Positions 1 through 64,000 of a DNA stretch of 64,000 bases are shown here, one piece after another (position 1 is the stretch's first letter; each line of letters starts with the position of its first letter). The position numbers and the translations under genes are program-made. The stretch spans positions 1 through 64,000 of the forward strand of contig NZ_JALBWV010000034.1 of assembly GCF_022678645.1 (NCBI RefSeq). Direction: 5' to 3'. Source of the stretch: Saccharopolyspora soli. GTDB taxonomy: Bacteria > Actinomycetota > Actinomycetes > Mycobacteriales > Pseudonocardiaceae. Below the pieces are notes generated by a model. The model searched no databases and was not told the DNA's origin. It saw only the letters and a list, made by a program, of their open reading frames with translations.

Positions 1-85
1 GTGGCCGCCCCCGGCCAACGCTCACCCCAACACCCTGGGGGTGCGGCCCAACCCGGGTTGCCCCCGGCTTGCGCACTCACGATGT

Positions 86-1846
86 CTATTGGGTGGTGGT
101 CAGGGGTGTCGTGGTGGGTGGGGCGAAGGCACCGAGGGTGAGGCCGAGGGCGGTCGGCGCGTCGGGAATGCCGCGTCCCGTGCGCAGGGCGTCCGGCGAG
201 CCGGGGGCCGCCAGCGGGCGGCAGCTGGCGCGCAGGATGTCGAACAGGTGCTCCACTCGCGCGGCACCGTGCATCGGGAGTTGGCCGCGGAAGTGCTCGT
301 GGTGCGCGAGGACCAGCGCGGCCAGACCGGCGATGTGCGCCGCAGCCAAGCTGGTGCCGTCCAGGACGGCATAACCGTTCCCCGGCGCTGCGGACAGGAC
401 TGCCACGCCCGGTGCGCATACGTCGATCTCCGGACCCGCGGCGCTGAACCCCGCCGAGTACAGGCCGTCGGGGGTGACCGGCATGGCCGGGTGCGTGGCG
501 TGGGACGTGTCGGCCGGGTAGGTGCGCAGCGCTCCCAGCGCGCCGACGGTGAACACGGTCGGCAGGTTGGCGGGGAAGGCGACCGGTCCGGCGGTGTCCC
601 CGGCGGGCGCGATGCAGGCGATACCGGCGTTGTAGGCATCCAAGAGCTTGCGCGCTACCAGTGTCGACGTGTTGGGGGACGCGACGGCGAGGTGCGCGAT
701 GTCGATGGATTGTTCGATGCAGCGGTCCAGCGCGGCGATCAGGTCGCTGGCGCGGCCGCCCGGCAGGACTCGGCAGGAGTCCAGTTCCGCGTCCACGGCG
801 ATGCCGACGATGCCGCTCTCGCTGTCCAGGCCAGCGATGATCCCGGCGCAATGGGTCCCGTGCCCGACCGGATCGTGGGCCCAGTCCCGTTCCTTGCCCC
901 AGACGAAGTTGAGTCCGCTCCGGATCCTGCCCTTGAGGTCGGGGTGCTCGGTGTCGACTCCCGAGTCGATGGTGGCGATCCTGACGCCGTAGGCGCGGAA
1001 CGTCGGCGGGACGCGGTCCAGTCCGAGCGCGCTGTGGCCCCAACTCAGGTGTTGCCGCTCGGACAGGTCCGGGAAGGTGTTCCCCAGCGGGGTCAGCGTG
1101 ATCAGGTTGTCGTCGGTGCTCGTCAGCGCCGGGCGGACCAGCCAGCGGTCCCAGTGCTGTCCCGCCGGTTTGACGTAGACGGCTTGGACCTGCTCCGCGG
1201 TGTCCCCGGTCAGCGTGATGGTGGCGCGACCCTCGCGGTCGGTGACCGCCTGCGTCGGCCAACTGGCACCGAGGAGGTACACGCATGCACCCGCCACGGG
1301 TTTGCCGTCATCGTCGGTGACGCGGAAGGGCAGGTTCGTGATGTCCTCGCCGAGGGGGACGATCATGCTCGGGTCGTGCAGGAAAAGCCCGTCGACTCCG
1401 GGGGTCGGGGCGCTGTAGGTCAGCGACCAGTCCCGTTCGACGTGCACCTGGGTGGACTCCAGGGCTTTGGCCTGCTCGGCGGTTGCCTCGATCACGACGA
1501 TTTCCGGACAGGTGGGCGCGGCCAGCGCACCGTTGATCTTCGCGGCGGGGCGCAGCCGTTTGAGGACGGTGCCCGAGCCGTTGCGCCGTTCCAACGCGTC
1601 GCACAGGGTGTCCATGCTGATCGCTGCCACGCCGGGCGGCAGTTCGCGCTGCGGAACGGCCGCCACCATGTAGCGGTCCCGCCGCGGCTCAACCCGGCCG
1701 TTGTCCCGTGCTGGGCGGCTCTTCCGCCCGCGCGCCTGCTGGCCACCCTTCTGCTTCGCCTGTTGGCCACCGCGCTGCTCGGCGGAAGCCTGGGCGTCGG
1801 TGGACGAACCGTTCGCCGCGCCGCTCCTGTTGGTCTGCTCAGTCAT
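86..1846 (-). CDS. Subtilisin-like serine protease (S8 family) with a long N-terminal region
   Basis: A 586-residue S8 peptidase. The catalytic triad is visible as Asp294 in ATIDSGVD, His329 in GHGTHCAG and Ser499 in DGTSLAAAH. The residue that normally supplies the oxyanion hole (Asn in AAGN) reads Asp417 in PAGDT, and the Ser motif is SLAAAH instead of the usual SMAxPH, so activity or specificity may be unusual. About 230 residues precede the protease domain: a basic Gln/Gly/Arg-rich start, then a segment with a carboxypeptidase-regulatory or Ig-like look (GKPVAGACVYL...GRATITLTG). I see no signal peptide, so it is probably cytoplasmic or exported by another route. It lies 169 bp downstream of the WxQQ-repeat protein gene on the same strand, a likely operon. 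The family call is firm; the substrate is unknown. Confidence 0.9.
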   Translation of the reverse strand: MTEQTNRSGAANGSSTDAQASAEQRGGQQAKQKGGQQARGRKSRPARDNGRVEPRRDRYMVAAVPQRELPPGVAAISMDTLCDALERRNGSGTVLKRLRPAAKINGALAAPTCPEIVVIEATAEQAKALESTQVHVERDWSLTYSAPTPGVDGLFLHDPSMIVPLGEDITNLPFRVTDDDGKPVAGACVYLLGASWPTQAVTDREGRATITLTGDTAEQVQAVYVKPAGQHWDRWLVRPALTSTDDNLITLTPLGNTFPDLSERQHLSWGHSALGLDRVPPTFRAYGVRIATIDSGVDTEHPDLKGRIRSGLNFVWGKERDWAHDPVGHGTHCAGIIAGLDSESGIVGIAVDAELDSCRVLPGGRASDLIAALDRCIEQSIDIAHLAVASPNTSTLVARKLLDAYNAGIACIAPAGDTAGPVAFPANLPTVFTVGALGALRTYPADTSHATHPAMPVTPDGLYSAGFSAAGPEIDVCAPGVAVLSAAPGNGYAVLDGTSLAAAHIAGLAALVLAHHEHFRGQLPMHGAARVEHLFDILRASCRPLAAPGSPDALRTGRGIPDAPTALGLTLGAFAPPTTTPLTTTQ

Positions 1847-2015
1847 CTCGTCTCCACGGCCCTTCTCGCCGTCGCATTGGTCATCCCGAAAAGCGCCACC
1901 GGCAACCGACTGCTGCCGTGGCCCGTTGTGACCAGGGCCGCGGCAGTGACCGGGGCGGAGAAGTGCCCGAGCCGATCACGGTCTCGGGCACCTCCCTCAC
2001 ATCGGATTCATCCGG

Positions 2016-2486
2016 TCACAGGAACGAACCCACCGCACCGCCGAACTGCGGCTGGACCTGCTGGGTCCACGGAGTCCACGAAGTCTGCTGGCTCCAGGGA
2101 GCCCACGAAGCCTGCTGGCCCCAGGGGGCCTGCTGGGACCACGGAATCTGCTGGGTCCATTGCGCCTGCTGGGTCCACGGAACCTGCTGGCCCCACAGCG
2201 CTTGCTGTCCGGACCAAGGCTGGAACCACTGCGCACCGAACTGGAATTGCGGCAACATCTGCACCAGTCGTGCCTGGATCACGTACGGCACCAGATCCAG
2301 CACCGCCGCGGCCGCCAGTTGGCTGGCGTGCAGGATCGCTGCCGGTGGCACGACCGGGGCCGCCTGTGGCTGGATCTGGCCGATCTGCGGCTGGATCATC
2401 GAGCCGAAGGGCACCTGGCCGGAAGCCGTGCTCGCGCCCAGTCCGTACATGGACTGCGCGGGGTTCGGCGCAACCATCGCTGTCAT
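2016..2486 (-). CDS. Small Trp/Gln hexapeptide-repeat protein, function unknown
   Basis: A 156-residue protein I do not recognise. Residues 1-50 are rich in Pro, Gln and Gly, residues 51-80 form an Ala/Leu/Val-rich, probably helical stretch, and residues 87-143 are a tandem repeat of W-[S/T/G]-Q-Q-x-x. Trp residues at 98, 104, 110, 116, 122 and 128 are exactly six apart, followed by two nine-residue units (WAPWSQQ and WTPWTQQ). There is no Cys, signal peptide or transmembrane segment. The start is well supported: AGGAGG lies at 2491-2496 on the minus strand, four bases before the ATG. It precedes the S8 protease gene on the same strand and could be its substrate, scaffold or partner. The coding call is good; the role is open. 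Confidence 0.72.
   Translation of the reverse strand: MTAMVAPNPAQSMYGLGASTASGQVPFGSMIQPQIGQIQPQAAPVVPPAAILHASQLAAAAVLDLVPYVIQARLVQMLPQFQFGAQWFQPWSGQQALWGQQVPWTQQAQWTQQIPWSQQAPWGQQASWAPWSQQTSWTPWTQQVQPQFGGAVGSFL
2058..2228 (-). repeat. Coding tandem repeat, 18-bp period (W-x-Q-Q-x-x)
   Basis: This stretch encodes residues 87-143 of the small repeat protein. The period is 18 bp at DNA level (six residues); the later units are 27 bp (nine residues). The encoded unit is Trp, then Ser/Thr/Gly, then Gln-Gln and two variable residues, often ending in Pro. The Trp and Gln-Gln positions are strictly kept while the linker residues vary. Confidence 0.8.
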
Positions 2487-2965
2487 CCGTTCCTCCTATG
2501 AAGCGGGGAAATGCCCGGTAGATCTTGGATATCCGGGACTTGCAGGCAGCCCAGACGCTAGGGAGGCCACCAGACCCCAGCAACCGGAGTTCACCCGTGC
2601 GACGAGACCCGACGAACGAACAACGCCCCGAACGAAGCAACATCGGTGGATCTTCGCGAAAAACCCGATGGTAGAGCCGAATTCTCTTCACGGACCGACG
2701 TCATGAACGGGCAGGCGCCCACCGCGGATCCGACGCGGAAGATCCACAGTGGTCACCAAGATCCTTGTGCGACCCACGACGCCCCACCGCCTGACCCGCG
2801 GTCTGGGGCTTGTCTTCGCAGCGGCGTGGAGTGGCGGTGCGCTGGCGTCCCGTCAGCAGACATGACCTGTACCAGATGGCCTAATCGCAAACGATTTTCT
2901 TGTTTGCGCTAACGAGTGCGCGTTAGGTGTTGGTCATGGCGACGTCAGGAAGGGGATGAACGCTC
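2487..2965. other. Intergenic region between the repeat-protein gene and ggt
   Basis: A 479-bp gap between divergent genes. I find no convincing gene in it. It must hold the promoter of the repeat-protein/protease pair and that of the gamma-glutamyltransferase gene. The recognisable structure is the pair of inverted repeats at 2886-2926. Confidence 0.6.
2886..2926. promoter_or_regulatory. Two abutting inverted repeats upstream of ggt
   Basis: CGCAAAC (2886-2892) pairs with GTTTGCG (2902-2908) across a 9-nt AT-rich spacer. CTAACG (2909-2914) pairs with CGTTAG (2921-2926) across 6 nt. They touch each other and end 39 bp before the ggt start. They could be an operator or part of the leader; no regulator is encoded next to them. 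Confidence 0.4.
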
Positions 2966-4858
2966 GTGGGCGATGTGATCCGGCCGTCTCGTCGTGACCT
3001 GTTGAAGGCAAGTGGTGCCACCGTGGCGCTCTCCGCGATGGGTGGCGTGCCCGTCGCGGCAGCCGAGTCCGTACCCGAGAATGCGGCCATGAGTACAACT
3101 GGCAGTCCTACCCTCAGCGAAACGCCGTTCGGGCAGCCGACGGCGTCGATTCCTGAGCCGGGCTCGACCATCACCGCGGTACGGGGGAGCCGCACGTCGG
3201 GTTGGGGCCTGCAGACCCGTTCGGAGGTGCTCGCGCGCAACGGGGTCGTGGCCACCAGCCAGTCGGTTGCCGCGCAGGTCGGGGTGCGGGTGCTCGCCGA
3301 AGGCGGGAACTCGGTGGACGCCGCCGTGGCCACCGCGGCGATGCTCGGCTTGGTCGAGGAGCTCAGTGCCAGTATCGGCGGCGACAGCTTCGCCCTGCAC
3401 TACTCCGCCGCCGACCGCACGGTCTACGGCCTCAACTCGGCCGGATGGGCGCCCGCGGCGTGGACGCCGGAGTACTTCCGCAGCCGGGGTTACACCCCGG
3501 AGACCGGCATGCCCAACGACGGCATCGATTCGGTCACCGTGCCCGGCGCGGTGGCGGGTTGGGACCAGTTGTTGAAACGCTTCGGCCGCAAGGATTTCCA
3601 CGCCGTGCTGCAGCCCTCCGTGGAACTCGCGGAGCAGGGTTTCGGAGTCACCGAACGAATCCGCAGCCAGTGGGACGGTGCGGTCGAGAAGCTGAGCAAG
3701 GACCCGGATTCCGCCCACACCTTCCTCATCGACGGCAAAGCCCCCGACCTGTATTCCATCTTCCGCAACCCGGACCTGGCCCGCGCCTACCGCGCGTTGC
3801 AGCGGCGGGGCGCGGATGCCTTCTACCGCGGCGAAATCGCCCAGGCCATCGTGGAAAAGAGCAAGGCGGTGGGTGGTGCGATCACCGCGGATGATCTCGC
3901 GGATTTCCAACCCGAGTGGGTGCAACCGCTCACAGTGGACTACCACGGCTACGAGATGAACCAGCTGCCGCCGACCACGCAGGGCTTCGCGGTGCTGATC
4001 ATGCTCAACGTCATCAAGCAGATCACCCCGGTGCACGGCTACGACCTGGCGCAGCTCGGCCCGAGGTCACCGCAGTTCTGGCACTTCGTCATCGAGGCCA
4101 AGAAACTCGCCTACGACGACCTCAACCGCTACAACGGCGATCCGAACGTCGTCGACGTGCCGATGGACATGCTGCTGTCCGACGAGCACGCCATCGAGCT
4201 CTGCCGCCAGATCGATCCGAAGCGGGCACATCCTCCGCAGGTCCCCGGCGCGGTCAACTCCGGCACGGTCTACATCAGCACGGCGGACCGCTGGGGCAAC
4301 ATGACCTCGTTCATCTACAGCAACTTCTCCAACTTCGGCTCCGGCGTCACCATCCCGGGGTTCGGTTTTCCGCTGCAGAACCGAGGTGCGTTGTTCAACC
4401 TCGACCCCGCCTCGCCGAACATCGTGGCGCCGCACAAGCGTCCGTTCCACACGCTGATCCCGGCCTTCGTCACCCAGGACGGCCGACCGGTGCTCTCCTA
4501 CGGGAACATGGGCGGCGGGGCACAAGCCCAAGCCCAGGCCCTCGAAATGGTGTTCATGGTCAACCTGGGCATGAATCCCCAGGCCGCTACCGACGCCGCT
4601 CGCTTCTACCACGACCACTTCAACGACCAGCTCGAACTGGAACCCGAGTTGCACGACCTCGTCGGCGCCCAACTCGCGGGGATGGGCCACCAACTCGCAT
4701 CGCCGTCGAGTTCCAGCGTGGGCGGTTACCAGGCCATCCACTTCACCCCGGAGGAACCCGGCGACTGGCCCGCCGCCACCGGTCCCGACGGTCCGGTCAA
4801 CGGCGTTTACCGAGCCGCATCCGACCACCGCAAGGACGGCACCGCCATCGGCTGGTAG
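2966..4858 (+). CDS. Tat-exported gamma-glutamyltransferase family protein
   Basis: A 630-residue member of the gamma-glutamyltranspeptidase family (Ntn hydrolases), which transfer or hydrolyse gamma-glutamyl groups of glutathione and related amides. The N-terminus has a twin-arginine signal (SRRDLLK followed by a hydrophobic stretch ending VPVAAAE), so the protein is likely exported folded. The autoprocessing site can be placed at TVYISTADRWGN: aligned with the TTHYSVVDKDGN small-subunit start of known enzymes, the nucleophilic Thr is kept but the second Thr is Val. A Gly-rich loop (NMGGGAQAQAQ) follows. The GTG start at 2966 has AGGAAGGGG 11 bases upstream; a nearby ATG at 2956 is out of frame. 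The gene stands alone and is closed by the hairpin at 4887-4936. Substrate range is not predictable. Confidence 0.85.
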   Translation: MGDVIRPSRRDLLKASGATVALSAMGGVPVAAAESVPENAAMSTTGSPTLSETPFGQPTASIPEPGSTITAVRGSRTSGWGLQTRSEVLARNGVVATSQSVAAQVGVRVLAEGGNSVDAAVATAAMLGLVEELSASIGGDSFALHYSAADRTVYGLNSAGWAPAAWTPEYFRSRGYTPETGMPNDGIDSVTVPGAVAGWDQLLKRFGRKDFHAVLQPSVELAEQGFGVTERIRSQWDGAVEKLSKDPDSAHTFLIDGKAPDLYSIFRNPDLARAYRALQRRGADAFYRGEIAQAIVEKSKAVGGAITADDLADFQPEWVQPLTVDYHGYEMNQLPPTTQGFAVLIMLNVIKQITPVHGYDLAQLGPRSPQFWHFVIEAKKLAYDDLNRYNGDPNVVDVPMDMLLSDEHAIELCRQIDPKRAHPPQVPGAVNSGTVYISTADRWGNMTSFIYSNFSNFGSGVTIPGFGFPLQNRGALFNLDPASPNIVAPHKRPFHTLIPAFVTQDGRPVLSYGNMGGGAQAQAQALEMVFMVNLGMNPQAATDAARFYHDHFNDQLELEPELHDLVGAQLAGMGHQLASPSSSSVGGYQAIHFTPEEPGDWPAATGPDGPVNGVYRAASDHRKDGTAIGW

Positions 4859-4886
4859 CACACGTCGAAACCAGCTGATCCCAGGT

Positions 4887-4936
4887 TCGAAACGTGACAC
4901 GCTCGGCGACAAGTCGCCGAGCGTGTCACGTTTCGA
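4887..4936. terminator. Long perfect hairpin, bidirectional terminator
   Basis: Two 24-bp arms (4887-4910 and 4913-4936) are perfect inverse complements separated by only AA. It lies between the convergent ggt and lrp genes, and its right arm contains the lrp stop codon (4926-4928). There is no strong T-tract, as is common for actinomycete terminators. Confidence 0.8.
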
Positions 4937-5393
4937 TCGACTTCAGTGCGGAGATCGCAGTGGAGTGGGTGTGGCGGTAGATCACCGATGTCTTGAAACC
5001 GGTGACCTCTTTGCGCTTGGCGAGCCGATCGACGAGGAAGGCGTGCAGCCGATCGAGATCCTGCACCGCGACGTGGAGCAGGAAGTCGTCATTCCCGGCG
5101 AGCACGAAGATCGACAGCACCTCGGGCAGGGTCGCGACGAAGTCCTGGAAGGAATCGATCACCTGCCGGTGCAATGGCCGTACCTGCACGGAGATCATGG
5201 CTTGCACGCCGCGGTGCAGCGCAGCCAGCGAAACGTCCGCGTGGTAGCCGCGGATCACGTCGCGCCGTTCGAGGGCGCGGACGCGCTCCAGGGCCGTCGA
5301 GGGTGCGACGCCCAGCCGTCGGGCGAGTTCGCGGTTGGTCTGCCGTGCATCGGTCTGCAACTCGGCCAGGATCGCCGAATCAAGTTCGTCCAT
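4926..5393 (-). CDS. Lrp/AsnC family transcriptional regulator
   Basis: A 155-residue Lrp/AsnC regulator. An N-terminal winged HTH (residues 4-60: DSAILAELQTDARQTNRELARRLGVAPSTA in two overlapping motifs) is followed by a RAM/AsnC ligand-binding domain (about 68-145). These proteins bind amino acids and form octamers. It is divergent from the branched-chain amino acid dehydrogenase gene at 5561, and an inverted repeat abuts its start codon. The likely job is amino-acid-responsive control of that dehydrogenase together with autoregulation; this is inferred from position. Confidence 0.9.
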   Translation of the reverse strand: MDELDSAILAELQTDARQTNRELARRLGVAPSTALERVRALERRDVIRGYHADVSLAALHRGVQAMISVQVRPLHRQVIDSFQDFVATLPEVLSIFVLAGNDDFLLHVAVQDLDRLHAFLVDRLAKRKEVTGFKTSVIYRHTHSTAISALKSIET

Positions 5394-5421
5394 GACCGGA
5401 AAATAACATGATATTCCGGTC
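5394..5421. promoter_or_regulatory. Candidate Lrp operator abutting the lrp start codon
   Basis: GACCGGAA (5394-5401) and TTCCGGTC (5414-5421) are perfect 8-bp inverted arms around a 12-nt AT-rich centre. The element begins directly next to the lrp start codon inside the divergent lrp/dehydrogenase region. This is typical placement for autoregulation. The assignment to this Lrp is inference. Confidence 0.5.
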
Positions 5422-5560
5422 GTTTGTTCGGATTATCAAGTTGATTCCATTCATTTCAGTATGGTCATCGCCATAACGTCGTACATACGGGCGAGTCTCA
5501 GGCGAAGTGCGGATCATCTGTTCGGGCTCGGTTCTCCGCCTGCGAATCCTGGAGGAACAC

Positions 5561-6640
5561 GTGAATGCGACCAGCGGTCACCAAGCATCGAGGTTTGAGC
5601 ACGAGGAGGTCGTGGTGCGCCGCGGCCAACGCAGCGGGTTGCCGATCATCGTGGCAATCCACTCGACAGCGCGGGGGCCCGCCATCGGTGGGTGCCGCTT
5701 CTGGCAGTACCCGCACTGGACCGACGGTCTCACCGACGCGCTCCGCCTGTCGGCGGGCATGACCGACAAGTGCGCTGCCGCCGGGATTCGGCAAGGGGGC
5801 GGCAAGACCGTGGTAGCGCTGCCGCCAGGACAGGTCCTCGACCCGGCAGCTCGGCGTGACATCCTGCACGACGTCGGCGACGCCATCGACAACCTCGGCG
5901 GGCGGTACACCACGGGCCCAGACGTCGGCACCACACCCGATGACATGGCCACCATCGGTGAGCGCACGACGAGCGTGTTCTGCCGACCCCGTGAACTCGG
6001 TGGCAGCGGCGACTCGTCCCCGCGCACGGCCACCGGAGTCTTGGCCGCTCTCCAGGCCCTGTGCGCCCATCTCGACGGACGGGCCACGCTCGACGGCCGC
6101 CGGATCAGCCTGGTCGGCCTCGGCCACGTCGGAACCCTGCTGGCCCGCGAACTCGCCGCGGCCGGAGCGAAACTGCTCATCGCGGACATCGACACGACGC
6201 GGCGAGTAGTCGCAGCGGAACTCGGCGCTGAGTGGACCAGCCCGGAGCATGCCCTGACAGCCGAAGTCGATGTGCTCATCCCCGCCGCCCTCGGTGGCCA
6301 ACTCACCGATGACCTCGTGCCCCGGCTCCGGTGCGCGGCCATCGCCGGACCGGCCAACAACCAGCTCGCCAACGAATCGGTTGCCGACCTGCTGCATTCC
6401 CGTGGCATCACCTGGGCGCCGGACTACCTGGTCAGCGCCGGAGGAATCCTGTACGCCACCGCATCCGAGATCGACCGACTCGGCCACGACCAGGCCGTTG
6501 AACGGGTGCGAACCATCGGTGCGAACCTGACCGCGGTCCTCGATGCCGCACGGCACGGGAACTGCAGCCCGCACCACGCCGCCCGCGCCCGAATCCACGC
6601 CCTGCTCCAAGTCCGCAACAAGCCGGAGCCCGCCAACTGA
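5561..6640 (+). CDS. Glu/Leu/Phe/Val dehydrogenase (branched-chain amino acid dehydrogenase type)
   Basis: A 359-residue NAD-dependent amino acid dehydrogenase that oxidatively deaminates a branched-chain or aromatic amino acid to the 2-oxo acid. Visible motifs are the glycine-rich substrate site RQGGGKTVVAL with its conserved Lys, GPDVGTTPDDM with the catalytic Asp, and the Rossmann motif GLGHVGTLLARELA. Length fits the Leu/Val dehydrogenases (about 350-365). I place the start at GTG 5561 because GGAGGA lies at 5551-5556; in-frame codons further upstream have no ribosome site. It is divergent from an Lrp/AsnC gene, which fits induction by its amino acid substrate. Valine dehydrogenase is the most likely identity in actinomycetes, but Leu or Phe cannot be excluded from sequence. 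Confidence 0.85.
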   Translation: MNATSGHQASRFEHEEVVVRRGQRSGLPIIVAIHSTARGPAIGGCRFWQYPHWTDGLTDALRLSAGMTDKCAAAGIRQGGGKTVVALPPGQVLDPAARRDILHDVGDAIDNLGGRYTTGPDVGTTPDDMATIGERTTSVFCRPRELGGSGDSSPRTATGVLAALQALCAHLDGRATLDGRRISLVGLGHVGTLLARELAAAGAKLLIADIDTTRRVVAAELGAEWTSPEHALTAEVDVLIPAALGGQLTDDLVPRLRCAAIAGPANNQLANESVADLLHSRGITWAPDYLVSAGGILYATASEIDRLGHDQAVERVRTIGANLTAVLDAARHGNCSPHHAARARIHALLQVRNKPEPAN

Positions 6641-6843
6641 CCAGCACCGTCGTGCTCTGAACCACGTTCTGCTGGCTGGAATTGGTTGTTGGTGGAAGTT
6701 GATTTCCTCGTGGTTGTGCCATTCTCGCGGATCTATGTCTCTTGTGGACGAATTGCGGCAAAGCCGCCCTGCCCTTCGTCCCACCGAGCGGGATCGGGCC
6801 GTTGGTGCGAGCCTGCAAGAGGTGGCCAAGGGGGCGGTGACGG

Positions 6844-7893
6844 ATGAAAGCTTTCGTGATGAAGGAAATCGGCCAGGTCGGCTTCATGGACAAGGCCGTA
6901 CCGCGACCGGGTCCGGGCGATGCCGTCGTGCGGACGACCGAAGCCCTCATCTGCACGTCGGACTCCCACACCGTCAAGGGGGGCATCGGGCCGAGGGAGA
7001 ACTTGACGCTCGGCCACGAAGCGGTCGGTGTGGTGCACGAGGTGGGCAGCGAAGTGCGGGTGTTCCAACCCGGCGACCGGATTCTGGTCGGCGCCATCAC
7101 TCCGGACTGGGGGAGCGCGGCCGCCCAGAACGGTTACCCCTCGCAGTCCGGTGCGCCGCTCGGCGGTTTCAAGTTCGCCAACACCAAGGACGGGGTCTTC
7201 GCCGAGTACTTTCACGTGAACGAAGCCGATGCCAACCTGGCGAAGATTCCGGACGGCATTTCCGACGAGGTGGCCGTCTACTGCGCCGACATGCTGTCGA
7301 CCGGCCTCATGGGAGCCGAGAAGGGGAACATCCCCATCGGCGGCACGGTGGCCGTCCTCGCCCAAGGGCCGGTGGGGCTGATGGCGACGGCCGGGGCCCG
7401 GCTTCGCGGCGCGGGGCTCGTCATCGGGGTCGAATCCGTTCCCAGCAGGCAGAAGCTGGCGCGTATCTACGGTGCGGATGACGTCGTGGATTTCACGCGC
7501 GAGGACGTCATCGAGCGGATCCTCGATCTGACGCGCGGCGAGGGAGTGGACACGGCCATCGAGGCGCTCGGCGCGGACGCGACGTTCCAGACCGCCGTCA
7601 AGATCACCAAGCCGGGCGGGACGGTGTCCAACATCGGCTATTTCGGCGAAGGCGATTTCGTGCGCATTCCCCGCGTCGAGTGGGGAGTCGGAATGGCTGA
7701 CAAGACGATCGCGACGGGGCTGTGCCCCGGCGGCCGGGTGCGCATGCAGCGGTTGCTTCGGCTGCTGGAGACCAAACGCGTTGATCCCACGCACATGACG
7801 ACGCACAAGTTCCGCTTCGACGAAATGGAGCGGGCTTTCGAGGTTTCCGACCAGAAACTCGACGACGTCGTGAAGGTCCTGGTCACCTTCTAG
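6844..7893 (+). CDS. Zinc-dependent secondary alcohol dehydrogenase (NADP-type, isopropanol dehydrogenase-like)
   Basis: A 349-residue MDR-superfamily alcohol dehydrogenase. It follows the Clostridium/Thermoanaerobacter secondary-alcohol dehydrogenase pattern closely: CTSDSHTV and LGHEAVG carry the Cys and His zinc ligands, and CADMLSTG supplies the third (Asp) ligand. DGVFAEYFHVNEAD, RVEWGVGMADKTI and GLCPGGR are further signature segments. The Cys-rich structural zinc loop of horse-liver-type enzymes is absent, as expected for this subgroup. The reaction is oxidation of secondary alcohols or reduction of ketones/aldehydes with NADP(H). It is the first of three genes (44 bp to the next) read in the same direction, so it may be co-transcribed with the GH15 and G6PDH-like genes. 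Confidence 0.85.
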   Translation: MKAFVMKEIGQVGFMDKAVPRPGPGDAVVRTTEALICTSDSHTVKGGIGPRENLTLGHEAVGVVHEVGSEVRVFQPGDRILVGAITPDWGSAAAQNGYPSQSGAPLGGFKFANTKDGVFAEYFHVNEADANLAKIPDGISDEVAVYCADMLSTGLMGAEKGNIPIGGTVAVLAQGPVGLMATAGARLRGAGLVIGVESVPSRQKLARIYGADDVVDFTREDVIERILDLTRGEGVDTAIEALGADATFQTAVKITKPGGTVSNIGYFGEGDFVRIPRVEWGVGMADKTIATGLCPGGRVRMQRLLRLLETKRVDPTHMTTHKFRFDEMERAFEVSDQKLDDVVKVLVTF

Positions 7894-7937
7894 CTCGGAC
7901 GAAGGCCACTGCCTTCGCCAGGGGGCGAGGAGGCGCC

Positions 7938-9764
7938 ATGCTCGATCCCGATCCGCCGTTCCGGCCGGTTGTCCGGCAGGACGGCTACCTGCGGTTGGAG
8001 GACCTCGGTCTCATCGGCGATGGCACGACGGTCGCGCTGGTCGGCCTCGACGGATCCATCCCTTGGCTGTGCCTGCCGCGTTTCGACTCCGAACCGGTGT
8101 TCTGCGGCTTGCTGGACCACGAGCGAGGCGGGCATTTCACCGTCGAACTTGAGGGCCTGGTGGAGGCCCGGCAGCGCTACGAGCCGGACACGGCGGTGTT
8201 GACGACCGAGTTGGCCAGTGCCACGGGCCGGGTCCGGATCACCGATGCGCTGACCCTTCGCTCGGGCGCCGATCTCACGGATGACGCTCCAGCGCAGCGG
8301 GCCGAACTGGTGCGTTCCGCGGTTGTCCTGGCGGGCGATGTCCGCTTGCGGATGGACCTGCGGCCGCGCGGCGGCGCGCAGGTCCGGCCCCTGTTCAGCG
8401 GACTGGAACTGCGGGTGCCCGGACGGCCCGACCTGCGCCTGCACCTGCGCTCCAACCGCCCCTTGACGGCCCTGGACAACACCTATGAGCTGCACCGGGG
8501 TGAGCGTCTCGATCTGGTGCTGTCCTGGGGTCGGTTCCACCGCCACCACCGGTTCGACACCGAGACGGTGCTGGCGGACACGGCTGATGCGTGGCGGCGC
8601 TGGATGGGGCACTTCAGCTACGGCGGCCCGGAGGAGTCGTTGGTTCGGCGTGCCGCGATCACCCTGAAACTGTGCGATGACTGGGTGAACGGTTCGCTGG
8701 TCGCGGCGCCGACGTCCTCGTTGCCCGCGCCGGTCGGCGGGGTGCGCAACTGGGATTACCGCTACACCTGGATTCGCGATGCGGCGTTCACCGTGTTCGC
8801 GATGCGCCGGATCGGCTTCGGCAGCGAAGCGGACGCCTTCCTGGGCTGGGTGCTCGACGCCTTCGAGCAGAGCCGGGTACCGCGGATCATGTACGACCTG
8901 CGCGGCAACCCGGTCCCCGACGAGATCGAGGACGCCGAGCTGGCGGGTTATCGGAACTCCGCTCCGGTGCGCTGGGGCAACGGCGCGGCTGACCAGCGGC
9001 AGCACGACGTCTACGGGGAGGTGCTGGATTGCGCCGACCAGTGGCTGCGCTCCGGCGGTGCGCTCCAGCCCGCGCTGTGGGCCGGTCTGACCGGGCTCGC
9101 CGAAGCTGCCAGCACGGCGTGGCGACAGCCGGATCAGGGCATCTGGGAGGTGCGCAGCGAAGGCCGGGTGTTCACGTACTCGGCCGGGATGTGCCAGGTG
9201 GCCCTGGACCGGGCCGCGGGGATCGGCGAGCGATTCGGCCTGCCTGGGCCCGTCGCCTCCTGGCGAGCGGCGGCCGACCAGCTGCGCCAGCTGATCCTGG
9301 ACAAGTCCTGGGACGAGGACGCGAAGACCTTCCGCGAGCACCTGGACGGTGGCGGCGGCTTGGACGCGAGCTTGCTCGCGCTTCCGCTGCGGCAGGTCGT
9401 CCCGGCAGATCACCCGCGGATGGTGGCCACCACAGCGGCCATCGCCGACCGGCTGTCAGCCGGGGACGGACTGCTCTACCGCTACCGGCACGACCAATCG
9501 GCCGACGGGCTACCCGGCGACGAAGGCGCCTTCGTGCTGTGCAGCTTCTGGCTGGTGGACAACTTGGCGAGCCAGGGCCGGATCGAGGAAGCCGAGCGGC
9601 TTTACGCCTCGCTGTGCGCCCGGACCAGTCCGCTCGGCCTGCTGTCGGAGCAGATCGACCCGTCGACGGGCGAGTTCATGGGCAACTTCCCGCAGGCGTT
9701 CAGCCACATCGGCATCATCGCCAGCGGCGTGAACTTGGCCCGAGCGAGAGCGGGGGAAGCATGA
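7938..9764 (+). CDS. Glycoside hydrolase family 15 protein (glucoamylase/trehalase-like)
   Basis: A 608-residue GH15 protein of the bacterial cytoplasmic type; there is no signal peptide. The N-terminal beta-domain carries the typical LEDLGLIGDG and GLDGSIPWLCLPRFDSEPVF segments. The (alpha/alpha)6 barrel follows, with GGVRNWDYRYTWIRDAAF and IWEVRSEGRVFTYSAGM, whose Glu is the expected general acid. SEQIDPSTGEFMGNFPQAFSHIG near the C-terminus contains the expected general base Glu. Relatives include mycobacterial-type trehalases and glucoamylases that release glucose by inversion. GAGGAGG lies six bases before the ATG. The stop overlaps the start of the next gene as ATGA, so translation is coupled to the G6PDH-like enzyme, which suggests glucose released here feeds that step. 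Confidence 0.88.
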   Translation: MLDPDPPFRPVVRQDGYLRLEDLGLIGDGTTVALVGLDGSIPWLCLPRFDSEPVFCGLLDHERGGHFTVELEGLVEARQRYEPDTAVLTTELASATGRVRITDALTLRSGADLTDDAPAQRAELVRSAVVLAGDVRLRMDLRPRGGAQVRPLFSGLELRVPGRPDLRLHLRSNRPLTALDNTYELHRGERLDLVLSWGRFHRHHRFDTETVLADTADAWRRWMGHFSYGGPEESLVRRAAITLKLCDDWVNGSLVAAPTSSLPAPVGGVRNWDYRYTWIRDAAFTVFAMRRIGFGSEADAFLGWVLDAFEQSRVPRIMYDLRGNPVPDEIEDAELAGYRNSAPVRWGNGAADQRQHDVYGEVLDCADQWLRSGGALQPALWAGLTGLAEAASTAWRQPDQGIWEVRSEGRVFTYSAGMCQVALDRAAGIGERFGLPGPVASWRAAADQLRQLILDKSWDEDAKTFREHLDGGGGLDASLLALPLRQVVPADHPRMVATTAAIADRLSAGDGLLYRYRHDQSADGLPGDEGAFVLCSFWLVDNLASQGRIEEAERLYASLCARTSPLGLLSEQIDPSTGEFMGNFPQAFSHIGIIASGVNLARARAGEA

Positions 9765-11143
9765 TCGATCGGCTCACCATCTTCGGCGCGTCGGGTGACC
9801 TCTGCGCGCGCTACCTGTTGCCAGGGCTGGCCGCCCTGCGGGCAGCTGGACACCTCGACGACCGGTTCCAGTTGACCGGCGCCGACCGCAGCGACTGGGA
9901 TGACGCGCGGTTCCGGTCCTGGGCAGCCGCCCAACTCGACCGCCATGCCGACGCCTGGTCGGCCGACACGAGGCAGGCGGTCGCGGCTGCTGCCCGCTTC
10001 AGCCGGGCCGATGTCACCGACCCCGCCGCCGTCGCGTCCGCGGTCGCCGGTGATGGGCCCGTCGCCGTCTACCTCGCCCTTCCACCGGCGCTGTTCTCGC
10101 CCGCGGTCGCGGCGCTGGACCGCGTCGGCCTGCCGCCGGGCAGCCGGATCGTGCTGGAAAAGCCGTTCGGCGAGGATCTGGACGGCGCGGTGGAGCTGAA
10201 CCGGTTGCTCGCCGACCTCGTGCCCGAGGACGCGGTGTTCCGGGTCGACCACTTCCTGGCCATGACCACCGTCGAGAACGTGCTCGGCAGCCGACTCGCG
10301 AACCGCGTGCTCGAACCACTCTGGAACAGCGCGCACATCGCCGAGGTGGAGATCGTCTGGGATGAGCACCTGGCGTTGGAAGGCAGAGCGGGGTACTACG
10401 ACAGCGCCGGTGCGCTCAAGGACATGGTCCAGAACCACCTGTTGCAGCTGCTGTGCCTGGTAGCGATGGAGCCGCCGATCAGCCTCGGCGAGCGCGACCT
10501 GCGGGACCGGAAGGTCGATGTCCTGCGCTCGGTGCGGCCCCTCACCGACGAGGACGTTCGGCACCGCACGCGTCGCGCGCGCTACCTGGCTGGCCGGATC
10601 GACGACCACGACGTGCCCGCCTACGTCGACGAGCACGGTGTGGACCCGGATCGCCGCACCGAGACCTTCGCCGAGGTCGAGCTGGAACTGGACAGCTGGC
10701 GCTGGTCGGGAACGAATTTCCGGCTCCGCAGCGGCAAAGCGCTCGGCGGCGACCGCAAGGAGGTCGCGGTGCACTTCAGGCCGGTACCCCACCTGCCGTT
10801 CGGGCACAGCGGGGAAGCCCTGCCCAACGCGCTCCGATTCGGGCTCGATCCGGAAAGCCTGACCCTGGACGTGATGGGGACCGGTTCCCGGGCGCGCACC
10901 CTCGCGCCGCTCAGCCTGACCGCGCAGCTGGCCCAGCCCGACTTGCCTCCCTACGGTCGGCTCCTGCTCGACGTGCTCACCGGCAACCCCGCCCTGTCCA
11001 TCCGCGGCGACGAGGCCGAGGAGGCTTGGCGGGTCCTAACACCTGTGCTGTCGGCCTGGTCCAGGAACCTGGTGCCCCTTGAGGAGTACCGGGCTGGCTC
11101 CAACGGGCCGGTGTCAACCCGGTCAGGCGACGGTGGCGCTTAG
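9761..11143 (+). CDS. Glucose-6-phosphate dehydrogenase-like protein with altered substrate-site motif
   Basis: A 460-residue member of the G6PDH family. The N-terminal Rossmann motif IFGASGDLCARYLLPGL, the EKPFG motif and MVQNHLLQLL with the general-base His are all present. The family active-site signature RIDHYLGKE reads RVDHFLAMT (His164, Met168), so the Lys that helps bind the sugar phosphate is replaced by Met. This may mean a changed substrate such as free glucose or another sugar. The ATG overlaps the GH15 stop (ATGA). No OpcA, transaldolase or 6-phosphogluconate dehydrogenase gene is adjacent, so this is probably not the housekeeping zwf. The 3' end overlaps the convergent ohr gene by 21 bp. 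The family is certain; the substrate is not. Confidence 0.85.
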   Translation: MIDRLTIFGASGDLCARYLLPGLAALRAAGHLDDRFQLTGADRSDWDDARFRSWAAAQLDRHADAWSADTRQAVAAAARFSRADVTDPAAVASAVAGDGPVAVYLALPPALFSPAVAALDRVGLPPGSRIVLEKPFGEDLDGAVELNRLLADLVPEDAVFRVDHFLAMTTVENVLGSRLANRVLEPLWNSAHIAEVEIVWDEHLALEGRAGYYDSAGALKDMVQNHLLQLLCLVAMEPPISLGERDLRDRKVDVLRSVRPLTDEDVRHRTRRARYLAGRIDDHDVPAYVDEHGVDPDRRTETFAEVELELDSWRWSGTNFRLRSGKALGGDRKEVAVHFRPVPHLPFGHSGEALPNALRFGLDPESLTLDVMGTGSRARTLAPLSLTAQLAQPDLPPYGRLLLDVLTGNPALSIRGDEAEEAWRVLTPVLSAWSRNLVPLEEYRAGSNGPVSTRSGDGGA

Positions 11144-11554
11144 CGTGACTTTGATGTTGCCTCGGGTGGACTTGGAGTACGGGCACACCTGGTGTGCGCC
11201 TTCGACGAGTTCATCCGCGGTTTCCTGGTCGATACCACCGGCTTCCAGGTGCAGCGCCGCGCTCAGCTGGAACTCGTCGACGTCGGTGTCGTGGTGCAGC
11301 GTGACTTCCGCGATCACCGCGAGATCGTGCAGCGCGATCTTCTTCCGGCTGGCGACGCGCCGGACCGCCCCGACGAAGCACGACGCCCACCCGGCCGCGA
11401 ACAACTGCTCCGGGTTGGTGCCGCCACCCGCACCGCCCAGCGCCTTCGGAACGGCGAGGCCGACATCGAGCAGCCCGTCATCGGAGGTGGCACGGCCGCC
11501 GTTGCGGCCTTGCGCCGTGGAAGTGGCCACTGCGGTGTAAGTGGTTTCAGACAT
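11123..11554 (-). CDS. ohr: Organic hydroperoxide resistance protein (Ohr, OsmC/Ohr family)
   Basis: A 143-residue Ohr-type thiol peroxidase that reduces organic hydroperoxides in the cytoplasm. Both redox cysteines are present (ASCF near residue 59 and VCPYS near 123), along with the family segments GGTNPEQLFAAGWASCF and CPYSKSTRGN. Length is typical (about 140). The ATG is preceded by AGAGGA. No MarR-type OhrR gene is next to it; the closest upstream regulator is a TetR gene 0.45 kb away. Confidence 0.92.
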   Translation of the reverse strand: MSETTYTAVATSTAQGRNGGRATSDDGLLDVGLAVPKALGGAGGGTNPEQLFAAGWASCFVGAVRRVASRKKIALHDLAVIAEVTLHHDTDVDEFQLSAALHLEAGGIDQETADELVEGAHQVCPYSKSTRGNIKVTLSATVA

Positions 11555-11998
11555 GGCGGTTTTCCTCTTGTTGATTCGGTTTCACGGAAGATCACGGGTG
11601 GACGCCGCCCTGTCGCAGGCGCAGTACCACGCCGCGCCATCGACGGTGACGTGGCCGAGTGGGGGCCGGACATCGAGCACGTTCGGGCCGCGACGATTCG
11701 TAGGTTCTCCCGCGCGATCGCGGATCACGACCATCCCATTGCCAGCTGGTCGGGGGCGTGACGTGCCCGACCCGAGCTAGCGGGCGAGCTGGGAAGTGAG
11801 GGAACCAACGACGTCGGTGGCCAACTCGCCTCGTGCGATGGGACCGGGCGTGGCCGCGACGATGCCACGGCGCCTTGCGGCAACGAGTGCCTCAGCGAAC
11901 CCGCCTCGGGAGGTGCATGCGGCGCGGATCGTGCTGTGCGGCGTGGCATGTGGCCACGCTAGGCACCCGGCGGCAGCCTCCGCAGCCGTCGGATGACG
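11555..11998. other. Gene-poor region between ohr and the TetR gene
   Basis: A 444-bp gap. It must contain the ohr promoter next to 11554. The only other thing I can point to is the open, coding-like minus-strand stretch at 11777-11945. No intact gene is supported. Confidence 0.5.
11777..11945 (-). pseudogene. Possible C-terminal fragment of a decayed gene
   Basis: Read on the minus strand, about 55 codons stay open with high third-position GC and end in TAG at 11777. The predicted peptide contains SRGGFAEALVAARRRGIV and ends in a plausible helix, TDVVGSLTSQLAR. There is no start codon or ribosome site. I do not recognise the family. It may be a remnant or chance. Confidence 0.25.
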
Positions 11999-12607
11999 TC
12001 ATCGGTGTACGTCAACCCCGACTGCGCTGGCTCGCAGCAGCGCCAGGGTCGTGTCCAGGGCGGCTTCCAGGTGGGCGATGCGGGCCGTGGACATCAGGAT
12101 GACCACTCCGCCCTGCACCGCCGCGACGAGTGCGGCGGCGGTGCGGTCGGCATCCAGCCGCCGGTCGATCTGGTCGTTGTCCTGCATGCGCAGCACACCG
12201 GCGCGCAGCGCTGCCTGCCATTGGTCGAGCAGCTGTGCGGTGAGTGCTTGCGCTGCCGGGGTGGTGCGGCCCAGTTCGGTGATCAGCACGCCGAGCGGGC
12301 AGTTGACGCCCTGTTTCCGGTAGCGCGAGACGACCGCGTCGCGCCAGTCCTGCCATGCCTGCCAGGTGCCCAAGTCGCTCAGGTGCGGCTGCTGGTCCTC
12401 CAGGACCCGATCGGCTTCGCGTTCGGCGACCGCGAGCAGGAGTTCCTCCTTGCCGCCGGGGAAGTAGTGGAAGATCTGGCTCTTGCTGGTCGAGGTGCGG
12501 GCGCGGATGTCGTCGAGCGTGGTGGTCGTGGCACCTCGCTCGCGGATCTCGGCAGCCGCGGCCTCGACGATGCGGCGCTTGGTCGCGGCACCCTTTGCGG
12601 TCAGCAT
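11999..12607 (-). CDS. TetR family transcriptional regulator
   Basis: A 202-residue TetR regulator. The N-terminal HTH (residues 8-55) includes RIVEAAAAEIRERGATTTTLDDI and the recognition region STSKSQIFHYFPGGKEELL, which has the family TxxxYxxFxxKExL pattern. The C-terminal domain has the TetR_C form with a Cys (GVNCPLGVLITEL), typical of the YxaF/LmrA-like group. AGGGGG lies just before the ATG. A 5-bp-arm inverted repeat sits 17-32 bp upstream and is a likely autoregulatory site. The alpha/beta hydrolase gene lies upstream on the same strand, 61 bp away. Confidence 0.88.
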   Translation of the reverse strand: MLTAKGAATKRRIVEAAAAEIRERGATTTTLDDIRARTSTSKSQIFHYFPGGKEELLLAVAEREADRVLEDQQPHLSDLGTWQAWQDWRDAVVSRYRKQGVNCPLGVLITELGRTTPAAQALTAQLLDQWQAALRAGVLRMQDNDQIDRRLDADRTAAALVAAVQGGVVILMSTARIAHLEAALDTTLALLRASAVGVDVHR

Positions 12608-12623
12608 GGCACCCCCTCATTTC

Positions 12624-12639
12624 TGGACTTCGTGGTCCA
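12624..12639. promoter_or_regulatory. Candidate TetR operator
   Basis: TGGAC (12624-12628) and GTCCA (12635-12639) are inverted around a 6-nt spacer, within a slightly larger imperfect repeat. It lies between the TetR start codon and the end of the upstream hydrolase gene, which is where an autoregulatory site is expected. Confidence 0.4.
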
Positions 12640-12668
12640 TTCTATCGGAGTGGATGCGTCTGCGCCGT

Positions 12669-13514
12669 CTAACCGTTGGAAAGGAACTCCCGAACCACGG
12701 TGTTGAAGAGTTCTGCGTTCTCCCGGAACAGCAGGTGGCTGCCGGACTCGGCCGCGGAGAACGTCCTCAGCTGCGCGTCCGGGATCTGCGCGGCGACCCA
12801 GCGCGCGACAGCGGGGCTGAAGATGCTGACCTCGCCACCGATGACCAGCGTGGGCACCGTGATGTGCGGCAGTACGTCGCGCCAGTCGTTGCCGTAGTGG
12901 TCCAGGTGCAAGGTCGCGGCATGTTCGCGGGGGAGGAGGAGGTTCTGCTCGACGATCCACTCGACCTCGTCCTCGCTCATCGCCGGAGTGTGCATCATGT
13001 CCACTATGGACCTCGTGGTGGCGATCGGATCGGTGCCACGCAGCCCGGCCGCGATCCCGAGACCAGCATCCGTGGTGAAGATCGCACCCAGCTCGCTGGC
13101 CTGACCCGCTGGCGCCAGGTCCAATGCGGCCATTGGCCCCTGGTCCACCAGAACGAGGCGGCTGATGCGGCTGCGGTCGAACAGGTCCCAGTAGCACCAG
13201 ATGACCGCGCAGCCCAACGAGTGGCCGAGCAGCGCGACATCGCGAAGATCCAGTGCCTCAAGGAGATCGCGCAGGTCGGCGGCCAGTCGGGAGACCCGGT
13301 AGCCGTGCGGCGGCTTGTCGGAGTCGCCATGTCCACGATGGTCCACGGCAACCACCAGGTGGTCCCGCCCGAGATCGTCGATCTGCGCTCCGAACTCGGC
13401 GGCGCTCTGCGAGAAACCCGGCACCAGGACCAACGGGGCCCCGGCGCCTGCCGTCACGTAGTGCAGGCGCACGGAATCGTTGGTCACGATGTAGCCGCTC
13501 CGACGTTCACCCAT
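12669..13514 (-). CDS. Alpha/beta hydrolase
   Basis: A 281-residue alpha/beta-hydrolase fold protein. The oxyanion segment PLVLVPGFSQSA and VAVDHRGHGDSDKP are followed by the nucleophile elbow GHSLGCAV. The late His is in SGSHLLF. The usual acid Asp position reads Glu (VIGGEVSIF), so the triad may be Ser-Glu-His. There is no signal peptide. The chemistry (esterase, lactonase, haloperoxidase-like or other) cannot be decided. It may be controlled by the TetR gene downstream. Confidence 0.85.
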   Translation of the reverse strand: MGERRSGYIVTNDSVRLHYVTAGAGAPLVLVPGFSQSAAEFGAQIDDLGRDHLVVAVDHRGHGDSDKPPHGYRVSRLAADLRDLLEALDLRDVALLGHSLGCAVIWCYWDLFDRSRISRLVLVDQGPMAALDLAPAGQASELGAIFTTDAGLGIAAGLRGTDPIATTRSIVDMMHTPAMSEDEVEWIVEQNLLLPREHAATLHLDHYGNDWRDVLPHITVPTLVIGGEVSIFSPAVARWVAAQIPDAQLRTFSAAESGSHLLFRENAELFNTVVREFLSNG

Positions 13515-13533
13515 GGTTCCTACTCTCGACGAC

Positions 13534-13579
13534 GTCGTGAGTGGTTTTGGCCGCCAGAACGGCCATGACCACTCACGAC
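13534..13579. terminator. Hairpin between the hypothetical gene and the hydrolase
   Basis: GTCGTGAGTGGT (13534-13545) is perfectly complementary to ACCACTCACGAC (13568-13579), with an inner TGGCC/GGCCA stem. It ends five bases before the stop codon of the upstream minus-strand gene (13584) and probably terminates that transcript. Confidence 0.6.
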
Positions 13580-13583
13580 AGCA

Positions 13584-14303
13584 CTATTCGAACCGCACCT
13601 CGGCGAAATCGATCGACACCATCAACGCGTCGAGGTCGGGACGGCCGTTCTCGTCGCGGAGGTAGGCCCGCCGCTTCGTCGGCAGCCGGATGCCGTCTGC
13701 TTCGCGGTAGTCGTGCACGTACTGCGCAGCGGAGCCACCGCCGACCAACTCTCCCTGGTAGTCGTGGCGGCGCAACAGGAAATCCGCTCCGAAGTAGAAG
13801 TCCTGCACCGAGCTGTGGCTGACCACGTCCGGTGGAAAGGTCGCGCGCAGGCAGCGCCAGGTCTCGCCGTCCTCTTCGAGCGGATCGGCCTCGACCACCG
13901 AGAACCCTGCCATGACCAGCAGGAACGGCGTGGTCAAGTACGTCCACAGGGCGTAGCCGTTGAAGAACGCCCGGTGCAGCGGATCCCACGCGGTGTCCGC
14001 GCCGTGACTCGCGAACGAGGACTCGGGGTGCGGGCGTTCGGCGACGACCCGCCCGTCCAGTTTTTCGATCGCGATCCGGTGCGGGCTGAAGCTGGTCCGC
14101 TGATCCGGGGCGCCGAACGGCTGGACCGACGCCCACTGCCGATGCAGGGCGACGGTCATCCGCCGGGGTGCTGGGTCCTGCGGCTGCCCCTTCTGCCCGA
14201 ACAGCTGCCCGCCGGTGACGATCGACGCGCTCACCGACGACAGCTCATGCCAACGACGCACACCGCCGTGCGCGGCGAGAACGTCATCCAGCAGATCAGT
14301 CAT
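13584..14303 (-). CDS. Conserved hypothetical protein
   Basis: A 239-residue soluble protein of a type often seen in actinomycetes without assigned function. It begins MTDLLDDVLAAHGGVRRWHEL, has several aromatic and His residues (FNGYALWTYLTTPFLL and DFYFGADFLLRRHDYQGEL), and ends in beta-strand-like segments ALMVSIDFAEVRF. The overall pattern recalls lipoprotein-carrier-like beta-sheet proteins, but there is no signal peptide. GGAGGAGG precedes the ATG. It reads away from the lipoprotein hydrolase gene at 14572 across a 268-bp region with an AT-rich segment near 14340. Confidence 0.75.
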   Translation of the reverse strand: MTDLLDDVLAAHGGVRRWHELSSVSASIVTGGQLFGQKGQPQDPAPRRMTVALHRQWASVQPFGAPDQRTSFSPHRIAIEKLDGRVVAERPHPESSFASHGADTAWDPLHRAFFNGYALWTYLTTPFLLVMAGFSVVEADPLEEDGETWRCLRATFPPDVVSHSSVQDFYFGADFLLRRHDYQGELVGGGSAAQYVHDYREADGIRLPTKRRAYLRDENGRPDLDALMVSIDFAEVRFE

Positions 14304-14571
14304 CCGGACCTCCTCCGGCCGAGCGTGCCAACATCAGTCATATAAGTCTCTATGTGCAACTTAGCAGTATAAGGCCCCTGTCGAAACTTGGCTCGTCCAG
14401 CGGCGGGTGCTCGCCCGGATGAACAGGGCGGTGACGTACATCGGCTGCGTCACCCGACGGTCGCGAAGATCTTCGCCGGGTTCCTAGCGTGCTCTCCGTG
14501 TCGTACCGGTTCACCTCACGGTCATCGAGCAGGGTTCGCCACCACTGGTTCTCGCGGATGCGGGTGGTGGG

Positions 14572-15603
14572 ATGCTGAACAGGAGAGCGTTTTCCCGCAT
14601 GGTTGCCGCCGCGTCGGCTTCGGTCGTGTCGGCGACGGGCTGTTCGCCGACTCCCGGCGCGATGCCGGTCGCTGCTTCCTCGGGCCGCGCACCGGATTCG
14701 CCCGCTCTCGGCCCGCTCAAACACGTCCGGACCGATGTGCTGGATGTCGCCTACTACGAGGCCGGACCGGCGGATGGCGAGGTCGTGACGCTCTGGCACG
14801 GGTGGCCTTATTCCATCGAGTGCTACCGCGATGTGGTTCCCGAACTAGTCCAGCACGGATTCCGCGTGATCGTGCCCTTCCTGCGGGGCAACGGCCCGAC
14901 CAGGTTCCTGCGCGCGGACACCGTCCGATCTGGACAACAGGCCGCCCTGGGCCAGGACGTCATCGGCCTGCTGGACGCACTGCACATCCCGCGGGCCGTT
15001 TTCGCCGGATACGACTGGGGCGGTCGCGGCAGTTGCGTGGCGGCGGCGCTGTGGCCGCAGCGGTGCGCGGGCCTGGTCTCGGTGAACAACTACCAGATCC
15101 AGAACCTCGACGCCGCACTGACGCCGGATCCTCCGGCGACCGAATCCGCCCACTGGTACTTCTTCTACTTCCTCAGCGAACGCGGACGAGCCGGACTGAC
15201 CCACAACCCCAAAGAACTCGCACGGGTCGTCTGGACGAGGAATTCGCCGGAATGGCACTTCACCGAAGCCGACCTGGACCGCGCGGCGGAAACCTTCGAC
15301 AACCCCGACTACGTCGACGTCGTCATGCACTCCTACCGACACCGACTCGCGGCCGCACCCGGTGACCCCCGCTACGACGACGTGGAAGCACAGCTACTGA
15401 AACAACCGCCGATAACCGTTGCCACCGTCACCCTCGACGGGCTGGCGGACGGGAGCGTGCCCCCCACCGATGGCACCGCTTCGGCGAAGCACTTCACCGG
15501 ACCCCGCGTACACCATCAAATCCCTGGGGCTGGGCACAACCTTCCCCAGGAAAACCCACACGCATTCGCCGCAGCCATCCTTGAGGTGACCACGCTCCGA
15601 TGA
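14572..15603 (+). CDS. Alpha/beta hydrolase lipoprotein (epoxide hydrolase/haloalkane dehalogenase-like)
   Basis: A 343-residue protein. The N-terminus (LNRRAFSRMVAAASASVVSATGC) combines a twin-Arg-like start and a lipobox ending in Cys24, so it is predicted to be a surface lipoprotein. The catalytic domain has HGWPYS and FAGYDWGGRGS, whose Asp takes the nucleophile position as in epoxide hydrolases and haloalkane dehalogenases, and a late His in GAGHNLPQENP. The stop overlaps the next start as ATGA, so it is translationally coupled to the DUF6130-like lipoprotein. The substrate is unknown. An exported enzyme of this class is somewhat unusual. Confidence 0.82.
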   Translation: MLNRRAFSRMVAAASASVVSATGCSPTPGAMPVAASSGRAPDSPALGPLKHVRTDVLDVAYYEAGPADGEVVTLWHGWPYSIECYRDVVPELVQHGFRVIVPFLRGNGPTRFLRADTVRSGQQAALGQDVIGLLDALHIPRAVFAGYDWGGRGSCVAAALWPQRCAGLVSVNNYQIQNLDAALTPDPPATESAHWYFFYFLSERGRAGLTHNPKELARVVWTRNSPEWHFTEADLDRAAETFDNPDYVDVVMHSYRHRLAAAPGDPRYDDVEAQLLKQPPITVATVTLDGLADGSVPPTDGTASAKHFTGPRVHHQIPGAGHNLPQENPHAFAAAILEVTTLR

Positions 15604-16121
15604 AACCGCAGACGCACCAATACTCAATCCGCAGGCTGACCGCGAGCGCTGCCGTCATCGCCGGTGTGGTCCTCACCGCGTCCTGTGCCGCACCAGCTCC
15701 ACCGCCCCCGGCCACGCCATCGGACACCCACCCCGCAGCAGCGAGCGAACCGACCTGGCCACCGGCACCGGTCGTACCGCTGCCGTCCCAACCAGCCCCC
15801 TACCTCGTGGTGGACACGCCACTGCCCGACCAACTGGCCAAGGGACTGGTCGTGATCCGCTACCGCGCCGAAAACCTCCGCATCGTTGCGGTCTACGGCC
15901 CCAATGCGCTCGACGTCTCACCACGCATCGGCCACATCCACGTCACCGTCGACGACGCGGCCTGGCACTGGGCCGACGGCAGCGGCGAACCACTGATCAT
16001 CCAGAGCTTGCCGCCCGGCCCGCACAAGGTCCTGATCGAACTCGCCGACCCCACGCACAAGATCATCGACCGCAAGACAGTCGACCTGGTCATCCCGCCG
16101 CGCGAGGGAAATCCCCGCTGA
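15600..16121 (+). CDS. Small lipoprotein, DUF6130-like
   Basis: A 173-residue predicted lipoprotein: the signal ends at the lipobox LTASC (Cys29), followed by a Pro/Ala-rich linker. The folded part contains GHIHVTVDDAAWHWADGSG and LPPGPHKVLIELADP, the pattern of the DUF6130/DUF4399-like beta-sandwich proteins, with several His that could bind a metal. It overlaps the upstream hydrolase gene by 4 bp and is probably made with it at the membrane. The family assignment is from memory of the motif. Confidence 0.75.
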   Translation: MKPQTHQYSIRRLTASAAVIAGVVLTASCAAPAPPPPATPSDTHPAAASEPTWPPAPVVPLPSQPAPYLVVDTPLPDQLAKGLVVIRYRAENLRIVAVYGPNALDVSPRIGHIHVTVDDAAWHWADGSGEPLIIQSLPPGPHKVLIELADPTHKIIDRKTVDLVIPPREGNPR

Positions 16122-16207
16122 ATTCCGCGAAAACCCAACCCGGAGAAGGAAAGTCCCACCGTCGCCTGATGCGGCTCACGAGTCGCGCTAGCTGATTGAG
16201 AAGGTTG

Positions 16208-17035
16208 ATGAAGGTCAAGAGTGCCTCCGTTGCGGTAGCTGCCGCGCTCGGCATCGCCGTGTTCGCCACCGGCTGTGCCGCTCAACCAGGACAAAGCACC
16301 GCAACGCCGACCTACCAGCCGGCCGCGCAAGGCGCGCCAGCGCCTGCGAAACCGACCGTCGTCCTGGTGCCCGGAGCTTTCGAGGACGCGTCCGCCTGGA
16401 ACAAGGTCACCAGAGAGCTGCAAGCCGAGGGTTTCCCAGTCGTCGCCCCGGCGGTCCCGCTGCGCGGCGTCGAATCGGATACCGCCGCGGTCGAAGGGGT
16501 TGTCGACGCCATCCGGGGGCCGAAGATTCTGGTGGGGCACTCGTACGGTGGTCTGCTGGTCAGTGCGCTGGCGACCAAGACGACCGACGTGACAGCGCTG
16601 GTCTACGTCGCGGCGTTCATTCCGGAGGTGGGTGAAACCGCGGGGCAGCTGAATGCGCAGTTCCCAGGATCCCTGATCGGCCCGGCGACTACCCACACGA
16701 TCAGCGGACCAGCGGGTGACGACCTCTACGTGAACGTGGAGAGCTTCCGCGAACTGTTCGCCGCCGGTGCTCCGGCGGCCGACGCGGCCGTGGACGCGGC
16801 TGGACAACGACCGATCCTTGCTGCGGCCTTCGAGGAGAAGGTCACCGGCGCCGCGCCCGCGAACATTCGCAAGTACGCCATCGTGGCAACCGAAGACAAG
16901 GCGATCCCGCCAGCAGCGGAACGTTTCCAAGCACAGCGCGCTGGTGCCGTGATCACCGAAGTGCGCTCGCCCCACGCGGTGGCCGCAACCAATCCGAAGG
17001 CAGTCGTCGACGTCATCGAGCAAGCGGCAGGGTGA
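16208..17035 (+). CDS. Alpha/beta hydrolase lipoprotein
   Basis: A 275-residue protein with a lipoprotein signal (lipobox FATGC) and Pro/Ala linker, then an alpha/beta-hydrolase domain: VVLVPGAFEDASAW, the nucleophile elbow VGHSYGGLL, and a late His in SPHAVAATNP. This is the pattern of the small esterase-like AB_hydrolase_6 group. The start is placed at ATG 16208 because GAGAAGG lies at 16198-16204; the upstream TTG is less likely. It follows the coupled hydrolase/lipoprotein pair by 86 bp in the same direction, making a run of three surface lipoproteins. Confidence 0.82.
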   Translation: MKVKSASVAVAAALGIAVFATGCAAQPGQSTATPTYQPAAQGAPAPAKPTVVLVPGAFEDASAWNKVTRELQAEGFPVVAPAVPLRGVESDTAAVEGVVDAIRGPKILVGHSYGGLLVSALATKTTDVTALVYVAAFIPEVGETAGQLNAQFPGSLIGPATTHTISGPAGDDLYVNVESFRELFAAGAPAADAAVDAAGQRPILAAAFEEKVTGAAPANIRKYAIVATEDKAIPPAAERFQAQRAGAVITEVRSPHAVAATNPKAVVDVIEQAAG

Positions 17036-17199
17036 TCGCCGTCGGCGCGGACGCGGCCCGCTGGCGCGAGGTTCTGGTGGCCCCGGCTAGCATGACGAGG
17101 CGCGCTGGCTGGCGACGTTCCCGGCAAGGATTCGCCCGTGTGGCAAGGCGATCTGTCAGTTAGACGCGCACGAATTCCGACACCCCTCTTTGGAGCACC

Positions 17200-18330
17200 A
17201 TGCGCATTCTGCTGTCCGGCACTCCGGCATACGGCCACTTGCTCCCCCTCGGGCCCCTGTCGCGGGAGGCCCGCGCGGCTGGCCACGAGGTCGCCTTGCT
17301 GACCAGCGGTGGGATGGAGGGCGCCGTCGGGCCCGATCTGCCCGTCCTGCCCGCCGGTCCCATGCCCGACGTGCTGTTCGCCGAAGTCGCGCGTCGGACC
17401 GGCGGAGCCGACCCGGCGTCCGATCCCGATCCCGAGTCGGTTGCCGAGTTCTTCGCTGGCACGCGAGTCGACCTGAGCAGCGCGGAAGCTCTCGACGCGG
17501 CCGAGGCGTGGAAACCGGATTTGATCGTCGCGGAACGTTTTGATTGCGTGGGTCCGCTGGTCGCGGCTCAGCTGGGCGTGCCGTGGAACGTCTTGAGCAT
17601 CGGGCCGAGCACTCCCGACGAGTTTTTCCAGGCCATGCACCGAACCGTCGCGTCGCGGTACGCCGACCGCGGGCTGACGCCCACACCGCCCTCGGCCTTC
17701 CTCGACCCGTGCCCGCCGTCGTTGCAGCCCGATGGGTGGCAGCCGCCGGAAAATCGCATCGCGCTGCGTCCTGAGCCCCATCGCATCGACGGAGAACCGT
17801 GGAACGTTCCGGACTTCGGCGGGCGTGCTGATCGGCCGCTGGTTCTGCTCACCCTGGGTACCGTTTTCACCGATGTCGGTGTGCTGCGAGCCGTCCTGGC
17901 ATCCCTGGAGGCCGTGGACGTCAACGTCATCGCGACGCTGGGCCCAGATGGTGACCCCGAGGCCGTCGACGTCGACCGCAGCTGGGTGCGGATGGTCGGC
18001 TTCGTCGCCCTGGAACGGCTGCTTGAGGGAGTGAGCATCGTGGTTGCCGCCGGTGGGTCGGGCACCGTGCTGGCCTCGTTGAGCCGCGGACTGCCGATGG
18101 TGGTGTTGCCCCAGGGAGCCGACCAGGGGATCAACGGCGAGCGCGTCGAGGCGGCTGGCGCCGCTGTGGTGATCCAGGAAGCCGCTCAGGTCGGCGCGGC
18201 CGTCGCCCGGGTGCTCCGCGATGACTCGTTCCGTGCTCGGGCCGGAGTCCTCGCGGACGAGATCGCCGCGATGGAACCCGCCGCACGTGTCGTGCAGCGA
18301 CTTGTCAGTCAAGTCTCGAACAGGGGCTGA
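17200..18330 (+). CDS. GT1-family glycosyltransferase (macrolide-type)
   Basis: A 376-residue GT-B glycosyltransferase related to those that glycosylate antibiotics and other small molecules. The N-terminus MRILLSGTPAYGHLLPLGPL contains the acceptor-side His of the family. The C-terminal nucleotide-sugar domain has LTLGTVF and VAAGGSGTVLASLSRGLPMVVLPQGADQ. The usual HGGSGT donor motif reads AGGSGT, so a His contact is lost. It is not inside a recognisable biosynthetic cluster; self-protection by glycosylating a toxic small molecule is possible. GGAG precedes the ATG. Confidence 0.82.
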   Translation: MRILLSGTPAYGHLLPLGPLSREARAAGHEVALLTSGGMEGAVGPDLPVLPAGPMPDVLFAEVARRTGGADPASDPDPESVAEFFAGTRVDLSSAEALDAAEAWKPDLIVAERFDCVGPLVAAQLGVPWNVLSIGPSTPDEFFQAMHRTVASRYADRGLTPTPPSAFLDPCPPSLQPDGWQPPENRIALRPEPHRIDGEPWNVPDFGGRADRPLVLLTLGTVFTDVGVLRAVLASLEAVDVNVIATLGPDGDPEAVDVDRSWVRMVGFVALERLLEGVSIVVAAGGSGTVLASLSRGLPMVVLPQGADQGINGERVEAAGAAVVIQEAAQVGAAVARVLRDDSFRARAGVLADEIAAMEPAARVVQRLVSQVSNRG

Positions 18331-18450
18331 ACGCTGGACGGTCCTTTTAGGACTCCGGTGCTGCGTGGCCAAGATGGTTGGTCGCGGCGGCCCCGGAGAC
18401 CGGCTCGGCCGGATTCGGTCGCTGGTCGGGAGACCCCGATGTGGGGAGCG

Positions 18451-19368
18451 TCAGCTGGGGTGGGGTTCGCCCCGCGCCCGGTAATGGGTCGGTGGGTGGC
18501 CGGTGATCCGCTTGAAGGCGTTGCTGAACGCCGCCTCCGACCCGTATCCGAATTCGCCCGCGATGGACGCGATCGTCCGGTCCGTGGCACGCACTGCGCG
18601 GATCGCGGACTGCATTCGCCAGCGCGCCAGGTATTCCAACGGCGGCACGCCGACCAATGTCTTGAACCGCATCGCAAAGGTGCTTCTGGACATGCCTGCT
18701 GCGGACGCCAGGTCGGCCACCGTCCACCGGTATTCGGGTTTCCGGTGGATCAACGCCAGTGCGGCGCCGATGTTCTCGTCGTTCAACGCACCGAGCCAGC
18801 CGAGCTGGATGTCCGACGCCAACAAGGTCCGAAGTATCTGCACGAACAGGATCAGGGTGAGCTGTTCGCGCATGGTCGCCGACCCAGGAGTGTCGGTAGC
18901 GGTCTCGTCGGCGAGCAACTGCAGGATCGGGCGCAGGACTTGCGCGCGGTGGCTGTCGGACGCGATGCGCACGCTCGGTGGCAGGCAGTCGAGCATCAAC
19001 GCGGCCGCAGTGGAGTCGAAGGTCACCGCTCCGCCCGCCAACACTGTCCGCCCGGGAGCGTCGGGCGTGGTGTTGTAGTACACCGTGTCGGGGTAGACGC
19101 CGTCGAACGCCGCTTGGCCGTCGGAAGGCACCAGGTCCAGGTCGGAGGCGCAGACGTACGGTCGGCCGCTGGCGAGCAGGTAGCAGTCCCCGGTTAGCAG
19201 GTGGATGGGCTCGTCACCGCTGAGCCAGAACTCCCCGGCCAACACCGCGCCCACCTTGACGTGGTGGTGGCCTTCGAACCGCAGCGCCCACTGCCCGGCG
19301 GCCTCGAACCGGGACGGCTCCGCCGCGCGGATGTCCAGCAGCGCGAGCATTTCGGAAAGCGGGTCCAC
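18451..19368 (-). CDS. AraC family regulator with cupin sensor domain
   Basis: A 305-residue regulator: N-terminal Cupin_6-type domain (about 1-190, with FEGHHHVKVGAVLAGEFWL and LTGDCYLLASGRPYVC) and a C-terminal double HTH (about 200-300, WTVADLASAAGMSRSTFAMRFK and IASIAGEFGYGSEAAFSNAFK). I set the start at GTG 19368 because GGAGGA precedes it; upstream open sequence has no other support. It is divergent from the aldo/keto reductase gene with 102 bp between starts and is the likely regulator of that gene. Confidence 0.88.
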   Translation of the reverse strand: MDPLSEMLALLDIRAAEPSRFEAAGQWALRFEGHHHVKVGAVLAGEFWLSGDEPIHLLTGDCYLLASGRPYVCASDLDLVPSDGQAAFDGVYPDTVYYNTTPDAPGRTVLAGGAVTFDSTAAALMLDCLPPSVRIASDSHRAQVLRPILQLLADETATDTPGSATMREQLTLILFVQILRTLLASDIQLGWLGALNDENIGAALALIHRKPEYRWTVADLASAAGMSRSTFAMRFKTLVGVPPLEYLARWRMQSAIRAVRATDRTIASIAGEFGYGSEAAFSNAFKRITGHPPTHYRARGEPHPS

Positions 19369-19470
19369 GCGGTCCTCCGGACGATCGAGCAAGCATTCCG
19401 GACACTCGATTATGGATTGTCCCCGCGACCGGCCATAGCGTCGTGGCAGCACATCCAGAAAGGGACAAAA

Positions 19471-20487
19471 GTGAAGTTCTCCCAGCTCGGCAACACCGGC
19501 GTGTACGTCTCCCGCATCGCACTGGGCACGATGACCTTCGGTGGCTCGGGCGCCCCGCCGTGGAACATCATCGGCGCACTGGACGTCGCAGCCGCGGACC
19601 GGCTGGTGGGAATCGCGCTGGACCAGGGCGTGAACCTGGTGGACACCGCCGACATGTACGCCGACGGCGAAGCGGAGTCGATGCTCGGCGAGATCCTCAA
19701 GTCCCGCCGGGACGACGTCCTGCTGGCCACCAAGGTGATCGGCCGGATGGGGCCCGGCCCCAACGACGCGGGCCTGTCGAGACTGCACGTGACGAAGGCG
19801 CTGGAGGACAGCCTCCGTCGGCTGCGGACCGACCACATCGACCTGTACCAGCTCCACAACTTCGACCCGGTCACGCCGATCGCCGAGACGCTGTCCGCAT
19901 TGGACGATGCCGTGCGCCAGGGCAAGGTCCGCTACATCGGCGTCTCCAACTTCGCGGCATGGCAGATGTCCCAAGCTCTCGGCGTATCCGATTTGCGGAA
20001 TTTCCCCCGGTTCGTGGCGTCGCAGTCGTACTACTCGCTCGTCGGCCGGGACATCGAGGCCGAGATCGTGCCGATGCTGACCGCGGAGCAGCTCGGCCTG
20101 CTGGTCTACAGTCCGCTGGCCGGTGGCCTGCTCTCCGGCAAGTTCGACCGGTCCGGCACCACCGATGAGGATGCCCGCCGGGCCAAGGCGGCGATCCCAC
20201 CGGTCGACGTGGACCGCGCGTTCGACATCATCGACGCCTTGCGCGAGATCGCGGGCCGCCACGATGCGACCGTGGCGCAAGTGGCCCTGGCCTGGGTACT
20301 GGCCAAGCCTGCGGTGACCAGCGTGATCGTCGGGGCCAGGCGCCCGGAGCAGCTGACCGGAAACCTCGGCGCGTTGGACACCGAGCTGACCGCGCAGGAC
20401 CTCGAAGAACTCGACGGGTTGAGCCGTCCCGCGCCCACCTATCCGGGCTGGATGCAGGCCGACCTGAGCTGGCGCTACCCGGCCTGA
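19471..20487 (+). CDS. Aldo/keto reductase
   Basis: A 338-residue NADPH-dependent oxidoreductase of the AKR superfamily. The tetrad can be seen as Asp and Tyr in VDTADMYADG, Lys in LLATKVIG and His in LYQLHNF. The cofactor loop SVIVGARRPEQLTGNLGAL is typical of the AKR11/YajO-like group. The GTG start at 19471 has AGAAAGGG upstream. The gene is divergent from a cupin/AraC regulator. Substrates of this group are varied aldehydes and ketones. Confidence 0.9.
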   Translation: MKFSQLGNTGVYVSRIALGTMTFGGSGAPPWNIIGALDVAAADRLVGIALDQGVNLVDTADMYADGEAESMLGEILKSRRDDVLLATKVIGRMGPGPNDAGLSRLHVTKALEDSLRRLRTDHIDLYQLHNFDPVTPIAETLSALDDAVRQGKVRYIGVSNFAAWQMSQALGVSDLRNFPRFVASQSYYSLVGRDIEAEIVPMLTAEQLGLLVYSPLAGGLLSGKFDRSGTTDEDARRAKAAIPPVDVDRAFDIIDALREIAGRHDATVAQVALAWVLAKPAVTSVIVGARRPEQLTGNLGALDTELTAQDLEELDGLSRPAPTYPGWMQADLSWRYPA

Positions 20488-20576
20488 CCAGCACCACGAC
20501 GCCGATCCGGTCGCCGCCGTTGGCGTTGGCACCGTCGTCGCGTCCGGTGTTCCGGTCGAGGCTTTACGCTCGGGCT

Positions 20577-21155
20577 GTGCGATGGGCGTTGGCGGAGTGG
20601 ACGGTGCTGGCTGTGCTGCGGGAAGAGTCGAGGCATGGCTTCGCCATCGCGGCGCTGACCGCGTCGGGCGGGCCGCTGGGGCAGGTCTGGCAGATTCCCC
20701 GGCCGGTGATCTACCGCGCCTTGGGCCGGTTGGAGGCCGCCGGTCTGATCGAGCCGTTGGCGGTTGAGACCGGTGCGGGGCCACAGCGGACGGTTTACGG
20801 GTTGACCGACAGCGGCCGCGCAGCGGTCGACGAGTGGTTGCGGCAACCCAGCGAGCACGTCCGGCAGCTGCGCTCGGACCTGCTGATGAAGTTGGCGTTG
20901 CTGGACCGACGCGGGCTCGATCCGCGGGGTTTGCTACGGGCCCAACGGGCGGTGCTGGAGCCGATCGTGGCGGCGATGGCGGCCGAACGCGAGCGGCGGG
21001 AGGGCTTCGACGCGGTCTTGTTGGCCTGGCGGCACAGGAGTGCCAGCGCGGCACTGCAGTTCGTCGACGAGCTGATCGCCGAGGAACCTGGCGGGGTTGG
21101 GGGAGGCGCTCATGCTGACCGTCCGGCACGGCGTCGAAGCCAGGACGGTGGTTGA
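20577..21155 (+). CDS. PadR family transcriptional regulator
   Basis: A 192-residue PadR regulator. The winged HTH spans about residues 3-80 (LAEWTVLAVLREESRHGFAIA, VIYRALGRLEAAGLIEPL, YGLTDSGRAAVDEWL), followed by a helical C-terminal dimerisation domain rich in Arg/Glu. I place the start at GTG 20577. There is no ribosome site, but a -10-like TACGCT lies at 20565-20570, so the message may be leaderless; the frame is open further upstream. The 3' end overlaps the convergent HTH gene by 46 bp. Confidence 0.82.
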   Translation: MRWALAEWTVLAVLREESRHGFAIAALTASGGPLGQVWQIPRPVIYRALGRLEAAGLIEPLAVETGAGPQRTVYGLTDSGRAAVDEWLRQPSEHVRQLRSDLLMKLALLDRRGLDPRGLLRAQRAVLEPIVAAMAAERERREGFDAVLLAWRHRSASAALQFVDELIAEEPGGVGGGAHADRPARRRSQDGG

Positions 21156-21589
21156 TCGCACTCGGTCGCGATCTGCCGCCAGCTCAGCCCGGCCGCACGC
21201 CGATCAGCGAGGTAGGCGTCGACATCTGGGAACCCGAACCGGTTTGCCACGGCGGCAGCGTGCGAGGCACAGCGCCGTCGGGAGGTCGCGTGGGCCACTT
21301 TGACCAGGCCGTGGCGGTCCAGCGCCGTCTCCACCGCACTGCGGCTGAACCCCACTTCGACGGCGATGGCCCGCACGGACTGGTGCCGCAGCAGATGGCG
21401 GTCGGTGAGGTAGCCGCGCACGTCGGCGAAGCCGAGCCCGCGGATCACCGGCAGCCAGCGTGCGTCGAAACGTCGGTTCGATGCGGCCTGGCGGGCTGCT
21501 TCCGCGGCGTGCGGATCGACGGTGGCCAGGTGGCGGCACAGCCAGTCCTTGTGCAGACCGGCTTCGCGGCTGATCGCGGCCAGACTCAT
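21110..21589 (-). CDS. Two-repeat helix-turn-helix protein, function unknown
   Basis: A 159-residue Ala/Arg-rich protein with an internal duplication. One unit reads LGFADVRGYLTDR...SVRAIAVEVGFSRSAVETAL, the second FGFPDVDAYLADR...SWRQIATECDQPPSWL. Each unit ends in a homeodomain-like HTH, and a third HTH-like segment lies at the N-terminus (MSLAAISREAGLHKDWL). It probably binds DNA, perhaps as a partner of a mobile element or as a regulator. I prefer ATG 21589, although the ribosome site is weak. A 19-bp inverted repeat shared with the PadR-like gene at 22711 lies 23 nt upstream. I do not know a named family for it. Confidence 0.58.
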   Translation of the reverse strand: MSLAAISREAGLHKDWLCRHLATVDPHAAEAARQAASNRRFDARWLPVIRGLGFADVRGYLTDRHLLRHQSVRAIAVEVGFSRSAVETALDRHGLVKVAHATSRRRCASHAAAVANRFGFPDVDAYLADRRAAGLSWRQIATECDQPPSWLRRRAGRSA

Positions 21590-21611
21590 CCCGGTGGCCG
21601 TCCGCCGAGGG

Positions 21612-21630
21612 CTAGTCGCTCTGAGACTAG
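21612..21630 (-). promoter_or_regulatory. Candidate operator, copy 1 (TAGTC-N7-GACTA)
   Basis: On the minus strand this reads CTAGTCTCAGAGCGACTAG. It lies 23 nt before the start of the two-repeat HTH gene. It matches copy 2 (22734-22752) at 16 of 19 positions and has the same orientation and distance to its gene. Confidence 0.6.
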
Positions 21631-21660
21631 AGGAGTGGCGGGACCGGGTAAAGCTCAAAT

Positions 21661-21687
21661 GCGGATCAAATGGTGATACTGATCCGC
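21661..21687. promoter_or_regulatory. Inverted repeat with GATCCG motif
   Basis: GCGGATCA (21661-21668) pairs with TGATCCGC (21680-21687) around 11 nt. Two more TGATCCG copies follow near 21699 and 21711. It lies about 100 bp upstream of the gene at 21787 and could be an operator for it. No function is known. Confidence 0.3.
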
Positions 21688-21786
21688 GAATGAGGATGTG
21701 ATCCGGGTTTTGATCCGTACCTGCGGAGTTCAGATGGCACCTGATGGAGGATGTTGCAGTGCTCCTATCCGATCTAGCGTGAAGTC

Positions 21787-22299
21787 ATGGAGAGCTCGCC
21801 GTTGCCTTCGCAGGCCCCTGGCAGCCGTCGGGTTGAGATCCCAGCGCCGCGGCCACCGCTGCGGCCCGGCGAAGTGCTGGTCACCGGTGACATCGTCCAG
21901 GACCGGACGGTGCTGACCGCGGATTTGCACGCCCAGGCGGAAGAAGCGGTCAACGTCCGCTACATCACCCGCCACGTGCAAGAGGTCCACCGCGTCCAGG
22001 GGGTGCCCCTGCATCGCGTGTTGGCCGAGGTCAGACTGCGAACCGACGACCACCGCAAGAAGGACCACCTCAGCTTCGCGGTCGTCGCGCGTTCCGAAGA
22101 CGGTTACCAGGTGGTGCTGTCGTGGGCCGAGATCGCCCCCGACCTCGGTGCATGCGCGGCGCTGCTGGCGACCCGCTACAACGGGCAGATCCTCACCCGT
22201 CCCACGCTGGTCGTGCCCCACGACGGACACGCCAACCGCTACGTCCGGAACATCTGCTGCCTTCAACTGTCCAGAGTGGACCCGGAGTCGGCGTCCTGA
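21787..22299 (+). CDS. Stand-alone molybdopterin-oxidoreductase-like domain protein
   Basis: A 170-residue protein. The C-terminal half (LSFAVVARSEDGYQVVLSWAEI, LLATRYNGQIL, LVVPHDGHANRYVRNICCLQL) resembles the sulfite-oxidase-type molybdopterin-binding domain as found in short actinomycete proteins, where the SWAEI and final V-P-D segments recur. It is about half the size of a full MoCo domain, so cofactor binding is doubtful. There is no signal peptide. The gene lies alone between two minus-strand regulators. Confidence 0.65.
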   Translation: MESSPLPSQAPGSRRVEIPAPRPPLRPGEVLVTGDIVQDRTVLTADLHAQAEEAVNVRYITRHVQEVHRVQGVPLHRVLAEVRLRTDDHRKKDHLSFAVVARSEDGYQVVLSWAEIAPDLGACAALLATRYNGQILTRPTLVVPHDGHANRYVRNICCLQLSRVDPESAS

Positions 22300-22384
22300 C
22301 GGCCGAGGTGGTGGTTGGCGCTGGCGACTGACCTCGCGGCGGCCTCGGCCGTCGGCGAGCAACTGCGGTCTCGGTAGCAGTGGG

Positions 22385-22711
22385 TCATTCCCGGAGGATC
22401 GGATCCGGCCCGAGCGATGTCTGCGATCCGGTTTCCACCCCAGGTCGGTAGGTCGCCAACAACCTCCGAGCGCCCTTCGCGCCATGCGGGGTCAGCAGGT
22501 AGAAGCGGCGACGGGCGCGGTCCCGGTTCTGCCACGTTCCCGTGAGCCAACCAGTCTCCTCAAGGTGGTCGAGGATTGCGTGCACCGTAGGTCCGGATCG
22601 CATCGCCGCTTCCACCACCTCCCACGCGTGCGGCCGAACGTCCTGGTGAAACGCGCGGTCGAGCACTTCCAGAACGTCGAGCAGGGGTTCCGTCGCGGGT
22701 CTCCGCCACAT
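22385..22711 (-). CDS. Small PadR-like winged-helix regulator
   Basis: A 108-residue winged-helix protein of PadR/MarR type: MRSGPTVHAILDHLEETGWLTGTW and a basic wing RDRARRRFYLLTPHGAKGARRLL. There is no C-terminal dimer domain, as in PadR subfamily 2. The start is placed at ATG 22711 because GAGGAGG lies immediately upstream. A 19-bp inverted repeat 23 nt before this ATG is a likely autoregulatory site and recurs upstream of the HTH gene at 21589. Confidence 0.82.
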   Translation of the reverse strand: MWRRPATEPLLDVLEVLDRAFHQDVRPHAWEVVEAAMRSGPTVHAILDHLEETGWLTGTWQNRDRARRRFYLLTPHGAKGARRLLATYRPGVETGSQTSLGPDPILRE

Positions 22712-22733
22712 CAGCGCCTCCTCACGCCACCAT

Positions 22734-22752
22734 CTAGTCACACTGAGACTAC
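22734..22752 (-). promoter_or_regulatory. Candidate PadR operator, copy 2 (TAGTC-N7-GACTA)
   Basis: On the minus strand this reads GTAGTCTCAGTGTGACTAG. It sits just upstream of the PadR-like gene at the position of an autoregulatory site. It shares 16 of 19 bases with copy 1 at 21612-21630. Confidence 0.65.
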
Positions 22753-22854
22753 TGTAACTAAGGCAGCCACCCAGAACGATCGGCGTGTCCGAGTGGGGCC
22801 GATTTACACTGCGTGGTGATGGGGCGCACCGGGAGCGGGTGGAGGAGCCAAGTC

Positions 22855-23721
22855 ATGGTGGTGGACCACGTCAGCCACTCGTTCCCGCCTGGCTACGACT
22901 CGGTCCGTCTCGTCTCAGCATCGCTTCGGTCCCACCACTTCCGCCCTCACGCCCACGCCGAGTACGCGATCGCCGTCGTAGAGCGAGGTGTGGAGGCCGT
23001 TCGCTACCGCGGTTCGACCGAGTACGCGCCTACCGGCAGCCTGTTGTTGCTGGACGCCGAGGTCCTGCACGCTGGCCGTCCGGGCGCGGAGGAGGGCTGG
23101 GACTACCGGGTCTTCTACGTTGCGCCGTCCCTGCTGCGGGAGATCACCTCGAAACGGGCCGAAACACCAGGTCCCGCACCCAGTTTCGCGGAACCGGTGC
23201 GCAACGATCCGCGTCTCGCACAACGACTCAGCCGAGTCCACCGACTCATGCAAACCCCGCTTGCGGATCGGCTTGAGGTGCAGGAGCAATTCTACGATGC
23301 CCTCGCAGAGCTGCTAGCCCGTCACACCGCTAGCAGTCCTCCGCCAACGGACAAGCCGGACGAGCAGCTGGCGATGGTTCGCCAGGTACGCGAATTCCTC
23401 GCTGCGGACCTGCATCACACGCCCAGCCTCGACGACCTCGCGACCGAAGTGAGCCTCTCCCGTTTCGGGCTCCTGCGCGCCTTTCAGCGGGCCACCGGGC
23501 TGACACCGCACGGATTCCTAATCCAGCTCCGGCTGCGCAAGGCCCAGGACCTGCTGTCCGCGGGCCACACCGTCGCCGACGCGGCCGCGGCCAGCGGCTT
23601 CTCCGACCAAAGCCACCTCCACCGGCACTTCCGCGCCACGTTCGGCGCTCCACCGGGCCGGTTCGCACGACGACGCCAAATCTGCAACGACGTACAAGCC
23701 ACACCGCCACCGCGTTCCTAA
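22855..23721 (+). CDS. AraC family transcriptional regulator
   Basis: A 288-residue AraC regulator. The N-terminal AraC-type cupin (about 1-150) has the HxHxEY pattern FRPHAHAEYAIAVV and GSLLLLDAEVLHAGRP. The C-terminal double HTH (about 185-280) has PSLDDLATEVSLSRFGLLRAF and VADAAAASGFSDQSHLHRHF, ending in the FGAPPGRF family motif. I chose ATG 22855 because GGAGGAG lies eight bases upstream; in-frame GTG/ATG codons at 22813-22819 follow a -10-like TACACT and could start a leaderless message. The isochorismatase-like gene follows by 37 bp, so the two may be cotranscribed. Confidence 0.88.
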   Translation: MVVDHVSHSFPPGYDSVRLVSASLRSHHFRPHAHAEYAIAVVERGVEAVRYRGSTEYAPTGSLLLLDAEVLHAGRPGAEEGWDYRVFYVAPSLLREITSKRAETPGPAPSFAEPVRNDPRLAQRLSRVHRLMQTPLADRLEVQEQFYDALAELLARHTASSPPPTDKPDEQLAMVRQVREFLAADLHHTPSLDDLATEVSLSRFGLLRAFQRATGLTPHGFLIQLRLRKAQDLLSAGHTVADAAAASGFSDQSHLHRHFRATFGAPPGRFARRRQICNDVQATPPPRS

Positions 23722-23758
23722 CCTCTGGCGCAGATCCATCGTCGCGCCGGAGGCATCC

Positions 23759-24418
23759 ATGGATGAACACACTCGCCCCGAGTTCGATCGCAGCGCGCTG
23801 CTGACCATCGACATGCAACGGGATTTCCTCTCCGAAAGCCCGCACGGAATCCCTGGAACCACCAAGGTGCTGCCCGCCGTCCGGCGGCTGGTCCGGGCTT
23901 TCCGGGATGCTGGCAGCCCGATCGTCCACGTGGTGCGGCTCTACTTGCCCGATGCCAGCAACGTCGATGTCTGCCGACGATCACTGGTCGCAGCCGGTGC
24001 CGAGATCGTCCGGCCGCACTCCACCGGCTCGCTGCTCGCCGACGGGCTGGCGCCCGAGGGCGCACCGCCGCTGGCCGCCGACGCACTCCTAGCCGGAACT
24101 GTCCAGGCGATCGGGCCCCACGAACACGTTCTGTACAAGCCCCGGTGGGGTGCTTTCTACCGCACCCAACTGGAACAGCACCTGCTCGCCCGCGGCGTGA
24201 CCACCCTCGTCGTCACCGGCGCGAACTACCCGAACTGCCCCCGCGCCGCGATCATCGGCGCGTCCGAACGCGACTTCCGCGTCGTCGCGGTCGACGACGC
24301 CCTGTCGCAGTGGACCGACAACGCCACCGCAGAACTCGCCGGAATCGGTGTCGTCCCACTGTCCACGGTAGACGTCATCGCCTCCCTGGTCGCGGGTACC
24401 CGAACAAGTTCATGCTGA
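23759..24418 (+). CDS. Isochorismatase-like cysteine hydrolase
   Basis: A 219-residue cysteine hydrolase of the isochorismatase/nicotinamidase fold. The triad is visible: Asp in LLTIDMQRDF, Lys in VLYKPRWGAFY and Cys in NYPNCPRAAI. The cis-peptide VTGAN(Y) segment precedes the Cys. It lacks the ArCP domain of siderophore isochorismatases. Relatives hydrolyse amides, ureas or similar C-N bonds. GGAGG is placed before the ATG. It lies directly after an AraC regulator and is closed by the hairpin at 24444-24489. Confidence 0.85.
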   Translation: MDEHTRPEFDRSALLTIDMQRDFLSESPHGIPGTTKVLPAVRRLVRAFRDAGSPIVHVVRLYLPDASNVDVCRRSLVAAGAEIVRPHSTGSLLADGLAPEGAPPLAADALLAGTVQAIGPHEHVLYKPRWGAFYRTQLEQHLLARGVTTLVVTGANYPNCPRAAIIGASERDFRVVAVDDALSQWTDNATAELAGIGVVPLSTVDVIASLVAGTRTSSC

Positions 24419-24443
24419 GCGGCAGATTGAGCGAATTTTCCGA

Positions 24444-24489
24444 GTGAAGGGCACCTTCGACCGGCATAGTCGGTCAAAGGTGCCTTCAC
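24444..24489. terminator. Hairpin after the isochorismatase-like gene
   Basis: GTGAAGG...CACCTT...GACCG pairs with CGGTC...AAGGTG...CCTTCAC with one bulge and one mismatch, giving a stem of about 19 bp. It is placed between two genes read in the same direction. Confidence 0.65.
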
Positions 24490-24543
24490 TGGCTTAACTA
24501 GCGGGGATATTCGATGGCGGATCGAGCATCCGGTTGAGACGCT

Positions 24544-25401
24544 GTGACTGTGAGTTCGCAACTCAGTCCCGGCCAGTCCTGGCTAGGTTCCCCGATCGAC
24601 GCCCGTCCCCTGTTCGCTCCGGAGCAGGCGGCGCTGATGGAAACCCTGCGGAGGCTGGAGCCTGCCGATTGGCGCAAGGAGGCCGTGCCGGGCTGGACGG
24701 TGCATGATCTTGCCGCGCACATTCTCGGCGACTTCTACGGGCGCCTCAGCCGAGACCGCGACGGCCACCAGGACGGGCCTACCTTCGCGCCGGGCGAGAC
24801 GTTGGAGGCGTTCATCCACCGCATCAACCAGGAGTGGGTCGACACCTACCGCCGGGTCAGCCCCGCCGCGCTCACCGACACCCTCGACCTGATCGGCGGT
24901 CAGGCTGTCCGCTTCTACGAGACCACCGACCCCGACAAGCCTTCACTAGGGGTCTCCTGGGCCGGTGTCGACCCGGCCCCCAGGTGGCTCGACAGCGCTC
25001 GGGACTTCACCGAGTTCTGGGCCCATCGCCAGCAGATCCGTCACGCCATCGGGCAGGGAACCGACCCCGACCCGCGACTCCTGTCTGTGGTCCTGGACAC
25101 TTTCATGCGGGCTCTACCCCGTACTCTGCGCGATACCCCCGCCCCCGTCGGCACGCAGATCCAGGTGCACGTCGACGGCCCGGCCGGTGGGACCTGGACC
25201 ACCACCGCCACGGAGAGCCGCTGGTGCATGGCCGAGCCGGACACCGGTCGGCCCGCCGCCCGCGTCAGCCTCGATGCGGAGGTCGCATGGCAACTGTGCA
25301 CCCGTGGCGTCGAGCCAGCTGCCGCACTCGCTCACGCCCGCATCGACGGCGACTACGAACTGGCCGAGGCCGCCTGTCAGATCGTATCCATCATCTACTG
25401 A
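24544..25401 (+). CDS. Maleylpyruvate isomerase family protein (DinB/MDMPI fold)
   Basis: A 285-residue protein of the mycothiol-dependent maleylpyruvate isomerase-like family. The N-terminal DinB four-helix domain has LRRLEPADWRKEAVPGWTVHDLAAHI with its metal-type His, and a central His pair occurs in FWAHRQQIRHA. The C-terminal MDMPI_C-like domain is also present (VHVDGPAGGTWTTTATES and RVSLDAEVAWQLCTRGV). Mycothiol-linked roles fit an actinomycete. The actual substrate is unknown, because most members are not true isomerases. The GTG start has no clear ribosome site. Confidence 0.8.
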   Translation: MTVSSQLSPGQSWLGSPIDARPLFAPEQAALMETLRRLEPADWRKEAVPGWTVHDLAAHILGDFYGRLSRDRDGHQDGPTFAPGETLEAFIHRINQEWVDTYRRVSPAALTDTLDLIGGQAVRFYETTDPDKPSLGVSWAGVDPAPRWLDSARDFTEFWAHRQQIRHAIGQGTDPDPRLLSVVLDTFMRALPRTLRDTPAPVGTQIQVHVDGPAGGTWTTTATESRWCMAEPDTGRPAARVSLDAEVAWQLCTRGVEPAAALAHARIDGDYELAEAACQIVSIIY

Positions 25402-25703
25402 TACCGGAGCTTGCTTAGCGTCCTGGGGTACGTCAGGGGAGGTGAGTATCTGTCCAAGTAGGACACCAACGGGCGTCCGTCCAAGTGGCTGTCCGGAGGA
25501 TTTGAACGCGTTGGAGGATCGACTCGTTGATCAGCCGGATGTGGTTTTCACCGGTGGGTGTGTTGTTCGGTTCGGTTCAACGGGTGTGCCGTCTGGCACG
25601 GCGAGGGTTCATGCTTTACCTTTCGTGGCTTGCTGAATCCGAGTGGTCGCCCTTCTGGCCGTTCGATCCTCCGCACAGGCCCTTTTCGGTTGCTCAGGCG
25701 AAA
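25402..25703. other. Intergenic region between the MDMPI-like gene and rox
   Basis: About 300 bp between convergent genes. A near-repeat of GTCCAAGT with CGTCC elements occurs at 25450-25495. I see no gene and no strong hairpin. Confidence 0.45.
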
Positions 25704-27846
<2,143 letters not shown>

Positions 27847-28764
27847 TTGCAGCACCGAGAAATCCGCGTCGGACGTCGGGCGATCCTGGGCGCGCTGCTG
27901 GCCGCTCCCGTCGTGGCGGCGTGCGGTTCGGCCGGGTCGAGCGCGCCGCCGACCAGCGCTCCCGCCGACCCGAATGGCAAGCACGCCCAGGCGTTCGCTG
28001 ACCTGGAGCGCCGCTACGACGTGCGCCTGGGGGTGTATGCCCTGGCCACCGGGACCGGCACCACGGTTGCCTACCGGGCGGATGAACGATTCGCGTTCTG
28101 CTCGACGTTCAAGGGACTGGCGGCAGCGGCGGTCTTGGCGCGCAATCCGCTGTCGCACCTGGACACGGTCGTTGCCTACACCGAAGCCGATCTCATGAAG
28201 AGCGCCGTCATCACCGGGCAGCACGTGGCCACGGGGATGACGATCCGTCAACTGTGCGACGCCGCGGTCCGCTACAGCGATGGCACGGCTGGCAATCTCC
28301 TGCTCCGGGATCTCGGCGGTCCGGCCCAGCTGACGGCGTATGCGCGCAGCCTCGGCGACACGGTAACCCGGATGGATCGGATCGAGCCGACGATCGTGGA
28401 AGCCATCCCAGGAGACCCCCGCGACACGACTTCACCGCGTGCTCTCGGCACCGACTACCAGAAGATCGTGCTTGGGGACGCGCTGCCAGCCGACAAGCGC
28501 GGCTTCCTCCGCGACTTGCTGGAACGCAATGCCACCGGCGCGGGTGCCCAACGCATCCGGGCTGGCGTACCGCAGGGGTGGCCCGTGGCCGACAAGACCG
28601 GGACCGGTGATTACGGCACGCTCAACGACATCGCCATCGTGTGGCCCCCGCAGTCCGCGCCACTCGTCATCGCGATCATGTCCAGCAAGGCCACCAAAGA
28701 TGCCAAATACGACCAGGCCCTCCTCGCTGAGGCCGCCGCACACGTCGTGGCCACTCTCGGTTAA
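27847..28764 (+). CDS. Class A beta-lactamase, predicted Tat lipoprotein
   Basis: A 305-residue class A serine beta-lactamase that hydrolyses beta-lactams outside the membrane. The signal has twin Arg (VGRRAILGALL) and a lipobox AAC, so it is likely a Tat-exported lipoprotein. Motifs are S70-T-F-K (CSTFKGL), SDG in place of SDN (YSDGTAGN, as in mycobacterial BlaC), the omega-loop Glu in RIEPTIVEAIPGD, and KTG (ADKTGTGDYG). The position corresponding to Asn170 reads Val, which is unusual for the enzyme core. The start is TTG 27847, chosen because GGAGA lies seven bases upstream and the signal then has normal length. Confidence 0.9.
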   Translation: MQHREIRVGRRAILGALLAAPVVAACGSAGSSAPPTSAPADPNGKHAQAFADLERRYDVRLGVYALATGTGTTVAYRADERFAFCSTFKGLAAAAVLARNPLSHLDTVVAYTEADLMKSAVITGQHVATGMTIRQLCDAAVRYSDGTAGNLLLRDLGGPAQLTAYARSLGDTVTRMDRIEPTIVEAIPGDPRDTTSPRALGTDYQKIVLGDALPADKRGFLRDLLERNATGAGAQRIRAGVPQGWPVADKTGTGDYGTLNDIAIVWPPQSAPLVIAIMSSKATKDAKYDQALLAEAAAHVVATLG

Positions 28765-28829
28765 CAGCAGGAATAATCGGTCGGGCCAACTGTGACCAAG
28801 ATCAACAACAGGGCGGACCGCGGCGCGCT

Positions 28830-28866
28830 CCGCCAGGAACCAGTTCTCCGCACTGGTTCCTGGCGG
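28830..28866. terminator. Perfect hairpin between bla and the methyltransferase
   Basis: CCGCCAGGAACCAGT (28830-28844) and ACTGGTTCCTGGCGG (28852-28866) are perfect 15-bp arms with a 7-nt loop. It is located between convergent genes and should work in both directions. Confidence 0.8.
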
Positions 28867-28899
28867 TCGAATCGTCAGAACCCGCAACAGCTCTGGCGA

Positions 28900-29679
28900 C
28901 TACGGCTTGCGGCCGATCGCGCCGTGGGCATCCAACGGCTCATCCGCGCCGATCTGGTCGGCCGCGGGCCGCCACCGGTCGATCGGGGTCAGGCCGGGTT
29001 CGACCAGTTCCAGCCCCTCGAAGAAACCAGCTACTTCCTCCAGCGAACACAGCCGGTACGGGATCGCGCCGCTCTTGGCGTATTCCTCAGCGGCATAGCG
29101 GGCGGTCTCGGTGAGATTGGTGTTCTCCCACAGCACCAAGCAACTCCCGGACGGCACTGCCGCCATCACCCGACGAGTGATCGACACGGCCTCCTCGTAC
29201 TCGGCGACATGCCCGAGCACGCCCATGAACATCACCCCGATCGGCTGCGCGAAGTCCAGGGCGCTCTGGGCATCGGAGACGATCGACTCGGGGTTGTGGT
29301 AGTCCGCGTCCACGATGGTGACGCCCGCGTCGGAGGTGTCCCTCAGCAGCGCTCGGGCGTGCGTCAGCACCAGCGGGTCGTTGTCGACGTAGACGATCTT
29401 CGACTCGGGCGCGATCTCCTGGGCCACCTCGTGGGTGTTCTGCACGGTGGGCAAACCGGTGCCGATGTCGAGGAACTGGCGGATACCCGCCTCCGCGGTC
29501 AGGTAGCGCACCGCTCTGATCAGGAACTGCCGAGACTGCTTGGCGATCGACACGATCTCCGGCTGCATCGCGATCCACGCGTCGCCAGCAGCGCGGTCCA
29601 CGTCGTAGTGGTCCTTGCCGCCCTGCCAGTAGTTCCAGATCCGCGCCGACTGCGGCGCGTCGTAGTTGATATCAGCCAC
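28900..29679 (-). CDS. SAM-dependent methyltransferase, DUF574 family
   Basis: A 259-residue member of the actinomycete S-adenosylmethionine methyltransferase family DUF574 (Methyltransf_19). Family segments are SARIWNYWQGGKDHYDVDR, the SAM site QFLDIGTGLPTVQNTHEVA, VYVDNDPLVLTHARALL, the mid-domain GVMFMGVLGHV and a C-terminal LVEPGLTPIDRWRP. The substrate is unknown for the family. It lies downstream of the XRE/DUF5753 gene on the same strand, a recurrent neighbourhood in this group of bacteria. A second full-length paralogue lies at 48329 and a remnant at 50042. Confidence 0.88.
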   Translation of the reverse strand: MADINYDAPQSARIWNYWQGGKDHYDVDRAAGDAWIAMQPEIVSIAKQSRQFLIRAVRYLTAEAGIRQFLDIGTGLPTVQNTHEVAQEIAPESKIVYVDNDPLVLTHARALLRDTSDAGVTIVDADYHNPESIVSDAQSALDFAQPIGVMFMGVLGHVAEYEEAVSITRRVMAAVPSGSCLVLWENTNLTETARYAAEEYAKSGAIPYRLCSLEEVAGFFEGLELVEPGLTPIDRWRPAADQIGADEPLDAHGAIGRKP

Positions 29680-29853
29680 TCGCTTCCACCCCGATCTTCA
29701 CCACGGTCACCGCGGATACCGTAGCGCGGCGCTGCACCGTTGCGATCAAGCTGGGTGGACCAAATCCATCCGTTTGAAGAAGCGAACGGCTGTTGTTGAA
29801 TCGCAGGTCCTGCTAACGCAGTCCCGCTCCCGCTGTTGACGGGAACCGTCCGG

Positions 29854-30714
29854 TCAGAAGGTGACTTGCGCCCGGAATTGGTCGGCGAGGTGCTGGAGGA
29901 ACTCCACCGTGTCGTGGCGTTCCATCGCGGCTCCGCGCAGCCGGTCCCAGGCGTCGTTGAAGAGGTCGAAGTCGTCTTCATCGTCGAGGTAGAGACCGCC
30001 CGCCACGTGCTCGACGAAGACGAAGTCCTTGGTGCCGTCGGAAAAACGCATCATGGTGAAGTCGTTGGGCACGTAGGGCAGGCGTACGCCGAAGGGCAGG
30101 ACGTGGACGTAGGCCCGGGGGTAGCGCTGTTGCAGGTCCAGCAGATGCTCGACCTGGTCGAGGGCGACGGAGGGGTTGGGGCCGCCGGGCATGCGGTGGA
30201 AGGCGGCTTCGCTGAGGATGAAGCGGTAGTACGGCGGCCGCGGGAGGTCGAAGACCTGCCTGCGGTCCAACCGGTTGCGCACCAACGCGGTGACATCGGT
30301 TGCCCGGTCCTCGCTGAACTGGGTGAGCATGTAGTGCTCGGATTGCAGCGGTCCGGGGATGCGCTCGCCGTGCCAGCTCAAGATCTCCGCGGCGGCGGGC
30401 TCCAGGTCGGTGAAGGTGCGGAACCACTGCGGCACGGCCGATCGGTAACCGGACCACTGGCTGCGCGGGCTGGTGCTGGAGCGGGCCAAGTCCAGCATCA
30501 CGTCGGCTTCGGCCTTCCCGGTGCCGAACGCCTCGAGCATGCGCTTGAGCTCGGTGTTCTTGACCGCGACGATGCCCGACTCGATCTTGTTGATCTTGCC
30601 CTGGCTGCACCCGAGCAGCTGGGCGACTGCCTGCTGGGTCTTTCCCGCCGCGACCCTGGCTCGGCGGATCTCGTTCCCGAGTTGCCTGCGTCGCGAGGTA
30701 ACCGTGCTCGGCAC
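29854..30714 (-). CDS. XRE family regulator with DUF5753 domain
   Basis: A 286-residue regulator. The N-terminal XRE-type HTH (about 12-70) reads IRRARVAAGKTQQAVAQLLGCSQGKINKIESG. The DUF5753 domain fills the rest (IPGPLQSEHYMLTQF, RQVFDLPRPPYYRFILSEAAFHR, VHVLPFGVRLPYVPNDFTMMRF, FVEHVAGGLYLDDEDD). Such proteins pair with small DUF397 proteins in actinomycetes (compare BldB/WhiJ-like systems). I place the start at GTG 30714 with GGAGG at 30720-30724. The DUF397 gene lies upstream on the same strand. Confidence 0.9.
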   Translation of the reverse strand: MPSTVTSRRRQLGNEIRRARVAAGKTQQAVAQLLGCSQGKINKIESGIVAVKNTELKRMLEAFGTGKAEADVMLDLARSSTSPRSQWSGYRSAVPQWFRTFTDLEPAAAEILSWHGERIPGPLQSEHYMLTQFSEDRATDVTALVRNRLDRRQVFDLPRPPYYRFILSEAAFHRMPGGPNPSVALDQVEHLLDLQQRYPRAYVHVLPFGVRLPYVPNDFTMMRFSDGTKDFVFVEHVAGGLYLDDEDDFDLFNDAWDRLRGAAMERHDTVEFLQHLADQFRAQVTF

Positions 30715-30875
30715 CAGACCTCCGCTGTTCTTCCTGCCAACACCCACCAGCAAGCACAACACCTTAATGCACGTCCCAGCATCCGGAAGACGGGCCGAGC
30801 CGTCCTGGCCTGCTCGGTCCCGGACGGCCGCCGAACTGGGGCGGAATAATCGCAAAAAGGATTCGCGACGATCGG

Positions 30876-31109
30876 TCAGCCGCGATCGAAGCGACCGGAG
30901 CGCGTTGCCGCGAGGAAGCCGGTCCATGCCGCGGTGTTGAAGTCCAGCACGACGTCTCCGGTGAGGCCCTTGCTGTCCCGGACACCGACACGCCCGGGGG
31001 TGGAGAGGTTCACCTCAACGCAGTTTCCGCCGTTGGGGCCGCATGACGCGGCTGTTCTCCACCCCTGCGGGGCTAAGAGTTCTCTCGATGACGGGTCACG
31101 GTGGTGCAT
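30876..31109 (-). CDS. DUF397 domain protein
   Basis: A 77-residue protein with the DUF397 pattern: GWRTAASCGPNGGNCVEVNL, then VGVRDSKGLTGDVVLDFNTAAWTGFLAATRSGRFD. These small proteins are partners or antagonists of XRE/DUF5753 regulators in Streptomyces-type WhiJ systems. The start is ATG 31109, with GGAAGGA nine bases upstream. It is unusual in lying upstream of its XRE partner. The start region faces the 16-bp palindrome at 31150. Confidence 0.88.
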   Translation of the reverse strand: MHHRDPSSRELLAPQGWRTAASCGPNGGNCVEVNLSTPGRVGVRDSKGLTGDVVLDFNTAAWTGFLAATRSGRFDRG

Positions 31110-31149
31110 CGGGCACGTCCTTCCGCTCGACGGCGAGATCGGTATCAAG

Positions 31150-31165
31150 CTACGATTAATCGTAG
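31150..31165. promoter_or_regulatory. Perfect 16-bp palindrome, candidate XRE operator
   Basis: CTACGATTAATCGTAG is fully self-complementary. It is AT-rich in an otherwise GC-rich region and lies in the 73-bp gap between the divergent DUF397 gene and the small gene at 31183. A homodimeric XRE repressor site is the simplest reading. Confidence 0.6.
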
Positions 31166-31182
31166 AAGACTGGGAGGTGCCT

Positions 31183-31467
31183 ATGCCGCTCGGACCTGCC
31201 GGGTACGCATCCCGCGAACGCCACCACGAGGAGTCGGCTGCTGCCGACTTCGTGTGGGTTCTGCGTAGGCATCCGCGTGTGACGCTGCGTCAGGCACATG
31301 CGGTTGTCGCCGTGGACTGGCAGGCGGGAGTCGCCCGTGCGGCTTGCGGGATCGCATTGCCTCGTGGCTCGGTCGGGAATATTCCACCCGGCGGCTGCCT
31401 GCCGTGCGAGCGGTGCCTCATCTCGACGGCGGAATCCGCGGTGTCGGCAATCGCCGCGGCCCCCTGA
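31183..31467 (+). CDS. Small Cys-containing hypothetical protein
   Basis: A 94-residue protein beginning MPLGPAGYASRERHHEES and ending with a possible metal-binding GGCLPCERC cluster. The middle (FVWVLRRHPRVTLRQAHAVVAVDW) may be helical. GGGAGG lies five bases before the ATG, which makes the gene call good. It is divergent from the DUF397 gene across a perfect palindrome, so it may be a target of the XRE regulator. Function is unknown. Confidence 0.65.
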   Translation: MPLGPAGYASRERHHEESAAADFVWVLRRHPRVTLRQAHAVVAVDWQAGVARAACGIALPRGSVGNIPPGGCLPCERCLISTAESAVSAIAAAP

Positions 31468-31542
31468 TTACGCGCGGCCCGAGTCGCGGTTCGATCAGTC
31501 GAGACCTTCCCCGCAGGTGCGATCAGCAGCAAGGAGATGTGG

Positions 31543-31746
31543 ATGCATCCGTTTCATTGGGTCCCGGCTCGCGGAGAGCGCCACGCCAGCACGGATCCCC
31601 GACCGTACGGCGGCTACCCGGAAGGCACGCGCGTGACGACGTTGTGCCAGCAGCTGATGCGAGCCGAAGTAGGCGACATCCCCTGGCTGTGGACCACATG
31701 CAGGGCATGCAACGCAGAAGCCCACCGACTCGTCGGCGCGCGCTGA
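31543..31746 (+). CDS. Small zinc-finger-like protein
   Basis: A 67-residue protein, MHPFHWVPARGERHAS..., with a Cys at TLCQQ and a C-terminal WTTCRACNAEAH that together suggest a zinc-binding site (C...CxxC...H). Similar short proteins accompany XRE/DUF397 loci in actinomycetes. AAGGAG at 31531-31536 favours ATG 31543 over the nearer ATG at 31537. It follows the previous small gene by 75 bp and is probably in the same transcript. Confidence 0.68.
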   Translation: MHPFHWVPARGERHASTDPRPYGGYPEGTRVTTLCQQLMRAEVGDIPWLWTTCRACNAEAHRLVGAR

Positions 31747-32347
31747 TCAACTTTGTTCTTCTTCGGGGCGGCTGCTGGTCGTGGGATTGCTGCGGTCGAA
31801 GCGCCTGGTGGTGCGGCCAGCGGCAGCGCGCTTGCTCCCGGGCGAGCTCGGCAAGCCACCCACGATTTTCCCCGAGGACGTTCGAAAATCTCGCCCATGA
31901 CCGGCTCATTTCCAGTGCGGATCGACCGGGGTGGTCGGGGTCGATCAGCGAGGAACGAGGTCGGCTCGACGCCCGGCCAACGAGGTTGAACCCGCAGGAC
32001 TCGGCGAACTCGCAGCCCGCCGGTAGCGGGCTCGGCGTCGGTCCGTTGGTGGAGAATTGTCGAGCTCACTGCCGACGCCATCGGTTTCCTCGCCCAGAAC
32101 CGACGTTCTCGACTTCACCTTTTCGCCGCGCACCTGATGGGTGACACGGGGTTGCTGTGTTCCGCACACAACGGTAGCGTCGCCGTCCGCCGTTCGAGCA
32201 ACGGCGGAGACGTGCTGGATGATGTTGTTCGTCGGCTGCGTCGTGTTCGTGCAGGGCCATTCGCGGTGCTGGGCCCCGTCCCTCTCACCCCGGATTGTTC
32301 CCGGTAGTCGGTCTGGTCGCTGCTTCGGAGCGTGGAACGGAGATGCC
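31747..32347. other. Long intergenic region upstream of the GGDEF/EAL gene
   Basis: About 600 bp without a convincing gene. One clear hairpin occurs at 32186-32208 (TCCGCCGTT / AACGGCGGA, 9-bp arms, 5-nt loop), about 140 bp before the GGDEF/EAL start. It could be part of a leader or a terminator of the upstream small genes. No riboswitch is recognised. Confidence 0.5.
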
Positions 32348-34456
32348 GTGAATGCCCCGGACGAAGATGCGTTGGGCGATGACTGGGACGAGCCCGGTGG
32401 TGGCTTCCGCCAGTCGGAAGCGCAGGTCCGGGCCGAGGCGTTGATCGGGGAACTCGCCGCAGACCTGCGCGAGTACGCGATCTTCGCCCTCGACGTCGAT
32501 GGCCGGGTGAGCAGTTGGAACGCTGGCGCGCAGAAGATCAAGGGGTACGCCAGCGAAGAGATCATCGGTCGGCAGTTCTCGATCTTCTACCCGCCCGACA
32601 AGGTCGCCGCCGGTTTTCCCGATTGGGAGTTGAGCCAAGCCGTCGCGCACGGCTTCTTCATCGACCGGGGTTGGCGGCTTCGCAAGGACGGGACCCGGTT
32701 CTGGGCGCATGTCGTGATCACGGCACAGCGGTCCCCGACCGGCGAGCTGGAAGGCTTCATCAAGGTGACCCGGGACGAGACCGCGGCCCGAACTCAGCGG
32801 CAGCGGTCGCAGCGCCGGTTCACCGACCTGTTCGAGCTCGCTCCGGTGGGCATCGCTCTGCTCGACGAGTCCGACCAGGTCCTCGACGCCAACCGCGCCC
32901 TGTGCGACCTGCTGGGCTACCAGCTGCATGGCAAGGTCGCAGCCGAGCTGATGCATCCCAGCGATCTCGCGGGTGGGCTGATCTCGCATCCTGTGCAGGA
33001 GAGTGGATCGCGGCGCCGCGATCCACTCTCCTATCGGGTGCTGGCCCGCTCCGACGGCCAGCCCGTGCTGTGCGACGTGCGGTGCGCGGCTTCGGTGCAC
33101 GACAACGGAAATCGGTTCTGGCTGGCGGTGTTCCAAGATGTCACCGAGCAGGTCCGGCACGCCGAGGTCTTGCACCACCAGGCCACCCACGACCAGACGA
33201 CCGGCATGCTCAACCGGCAGGGGGTCAACGAAGTCCTGACCCCCATGCTCGAAGGCGGCGCCGTCGACCGAGCAGCCGTGCTGTTCTGCGACCTCGACAA
33301 CTTCAAGCGCATCAACGACTCGCTCGGCCACGACGCCGGAGACGAACTGCTCGTGGCGCTGGCCCAGCGCCTCGTCAACGAACTCCCGGATTCCTGCACG
33401 GCCGCGCGGCTCTACGGGGACGAATTCCTGTTGATCTGTTCGGATGTGGACGCTTGTGGGGGACTCGACGCGCTCACCAAGGAGGTGTCCGAACTCCTGC
33501 GCGCGGATATTCCACTGCGAGATCGGCTCGTCAGCGTCACCGCCTCCATCGGCGCTGCCATGGTTCACCACGACGCGACGATCGACGAGGCCATCCGCGC
33601 GGCCGACGCGGCGATGTTCGAAGCCAAGCGAGGGCACGGTCGCATATCGCGAACCGGGCCGACTACCTCAAGGGGACAGCTGACCTTGGAGGAAGACCTC
33701 CGCGAGGCGATGCGCCATGATCGCCTGCAGCTGCACTACCAACCCATCCTCGCCCAGGACGGTTCCGTCGTCCTGGCCGAAGCACTGGTGCGCTGGATGC
33801 ATCTGGACCGCGGACTGTTGGCGCCGGGCACCATCCTGCCGGTGGCTGAGCAGGGTGGCCTCCTCCCCGAACTGGACCGCTGGGTGCTGCGCAGCGCGTT
33901 GCGCGAAGCGACAGGTTGGGCGCAACCGCACGGCCAACCAGTAGGCGTCTCCGTGAACATCTCCGGGCTTCGTCCCGACGCCCCGAATTTCGGCGAGGAG
34001 GTGTCCTCGGCCATTTCCGAGAGCTGCATCGCGCCGGACCGCGTCGTCGTGGAGATGGTCGAAACGTCCTATGTGGACCTGTCTGCGACGCCGCGCAGGG
34101 TCATGAGCGATCTCGCCCGGACCGGGGTGCGGTTCGCCATGGACGACTTCGGCACGGGCTACTCCTCGCTCGCCCGGCTCAAGGACCTGCCTGCCCAGAT
34201 CGTCAAGCTGGACCGGCGGTTCGTCTCCGGAATGGGATCCGACCCAGCCGACCTGGGCATCGCCCGGGCTGTTGTGGAGTTGGCCCGCGCGATGGGAAGG
34301 ACCTGCATCGCCGAAGGTGTGGAGAACGTCACCCAACACCGCTTGCTCAACAGCCTCGGGGTCGACGCCTGCCAAGGCTTTTGGTTCTCCCCGCCCCTGC
34401 CTGCCAGCGAGTTCCACGCGTTCCTCGACTCCCACAACGCCGCAGCCGTTATCTGA
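32348..34456 (+). CDS. PAS-PAS-GGDEF-EAL cyclic-di-GMP signalling protein
   Basis: A 702-residue protein, soluble by sequence. It has two N-terminal PAS domains (about 30-155, with YAIFALDVDGRVSSWNAGAQKIKGY; about 160-280, with FELAPVGIALLDESDQVLDAN), then GGDEF (about 285-440) and EAL (about 450-700). The GGDEF core reads YGDEF, so the first Gly is replaced by Tyr and cyclase activity is uncertain. The EAL motif is intact (VLAEALVRW), with the FAMDDFGTGYSSLARLKDLP loop and the Lys in IVKLDRRF, so phosphodiesterase activity is likely. The GTG start at 32348 has GGAG six bases upstream. A 36-bp perfect palindrome lies inside the second PAS coding region. Confidence 0.9.
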   Translation: MNAPDEDALGDDWDEPGGGFRQSEAQVRAEALIGELAADLREYAIFALDVDGRVSSWNAGAQKIKGYASEEIIGRQFSIFYPPDKVAAGFPDWELSQAVAHGFFIDRGWRLRKDGTRFWAHVVITAQRSPTGELEGFIKVTRDETAARTQRQRSQRRFTDLFELAPVGIALLDESDQVLDANRALCDLLGYQLHGKVAAELMHPSDLAGGLISHPVQESGSRRRDPLSYRVLARSDGQPVLCDVRCAASVHDNGNRFWLAVFQDVTEQVRHAEVLHHQATHDQTTGMLNRQGVNEVLTPMLEGGAVDRAAVLFCDLDNFKRINDSLGHDAGDELLVALAQRLVNELPDSCTAARLYGDEFLLICSDVDACGGLDALTKEVSELLRADIPLRDRLVSVTASIGAAMVHHDATIDEAIRAADAAMFEAKRGHGRISRTGPTTSRGQLTLEEDLREAMRHDRLQLHYQPILAQDGSVVLAEALVRWMHLDRGLLAPGTILPVAEQGGLLPELDRWVLRSALREATGWAQPHGQPVGVSVNISGLRPDAPNFGEEVSSAISESCIAPDRVVVEMVETSYVDLSATPRRVMSDLARTGVRFAMDDFGTGYSSLARLKDLPAQIVKLDRRFVSGMGSDPADLGIARAVVELARAMGRTCIAEGVENVTQHRLLNSLGVDACQGFWFSPPLPASEFHAFLDSHNAAAVI
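32997..33032. repeat. Perfect 36-bp palindrome inside the PAS-GGDEF-EAL gene
   Basis: The left arm AGGAGAGTGGATCGCGGC (32997-33014) is followed without spacer by its exact inverse complement (33015-33032). It encodes QESGSRRRDPLSY in the second PAS domain and keeps the frame open. Confidence 0.9.
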
Positions 34457-34615
34457 GCGGCCTGTCCTCAATCCGTCGCCGGAGATCTGGCACGCACACC
34501 GCCCCAGCAGGACGGCCGGAGGCACGGGTTCAAACACACGCGCCAAGGCGCTCCGGCAGCAGGCGCCGGGTGCTGATCTTGGGTGGAAGCGAGAGTGGGG
34601 TGGGCATGGCCGTGG

Positions 34616-34890
34616 GTGATCATGAAGTTCCTGACGCTTCGTGATCACAAGGACGACCATGCCCGTGCTCCATCCTCGCTCATCGAGCCAGTCTGGGTCC
34701 ATTTCGCCGCGCTGCTGCTGGAGAAACCGACGTTCGACCCGCGGCATCCACTGGGCTGTCACCGCAAGCGCATCCCCGACCGCGTGGTCTTCGAGCATGT
34801 CATCGACGCCCTGGTAAATGGCTCGGGTTATGAGCGCATCGCCACGGTGCGGTGTTCGGACCGCACCATCAGCCGCAGGCTCGCGCCCTG
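34616..34890 (+). pseudogene. Truncated IS5-like transposase remnant
   Basis: The reading frame from about 34619 contains VWVHFAALLLEKPTFDPRHPLGCHRKR and IPDRVVFEHVIDAL...GYERIATVRCSDRTISRRL. This matches the N-terminal part of actinomycete IS5-family transposases, as far as I recall the family. It breaks off near 34890, where the alpha-galactosidase stop begins, so the DDE catalytic core is missing. A 12-bp imperfect inverted repeat (34616-34627 / 34637-34648, GTGATCATGAAG against CTTCGTGATCAC) marks its upstream edge. Confidence 0.65.
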
Positions 34891-34891
34891 T

Positions 34892-37036
34892 TTACAGGGT
34901 TGTTTGGTAGATGTGGCCGTTTGGTCCGCGTAGCGCTGTCCACACCGCGCCTTGCTCACCGGCCGTTGCGCCGATGGCACCGAGGAGGCTGTTGCTGGCG
35001 AATTCGGTGCGTTTGAACCAGCCGCTCCAGGCTCCGTTGGTTCGGTCGATCTGCCACAGCGTGTAATCGTTCGCTCGGGCCAACAAGGAGATTCGGCCGT
35101 CGTTCGCCACCAGAGTTGGACTGCCGCTCACCGTTCCGCCGATGCTGGACCACGGCGACCACGTGCCCGAGTTGTCCTTCGACCGCACCCAGATGCTGTC
35201 GTCGGGGGTGCGGACGGCGATGTGCGTGCCGCTGGCGTCCACGGCCGCTCCGGGGCGTCCGTAGATCGCCTTGTCGTCCGGTGCGCCCACGCTGGTCCAT
35301 TCTCCGGTCTGCTCCCGCGCCCACACCTCGCCGTCGGCTCCGCGTGCGAACAGCGTCCACGAATCCGGGCTGGTGAAGGCGACCGATGGCGAGTCGGTGA
35401 GCGTGCCACCGAGTCGGATCCACGGTCCCCAGTTGCCCGCGCGGAACGTGCGCTGGTACGCGGCGTTGTCCAGGCCGCGGACGAACAGGTCCACCCGGCC
35501 GTCGGCACTGGCGAAAGCCGCGGGCTGGCCCAGCATCCGGCCGCTCGTCGGGCCGCCGAGGTGTTGCCAATTCTCCGACCACGTGGCGCCGGACAGGGTT
35601 CTCTGTTGCAGAGCACCGTTCTTGTCCCTGGCGAACACCATCGCGTGGGTGTCGTCGAACCGCACCAGCGCGGGGCTCGCCGTGGTGTCGCCGCCGAGAT
35701 CGGTGCCTGGGACGAGATCCGTGCCGCGCAGCCGGAGGAAGGCCGTGCCGTGGGCCGGGACCGTCGCGGTGTAGGAACCGGTGGCCGCGCCCTGGTCCGC
35801 GCGAGCCCGCAGGTCGCGGACCGCCACCGGGCCGTGCAGACCGGCATCGGCGAAGTTGACCGTGATCGGGGCCGGTGACTCACCCCGGTTGAGCAGGACG
35901 ACGGCTCGTTCGCCGTTGCCGGAGAGCACCTTGCTGTAGACGTCGGTGTCACCGGTCGTCGCCACTCGCACGCCCTGGATGGCCAGCGGGTCCTGGTTCA
36001 CTGCGACGATCTCGGGGTTCTTCAGCGCGTCGATCATCGAGGCGGGCAGCGTGCGGGGGTCGGAGCCGATGATCAGCGGGGCGGCCATCTCCGCCCACAT
36101 CACGAGCTGGGTGGTCGATTCCTCCTCGTTGAGCTCGTAGCTGCCCTGCTCGGTGCGGCGCATCGGGATCAGGTAGTCCGGGTCGTTGTAGTGGCCGGGT
36201 CCGTTGGCCTCGGGATGGGCCGCGTTGCGGTCCATGTTCCGGAGCACGTCCTTCCAGATGCCCTCGTACGGCGTGCCGAACGCGACGTCGGTGCTGGTGC
36301 GCCAGGAGTCGGCGATCGTCGGGCCGTAGGTGTAGGCGATGTCGGCGACCTGGTCCGGCCCGTGCGGGACGTCCCACTCGTCGGTGACCGGGTTGCACAG
36401 GTTGAGCAGCATCGGTCGGCCCGCCCGCTGAACGGCCTGGCTGAACTCGGCGAACACCTCGGCGGGCTTGAGGTTCTGGGCGATACCGCACAGGAAATCG
36501 ATCTTGATGGCGTCGAACTGCCACGCGGCGAACCGCTTCGCGTCGGCGTCGTAGTAACCGCCGCCGCTGCCAGCCGCGCAGTTCTTGCCGTCCGAAGCAC
36601 CCGCGTCCGTGTAGATGCCCGCGAGCAGGTTCCGGCTGTGCAGGTAGTCGACCAGTGCGGGCATTCCGGAAGGGAACTTCGCCGGGTCGGCGAGCAGATT
36701 GCCCTGGGCGTCACGCGGTTGCGGCGCCGTCCAGCCGCCGTCTATCCAGACGTACCGGTAACCCGCGTCCCGCAATCCACTGGAAACCAGGAAGTCGGCG
36801 ACCGACTTCACCTCGGACTCCGACGGTGCGCCGAGCCCGAAGTAGGTGTTCCAGCCCATGTACGGCGTGGGTGCCAGACCGCTGTTGTAATAATCGGGCG
36901 CCCCCTGGTCCTCGCCCGCACTGGCCGGAACAGCCACCACGAACAGGGACAGCAGGGACAGCACCCCGGCGAGCAGGGCGGCGAGGAGTCCTCGGCCGGT
37001 CCGGCCGGATCGGCGTTGGATGGGGCGATCGAGCAT
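34892..37036 (-). CDS. Secreted GH27 alpha-galactosidase with C-terminal lectin-like propeller
   Basis: A 714-residue exported enzyme. The signal peptide spans residues 1-41 (LLAALLAGVLSLLSLFVVAVPASA). The GH27 barrel (about 50-370) has PYMGWNTYFG, YVWIDGGW, the nucleophile Asp in AIKIDFLCG and DSWRTSTDV with the acid/base Asp. A beta-sandwich follows to about 470. The last 240 residues hold four to five repeats of the type WxxLGG...SPxxxxxxxxxLxVFARGxDGxxW, the pattern of PLL/tectonin-like beta-propeller lectins. It removes terminal alpha-galactosyl groups outside the cell, probably bound to a glycan. It is the last gene after the ABC/GH36 operon, with a 154-bp gap. Confidence 0.85.
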   Translation of the reverse strand: MLDRPIQRRSGRTGRGLLAALLAGVLSLLSLFVVAVPASAGEDQGAPDYYNSGLAPTPYMGWNTYFGLGAPSESEVKSVADFLVSSGLRDAGYRYVWIDGGWTAPQPRDAQGNLLADPAKFPSGMPALVDYLHSRNLLAGIYTDAGASDGKNCAAGSGGGYYDADAKRFAAWQFDAIKIDFLCGIAQNLKPAEVFAEFSQAVQRAGRPMLLNLCNPVTDEWDVPHGPDQVADIAYTYGPTIADSWRTSTDVAFGTPYEGIWKDVLRNMDRNAAHPEANGPGHYNDPDYLIPMRRTEQGSYELNEEESTTQLVMWAEMAAPLIIGSDPRTLPASMIDALKNPEIVAVNQDPLAIQGVRVATTGDTDVYSKVLSGNGERAVVLLNRGESPAPITVNFADAGLHGPVAVRDLRARADQGAATGSYTATVPAHGTAFLRLRGTDLVPGTDLGGDTTASPALVRFDDTHAMVFARDKNGALQQRTLSGATWSENWQHLGGPTSGRMLGQPAAFASADGRVDLFVRGLDNAAYQRTFRAGNWGPWIRLGGTLTDSPSVAFTSPDSWTLFARGADGEVWAREQTGEWTSVGAPDDKAIYGRPGAAVDASGTHIAVRTPDDSIWVRSKDNSGTWSPWSSIGGTVSGSPTLVANDGRISLLARANDYTLWQIDRTNGAWSGWFKRTEFASNSLLGAIGATAGEQGAVWTALRGPNGHIYQTTL

Positions 37037-37190
37037 CGCGGCTCACCTTTCGTCGTTGAAAGTTCGGTGCCGGACTGCAATTCCGTCGTCTACCGACTCA
37101 GGTGCACCCCCGCGGCGGAGCGCGCAGGGGCCATTGCTGCGTCAAATCACGAGGTGGAATCAGGCGTTGTCGCGGGGCGAAGTCAGCCGG

Positions 37191-39275
37191 TCATTGCCGG
37201 TCCAGCACGACGACGTCGGCGTCGTGCTCCGGTGTCCAGTCGAAGGGCAAACCGGCGTGCACCAGATGCGCGCCGGAATAACGGCTTCCGGTAAATCTGT
37301 CTACATACGACGATCGCTCGTCCAGGTCGCGCAACCGCACTCGCGCGGACCGACCCGGAACCAGCGGCGCTCCGTCGAGCGTGCCGGTGTTCCAGGCGAG
37401 CACCACCACGGTGTTCCCGTCCGCCGCGTACTGCACCGCGCAGGTGGGCTCGTCCGGGCCCGCGAGCTGGTGCACCACACCGGTGTGGATCACCTCCCGG
37501 ATCTGCTTGTACCGCGCTACGAGTTCCGCTGCCTCGCTGAGCTGCGACGGTGTCCAGCGGGACAGGTCGGCGCCGATGCCGAGCACCCCGGCCATCGCGG
37601 TGACGAAGCGGAACCGGATCGACCTCGGGCGCGGGTCGAAGACACCCGGTGCGTCGGTCACCCACGAACTCATCAGGTGTGGCGCGTGCGCGAGCAGGAA
37701 TCCGTGCTGGATCGACAACCGGTCCAGCGGTCCAGTGTTGTCGCTGGGCCACACCACGTCGCTGCGCGCGACCGTGGCGAGGTCGGTGCGCGCACCGCCG
37801 CCAGCACACGCTTCGACGGTGACGTGCGGGTGTTGCGATCGCAGGTGCTCCAGCAGCCGGTGGTAGTTCGCCACGTGCTGCCCGTCGAGGTCGGCATTTC
37901 CAGCGCCGGGCCGTCCGCGCTCCGCCGCTGGACGGTTCATGTCCCACTTGAGGTAGCTGATCGGGTAGTCGGTCAGCAGCCGGTCCAGGGTGTTCCGGAG
38001 GTACTCGAAGACGTCCTCCCGGCCGAGGTCGAGCAGCAGCTGGTTGCGGATCAGGGTCGACGGCCGCCCGTCGAGCCGGTAGATCCAGTCGGGATGTTCG
38101 GCGTACAGCCGCGACTTCGGGCTGATCGCCTCGGGCTCGATCCACAGCCCGAAATCCAGGCCGAGCGCGCGGACCGCGTCGATGAAGGCGGCGAAATCCC
38201 CGTCGAAGGAGGACTGCTCCGGAACCCAGTCGCCGAGGCCACCGGTGTCGTCGTCGCGGCCGATGAACCAGCCGTCGTCGACCACGAACAGCTCCACCCC
38301 TATCTCGGCCGCGATCCGCGCCAGTTCGAGCTGACCGGCGCCGTCCACGTCGAAACCGGTTGCCTCCCAGGAGTTGTAGAGCACCTGGCGGCGCTGCCGC
38401 CGGTCCCCGGCCAGCGACCGGTCGTGTTCGTGCCACACCCCGGCCAGCCCGTCCAGGCCGCCGACGCTGAACGCCAGCGCCACTTCGGGTGTGCTCAGGC
38501 GGGCGCCGGGTTCGAGGAGCAGCGGACCCGGATGCGGCAGCCGTCCGGCCCGGATCCGGGTCATGCCGGTGGGTTCGACGTCGGCGTCGATCCGCCACGA
38601 ACCCGACCACGCCAGCGCGGCACCCCACGCTGGTCCGTCCGGCGAACCAGCGTCCTGCACCGCGATCCACGGGACGTACGCGTGCCCCGGTACGCCGAGC
38701 CTGCTTTCGAGCTGGAACCGCCCAGCGGGCAGGGTGATCTCGCGGCGCTGGAACTCCTGGGACCACTGGCCGGTGAGGTAGGTCAGCCGAGCGCCTGCCA
38801 GGCCGGTCGGCAGGCACACCCCGGCCGTGTCGAGGCGTTCGATCTCCAGCGTCGCCGAACCGGTATTGGCGAATTCGACCCACCGGCACAACACATCGGT
38901 GCCTGGTTGCGCGTGGTAGCACAGCACCGCCCGCAACCCGGTCAGCTCGTCCAGGAAGGCCAACCGGAGATCCACGTCGCCGGGTTCTTCGGCGCCGTCG
39001 AACCGCCACCAGGACTCGCGGGCCTGTCCGGCCGGGCCGACCACGAGGTCCGCGCCGCTGAACGGGCGCAGCCCGCGCGGCGCGTACTCGATCGGCGCCG
39101 CGTCCGCCGCGGTGATGAAGTGCGTCCGGCCGGTGTTCGCCAGCGGCGATGGGCCGTCCTCGACACCGTGCGGTCCCCAAGCGACCAGTTCCAGCCAACG
39201 TCCGTCGGGTTCGAGTGCCACGGTGTAGGAGGTGGTCGCCATGCGCACCGTCCACCGGGTGGATTGTTGGGTCAT
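37191..39275 (-). CDS. GH36 alpha-galactosidase
   Basis: A 694-residue cytoplasmic GH36 enzyme of raffinose/melibiose type. It has an N-terminal beta-supersandwich, then a barrel with YNSWEATGFDVD, FVVDDGWFIGRDDD, WIEPEAISPKSRLYAEHPDW, the nucleophile motif YLKWDMNR and the acid/base region WPSDNTGPLDR. The ATG at 39275 overlaps the permease stop as ATGA, so it is co-translated with the transporter. It splits imported alpha-galactosides into galactose and the remaining sugar. Confidence 0.92.
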   Translation of the reverse strand: MTQQSTRWTVRMATTSYTVALEPDGRWLELVAWGPHGVEDGPSPLANTGRTHFITAADAAPIEYAPRGLRPFSGADLVVGPAGQARESWWRFDGAEEPGDVDLRLAFLDELTGLRAVLCYHAQPGTDVLCRWVEFANTGSATLEIERLDTAGVCLPTGLAGARLTYLTGQWSQEFQRREITLPAGRFQLESRLGVPGHAYVPWIAVQDAGSPDGPAWGAALAWSGSWRIDADVEPTGMTRIRAGRLPHPGPLLLEPGARLSTPEVALAFSVGGLDGLAGVWHEHDRSLAGDRRQRRQVLYNSWEATGFDVDGAGQLELARIAAEIGVELFVVDDGWFIGRDDDTGGLGDWVPEQSSFDGDFAAFIDAVRALGLDFGLWIEPEAISPKSRLYAEHPDWIYRLDGRPSTLIRNQLLLDLGREDVFEYLRNTLDRLLTDYPISYLKWDMNRPAAERGRPGAGNADLDGQHVANYHRLLEHLRSQHPHVTVEACAGGGARTDLATVARSDVVWPSDNTGPLDRLSIQHGFLLAHAPHLMSSWVTDAPGVFDPRPRSIRFRFVTAMAGVLGIGADLSRWTPSQLSEAAELVARYKQIREVIHTGVVHQLAGPDEPTCAVQYAADGNTVVVLAWNTGTLDGAPLVPGRSARVRLRDLDERSSYVDRFTGSRYSGAHLVHAGLPFDWTPEHDADVVVLDRQ

Positions 39276-40165
39276 TTCACCGCGCCGATCGCCAGTCCGG
39301 AGATGAAGTGCTTCTGGAACCGCAGGAACACCGCGACGGTCGGGATGGCCGCGATGACCGAACCGGCGGCGATGATGTTCCAGGTGGAGACATAAACGCC
39401 CTGCATGCCCAGCAGTGCTGGCGTCACCGGCATCACGGTTTGGGTGCGCAGCACCGTGATCGCCCACAGCAGGTCGTTGAACGTCCAGGTGAACGCGAGC
39501 GCGCCGAGCGCGGCCAGCGCCGGGCGGGCCAGCGGGAGGATGATCCGCCAGAAGATCTGCACCGTCCCGGCGCCGTCGATGACCGCCGCCTGCTGGATCT
39601 CGTCCGGGATGCCGCGCAGGAAACCCTGCAGCACGAAGGTGTAGAAGCCGATCCCGAAACCGACCTGCACGACGATCAACGCGAACAGCGTGTCGTAGAT
39701 CCCCAGCAGCTCGCTGAGCTTGGACACCGGCACGAGCAGGATCTGGGGTGGCAGCAGATTACCGGCCAGCATCAGCAGGATGATGGTGCGGCGCAACGGA
39801 ATCGGGTAGCGGCTGAGCGCGAACGCGGCGGCTGAGCTCAGCGCGAGGGCCAGCACCACCGCGGGCACGGTGACGACGGCGCTGTTGAGCATCGCCCGAG
39901 CCAGTCCGGCCTCGCCCCACGCCTGGCCGAACGGAGCGAGCGTGAACGAGTGCGGCAGGCCGCCGAGGCCGTTGAACGCGATGTCGTCGAAGGACCGGAT
40001 GGCGGTCAACAGCACGAGCACGATTGGCAGCAGCCACAGCACCGAAAGCGCACCGGCCCCGCTGTGGAAGAGCAGTCCCCGCCACCATTTCCGGGTCCGC
40101 TGGGGGTGGGCGGTCAGCCGCGGCGGATGTTGTGGCGACGATACCGGTGCGGTTGCCAGAGTCAA
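39272..40165 (-). CDS. Carbohydrate ABC transporter permease (MalG type)
   Basis: A 297-residue inner-membrane permease with six predicted segments. The EAA loop is GIPDEIQQAAVIDGAGTVQIFWRIILPL, and the C-terminus RFQKHFISGLAIGAVK is typical of MalG-like subunits. The start is taken as TTG 40165, because GGGAGGAC precedes it and it overlaps the upstream permease stop (TTGA). It pairs with the 40162-41061 permease and the binding protein. No ATPase gene is in the operon; a shared MsiK-type ATPase elsewhere is expected. Confidence 0.88.
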   Translation of the reverse strand: MTLATAPVSSPQHPPRLTAHPQRTRKWWRGLLFHSGAGALSVLWLLPIVLVLLTAIRSFDDIAFNGLGGLPHSFTLAPFGQAWGEAGLARAMLNSAVVTVPAVVLALALSSAAAFALSRYPIPLRRTIILLMLAGNLLPPQILLVPVSKLSELLGIYDTLFALIVVQVGFGIGFYTFVLQGFLRGIPDEIQQAAVIDGAGTVQIFWRIILPLARPALAALGALAFTWTFNDLLWAITVLRTQTVMPVTPALLGMQGVYVSTWNIIAAGSVIAAIPTVAVFLRFQKHFISGLAIGAVK

Positions 40166-41061
40166 TGGTTGTCCTCCCGGAAGACGCGGACGAGGTAGGT
40201 CACGATGACGCCGAACGCGAGCAGGAAGATGATCACGGCCAGCGCGGAGGCGTAACCGAGCCGCAGCGACTGGAAGGCCGTCGCGTACATGTAGGTGCTC
40301 AGCAGTTCGGACGAGTGGTACGGGCCGCCCTTGGTCATCGACCACACCACGTCGAACGAGCGCAGCGAGTCGATGACGATGACCGACAGGACAACGCTGT
40401 TGACGCTGCGCAGCTGCGGCAGCGTGACGAACCGGAGCTGCTGGGTGCGGGTGGCGCCGTCGAGCTTGGCCGCCTCGTACAGGCTCGGGTCGATGCCTTT
40501 GAGACCCGCCAGGTACAGCACCATCACGTACCCGATCTGCCGCCAGAGCGCGGGCAGCAGGACGGCGTAGATCGCGGTGTCCGGATCGGCGAGCCAGGAA
40601 CGCTGCCAGCCGCCGAGGCCGACCGCGCCCAGCAGGTCGTTGACCAGTCCGTCGGGCTGGAGCAGGACCTGCCAGATGAGGGATGTGGCGACCAGCGAGA
40701 ACACCACCGGCGTGAACAGTGCCGCTCGGTAGAACCCAACGCCCCTGCGTTCCTGTTGCAGCAGCAGGGCCAGACCGAGTCCGCCGAGCGCGGAGAGACC
40801 GCCGAAGAGCACCAGCCAGAGCAGCGTGTTGATCGTGGCGGTCCAGAAGATCGGGTCGCCGAACATCTCGGCGTAGTTCCCGAAACCCACCCACCGCGGC
40901 GGGGAAACCCCGTCCCAGTTGGTCAGCGAGATGTAGAAACCCTGCAGCGCTGGCCAGAAGACCCAGAAAGCCTCGACGGCAAGTGGTACCAGGAGGAAGG
41001 CGATGAGGACGGGCGGCACCCGGCGCCGCCCGGCCCGCACCGCCGCGGACAGCGTCGCCAT
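40162..41061 (-). CDS. Carbohydrate ABC transporter permease (MalF type)
   Basis: A 299-residue permease: VLIAFLLVPLAVEAFWVFWPAL is the first membrane segment, and the EAA loop is GIDPSLYEAAKLDGATRTQQL. It pairs with the downstream MalG-type permease, which it overlaps. The ATG lies one base after the binding-protein stop. It should form the translocation channel for the sugar delivered by the 41063-42385 lipoprotein. Confidence 0.9.
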   Translation of the reverse strand: MATLSAAVRAGRRRVPPVLIAFLLVPLAVEAFWVFWPALQGFYISLTNWDGVSPPRWVGFGNYAEMFGDPIFWTATINTLLWLVLFGGLSALGGLGLALLLQQERRGVGFYRAALFTPVVFSLVATSLIWQVLLQPDGLVNDLLGAVGLGGWQRSWLADPDTAIYAVLLPALWRQIGYVMVLYLAGLKGIDPSLYEAAKLDGATRTQQLRFVTLPQLRSVNSVVLSVIVIDSLRSFDVVWSMTKGGPYHSSELLSTYMYATAFQSLRLGYASALAVIIFLLAFGVIVTYLVRVFREDNH

Positions 41062-41062
41062 G

Positions 41063-42385
41063 TCAGGAGGACCAGACCTTCTCGGCTGCGGTCTGCCACT
41101 CGGTCAGGATGGACGGGAGCTCGTTGGGCCGCTGGATGAACCTGATCAGCGCCACGTCGGCGGTCGGCTGCAAGGCGTCGCTGGAGTCCCGGTTGAAGAA
41201 CTGGGTGAGGTCCGCCGCGCTCTCCAACATCTTCCGGCCCTTGGCAACCAGCGGCGTTCCGGAGTCCTTCGCGTCCGGGTTGGTCGGCAGCACGGTGCCG
41301 GAGGAGTTCCGGATGTAGAGTTCCTGCGCCTCCGCGGTGGCGACGTACTTCAGCCATTCCTTGGTCGCGTCCAGGTGCGCGGTCCGGGCACTGGCGAAGA
41401 ACCCGTCCGTCGGCCCCTCCTCCGCGAGCGGCACCGCCGGGTCGAGCACCGGGAACTGGAAGAAGTCGAGGTCGTCGAGCGCGTCCTTGGGCGCGGCGTC
41501 GGCGAAGTAGGTACCGGTGAGCAGCATGCCGGTGCGCCCCTGCAACAGCGCCGTTGTCGCGTCCTGGAACGGGATCGCCGTGCCGTTCGGGTCGAAGTGC
41601 GGCAGGGCGCTCCGCCACTGGTCGAAGATCCGGACCACGTTCGGGTCGTCGAAACGCCGCTTCCCGGCGAGCAGATCGCGGTGGAACTGGGCGCCGTTGA
41701 TCCGGATGTTCAGGTAGTCGAACCACGCGGACGCGGTCCACTGCGTATTGCCGCCCGCGCCGAGGCCGATCGGCGCGACGCCCTTGCCCCGCAGGGTCTC
41801 GCACAGCGCGAGGAATTCGCTCCAGTTCGTCGGAGCCTGCACGCCCCACCGGGCGAAGTTCGACTTGCGGAAGAAGAAACCGCACCAGTAGTAGTTGATG
41901 GGCACGAAGATCTGGCGCCCGGCACCGTCGCTGCTCAACCGGCGGAAGGTGTCGCTGTAGTTGCCCATGGTCTGCCAGACGTCACCGACGTCGAGGAGCA
42001 GACCTCGTTGCGCGTACCCGGAAAGCAGCGATCCCGGATACCAGGTGTAGGTGTCCGGCGGGTTCGCCGACGTCAGGTAGCTCGGCAGCTGGGTGCGGAA
42101 GGTTTCCGACGCCACGGTGTTGACCGCCGCCTTCGCCGCGCCCCGTTCCCCGAAAGCCTCCGCGACTGCCTCGATGGCCACTTTCGCTTGCGGCGACGAA
42201 AGATTCGACTGGACGGTGACAGCACCGGAAGTCTGCTGGACCGGGCCCGAGGACACCGCGGTGGCGCACCCGCCGAGCAGGGTGGCCGTACCGGCGGCGC
42301 CGAGCCCCGCGAGGCCCGTGTTCTTCAGGAAGTTGCGTCTGGTGAGGCCCGCACTACGCCGTTGGGTCGGGCCGACTTCGTTCAT
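41063..42385 (-). CDS. Sugar ABC transporter substrate-binding lipoprotein
   Basis: A 440-residue binding protein. The N-terminus has twin Arg (LTRRNFLKNTGLAGLG) and the lipobox LLGGC, so it is probably exported by Tat and lipid-anchored. The mature domain is of the SBP_bac_1 type (VAEAFGERGAAKAAVN..., GVAPIGLGAGGNTQWTASAW, GRTGMLLTGTYFADAAP, SARTAHLDATKEWLKYVAT). It is first in an operon with two permeases, a GH36 and probably a GH27 enzyme, so the ligand is likely an alpha-galactoside such as melibiose or raffinose; this is inferred from context. Confidence 0.88.
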   Translation of the reverse strand: MNEVGPTQRRSAGLTRRNFLKNTGLAGLGAAGTATLLGGCATAVSSGPVQQTSGAVTVQSNLSSPQAKVAIEAVAEAFGERGAAKAAVNTVASETFRTQLPSYLTSANPPDTYTWYPGSLLSGYAQRGLLLDVGDVWQTMGNYSDTFRRLSSDGAGRQIFVPINYYWCGFFFRKSNFARWGVQAPTNWSEFLALCETLRGKGVAPIGLGAGGNTQWTASAWFDYLNIRINGAQFHRDLLAGKRRFDDPNVVRIFDQWRSALPHFDPNGTAIPFQDATTALLQGRTGMLLTGTYFADAAPKDALDDLDFFQFPVLDPAVPLAEEGPTDGFFASARTAHLDATKEWLKYVATAEAQELYIRNSSGTVLPTNPDAKDSGTPLVAKGRKMLESAADLTQFFNRDSSDALQPTADVALIRFIQRPNELPSILTEWQTAAEKVWSS

Positions 42386-42563
42386 CGCGATGAACCCCTT
42401 GTCTGATGGGCAGCCGCCACTCGGTTGCCTTGATCCGGCGACCGTTTAGTGGCAACAGGCTGACAACCGGCTGGGACCGTGTCAAGATTTATTCGTAAAT
42501 TATTACCAATGGCCGAACGGCGTAGCATCTTGTTGATCAACCGCGGAGGAGAGGGCCGGACCA
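42386..42563. promoter_or_regulatory. Divergent control region of the alpha-galactoside operon and gntR
   Basis: This 178-bp gap separates the two divergent genes. A TTGACA-like -35 occurs on the minus strand at 42480-42485, pointing to the ABC operon; the -10 is weak. An AT-rich patch (ATTTATTCGTAAATTATTACC) spans about 42487-42507. GTTGATCAAC (42532-42541) is a perfect 10-bp palindrome just before gntR and is a candidate GntR site. Confidence 0.5.
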
Positions 42564-43289
42564 TTGAGCGAGCACAGGCCGCGCGGCGTGCACGGCCAGA
42601 CCGTCGAGGCGTTGGCCAGCCGCATCCTCTCCAACGAGCTGTCCGAAGGTGCCACGCTGGATCTGCCCGCGCTGCGGGCAGAACTCGACGTGAGCCTGAC
42701 CGCGCTGCGCGAGGCGTTGAAAGTGCTGGCTGCCAAGGGCATGATCGACGCACGGCAGAAACGCGGAACTTTCGTGCGACCGCGCGCACTCTGGAACAAG
42801 CTCGACGCCGACGTCATGCGCTGGCAGACCTCGGCGTCCGATGACTCCGGCCTGTTCGACGAACTCACCGAGGTGCGGGCCGTGGTGGAACCGGCCGCGG
42901 CGAAGCTGGCCGCGCAACGGGCCACCGACGCCGACCTCGACGCGCTCGACGACGCGCTGCGGTGGATGTCCGCCGCGGGTTCCGACATCGGCGAGATGGT
43001 CACGGCCGACCTGAACTTCCACCGCCTGCTGCTTTCCGCTACCCACAACGACTTGCTGGTGCAGATCGGCCGCGTCATCGCCATCGGACTCGCCGAGCGG
43101 GACAAACTGGTGCACGACGCCAACCCGTCCGACGACCCGGTGCCCAGCCACCGCGAGGTGCTGGATGCCGTCGTCGCGAGGGATCCGGTCGCCGCCGAAG
43201 CCGCGATGCAGGCGCTGGTCGACAAATCAAGCGCCGACCTGGCCAGGGCCAAGCGTTCGCCCAAGCCCGCTGGCCGAGGTTCGACCTGA
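42564..43289 (+). CDS. GntR family regulator (FadR/FCD subfamily)
   Basis: A 241-residue regulator: N-terminal winged HTH (LASRILSNELSEGATLDLPAL, SLTALREALKVLAAKGMIDAR, GTFVRP) and a C-terminal FCD domain (about 90-225) with the metal-type residues in EVRAVVEP, DLNFHRLLLSATHN and SHREVLDAV. The start is TTG 42564; a GTG at 42588 is possible. Divergent from the sugar ABC/alpha-galactosidase operon, it most likely represses that operon until a sugar or sugar acid binds. Confidence 0.88.
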   Translation: MSEHRPRGVHGQTVEALASRILSNELSEGATLDLPALRAELDVSLTALREALKVLAAKGMIDARQKRGTFVRPRALWNKLDADVMRWQTSASDDSGLFDELTEVRAVVEPAAAKLAAQRATDADLDALDDALRWMSAAGSDIGEMVTADLNFHRLLLSATHNDLLVQIGRVIAIGLAERDKLVHDANPSDDPVPSHREVLDAVVARDPVAAEAAMQALVDKSSADLARAKRSPKPAGRGST

Positions 43290-43372
43290 CCGCGGCTGTT
43301 CGTTCCCGTTATCCGGCGGGATGGAGATGAGTTCGGTGATGCGCGGCGTTGACCGCGCCCACCACGAGAACC

Positions 43373-45352
43373 TCAATTCGCGGCATTGCTTCCTCGCCGC
43401 GTTTCCCGCTCATCGGCGGGCGCCAGGGTGATGTCGAAACGCACCCACGACCACGAGCTCTCGCCCAGGCCCCGACCGTCCGGTGTGGACGTTCCAGGAG
43501 GCTGGTGCGCGAAGTCCTTGACCAGGGAGGGTCGGACGCCGAAAACGGTGTCGCTGGTGAGGAATTCGTCGCCGCGGACGAAGATGTGCGTGACGAGTGT
43601 TCGTCGTCCTTCGGCGCTGACCATGAAATGCAGGTGCGACGCGCGCATGGGTGAACGACCGGTGGCGTCCAACAGCCGTCCGACCGGCCCGTCGTGCGGG
43701 ATCGGGTACGGCGTCGGCGTGAGGCCCCAGAACCGGTACGCACCACGTGAGTCGGTGAACAGGTGCGCGCGACCGGCCACCCGGTCATCGGTGTATTGGA
43801 CGTCGTACAAGCCGTCCGCGTCCGCTTCCCACACTTCGATCCGCGCTCCTGGCACGGGAAGGCCGTCGGTGTCGGTGACGGTGCCTTCGACCCAGCAGGG
43901 TTCGCCGGTGGCGCCGCCGCCGATGTCACCGCCCAACTCGATCCTGGGCGAGTCCTCGACGAAGAACGGGCCGAAGACGGTTGCTTCGGTGGCGTCGCCG
44001 TATGCCTGGTTGTTGACCGCGACGGTTTGCATCGAGGCGCCGAGGACGTCGGAGAGCAGGATGAACTCCTGCCGCTTGTCGTCGGTGATGTGTCCCACCG
44101 CGGTCAGGAATTCGATACCGGCGGTCCATTCCTCCTCGGTCAGCCGCACTTCGCGGATGAACGCGTGCAGGTGGGCGGTCAGCGACTGCATCACGGTCCG
44201 CAGACGTTCGTTGGGAGCGTTTCGGAAGCTGGTTAGGACCGTGGAAGTCAGCTCCTCCTCCCGGCGGGCTTGCTCGCTGCGCGCATCCCGAGCCTGCGGG
44301 GGTGCGCCCGCCCACGCCGTCCGCAACAGAGCCCGCACGTCGTCCCAGGTGACGGGTTGCGGATTGGAGGGCGGCACGGCGGGCAGGATGAGGTCGGTGG
44401 CCTCGTCGAGATTCGCCTCGGCCAGCCTGAGATCCTTCAGCGCGGTGGGTGCCCCGAGCCGGGTGTAGAGCTGGTTGAGCGCGGCTACGGCATCGGTGCC
44501 GCCCAAGGCATCGGCGATGCGTGCGACTGCATCCGGAGCGGCTGCGGAGTTGAGCGCGAGCACGTGTGGCAGGACAACAGCGTGGGTTTCGGCGTGCGGC
44601 AGGTTGTAGGCACCGCCGAGGACGTGGCAGATCTTGTGATGGATCCCGGAACCCGCCGAGGCGAACGCGACCGCCGACAGGTAGGCGCCGTAGAGCAGTT
44701 GTTCGCGGGCGTCGACGTCGCGCGGCTTTTCCACGACCGTGGGCAGGCTGGCCGCTAGGGTGCGGATACCCTCGGTGGCCAGCGCGGCGTTGATCGGGTC
44801 TGCCCGCGGTGCCCACAGCGAATCCACGCAATGCGCGAGCGCGTTCAGCCCCGAGGCCGCCGAGAGGTCGGCTGGCAGCGAGAGAGTGAGCTCGGCGTCG
44901 TAGACCACTGTGACCGGTAGGACCCGGTCGTCGACCCCGGTGGTCTTGCGCGCGTCCTCGGTCAAGCCCCAGACGTTGGTGGCTTCCGAACCGGCGTAGG
45001 TGGTGGGTACGGCGATGATCGGCAGCCCGGTGGTGAGTGCGACAGCCTTGGCCAGCCCGGTCGTGGACCCGCCACCGACGCTGAGGAGCAGGTCGACACC
45101 CCGCTGCTCGGCCATGTGTCGTGCCTTGATCGCCGTGTCCACCGGGACGTGCTGCGCGACGTCGTCGTAGCTGACCGCGACCTCGATGTCGGCGGTGACC
45201 TTCGCGGCGAGCTCCCGCTCCGGCGGGGCGGCGACGAGCATGATCGAGGTGGCACCCAGCCGCCGCACCTCGGCGGCCACGTGTTGGGCGGCGCGTCCAG
45301 TGCCGAACAGCACCCGCTGGCCGAGAGTGCGGTGCTCGAATTCCAAAGACAT
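43373..45352 (-). CDS. Fused maleylacetate reductase / hydroxyquinol 1,2-dioxygenase
   Basis: A 659-residue bifunctional protein. Residues 1 to about 355 are an iron-type alcohol dehydrogenase fold of the maleylacetate reductase group ([61 protein letters not shown]). From about 370 it is an intradiol dioxygenase: the N-terminal helical domain ([35 protein letters not shown]) and the iron site Tyr in GLYDVQY, Tyr in [12 protein letters not shown], and two His in [10 protein letters not shown]. It cleaves hydroxyquinol to maleylacetate and reduces that to 3-oxoadipate in one chain. Seven bases separate it from the upstream hydroxylase gene. Confidence 0.92.
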
Positions 45353-45359
45353 GCGCAGC

Positions 45360-47138
45360 TCAGTCCTTCCGGCTCAGGATCGTCGACATGGCGTTCAGCA
45401 GAGCATCTTCCGGGTCGTCGGCGAGCCGTTGGGATCGCCAGCCGACGTGCTTGTCGGGCCGGACGAGCAGGGCGCCGTCCTCCGCCATCTCTCGGAGTAC
45501 AGCCCAGTCGAAGTAGAGGTCGGTGATCTCCCGGCCAGGGCCGATCACGACCGCCTCGATCGGCACCCCGAGTGCGGCGCTGACCTTCGCGGCAGCCGCC
45601 GCCCATGGTTCGCCGCTGATCCCGGTGAACAGCGTGAACCGGCCGTAGGGCGCCAGATCGTGCGTGGAGCACTTGCGGGTGCTGTTGCCGACCCACGCAT
45701 GGGGCAGGCGCGCACCCGGCACGGTGGAAGGTTGGTAGTACAACTCCGGGTCGCGCTCCGGGAGCGACGATCCGTCCCCGACCACGGCGGTGGAGGTGTA
45801 GTGCTGGCCGAGCTCGACGCCGTGGGCGTTGAACTCGTAGTTCTTGATCTCCATGGCCTCCCGTTCGGCAGCCCCTTCGGGGGTGTTCGCCTTGCGCCCG
45901 TCGATCTTCGCGACCATCTCGGCAGCGGTCTCGCCCCCCGCGATGCCCAACGCCTCGAACAGCTGCCCGAACTCCCGCGCGGACTTGTTGGCCCGCAACA
46001 CGATCTGCTTGGCCACGGGCGCCCGTTCGGCGGAGTACGTCTCCAGCAGCTCCCCGCTGGCCTGCCCGCGCAGCACTGCCGCGATCTTCCAGGCCAGGTT
46101 GTAGGAATCCTGGATCGACGTGTTGGAGCCGAGCCCATTGCTCGGCGGGTGCTTGTGGACGGCGTCCCCGGCGCAGAACACCCGCCCGGACTGCAGACGC
46201 GTCGCAAACTGCTCGTTGTTGCCCCACAACGAGCTACCCGTGATCGTCACTTCGAGGTCCGGCACCCCCACCAGGTTGCGCACGATCTGCGCCGCGGCCT
46301 CGGTGTCGATCATCGGCGGTTCGTCGGCGATGTCGTAGCCCCAAACGATCAGCCACTCGTGCCAGGGACGAACCATGCGCACCAGACCTGCCCCGATGCC
46401 TCCGATGTTGGAGCCGGGCTGGATCACCCAATACAGCACGGATGGCCGATGGCCGACCAATTCGCTGAGGTCTGCTCGGAACGTGATGTTCATCGACCCT
46501 GCGATGTCCATCTGCCCTTCCATCGGCAGCAGCAGGTCCGCGGCGACCTTGGAACGGGCGCCATCGGCACCGATGAGGTATCTGGCGCGAATGGTGTACT
46601 CCTGGCCGGTCAACCGGTCGAGCACGGTGGCCGTGACCCCGTCGGCATCCTGCACGTGGGAGAGGTATTCGGTGGAGAACCGGGTCTGGGTGCCGCGTGT
46701 CGTGGCGTTGCGAACCAGGATCGGTTCGAGGTAGGTCTGCGGGATGTCGCAGTTCCACGACGGCGAGGCCAGCTCGTAGTCGGCGTGCCTCGCGGGATGC
46801 GTGCCCCAAGCGCGGACGCGGCCGATCTCCTCCCCGGTGATCGAGGTGCAGAAAACGGTGTCACCCATCAGCTCGTGCGGGGTCGCCTCGGCCAGCACCT
46901 GGTCCTCGATGCCGACATCGCGGAAGATCTCCATCGTGCGCTGGTTGGTGATGTGCGCCCGCGGGGTGTTCGCCGTCCACCGGTACTTGGTGACCATGAT
47001 GTTGTCCACCCCGAGCGTGGACAGGAACAGCGCTGCCGAGGCGCCCGCCGGGCCGGAGCCGACGATGAGCACCTCCGTCTCCACCGTCCCGGAGACCGGG
47101 GCCTCGGTCTCCGGCAGACCATCGTCGAAGATCGCCAT
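45360..47138 (-). CDS. FAD-dependent aromatic hydroxylase (resorcinol/phenol hydroxylase type)
   Basis: A 592-residue class A flavin monooxygenase: the FAD site [19 protein letters not shown], the DG motif [17 protein letters not shown], and the second FAD motif [21 protein letters not shown] (typical of the phenol 2-monooxygenase/TfdB group), plus a C-terminal thioredoxin-like domain. Next to a hydroxyquinol dioxygenase/maleylacetate reductase, the likely reaction is resorcinol to hydroxyquinol with NAD(P)H and O2. The start is ATG 47138, with GGAGGA upstream. The substrate is inferred from context; other diols or chlorophenols are possible. Confidence 0.88.
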
Positions 47139-47276
47139 CGTGCTTTCCTCCGCACCACTGCGCAGCCAGCTGTTCCAGCAACGGCTAGAACGTCGCACGG
47201 CAGAGCACGCAGGAGCACGCGCTGGCGGAATTGGGCACGGGGTTGGCGGGAAAGTGCGCAGCCACCACTTCGGTCG

Positions 47277-48059
47277 TCAGCTCCGGCGATCCGTGGCCCG
47301 GCGCCGCGCGTCGCGGGGTGTCTCCGAAAACCGTTGCTTGAACGCACGGGCGAAGTAGGACTGGGACGAGAACCCGCACGCGCGGGCCACGTCGCCGACA
47401 GCGGGATGGTCGTGCTTCGAGGTCAGCATTGCCCGCGCGCGGTCCAAGCGCTGGTCGGTGATCCAGCGGGCCAGGCCGCTGTGCTCGCTGAACAGGCGGG
47501 ACAGCTGTCGTTCGCTGATCCCGATCCCCGCCGCGATACGGGCCGCGGACAGCCCGCGGTCGGTCAGATGCCGCTCGATGAAGGACTGGGCCGTGGACAG
47601 CTGCGACCGGGTATCGCCAGCCCGCGCGCCGACCACCATCGCCCGCAGCAATCCGAGCGCTTCCCGCTCCATCCGATGCCGGTCCTCGTTCGCGACGCCG
47701 TCCAGCGCGGAACGCATCAACTTCGCGAGCGCATAGCCCGGAGGGCAGGCACCCGGCCCGCCCGCGATGTCGAAAACGCGCGGGACGCGCGACGGCGCAG
47801 GTGCGTCAAGCCCTTCGAACACGGTGCGCGGAACCTTCAGCACGAGTTCGGTGAGTCCCTGCGCGAAGCCGCGTACGAACGGCACGTCGGCGTCGCACAG
47901 CACCGCCTGCCCCGGCCGCAGGATCCGGACGCCATCGTCGTAGTAGAAGAACGCCTCACCAGCCATCGCGACGTACAGCACGACCGCGCAAGCGGGGTGG
48001 TGCTCGATCTGGTGCAGCGTGCGCTCGACGACGTGCGGGTTTCCCGTCACCTGGGCCAC
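47277..48059 (-). CDS. AraC family regulator, apparently the frameshifted main part
   Basis: From the GTG at 48059 this gives 260 residues: the larger part of an AraC-binding-like sensor domain (HHPACAVVLYVAMAGEAFFYYDDGVRILRPGQ, GFAQGLTELVLKVP) and an intact C-terminal double HTH (LSAARIAAGIGISERQLSRLF, VGDVARACGFSSQSYFARAFK). The usual N-terminal 70 residues are missing from this frame but are encoded just upstream in another frame (48061-48285). A single base near 48060 separates the two. It sits upstream of the resorcinol operon and is its likely activator. Whether a functional protein is made is uncertain. Confidence 0.82.
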   Translation of the reverse strand: MAQVTGNPHVVERTLHQIEHHPACAVVLYVAMAGEAFFYYDDGVRILRPGQAVLCDADVPFVRGFAQGLTELVLKVPRTVFEGLDAPAPSRVPRVFDIAGGPGACPPGYALAKLMRSALDGVANEDRHRMEREALGLLRAMVVGARAGDTRSQLSTAQSFIERHLTDRGLSAARIAAGIGISERQLSRLFSEHSGLARWITDQRLDRARAMLTSKHDHPAVGDVARACGFSSQSYFARAFKQRFSETPRDARRRATDRRS

Positions 48060-48060
48060 C

Positions 48061-48285
48061 TCGACGCTCCGGCAACCACAGGTTGAGCTCAGTCGCCTCC
48101 AGCGGCACCTCGTTGATCTTCTTGCAGCTCAAGCCGATGAGGGCGCAGGCGTTGTGCTGCTCCCACAGCTCCAGCCGCTGCGACCTCGGCAAACCCGCGG
48201 TGGAGAACCGAACCGGGCCCGAACGCCGATCATCCCGCGGGCGGGAAAAGCCTTGCTCCGAAGGCAGCTGAAGTCGCTTCCCCAC
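48061..48285 (-). pseudogene. N-terminal fragment of the AraC regulator, out of frame
   Basis: This frame encodes RFSTAGLPRSQRLELWEQHNACALIGLSCKKINEVPLEATELNL, the standard start of the AraC-binding-like domain, after a GTG at 48285 with GGAGG upstream. It runs into the 47277-48059 gene if one G at 48060 is skipped. Either a real frameshift mutation or a sequencing error explains it. Confidence 0.72.
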
Positions 48286-48328
48286 CTGCCACCTCCGCGT
48301 AGCGCCGGGCACGCAATCCTAGCGACCG

Positions 48329-49192
48329 TCAGGGCTTGCGGGCCATGCCCACCCAGACCACCGAGTCGTTGGGGCTGTCGAACTCGACGACCGGTGCGTT
48401 CTCGCCGCTTTCCTCCGGGTGCCACAGCGGTGTCCAGGTCATGCCCGGTTCGACCAGCGGTAGATCACCGAAGAACTTCTCGATCTCGCCGTGCGGTCGC
48501 CAGATCACCGGCGTGGCGGACTTGTCGTACATCTTGCCGAATTCGGCCATTTCGCGCTTGCGGATCTCGGGCACCCCGTCGGCTGTGCCGTGGGATATCA
48601 CCAGGTACGAGCCGGAGGAGAGCAGTTCCCGGTAGCGGGCCACGGCTTGGGGTCCGATGTCGGTGCCGTCGGGTCCGGGTTGGGTGACGTGCAGGACGGC
48701 GATCAGCAGCAGCGCGACCGGTTGGTCCAGGTCGATGACGTCGGTCTCCGCCACGCGGCGCCACAACAGGTCGGGGTCGCGCAGGTCGGCCTGGATCACG
48801 GCGTGGCGGTCGGTGACCTCTTCGCGTTCCAGGAGGATTTGCGAGTGGGCGACGGCGACCGGTTCGTTGTCGATGTAGACGCATTTGGCGTCTGACACGA
48901 GTTCGTCGGCGACCTGGTGCGTGCTGCCCATGGTCGGGACGCCCGAACCGATGTCGATGAACTGGCGCACCCCTTGCTTGATCAGGTAGCGCACGGCGCG
49001 GTGCAGGAACAGTCGGTTGGCCTTGGCCGCGGGGCGCACGAACGGGAACTTGGCCAGTGCCTGTTCACCGAAGACGCGGTCGATGGCGTAGTTCGCCTGC
49101 CCACCGAGGTAGTAGTCGTAGACCCGAGCGACGTTCGGGTGCTCCAGATCCACACCTTCGAGAGGGAAGGCATCTGCCTCCGGCTGACTCAC
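48329..49192 (-). CDS. SAM-dependent methyltransferase, DUF574 family (second copy)
   Basis: A 287-residue DUF574 methyltransferase: HPNVARVYDYYLGGQANYAIDR, the SAM site QFIDIGSGVPTMGSTHQVA, CVYIDNEPVAVAHSQILL, VIQADLRDPD, LLLIAVLHVTQ and LVEPGMTWTPLWHPE. It starts at GTG 49192 with AGGGG upstream. It differs clearly from the copy at 28900 and stands alone. The substrate is unknown. A fragment of a third copy lies at 50042. Confidence 0.88.
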   Translation of the reverse strand: MSQPEADAFPLEGVDLEHPNVARVYDYYLGGQANYAIDRVFGEQALAKFPFVRPAAKANRLFLHRAVRYLIKQGVRQFIDIGSGVPTMGSTHQVADELVSDAKCVYIDNEPVAVAHSQILLEREEVTDRHAVIQADLRDPDLLWRRVAETDVIDLDQPVALLLIAVLHVTQPGPDGTDIGPQAVARYRELLSSGSYLVISHGTADGVPEIRKREMAEFGKMYDKSATPVIWRPHGEIEKFFGDLPLVEPGMTWTPLWHPEESGENAPVVEFDSPNDSVVWVGMARKP

Positions 49193-49453
49193 GGCGTCAA
49201 CCCCTTCTGCTGTACCGGCGATTGGCGCGACTCATCGTAGCGACCACTCCACTGAACGTTCGCGCCGTAGTCTGCCACCGGTGGGTCGTGCGGTCACGGC
49301 TGTCGTCCAGAAGATCGATTCCTACGATGAACTTGCTGATTCCTGCGCCGGTCGGCCCCTGTGATGACAGTCGGGTCAGGCAGACGGTCATCGGCTGGGG
49401 ACAGCCGACGAGATACTGGCCCCGAATGCAGGCGCGGAACGGGAGCACGACCA

Positions 49454-49963
49454 GTGACCAGCGACAACCGTATAGGACCGCCCAGTTTTGGCAGCGAACG
49501 CGACATGCTGCGGGCTTTCCTCGATTATCACCGTGCAACCCTCGCCATGAAGTGTGAAGGGCTTACCGACGAGGAGTTGCGGCAGCAGTCGATGCCGCCT
49601 TCGACGCTTTCGCTGCTTGGTCTGGTGCGGCACATGGCCGAGGTGGAGCGTGCTTGGTTCCGTCGAGTGTTCGAGGACAACGACGCGCCCATGGTCTGGT
49701 CCGACAAGATCGACTTCCAGGCGGCGTACGACGCGAGCGCGTCGACCAGGGACGAGGCGTTCGCAGCCTGGGAGGCCGAGGTGGAGAACTCGCGCCGCAT
49801 CGAGCGGGAAGCTGCGTCCCTGGACGGGGCCGGGTACCAGCCAAGATGGGGCGAGGAGGTATCACTGCGGATGGTGATGGTGCACGTGCTCCTGGAGTAC
49901 GGCCGCCACAACGGGCACGCGGACTTGCTGCGCGAGGGTGTCGACGGAACCGTGGGTGCCTGA
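49454..49963 (+). CDS. DinB family protein (DUF664 type)
   Basis: A 169-residue four-helix DinB-like protein: FLDYHRATLAMKCEGLTDEELRQQSMPPS, LSLLGLVRHMAEVERAWF and a C-terminal VMVHVLLEYGRHNGHADLLRE. The His residues at RHMAE and YGRHNGHAD are the usual metal ligands. Thiol-dependent transferase roles are suggested for the family (mycothiol or bacillithiol), but most members are uncharacterised. GTG 49454 has GGGAG nine bases upstream. Confidence 0.85.
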   Translation: MTSDNRIGPPSFGSERDMLRAFLDYHRATLAMKCEGLTDEELRQQSMPPSTLSLLGLVRHMAEVERAWFRRVFEDNDAPMVWSDKIDFQAAYDASASTRDEAFAAWEAEVENSRRIEREAASLDGAGYQPRWGEEVSLRMVMVHVLLEYGRHNGHADLLREGVDGTVGA

Positions 49964-50041
49964 GTCCACAGGAGCTACCGATCTCCAAATGCTGATCTCT
50001 TCAAGAGAATCGCCCGCGCATCTGGAAGGTGCGCGCGGGAA

Positions 50042-50228
50042 CATCCTGCGGTCGAGGAGGATGGCGAAACCGATTATCTGCAGGCGGATCTGCGCGATCC
50101 CGAGGCCGTTCTCGCCGCGTCCGCGCGAACCTTGGACCTCGCCCGACCCGTCGGGCTGATGCTGCTCGGGGTCGGCAACCACCTCATGGCCGACGACCAG
50201 GCGTATTCGGTGGTAAGGACGCTGATTT
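50042..50228 (+). pseudogene. Remnant of a DUF574 methyltransferase gene
   Basis: About 60 codons read VEEDGETDYLQADLRDPEAV, LAASARTLDLARPVGLMLLG and VGNHLMADDQAYSVV. This is the middle part of a DUF574 methyltransferase; the SAM-binding start and the C-terminus are absent. It is a leftover of a third copy of this family in the window. Confidence 0.7.
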
Positions 50229-50286
50229 CGGCGCGGATCCGACCGCGTCACAGTCGCATTTGGACAGTCATTGCCGGTGCGGCGTT

Positions 50287-50400
50287 TCAGGTTCCCTGCG
50301 CCACCAGCACCAATGTGTTGGTCTTGGGGTCGAGGTAGGCGTGCGAGTGCCAGCTGTCCCGGGTGAACGCCTCGTCCAAGGCGGCGCTGGTCTGGAACGC
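50287..50400 (-). pseudogene. C-terminal fragment of an unrecognised gene
   Basis: On the minus strand 37 codons read QAFQTSAALDEAFTRDSW then HSHAYLDPKTNTLVLVAQGT and end in TGA at 50287, preceded in frame by a stop. Codon bias is coding-like. There is no start. It lies between the methyltransferase remnant and the RHS toxin. I cannot assign a family. Confidence 0.45.
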
Positions 50401-50725
50401 CTGTGATCAGCGTCGCCGGACGGGAGCTCAGCACTTTGCGCACCCCCAGGACCTCCGGGCGTTGGTGCGGCGTTGGTGTGGCGTTGGCGCCCGGTGCGAT
50501 GATGCCCGGCGCAATGCGTGTCTGGGGGAATTCAGGAGCGAAGCTGGATCGGAGCAGGGGTTGCGCTCGTCCAGGCCGCCGCTGGGATCGGGTACCCGCG
50601 TCGGTCTGCTGCGCTGGACGGACAGCTGACCACAGTGGACAGTTGCTCGCGCGGACGCGCACGCGCTGGACCGACCGCCCGCATCGATCTTTCCGTACCG
50701 TTCGCCTAGTCCTTGGAGTGGTGTC

Positions 50726-53700
50726 GTGACGAATCCGTTGGTGGCGCAGCGCGAGGATTCGACGCAGTCGTTCAGCGGTGTGCCGATCCTGGAGTCGGTC
50801 GACGAGACGACGAAGGCGATCGAGTCGGGGGACTGGGCTGCGGGCGTCCTCGGGGCGGTGGGCACCGGCCTGGACGCGCTCGGCATGGCGATGGACCCGT
50901 TCGGTTCGATCATCGCCGCGGGCGTGGGTTGGTTGATCGAGCACGTCGGCCCCTTGTCGGACGCGCTGGACTCGTTGACCGGCGATCCGGACGCGATCAA
51001 GGCCCATGCCGAGACTTGGCAGAACATCTCGACGGAGCTGGCCGACGTCGGCGCCGAAATGACCAATCTGGTGCAGAACGACACGGCGCGCTGGATCGGC
51101 GCGGCCGGTGACGCATACCGCGCCCGGAGCGAGGACACCGCGGCGCTCCTCGCGGCCGCGCAGAGCGCCGCCAGTGGCGCGTCGAGCGGCATCGGCACGG
51201 CAGGCGAGGTCGTCGCCGCGGTGCGGACCCTGGTCCGCGACATCATCGCCGAGCTCGTCGGTCACCTCGTGAGCTGGGCGTTGCAGGTGCTGGCGACGTT
51301 GGGCATCGCGATGGCCTGGGTGCTGCCGCAGGTGATCGCCGAGGTCGCGAAGGTCGCGGCCAAGATCGCCGACATCACGACGAAACTCGTGAAGGCGCTC
51401 AAAGCGCTGTCGCCGATGCTGAAGAAGCTCGGAGATTCCTTCGGCGACGCGGGCGAGGCGCTGCGGAAGCTCAAGGCGGACGGTTCGTCCGCCCCGCGGG
51501 CGAAAGGCCCGGCACCGACCAAGCCCGCGTCCGACAGCGGCCCGGCGTCGACCAAGTCGACGCCCGACAACGGCCCGGCGTCGACTCGTGCGATGGACAG
51601 CGACACCCCAGGCGGCTCGCCCTCGTCGAGCGGCCCCAAATCGCCTGCCCGCACGGATCCGGCCGCCGCTGACAACCGGCCTTCCCTCCGGGACCAGGAG
51701 CCGAACCCCCGCTCCCCGGAGAACCTGCGGTGCGAGAAGGACCCGATCGACGTCTCCACGGGGCAGATGGTGCTGAGCCAGACCGACGCGGAATTCCTCG
51801 GCGTGCTCCCCCTGGTCGTCGAGCGCACCCACTTCTCGTCGTACCGGACGGGCCGGTGGTTCGGTCCCAGCTGGATGTCGACCCTCGACCAGCGGTTGGA
51901 GGTCGATGACGAAGGCGTCAGCTTCGCCGCCGCGGACGGCACGCTCCAGCACTACCCGCATCCGGCACCCGGTGCGTGGGTCCGCAGCGACCGCGGCGGG
52001 CCGCGGTCGCTCGGGCGCACCGACGGCGGTTACGTGCTCGTGGACGCGGAACGGGGGTGGACGCTGCTGTTCGATCCGTCCCTGCTCGTGCTGGCGTCGG
52101 TCACCGACCACAACGGGAACCGGATCGAGTTCAGCCACGACGAGTCCGGAACTCCGCTGGAAATCCGGCACAGCGGCGGGTACCAGGTCCTGGTCGAGAC
52201 GACCGACGGCCTGGTGACGGCGCTGCACTCGACCGCCAGCGACGGCGACGTGGAACTGATGCGCTACCGCTACCAGGGCGATCGGCTCACCGAGGTGATC
52301 AACGCTTCTGGTCGGGCGCTGCGGTTCGACTACGACCCGGCAGGCCGCATCGTCGGGTGGACCGACCGCAACGACGAGTGGTACCGCTACACCTACGACC
52401 ACGACGGGCGCTGCGTCCGCACCGAGGGCTCCGGAGGTTTCCTGAGCGGAACCATGGAGTACGACGTCGAGAACCGGATCACCTGGTCCACGGACTCGCT
52501 GGGGCACCGGTCCGCTTTCCACCTGAACGAAGCCGGGCAGGTGGTAAAGGAGGTCGATCCGCTGGGCAACGCGGTCGTCTTCGAGTGGGACGCCGCCGAC
52601 CGGCTGCTGCGGCGCACCGACGCGCTGGGCCGCACCGTCCGCAACGATCACGACGCAGACGGGAACCTCATCGCGATCACCAGGCCGGATGGGAGCCAGC
52701 TCCGCTGCGAGTACGACGACTCCGGTCGGCCGGTCACGCTCATCGAAGCCGACGGCGCGGTGTCGCGTCGCGATTACGACGACCGCGGCAACCTGATCAG
52801 ATCCACCGATGCCGCTGGAGCGACCACCGGCTACACCTACGACGAGCGCGGCAACCTCACCGGCGTAACCGATGCGCTCGGCAACACGTGGCGGATCGAA
52901 ACCGACGCGGCCGGGCTGACCGCAGCGGTCACCGATCCGAACGGCGCGACCACCAGGTACGAGCGGGACCGCTTCGGGCGGCTGGCTGCGGTCGTCGACC
53001 CGGTGGGCGGCGTGCAGCGGTTCGGGTGGACCGTGGGCGGTGAACTCGCCTGGCACCAGCGGCCGGACGGCACGACCGAACGGCACGCCTACGACGGCGA
53101 GGGCAACCTGCGGGAGAGCACGGACGAGTGCGGCGAGACGACCAGGACGGAGCTTGCGCATTTCGACCTGGTGTCGGCCGAGATCCGTCCGGACGGCACT
53201 CGTCTGGAGTTCGGCTACGACACCGAACTGCGGCTGACCACCGTCACCAACCAGCTCGGCCAGGTGTGGCGCTACGAGTACGACCCGGCCGGGAACTTGG
53301 TGCGGGAAACCGACTTCAACGGCAGCACGGTCAGCTATCGCCTCGACGCGGCCGGACAACTCGTCGAGCGGACCAACGGAGTCGGGGAGGTGACCAGTTT
53401 CGGGTACGACCTGCTGGGAAACTTGGTCCAGCGCAGCCAAGGGCAGGTCACGACGACCTTCAGCTACAGCGAGTCCGGGCACCTGCTCGAAGCGGCGGAC
53501 GGCGCGACCCGAGTGGCCTTCCAGCGTGATCCGCTCGGCCGAGTGGTCGCGGAGACGGTCAACGGCCGCACCGTCACGTCGGCCTACGACCCGTTGGGCA
53601 GGCGGGTCCGGCGCCGCACGCCGTCCGGAGCGGAAAGCGCCTGGGAGTACGACGGAACCGACCGACCGGTCGCGCTGCGCACCGCCGGGCGGACGCTGCG

Positions 53701-55270
53701 CTTCGAACACGACCCGCTCGGGCGCGAGGTCCGCCGCAGCCTCGCTTCGGGCCTGGCCATCGGCCAGACGTGGACCTCGACGGAGCAGCTGCTGTCCCAG
53801 ACGGTGGTCGCCCCTGCCGGGCGACCCGCGCAACAGCGTTCCTACGCCTACCGAGCAGACGGGCAGCTCACCGGGGTGCAGGACCAGCTCACCGGCCCCC
53901 GCACCTACGCGTTGGACCGCGCGGGCCGGGTCACCGCGGTCCAAGGTTCGGGTTGGACGGAGCACTACGCCTACGATCCGGCGGGCAACGTGACACTCGC
54001 CGCGTGGCCGACCCGAACCGACGAGGACCAGCTCGGTGCGCGGACGTATCGCGGCACTGCGGTCGACAGCGCGGGCCACGCGCGGCACGGGCACGACGCC
54101 CAGGGCCGACTCGTCCTCCGGCAGCGCCCGTCCGGAACCTGGCGCTACTCCTGGGATTCGGATGACCGCCTGGTCGGCGTGCTCCGGCCGGACGGAACGC
54201 GGTGGCGGTACCGCTACGACGCTTTCGGACGCCGCATCGCCAAGGAACGACTCGATCCCGCTGGCACGACGGTCGTCGAGCGGGTCGACTTCACCTGGGA
54301 CGGCCCGGTGCTCGTCGAACAGGCCCGGTTCGACGTGTCGGCACAACGGAGCCGAGTCGTGGTTTGGGACTACGAGCCGGGCACTTTCCGGCCCCTGATC
54401 CAGCGCGAGCTGCTGCAGCGCAGCCCGCAGGAGTGGGTCGACGAGCGGTTCCACCTCATCGTGACCGATCTGCTCGGCACTCCGACCGAGCTCGTCGACG
54501 ACCAGGGCGGCATCGCCTGGGTGCAGCGCACCTCGTTGTGGGGCAACGCTTTCGAGGTCGGCGGGACGCCGTTGCGCTTCCCCGGTCAGTACTTCGACGC
54601 GGAAACCGGCCTGCACTACAACTTCCACCGGTACTACGACCCGGCGACCGCCCGGTACCTCAGCGCCGACCCCGTCGGTCTGGAAGCAGGTCCCAACAAC
54701 TACGCGTACGTGACCAATCCGCACGCGTGGTCGGACCCGTTGGGGCTGGCTCCCTGCAAGTGGAACACCACCCAGGAATACCAGAACTGGACGCAGCAGC
54801 TGGGGGACAAGCACCGCAAGCGCGACGCCGTGCGGAAGGCCGCCCAGAACATCGCCGACCACCTGCGAAACAACAAGAAGCCCCTCGTCGACCACCTCTT
54901 CCAGGGCGACATGAACGGCAACAACGCGACGGGCCTGCACGCCTACACCAACGGCAATCTCCCGAGCAACATCACCCAGGTCGGGAACACGATCGGCAAC
55001 CCCAACAAGATCCACGAGATCCAGTACACGAGGCCGGGTGCCAACGGCCCGAAGATGAGCACGATGTACCCGCAGAGCTGGAGCGAGAACCAGGTCCTGG
55101 CCTATGCGGGCGCCTCGAACCCGCGCCCCCTGCTCGGCGACAACTACCAGCAGTTCTTCAACGGCACCTCACCCCAGGAAGTGATGAACCACGTGGGGCA
55201 GTTGGGGAACAAGCCGAACTTCCCGGTCAGCGCGCCGGGCGGGAACACCGCCTTCCCCATCCGGCGCTGA
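50726..55270 (+). CDS. RHS polymorphic toxin with WXG-like N-terminus and EndoU nuclease tip
   Basis: A 1514-residue polymorphic toxin. Residues 1-130 are an Ala/Gly-rich helical WXG/ESX-type module (ESGDWAAGVLGAVG..., TWQNISTELADVGAEM), suggesting type VII export. A helical and then Pro/Ser-rich linker runs to about 335. A DUF6531 module starts at CEKDPIDVSTGQM, and RHS/YD repeats follow to about 1300 and form the shell. The core motif ARYLSADPVGLEAGPNNYAYV...DPLGL ends near 1342. The 170-residue tip has TGLHAYTNGNLP, HEIQYTRPGANGPKMSTMYPQSWS, the pattern of bacterial EndoU RNases, with the catalytic His, Lys and Thr/Ser/Tyr in view. Target RNA is unknown. No immunity gene follows directly. 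Confidence 0.9.
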   Translation: MTNPLVAQREDSTQSFSGVPILESVDETTKAIESGDWAAGVLGAVGTGLDALGMAMDPFGSIIAAGVGWLIEHVGPLSDALDSLTGDPDAIKAHAETWQNISTELADVGAEMTNLVQNDTARWIGAAGDAYRARSEDTAALLAAAQSAASGASSGIGTAGEVVAAVRTLVRDIIAELVGHLVSWALQVLATLGIAMAWVLPQVIAEVAKVAAKIADITTKLVKALKALSPMLKKLGDSFGDAGEALRKLKADGSSAPRAKGPAPTKPASDSGPASTKSTPDNGPASTRAMDSDTPGGSPSSSGPKSPARTDPAAADNRPSLRDQEPNPRSPENLRCEKDPIDVSTGQMVLSQTDAEFLGVLPLVVERTHFSSYRTGRWFGPSWMSTLDQRLEVDDEGVSFAAADGTLQHYPHPAPGAWVRSDRGGPRSLGRTDGGYVLVDAERGWTLLFDPSLLVLASVTDHNGNRIEFSHDESGTPLEIRHSGGYQVLVETTDGLVTALHSTASDGDVELMRYRYQGDRLTEVINASGRALRFDYDPAGRIVGWTDRNDEWYRYTYDHDGRCVRTEGSGGFLSGTMEYDVENRITWSTDSLGHRSAFHLNEAGQVVKEVDPLGNAVVFEWDAADRLLRRTDALGRTVRNDHDADGNLIAITRPDGSQLRCEYDDSGRPVTLIEADGAVSRRDYDDRGNLIRSTDAAGATTGYTYDERGNLTGVTDALGNTWRIETDAAGLTAAVTDPNGATTRYERDRFGRLAAVVDPVGGVQRFGWTVGGELAWHQRPDGTTERHAYDGEGNLRESTDECGETTRTELAHFDLVSAEIRPDGTRLEFGYDTELRLTTVTNQLGQVWRYEYDPAGNLVRETDFNGSTVSYRLDAAGQLVERTNGVGEVTSFGYDLLGNLVQRSQGQVTTTFSYSESGHLLEAADGATRVAFQRDPLGRVVAETVNGRTVTSAYDPLGRRVRRRTPSGAESAWEYDGTDRPVALRTAGRTLRFEHDPLGREVRRSLASGLAIGQTWTSTEQLLSQTVVAPAGRPAQQRSYAYRADGQLTGVQDQLTGPRTYALDRAGRVTAVQGSGWTEHYAYDPAGNVTLAAWPTRTDEDQLGARTYRGTAVDSAGHARHGHDAQGRLVLRQRPSGTWRYSWDSDDRLVGVLRPDGTRWRYRYDAFGRRIAKERLDPAGTTVVERVDFTWDGPVLVEQARFDVSAQRSRVVVWDYEPGTFRPLIQRELLQRSPQEWVDERFHLIVTDLLGTPTELVDDQGGIAWVQRTSLWGNAFEVGGTPLRFPGQYFDAETGLHYNFHRYYDPATARYLSADPVGLEAGPNNYAYVTNPHAWSDPLGLAPCKWNTTQEYQNWTQQLGDKHRKRDAVRKAAQNIADHLRNNKKPLVDHLFQGDMNGNNATGLHAYTNGNLPSNITQVGNTIGNPNKIHEIQYTRPGANGPKMSTMYPQSWSENQVLAYAGASNPRPLLGDNYQQFFNGTSPQEVMNHVGQLGNKPNFPVSAPGGNTAFPIRR

Positions 55271-55393
55271 CCGGGGATGTGGACGGTCCACACTGGACGA
55301 TCCCTGATGGCCAGGGGAGTACCGCGACCGGCCGTTCGACAACGAGCCTCCATAGCGGACGATCAGGTTTCACGAGACCGATAGGCTTGGGGC

Positions 55394-56278
55394 ATGGCCG
55401 TTCACCGCTTCGGAGTCGCGGACGTCCGTGGCGTCGTAGCTGCTCGCATGCCCGACTACCGGATCGACTCCGTGGTTCCCGTTGGTGCGGGCCTGGACAA
55501 CGTGGCGTACGAGGTCAACGGCGAGCTGATCGTGCGGTTCAGCAAGGAGCCCGACCCCGAGCAGCTTGACCGGGAGGCTCGCTTGCTCGCGGCCGTCGCC
55601 GCCGTTGCGCCGCTGCCCGTCCCCGAGCCGACGTTCACGGTCGCGGAACAGGGCTGCATGGCCTACCCGAAGGTTTTCGGCACGCCATTGTTGGACCTGC
55701 CCCGGCATCGTCGAACTGAGCACGACATGTCCATCGCCGCCACGCTCGGCGAGTTCCTCGCTGCGTTGCACGCAGTCCCGGCCGCCCAAATGGCCGATCT
55801 GGTCGACACCGACGACCTCCCGCTGGCCGAGTGGCGACGGGAGGCCGCGGCGATTTACCCGGCTGTTGTCGGACAGATACCGCCAGCGCACCGCCGCCCG
55901 GTCGAGGCGTTCCTGGACTCCCCGCCACCGGACGACGGGTTCGTGCCCGTGTTCTCGCACAACGATCTGGGCATCGAACACGTCCTGGTCGATCCGGTCG
56001 GGTGGGCGGCGACCGGCATCATCGACTGGAGCGACGCCGCGATCGTCGACCCGGCCCACGACTTCGGGCTGCTCTACCGAGATCTGGGCCCGGCAGCCCT
56101 CCACGCCGCCATCGGCAGCTACCGCATCGACACCGACGACCTCGCGGCGCTCAGCGATCGCGCCGTGTTCTACGCCAGGTGCGGCGTCTTGGAAGACCTG
56201 GCATACGGCGTCGAGACCGGACGAAACCAGTACGTGGACAAGAGCCTCGCCGCGATGGCATGGCTTTTCCCGGGATAG
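55394..56278 (+). CDS. Aminoglycoside phosphotransferase-family kinase
   Basis: A 294-residue APH/choline-kinase-fold protein. The nucleotide-loop segment VGAGLDNVAYEVNGELIVRF is followed by the catalytic loop FSHNDLGIEHVLVD. The Asp is present, but the Asn of the HxDxxxxN motif is replaced by His. The metal-binding GIIDWSDAAIVDPAHDF is complete. Members phosphorylate aminoglycosides, macrolides or small metabolites; resistance is possible but not shown. It starts 123 bp after the RHS toxin and is not an immunity-type sequence by appearance. Confidence 0.82.
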   Translation: MAVHRFGVADVRGVVAARMPDYRIDSVVPVGAGLDNVAYEVNGELIVRFSKEPDPEQLDREARLLAAVAAVAPLPVPEPTFTVAEQGCMAYPKVFGTPLLDLPRHRRTEHDMSIAATLGEFLAALHAVPAAQMADLVDTDDLPLAEWRREAAAIYPAVVGQIPPAHRRPVEAFLDSPPPDDGFVPVFSHNDLGIEHVLVDPVGWAATGIIDWSDAAIVDPAHDFGLLYRDLGPAALHAAIGSYRIDTDDLAALSDRAVFYARCGVLEDLAYGVETGRNQYVDKSLAAMAWLFPG

Positions 56279-56424
56279 CGCCGCATCTCGGCCGGTGTGG
56301 AAGCGCTGGTTGCGAGGATCTGGGGGAGAACCGATTAGGCGGAATGGCCGCTTGTCGTCCTGGTCTAGACCGGTCCATGATTTGTTGCCCATGCCAACAA
56401 AACTCTGTGGTCGGTGGTGACCTG

Positions 56425-57300
56425 ATGTCCACACGGCTCTTCTCCAGACGATTCCGATCCGTCCTGCTCAGCACGGCGGCTGCTGCTGCGGTCCTGACCA
56501 TCCCGCTTACCGTCCCGGCCGCCGGAACCCCGCAACCGGCGGCGACATCGAATGCCGGGCCCGCGGCCGCCACGTTCGCCGACGAGTTCGACCAGCCAGC
56601 GGGCACCCCGGTCGACACCTCCAAGTGGCAGATGGAGACCGGCGACAACGTCAACAACCACGAACGGCAGTACTACACGAACAGCACCAGCAACGCGGTG
56701 CACGACGGCCAGGGAAACCTGGTGATCACCGCTCGGCGGGAGAACCCGAACAACTACCAGTGCTGGTACGGTACCTGCGAGTACACCTCCGCCAGGCTCA
56801 ACACGGCCGGGCGGTTCACCCAGACCTACGGCAGTTTCGAGGCCCGCATCAAGATCTCCCGCGGGCAGGGGATGTGGCCTGCTTTCTGGATGCTCGGCAA
56901 CGACATCGGCAACGTCGGCTGGCCGCAGAGCGGCGAGATCGATGTGATGGAGAACGTCGGGTTCGAACCGTCCACAGTGCACGGAACGATTCACGGTCCC
57001 GGTTACTCCGGCAGCGACGCCATCGGCTCGGCGTACTCGATCCCCGGCGCGTTCGCGGACGACTTCCACGTCTTCCGGGTCGACTGGTCGCCGGAGCAGA
57101 TCGTCTGGTCGGTCGACGGGAACGTCTACCAGACCAGGACTCCCGCCGACCTCGGCGGCCGGGAATGGGTGTTCAACAAACCGTTCTTCCTGATCCTCAA
57201 CCTGGCGGTCGGCGGCTATTGGCCGGGCGACCCGGACGGCAGCACCCCGTTCCCCAACACGATGACCATCGACTACGTGCGCGTCACCGACGGTGCCTGA
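56425..57300 (+). CDS. Secreted GH16 beta-glucanase
   Basis: A 291-residue exported glycoside hydrolase. A Sec-type signal (about 1-45, RFRSVLLSTAAAAAVLTIPL) precedes a GH16 jelly roll: FADEFDQPAGTPVDTSKW, the catalytic GEIDVMENVG (ExDxxE pattern), WPAFWMLGNDIG and FHVFRVDWSPEQIVWSVDG. The pattern fits endo-beta-1,3-glucanases (laminarinases). It hydrolyses fungal or algal glucans outside the cell. It is closed by the hairpin at 57374-57416. Confidence 0.9.
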   Translation: MSTRLFSRRFRSVLLSTAAAAAVLTIPLTVPAAGTPQPAATSNAGPAAATFADEFDQPAGTPVDTSKWQMETGDNVNNHERQYYTNSTSNAVHDGQGNLVITARRENPNNYQCWYGTCEYTSARLNTAGRFTQTYGSFEARIKISRGQGMWPAFWMLGNDIGNVGWPQSGEIDVMENVGFEPSTVHGTIHGPGYSGSDAIGSAYSIPGAFADDFHVFRVDWSPEQIVWSVDGNVYQTRTPADLGGREWVFNKPFFLILNLAVGGYWPGDPDGSTPFPNTMTIDYVRVTDGA

Positions 57301-57373
57301 GACGGTCTGATGACGCGAGTTCGCCTTGCACTACAAGGCGTTTCGCGATACCCGGCGAGCCGGGCCGCAGCCT

Positions 57374-57416
57374 GGTGACCTACGCCGCTGAGCTGGGCTC
57401 AGCGGCGTAGGTCACC
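57374..57416. terminator. Perfect 20-bp-arm hairpin, bidirectional terminator
   Basis: The arm at 57374-57393 (GGTGACCTACGCCGCTGAGC) is the exact inverse complement of 57397-57416, with a 3-nt loop. It lies between the convergent GH16 and carboxylase genes and ends 11 bp before the carboxylase stop. Confidence 0.85.
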
Positions 57417-57427
57417 CGAGCGGAGCG

Positions 57428-62905
<5,478 letters not shown>

Positions 62906-63195
62906 CGGCCAAGCCTCCCAAATCACATACGTGCAGAAGGCGACGCCCGGGGCCCGGAGCGTCGCCTACACCCGCCTAGTACCTTGCTCGATCACCGTCG
63001 GCAACACCAATGTCCCGCATCGCGCATGCCGGAGCCGCTGCGTTGTGGGAAGTCCACAAAAGACCCGGAAAACCGCTCCTTTGCCGTTCGCAGACCTACC
63101 ACACCCCACGCCGGGGGTGACGAACCACCTGCACGGCCGTCGGCAAGAAACGCGTTGCGGCGCGGTTCCGGCGCGCAGTGTGGCACGATTCGCGC

Positions 63196-63645
<450 letters not shown>

Positions 63646-63650
63646 CCGGC

Positions 63651-64000
63651 ATGGACATCACAATCTCCGAGACCTTCCTCCCGCACGACGACCCGGACGC
63701 CTCGCTGGCCTTCTACCGCGACCTGCTCGGCTTCGAAGTCCGCAACGACGTCGAATACCGCGGGATGCACTGGATCACGGTCGGCCCTGCTGACCAGCCC
63801 GGCACGTCCATCGTGCTCTACCCGCCAGCCGCCAGCCCCGGCATCAGCGACGACGAGCGCAGCACCATCGCCGAGATGATGGCCAAGGGCACCTACGCCA
63901 TGATCAACCTGGCCACCAGGGACCTCGACGGCGTCTTCGAGCAACTGCAGGCCGGTGACGCCGAGGTCATCCAGGAGCCGACCGAGCAGCCGTACGGGAG
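63651..64000 (+). CDS. VOC (glyoxalase/bleomycin-resistance) family protein, partial
   Basis: The gene runs off the window; 116 codons are visible. The VOC fold is clear: ETFLPHDDPDASLAFYRDLLGFEVRNDVEYRGMHWITVGP, then IVLYPP and INLATRDLDGVFEQLQAGDAEVIQEP. Its partner is the upstream AraC regulator, only five bases away. Members bind metals or antibiotics or isomerise glyoxal adducts; the function here is not predicted. Confidence 0.85.
   Translation, partial: MDITISETFLPHDDPDASLAFYRDLLGFEVRNDVEYRGMHWITVGPADQPGTSIVLYPPAASPGISDDERSTIAEMMAKGTYAMINLATRDLDGVFEQLQAGDAEVIQEPTEQPYG

Follow-up and report, generated by a model that had tools for sequence, protein, structure and literature searches.

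What would a gene for a tryptophan- and glutamine-rich repeat protein be doing next to a gene for a subtilisin-like (S8) protease? The two genes lie at the edge of a 64,000-nucleotide stretch of Saccharopolyspora soli DNA (the window), and the original prediction was that the repeat protein might serve as a scaffold, a self-assembling fiber, or a precursor cut into small peptides by the protease. The predicted arrangement proved correct: both genes run along the minus strand, with the repeat-protein gene lying 169 bp upstream of the S8 gene, and the ribosome-binding site of the former is located 5 nt before its ATG (Table 1). Since the window starts at base 1 of its contig, the region downstream of the S8 gene is out of view.

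Table 1. Features of the two-gene locus in the Saccharopolyspora soli window.
Feature	Position	Strand	Evidence
Gln/Trp-rich repeat protein, 156 aa	2016..2486	-	Composition; matches no family in Pfam or NCBIfam
Region of seven WxQQ units (residues 87-143)	2058..2228	-	0/20,000 shuffles reach 7
AGGAGG ribosome-binding site of repeat gene	2492..2497	-	Sequence
9-bp GC-rich intergenic hairpin; possible attenuator or mRNA stabilizer	1963..1991	-	Shuffles
Subtilase-fold (S8) protein of 586 aa with D-H-S triad and Asp at the oxyanion Asn position	86..1846	-	PF00082 (E 2.4e-32), alignment, model, fold search
I9-type prodomain, residues about 57-138	1433..1678	-	Structure model and fold search
Ig-like/carboxypeptidase-regulatory-like beta domain, residues about 169-251	1094..1342	-	Big_1 below gathering score, and model
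Subtilase domain, residues about 289-540	227..982	-	Pfam, alignment, model, fold search

The repeat protein carries exact WxQQ units starting at residues 98, 104, 110, 116, 122, 131, and 140. Shuffling the whole protein 20,000 times yielded at most four units, and seven was never reached when only the repeat region was shuffled, again 20,000 times. The repeat had been described as strictly six residues long; this is true of the first five units, which are spaced exactly six residues apart, but not of the last two steps, which are nine. Codons outside Trp and Gln-Gln differ between units, indicating that the array did not arise by recent DNA slippage. As anticipated, the protein contains no Cys and, as judged by eye, no apparent signal peptide. 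Gln accounts for 21% of its 156 residues, 19 residues are aromatic, and only two are charged; by these counts the protein has a Gln/Asn- and aromatic-rich, charge-poor prion-like composition, with which a scaffolding or self-assembling role would fit. FUS-type prion-like domains of eukaryotes also consist of aromatic-plus-Gln repeats and are almost uncharged, a likeness that concerns composition alone.

The S8 assignment is firm, as the window protein matched PF00082 with 112.9 bits (gathering score, 21.8) and its structure model matched subtilisins in Foldseek at an E value of about 1e-18. The long non-protease N-terminus noted earlier is indeed present ahead of the subtilase domain, and most likely comprises a prodomain and an Ig-like domain. 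In the model, the first of these has the beta-alpha-beta-beta-alpha-beta topology of I9-type prodomains, although a Pfam scan of the protein gave no I9 match. The best PDB match of the model was pro-subtilisin E (3whi), aligned over 526 columns with an E value of 1.5e-20; the rmsd of 10.1 indicates that the domains do not superpose as a single body. The Ig-like region matched Big_1 at an E value of 4.2e-7. By alignment, the catalytic triad is complete (D294, H329, and the Ser of DGTSLA), whereas the oxyanion-hole Asn is replaced. PC2 is active with Asp at this position.

We next asked whether either gene commonly occurs without the other, which would speak against a functional pair. Seen from the S8 side, it does not: 54 distinct loci of this S8 subfamily (window included) could be read upstream, and in 50 of them a Gln-rich gene lies just ahead of the S8 gene in the same orientation. 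This count combines 29 of 32 loci that extend 1.5 kb or more upstream of S8 and 21 of 22 further loci, for which no minimum upstream length was set and some partner ORFs are cut. Three of the four remaining loci have a different repeat protein in the upstream position, and only three Gln-rich ORFs were found elsewhere in 494 kb of locus DNA. Carriers of the pair span two phyla and include Saccharopolyspora, Streptomyces, Thermomonospora, and Bradyrhizobium; the distribution is sporadic, and two Streptomyces plasmids carry the cassette. S8 matches under 300 bits (the L033 fragment and L050-L053) were not counted, except that L045 (230 bits) was kept by hand in the 32-locus count only. We merged duplicates (L032 with L006, L047 with L056, L027 with L009 on the basis of an identical protein, and, judging by the lengths of contig and protein and by score, L079 with L030 and L083 with L034), counted the closely related Bradyrhizobium loci singly, and left L062, L065, L031, and L048, which lie at contig ends, outside the partner count. 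We infer the names of the families coded f19 and f21 from loci matching records of Thermomonospora echinospora and Streptantibioticus ferralitis and from general taxonomy.

In contrast to the gene order, the WxQQ hexapeptide is not a defining feature. More than one unit occurs only in the window (seven), L006 (ten), L049 (four), and L008 (three) among 26 partners counted; in relatives the repeat is of the FGQQ, YGQ, or helix-plus-Q-linker kind instead, so that the units differ as peptides from lineage to lineage. The partners diverge fast and cannot be aligned across phyla, yet their composition is kept: 20 of the 21 proteins measured have a Gln content of 19-40% and few charges, the exception being L064 (6% Gln), whose ORF is extended at the N-terminus. 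When homology across phyla was sought with a helical-repeat model from Bradyrhizobium, most of 17 other partners scored no better than their shuffles (200 each); L006 (5/200) and L030 (9/200) alone approached significance, with the window at 38/200. Gln-rich low-complexity repeats can arise easily, and with no demonstrable homology between lineages, the similar composition may have arisen repeatedly. Searching 297 genomes of the family for repeat-protein homologs returned only the genome of origin and a 46-residue low-complexity match (G193), and missed the partner adjoining S8 in G256, showing that such proteins escape sequence search. A related-loci search with P0002 alone matched 48 stretches and no relatives.

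The S8 proteins differ in their catalytic residues. Of 56 that are readable at the active site, 41 keep the triad and 15 lack His and/or Ser, namely all 10 readable Streptomycetaceae proteins together with L006, L048, L049, L056, and L066. Twelve of these 15 retain the Gln-rich neighbor, two (L031 and L048) are at contig ends, and only L034 lacks it; the latter is a broken gene whose disrupted frame makes its Ser appear as Arg in one alignment and Ala in another. A tree of 33 rows implied three changes of catalytic state, two of which are required by branches with good support, although this was a quick tree with long-branch warnings and an unsure placement of the window, built without L034, L029 (truncated), L031 (short contig), and the loci added later. 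Purifying selection acts on the Ser-less Streptomyces-type S8 genes (dN/dS, 0.21-0.29) and, on balance, on the partner genes in three Streptomyces-type loci, at the higher values of 0.38-0.51.

Many lineages have a third gene, encoding a small helical protein (about 95-150 aa), between the partner and S8 genes, and a few loci encode a free-standing prodomain-like protein. A sequence model of the middle protein matched 12 of 394 genomes of the class, all among the 14 with S8 and each adjoining S8, and none of the other 380; as eight of the 12 were the model's own training sequences, the test consists of the four others and the 380 blanks. The same model found all 12 Bradyrhizobium-type middle genes, which were outside it, among 1,593 ORFs (E 5.5e-8 to 7e-4). 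Profile-profile comparison of Bradyrhizobium and actinobacterial middle proteins was weaker (30% probability, E 0.00054), and a fold search gave 88 matches at E values up to 10 but none at or below 0.001.

Gene order, composition, domain architecture, repeated catalytic loss, and purifying selection together form the observed base of the model that we tentatively prefer, at somewhat under even confidence: an undescribed, conserved cytoplasmic cassette in which a prion-like, self-assembling scaffold is recognized by a partner with prodomain, Ig-like, and subtilase-fold domains. The product of the first gene, nearly uncharged, Gln- and aromatic-rich, and often bearing short hydrophobic segments, would probably condense or gel by way of numerous weak contacts between W/F/Y and Gln. 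The S8 protein encoded by the last gene would bind this assembly; with an intact triad it could trim or dissolve it, and without one it might serve as a subunit that binds or senses but does not cut, by analogy with CspC of C. difficile. The middle helical protein and the prodomain-like protein may regulate the subtilase. The cytoplasmic location, the self-assembly, the binding between products, and the direction of control are proposals of the model. A bolder version, which we consider doubtful, is that the cassette represents a new regulatory class in which a condensate scaffold is genetically locked to a subtilase-fold reader, proteolysis having disappeared on more than one occasion (in Streptomycetaceae, an alphaproteobacterial lineage, and others) so that the "protease" now senses the assembled state as a pseudoenzyme; the three-gene order common to Actinomycetes and Bradyrhizobium would then indicate that the system is old or has spread laterally. 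If either version is true, bacteria of two phyla would share a recurrent system in which a charge-poor, Gln/aromatic-rich low-complexity protein and a subtilase-fold partner are encoded side by side; the repeated catalytic losses under purifying selection would offer a natural series on the role of a non-cutting subtilisin fold, and the cassette a small, genetically simple model for bacterial condensate and prion-like research with active and inactive versions ready-made.

The closest analogue is GerG of C. difficile with its Csp proteins. GerG is Asn-rich, forms gels, and is needed for the incorporation of subtilisin-like Csp proteins into spores, and its repeats are dispensable for function (PMC5241399). 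Both systems would combine a gel-forming, amide-rich repeat protein with functionally linked subtilisin-like proteins, some of which (CspA and CspC in C. difficile, alongside the protease CspB) have lost catalysis (PMC5241399). GerG differs in being Asn/Met-rich, reportedly exclusive to C. difficile, and active in spores (PMC5241399), whereas the cassette protein is Gln/aromatic-rich and encoded beside S8 in many species. The window S8 protein scored only 29.3 and 17.3 bits against the NCBIfam CspBA and CspC models (cut-offs, 1250 and 675). This precedent also underlies the suggestion that the cassette serves resting cells or spores by building or opening an assembly used for storage or protection, the subtilase being its partner in germination or recovery, as with GerG and CspA/B/C. 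Several f19 actinobacterial loci are consistent with it, as the neighbors listed there include a Crp-type regulator, a universal stress protein, an Rv2632c-like protein, and Hsp20 (Pfam, L058 and L059). However, such neighbors were observed in a single clade, Pfam scans of three neighboring window genes detected no stress genes, and Bradyrhizobium is not known to form spores; we consider a role in stress or dormancy unlikely.

Cutting of the repeat protein by S8, either freeing short Trp/Gln peptides or switching the protein on, is rather improbable. The genes are adjacent, and the window S8 is among those with an intact triad. A disordered, Gln-rich chain is easily cut and could just as well serve as a protease substrate, which, like the 41 intact triads, also counts against our model. 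The loss of catalytic residues with the partner retained nevertheless speaks against precursor cutting as the general function, and so do the lack of conservation of the units as peptides and of a visible signal peptide. PatA of cyanobactin pathways and QhpE are S8-type maturation proteases that are likewise encoded beside a small protein. The cassette differs from these systems in that no repeated cleavage core is kept between lineages, and the window S8 scored 26.1 bits against PatA (TIGR03895; cut-off, 421.05) and 49.1 against QhpE (cut-off, 165). Its best NCBIfam match was the type VII secretion mycosin TIGR03921, also below cut-off (92.3 bits versus 278.75; L035 and L058, 103.1 and 106.4), and we noticed no type VII secretion genes beside cassette S8 genes. 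With secreted subtilases such as subtilisin and fervidolysin (1r6v, among the fold matches) it shares the fold and the I9-type prodomain topology, but it differs in having no signal peptide by eye, an Ig-like domain between prodomain and protease, a replaced oxyanion Asn (window), loss of the triad in 15 of 56 readable members, and a Gln-rich neighbor.

The fast, unalignable divergence of the partners and their higher dN/dS would also be expected if the repeat protein were a weakly constrained by-product and the S8 gene alone mattered; we regard this as improbable given the gene order kept across two phyla, the net purifying selection on the partner in the three Streptomyces-type loci, and the retention of composition without sequence. 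Least probable of all is a role in phage defense or cell death, with the protease switched on by a sensing assembly: despite the sporadic, partly plasmid-borne distribution and S8 matches to the generic PADLOC subtilase model and, more weakly, IetS, four other cassette proteins had no PADLOC match and no described system was recognized, we noticed neither a sensor ATPase nor a CHAT or membrane-disrupting partner nearby, some members lack catalytic residues, and a viral-contig scan found no relatives. A virus or phage origin was likewise rejected, as phage records gave only partial S8-domain matches (22 records), none reaching 80% coverage of the query. Our Pfam, NCBIfam, and PADLOC scans covered chosen proteins of the loci, and our literature search, covering titles and abstract openings, found no description of the cassette.

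S8 genes on rhizobial and Agrobacterium plasmids were set aside as a different group, with small neighbors in two (80 and 81 aa) that are not Gln-rich; they align only from query residue 174 on and thus seem to have an Ig-like-plus-S8 layout. As for the intergenic hairpin of the window, a stem of equal length formed in 4 of 300 shuffles. Hairpins were absent or weak at L009, L028, L030, L049, L054, and L056, and longer at L006, L035, L039, L058, L059, L061, and L063.

Within the window, a 64-kb stretch at the start of a contig of 90.9 kb, a Gln/Trp-rich protein is encoded 169 bp upstream of an S8 subtilase on the same strand (coordinates tabulated below), in agreement with the original prediction of a Cys-free Trp/Gln-Gln repeat protein preceding a protease. 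Gln accounts for 33 residues of the product, 19 are aromatic, 2 are charged and Cys is absent; Pfam and NCBIfam scans of it returned no family match. Its seven WxQQ units were equalled in none of 20,000 shuffles; the strict six-residue step proposed for them holds exactly for the first five units, while the last two steps are nine residues. Its codon-position GC (0.68/0.52/0.83) fits that of a real high-GC gene. Divergent from it lies a gamma-glutamyltransferase gene with a Tat-like signal (2966-4858).

Coordinates of the paired genes in the window and of free-standing ORFs resembling the S8 prodomain
Feature	Sequence	Position	Strand	Length
Gln/Trp-rich protein	window	2486->2016	minus	156 aa
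S8 protein	window	1846->86	minus	586 aa
Free-standing prodomain-like ORF	locus L055	8499-8756		
Free-standing prodomain-like ORF	locus L064	7006-7287		
Free-standing prodomain-like ORF	locus L065	8736-9017		

Pfam placed PF00082 at residues 287-519 of the S8 protein (112.9 bits) and Big_1, under its gathering score, at residues 166-221, and matched no prodomain model. An AlphaFold2 model built with 14 sequences (mean pLDDT 71.5) shows three parts: residues 57-138 form a beta-alpha-beta-beta-alpha-beta domain, residues 169-251 a beta domain, and the subtilase domain runs from residue 289 onward. In a PDB fold search it matched unprocessed pro-subtilisin E best (3whi; E 1.5e-20 over 526 alignment columns, rmsd 10.1); numerous subtilisins also ranked among the top matches. 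The long non-protease N-terminus thus most probably consists of a prodomain and an Ig-like domain, judging from the predicted structure and fold matches. The triad Asp, His and Ser is fully kept, and the oxyanion position carries Asp in place of Asn, a substitution that need not abolish subtilase activity, as PC2 illustrates.

Among 297 family genomes, S8 matches at E <= 1e-80 were confined to the own genome and a second one of the same genus (G256), where a 260-aa WSQQ/FGQQ protein is encoded directly upstream of S8; at E <= 1e-50, 2 of the 22 genomes of the genus matched. S8 relatives occurred in 14 of 394 genomes of the class and, in three further families, in 6 of 200, 28 of 200 (5 and 19 loci new, respectively) and 3 of 35 (none new). 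Related loci on two Streptomyces plasmids were added, as were 27 from a species collection, the last four carrying generic S8 only. In the first locus set, a partner was a same-strand ORF no more than 2.5 kb upstream with an 80-aa stretch of at least 20% Gln, scored where at least 1.5 kb of upstream DNA was available; it was found in 32 of 35 such rows (39 in total), or 29 of 32 minus the duplicates L032, L047 and L027. The second set, scored by a 60-aa stretch of at least 18% Gln with no minimum upstream length, gave 22 of 24 rows, or 21 of 22 minus the duplicates L079 and L083. Jointly, with the window included, 50 of 54 distinct loci have a same-strand upstream partner, which upholds the proposed pairing; only three other ORFs in 494 kb of locus DNA pass the 80-aa/20% threshold. 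Four loci depart from this pattern: in L055 the partner position holds a charge-poor PAGAYQLAPYG-type repeat protein; L064 has two helical repeats there and little Gln overall; L102 has five similar repeats with hydrophobic segments followed by QQQ, under threshold; and L034 has no Gln-rich partner and a broken S8.

Partner sequences diverge quickly between lineages: Saccharopolyspora has WSQQ/FGQQ repeats, Streptomycetaceae have MSVYTPQQ-type starts, family f19 (Streptosporangiaceae by inference) has YGQ/QQ-type repeats, and the Bradyrhizobium partner has three copies of a RQLSPQDVSEVVRQILPIVPQIV-like segment. A central segment is common to L006, L008 and L030. Gln content is 19-40%, with few charges, in 20 of 21 partners measured, all except that of L064. 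What is conserved in the partner is position and composition, so the WxQQ hexapeptide, originally singled out, gives way to a Gln-rich/subtilase-fold cassette as the feature of interest. Homology of partners across phyla through a helical segment was also tested and obtained no support.

In f19 (with Thermomonospora), family f20 and Bradyrhizobium, the two genes are separated by a further ORF, usually of about 95-150 aa. A model of eight such middle proteins (A7) matched 12 of the 394 class genomes, all 12 among the 14 S8 carriers and each adjoining S8, and none of the 380 others; eight matches are the model's own sequences, leaving four matches and the 380 blanks as the independent part. A7 also found the middle genes of 12 Bradyrhizobium-type loci (E 5.5e-8 to 7e-4 among 1,593 ORFs), and profile-profile comparison of the Bradyrhizobium and actinobacterial proteins was weak (30% probability). 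In the second set the gene was present in 19 of 19 f19 rows and 0 of 5 Streptomycetaceae (f21) rows, and A7 found none in the window. The middle protein is predicted to form a small bundle of helices (pLDDT 74.6), for which a PDB fold search gave no significant match. ORFs resembling a free-standing S8 prodomain lie directly upstream of S8 in L055, L064, L065, L086, L089 and L092, with a weak case in L102; they may be separate inhibitors or chaperones.

Hairpins separate the repeat gene from the next gene in the window (9 bp; 4 of 300 shuffles as long) and in L006 (11 bp; 0/300), the repeat from the middle gene in Bradyrhizobium L035 and L039 (14-15 bp; 0/300), and the middle from the S8 gene in L058, L059, L061 and L063 (12-14 bp; 0/300). 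In L030, L049, L054 and L056 the hairpins are weak, equalled in 14 to 48 of 300 shuffles, and L009 and L028 have none. Such hairpins could cause partial termination, which would yield scaffold in excess over S8.

We aligned 57 distinct S8 proteins and set aside the truncated L029. Among the 56 readable, Asp-His-Ser is complete in 41, and His, Ser or both are missing in 15, including L034, whose frame is also broken. Loss affects all ten readable Streptomycetaceae (L008, L009, L028, L030, L031, L034, L054, L080, L081 and L082), together with L006 (Saccharopolyspora), L048 and L049 (alphaproteobacterial MAGs), L056 and L066. A 33-row quick tree, which left out second-set rows and carried long-branch warnings, requires three changes of triad state, two of them imposed by well supported branches. 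At three Streptomyces-type loci, pairwise dN/dS was 0.21-0.29 for Ser-less S8 genes and 0.38-0.51 for their Gln-rich partners. The Gln-rich neighbor is kept by 12 of the 15 triad-loss proteins (two lie at contig ends, and it is absent in the broken L034); therefore, the pair persists where the usual mechanism does not permit cutting. The initial observation was correct and proves more interesting than first stated, being a conserved cassette found in two phyla with repeated catalytic loss. Cassette decay is suggested in some Streptomycetaceae strains by the broken L034 frame and a TGA inside the L082 match.

Our favored reading, held tentatively, is that the Gln-rich protein would self-assemble into a prion-like scaffold that the subtilase-fold partner would recognize. 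The analysis shows the conserved gene order, the composition, the domain layout and the recurrent catalytic loss; assembly, binding and control, and with them the function of the cassette, are what we infer. The closest described arrangement, by analogy of principle, is GerG/Csp of Clostridioides difficile: GerG is Asn-rich, gel-forming and required for CspA/B/C to be incorporated into spores, and its repeats are dispensable for its function (PMC5241399). The cassette S8 scores far under Csp models. A literature search of mostly non-subscription papers found no description of the cassette.

Several neighboring genes were recorded. Near the cassettes of L058 and L059, Pfam identified a Crp-type regulator, a universal stress protein, an Rv2632c-like protein and Hsp20, resembling dormancy gene sets; L060, L061 and L063 have similar ORFs. 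In Bradyrhizobium, an M48 metallopeptidase gene lies upstream (L036 2863-3930, Pfam on the L036 copy), with similar ORFs in L038, L039, L044 and L046. Downstream of the dead S8 genes of both MAGs is an opposite-strand gene (L048 2319-3083; L049 4472-5170), apparently the same regulator, whose L049 product matches the LuxR-family GerE domain (Pfam). A different S8 group, in L012 (Agrobacterium pTi, 1-6408) and L010 (4662-6412), has a similar gene of 80-81 aa immediately after the S8; on pTi it is situated opposite two genes, one for a CHAT-domain protein and one for a second S8. In the window, genes for an Lrp/AsnC-type regulator (4926-5393) and a Glu/Leu/Phe/Val-type dehydrogenase (5507-6640) are divergently oriented and resemble an ordinary pair of amino-acid metabolism genes.
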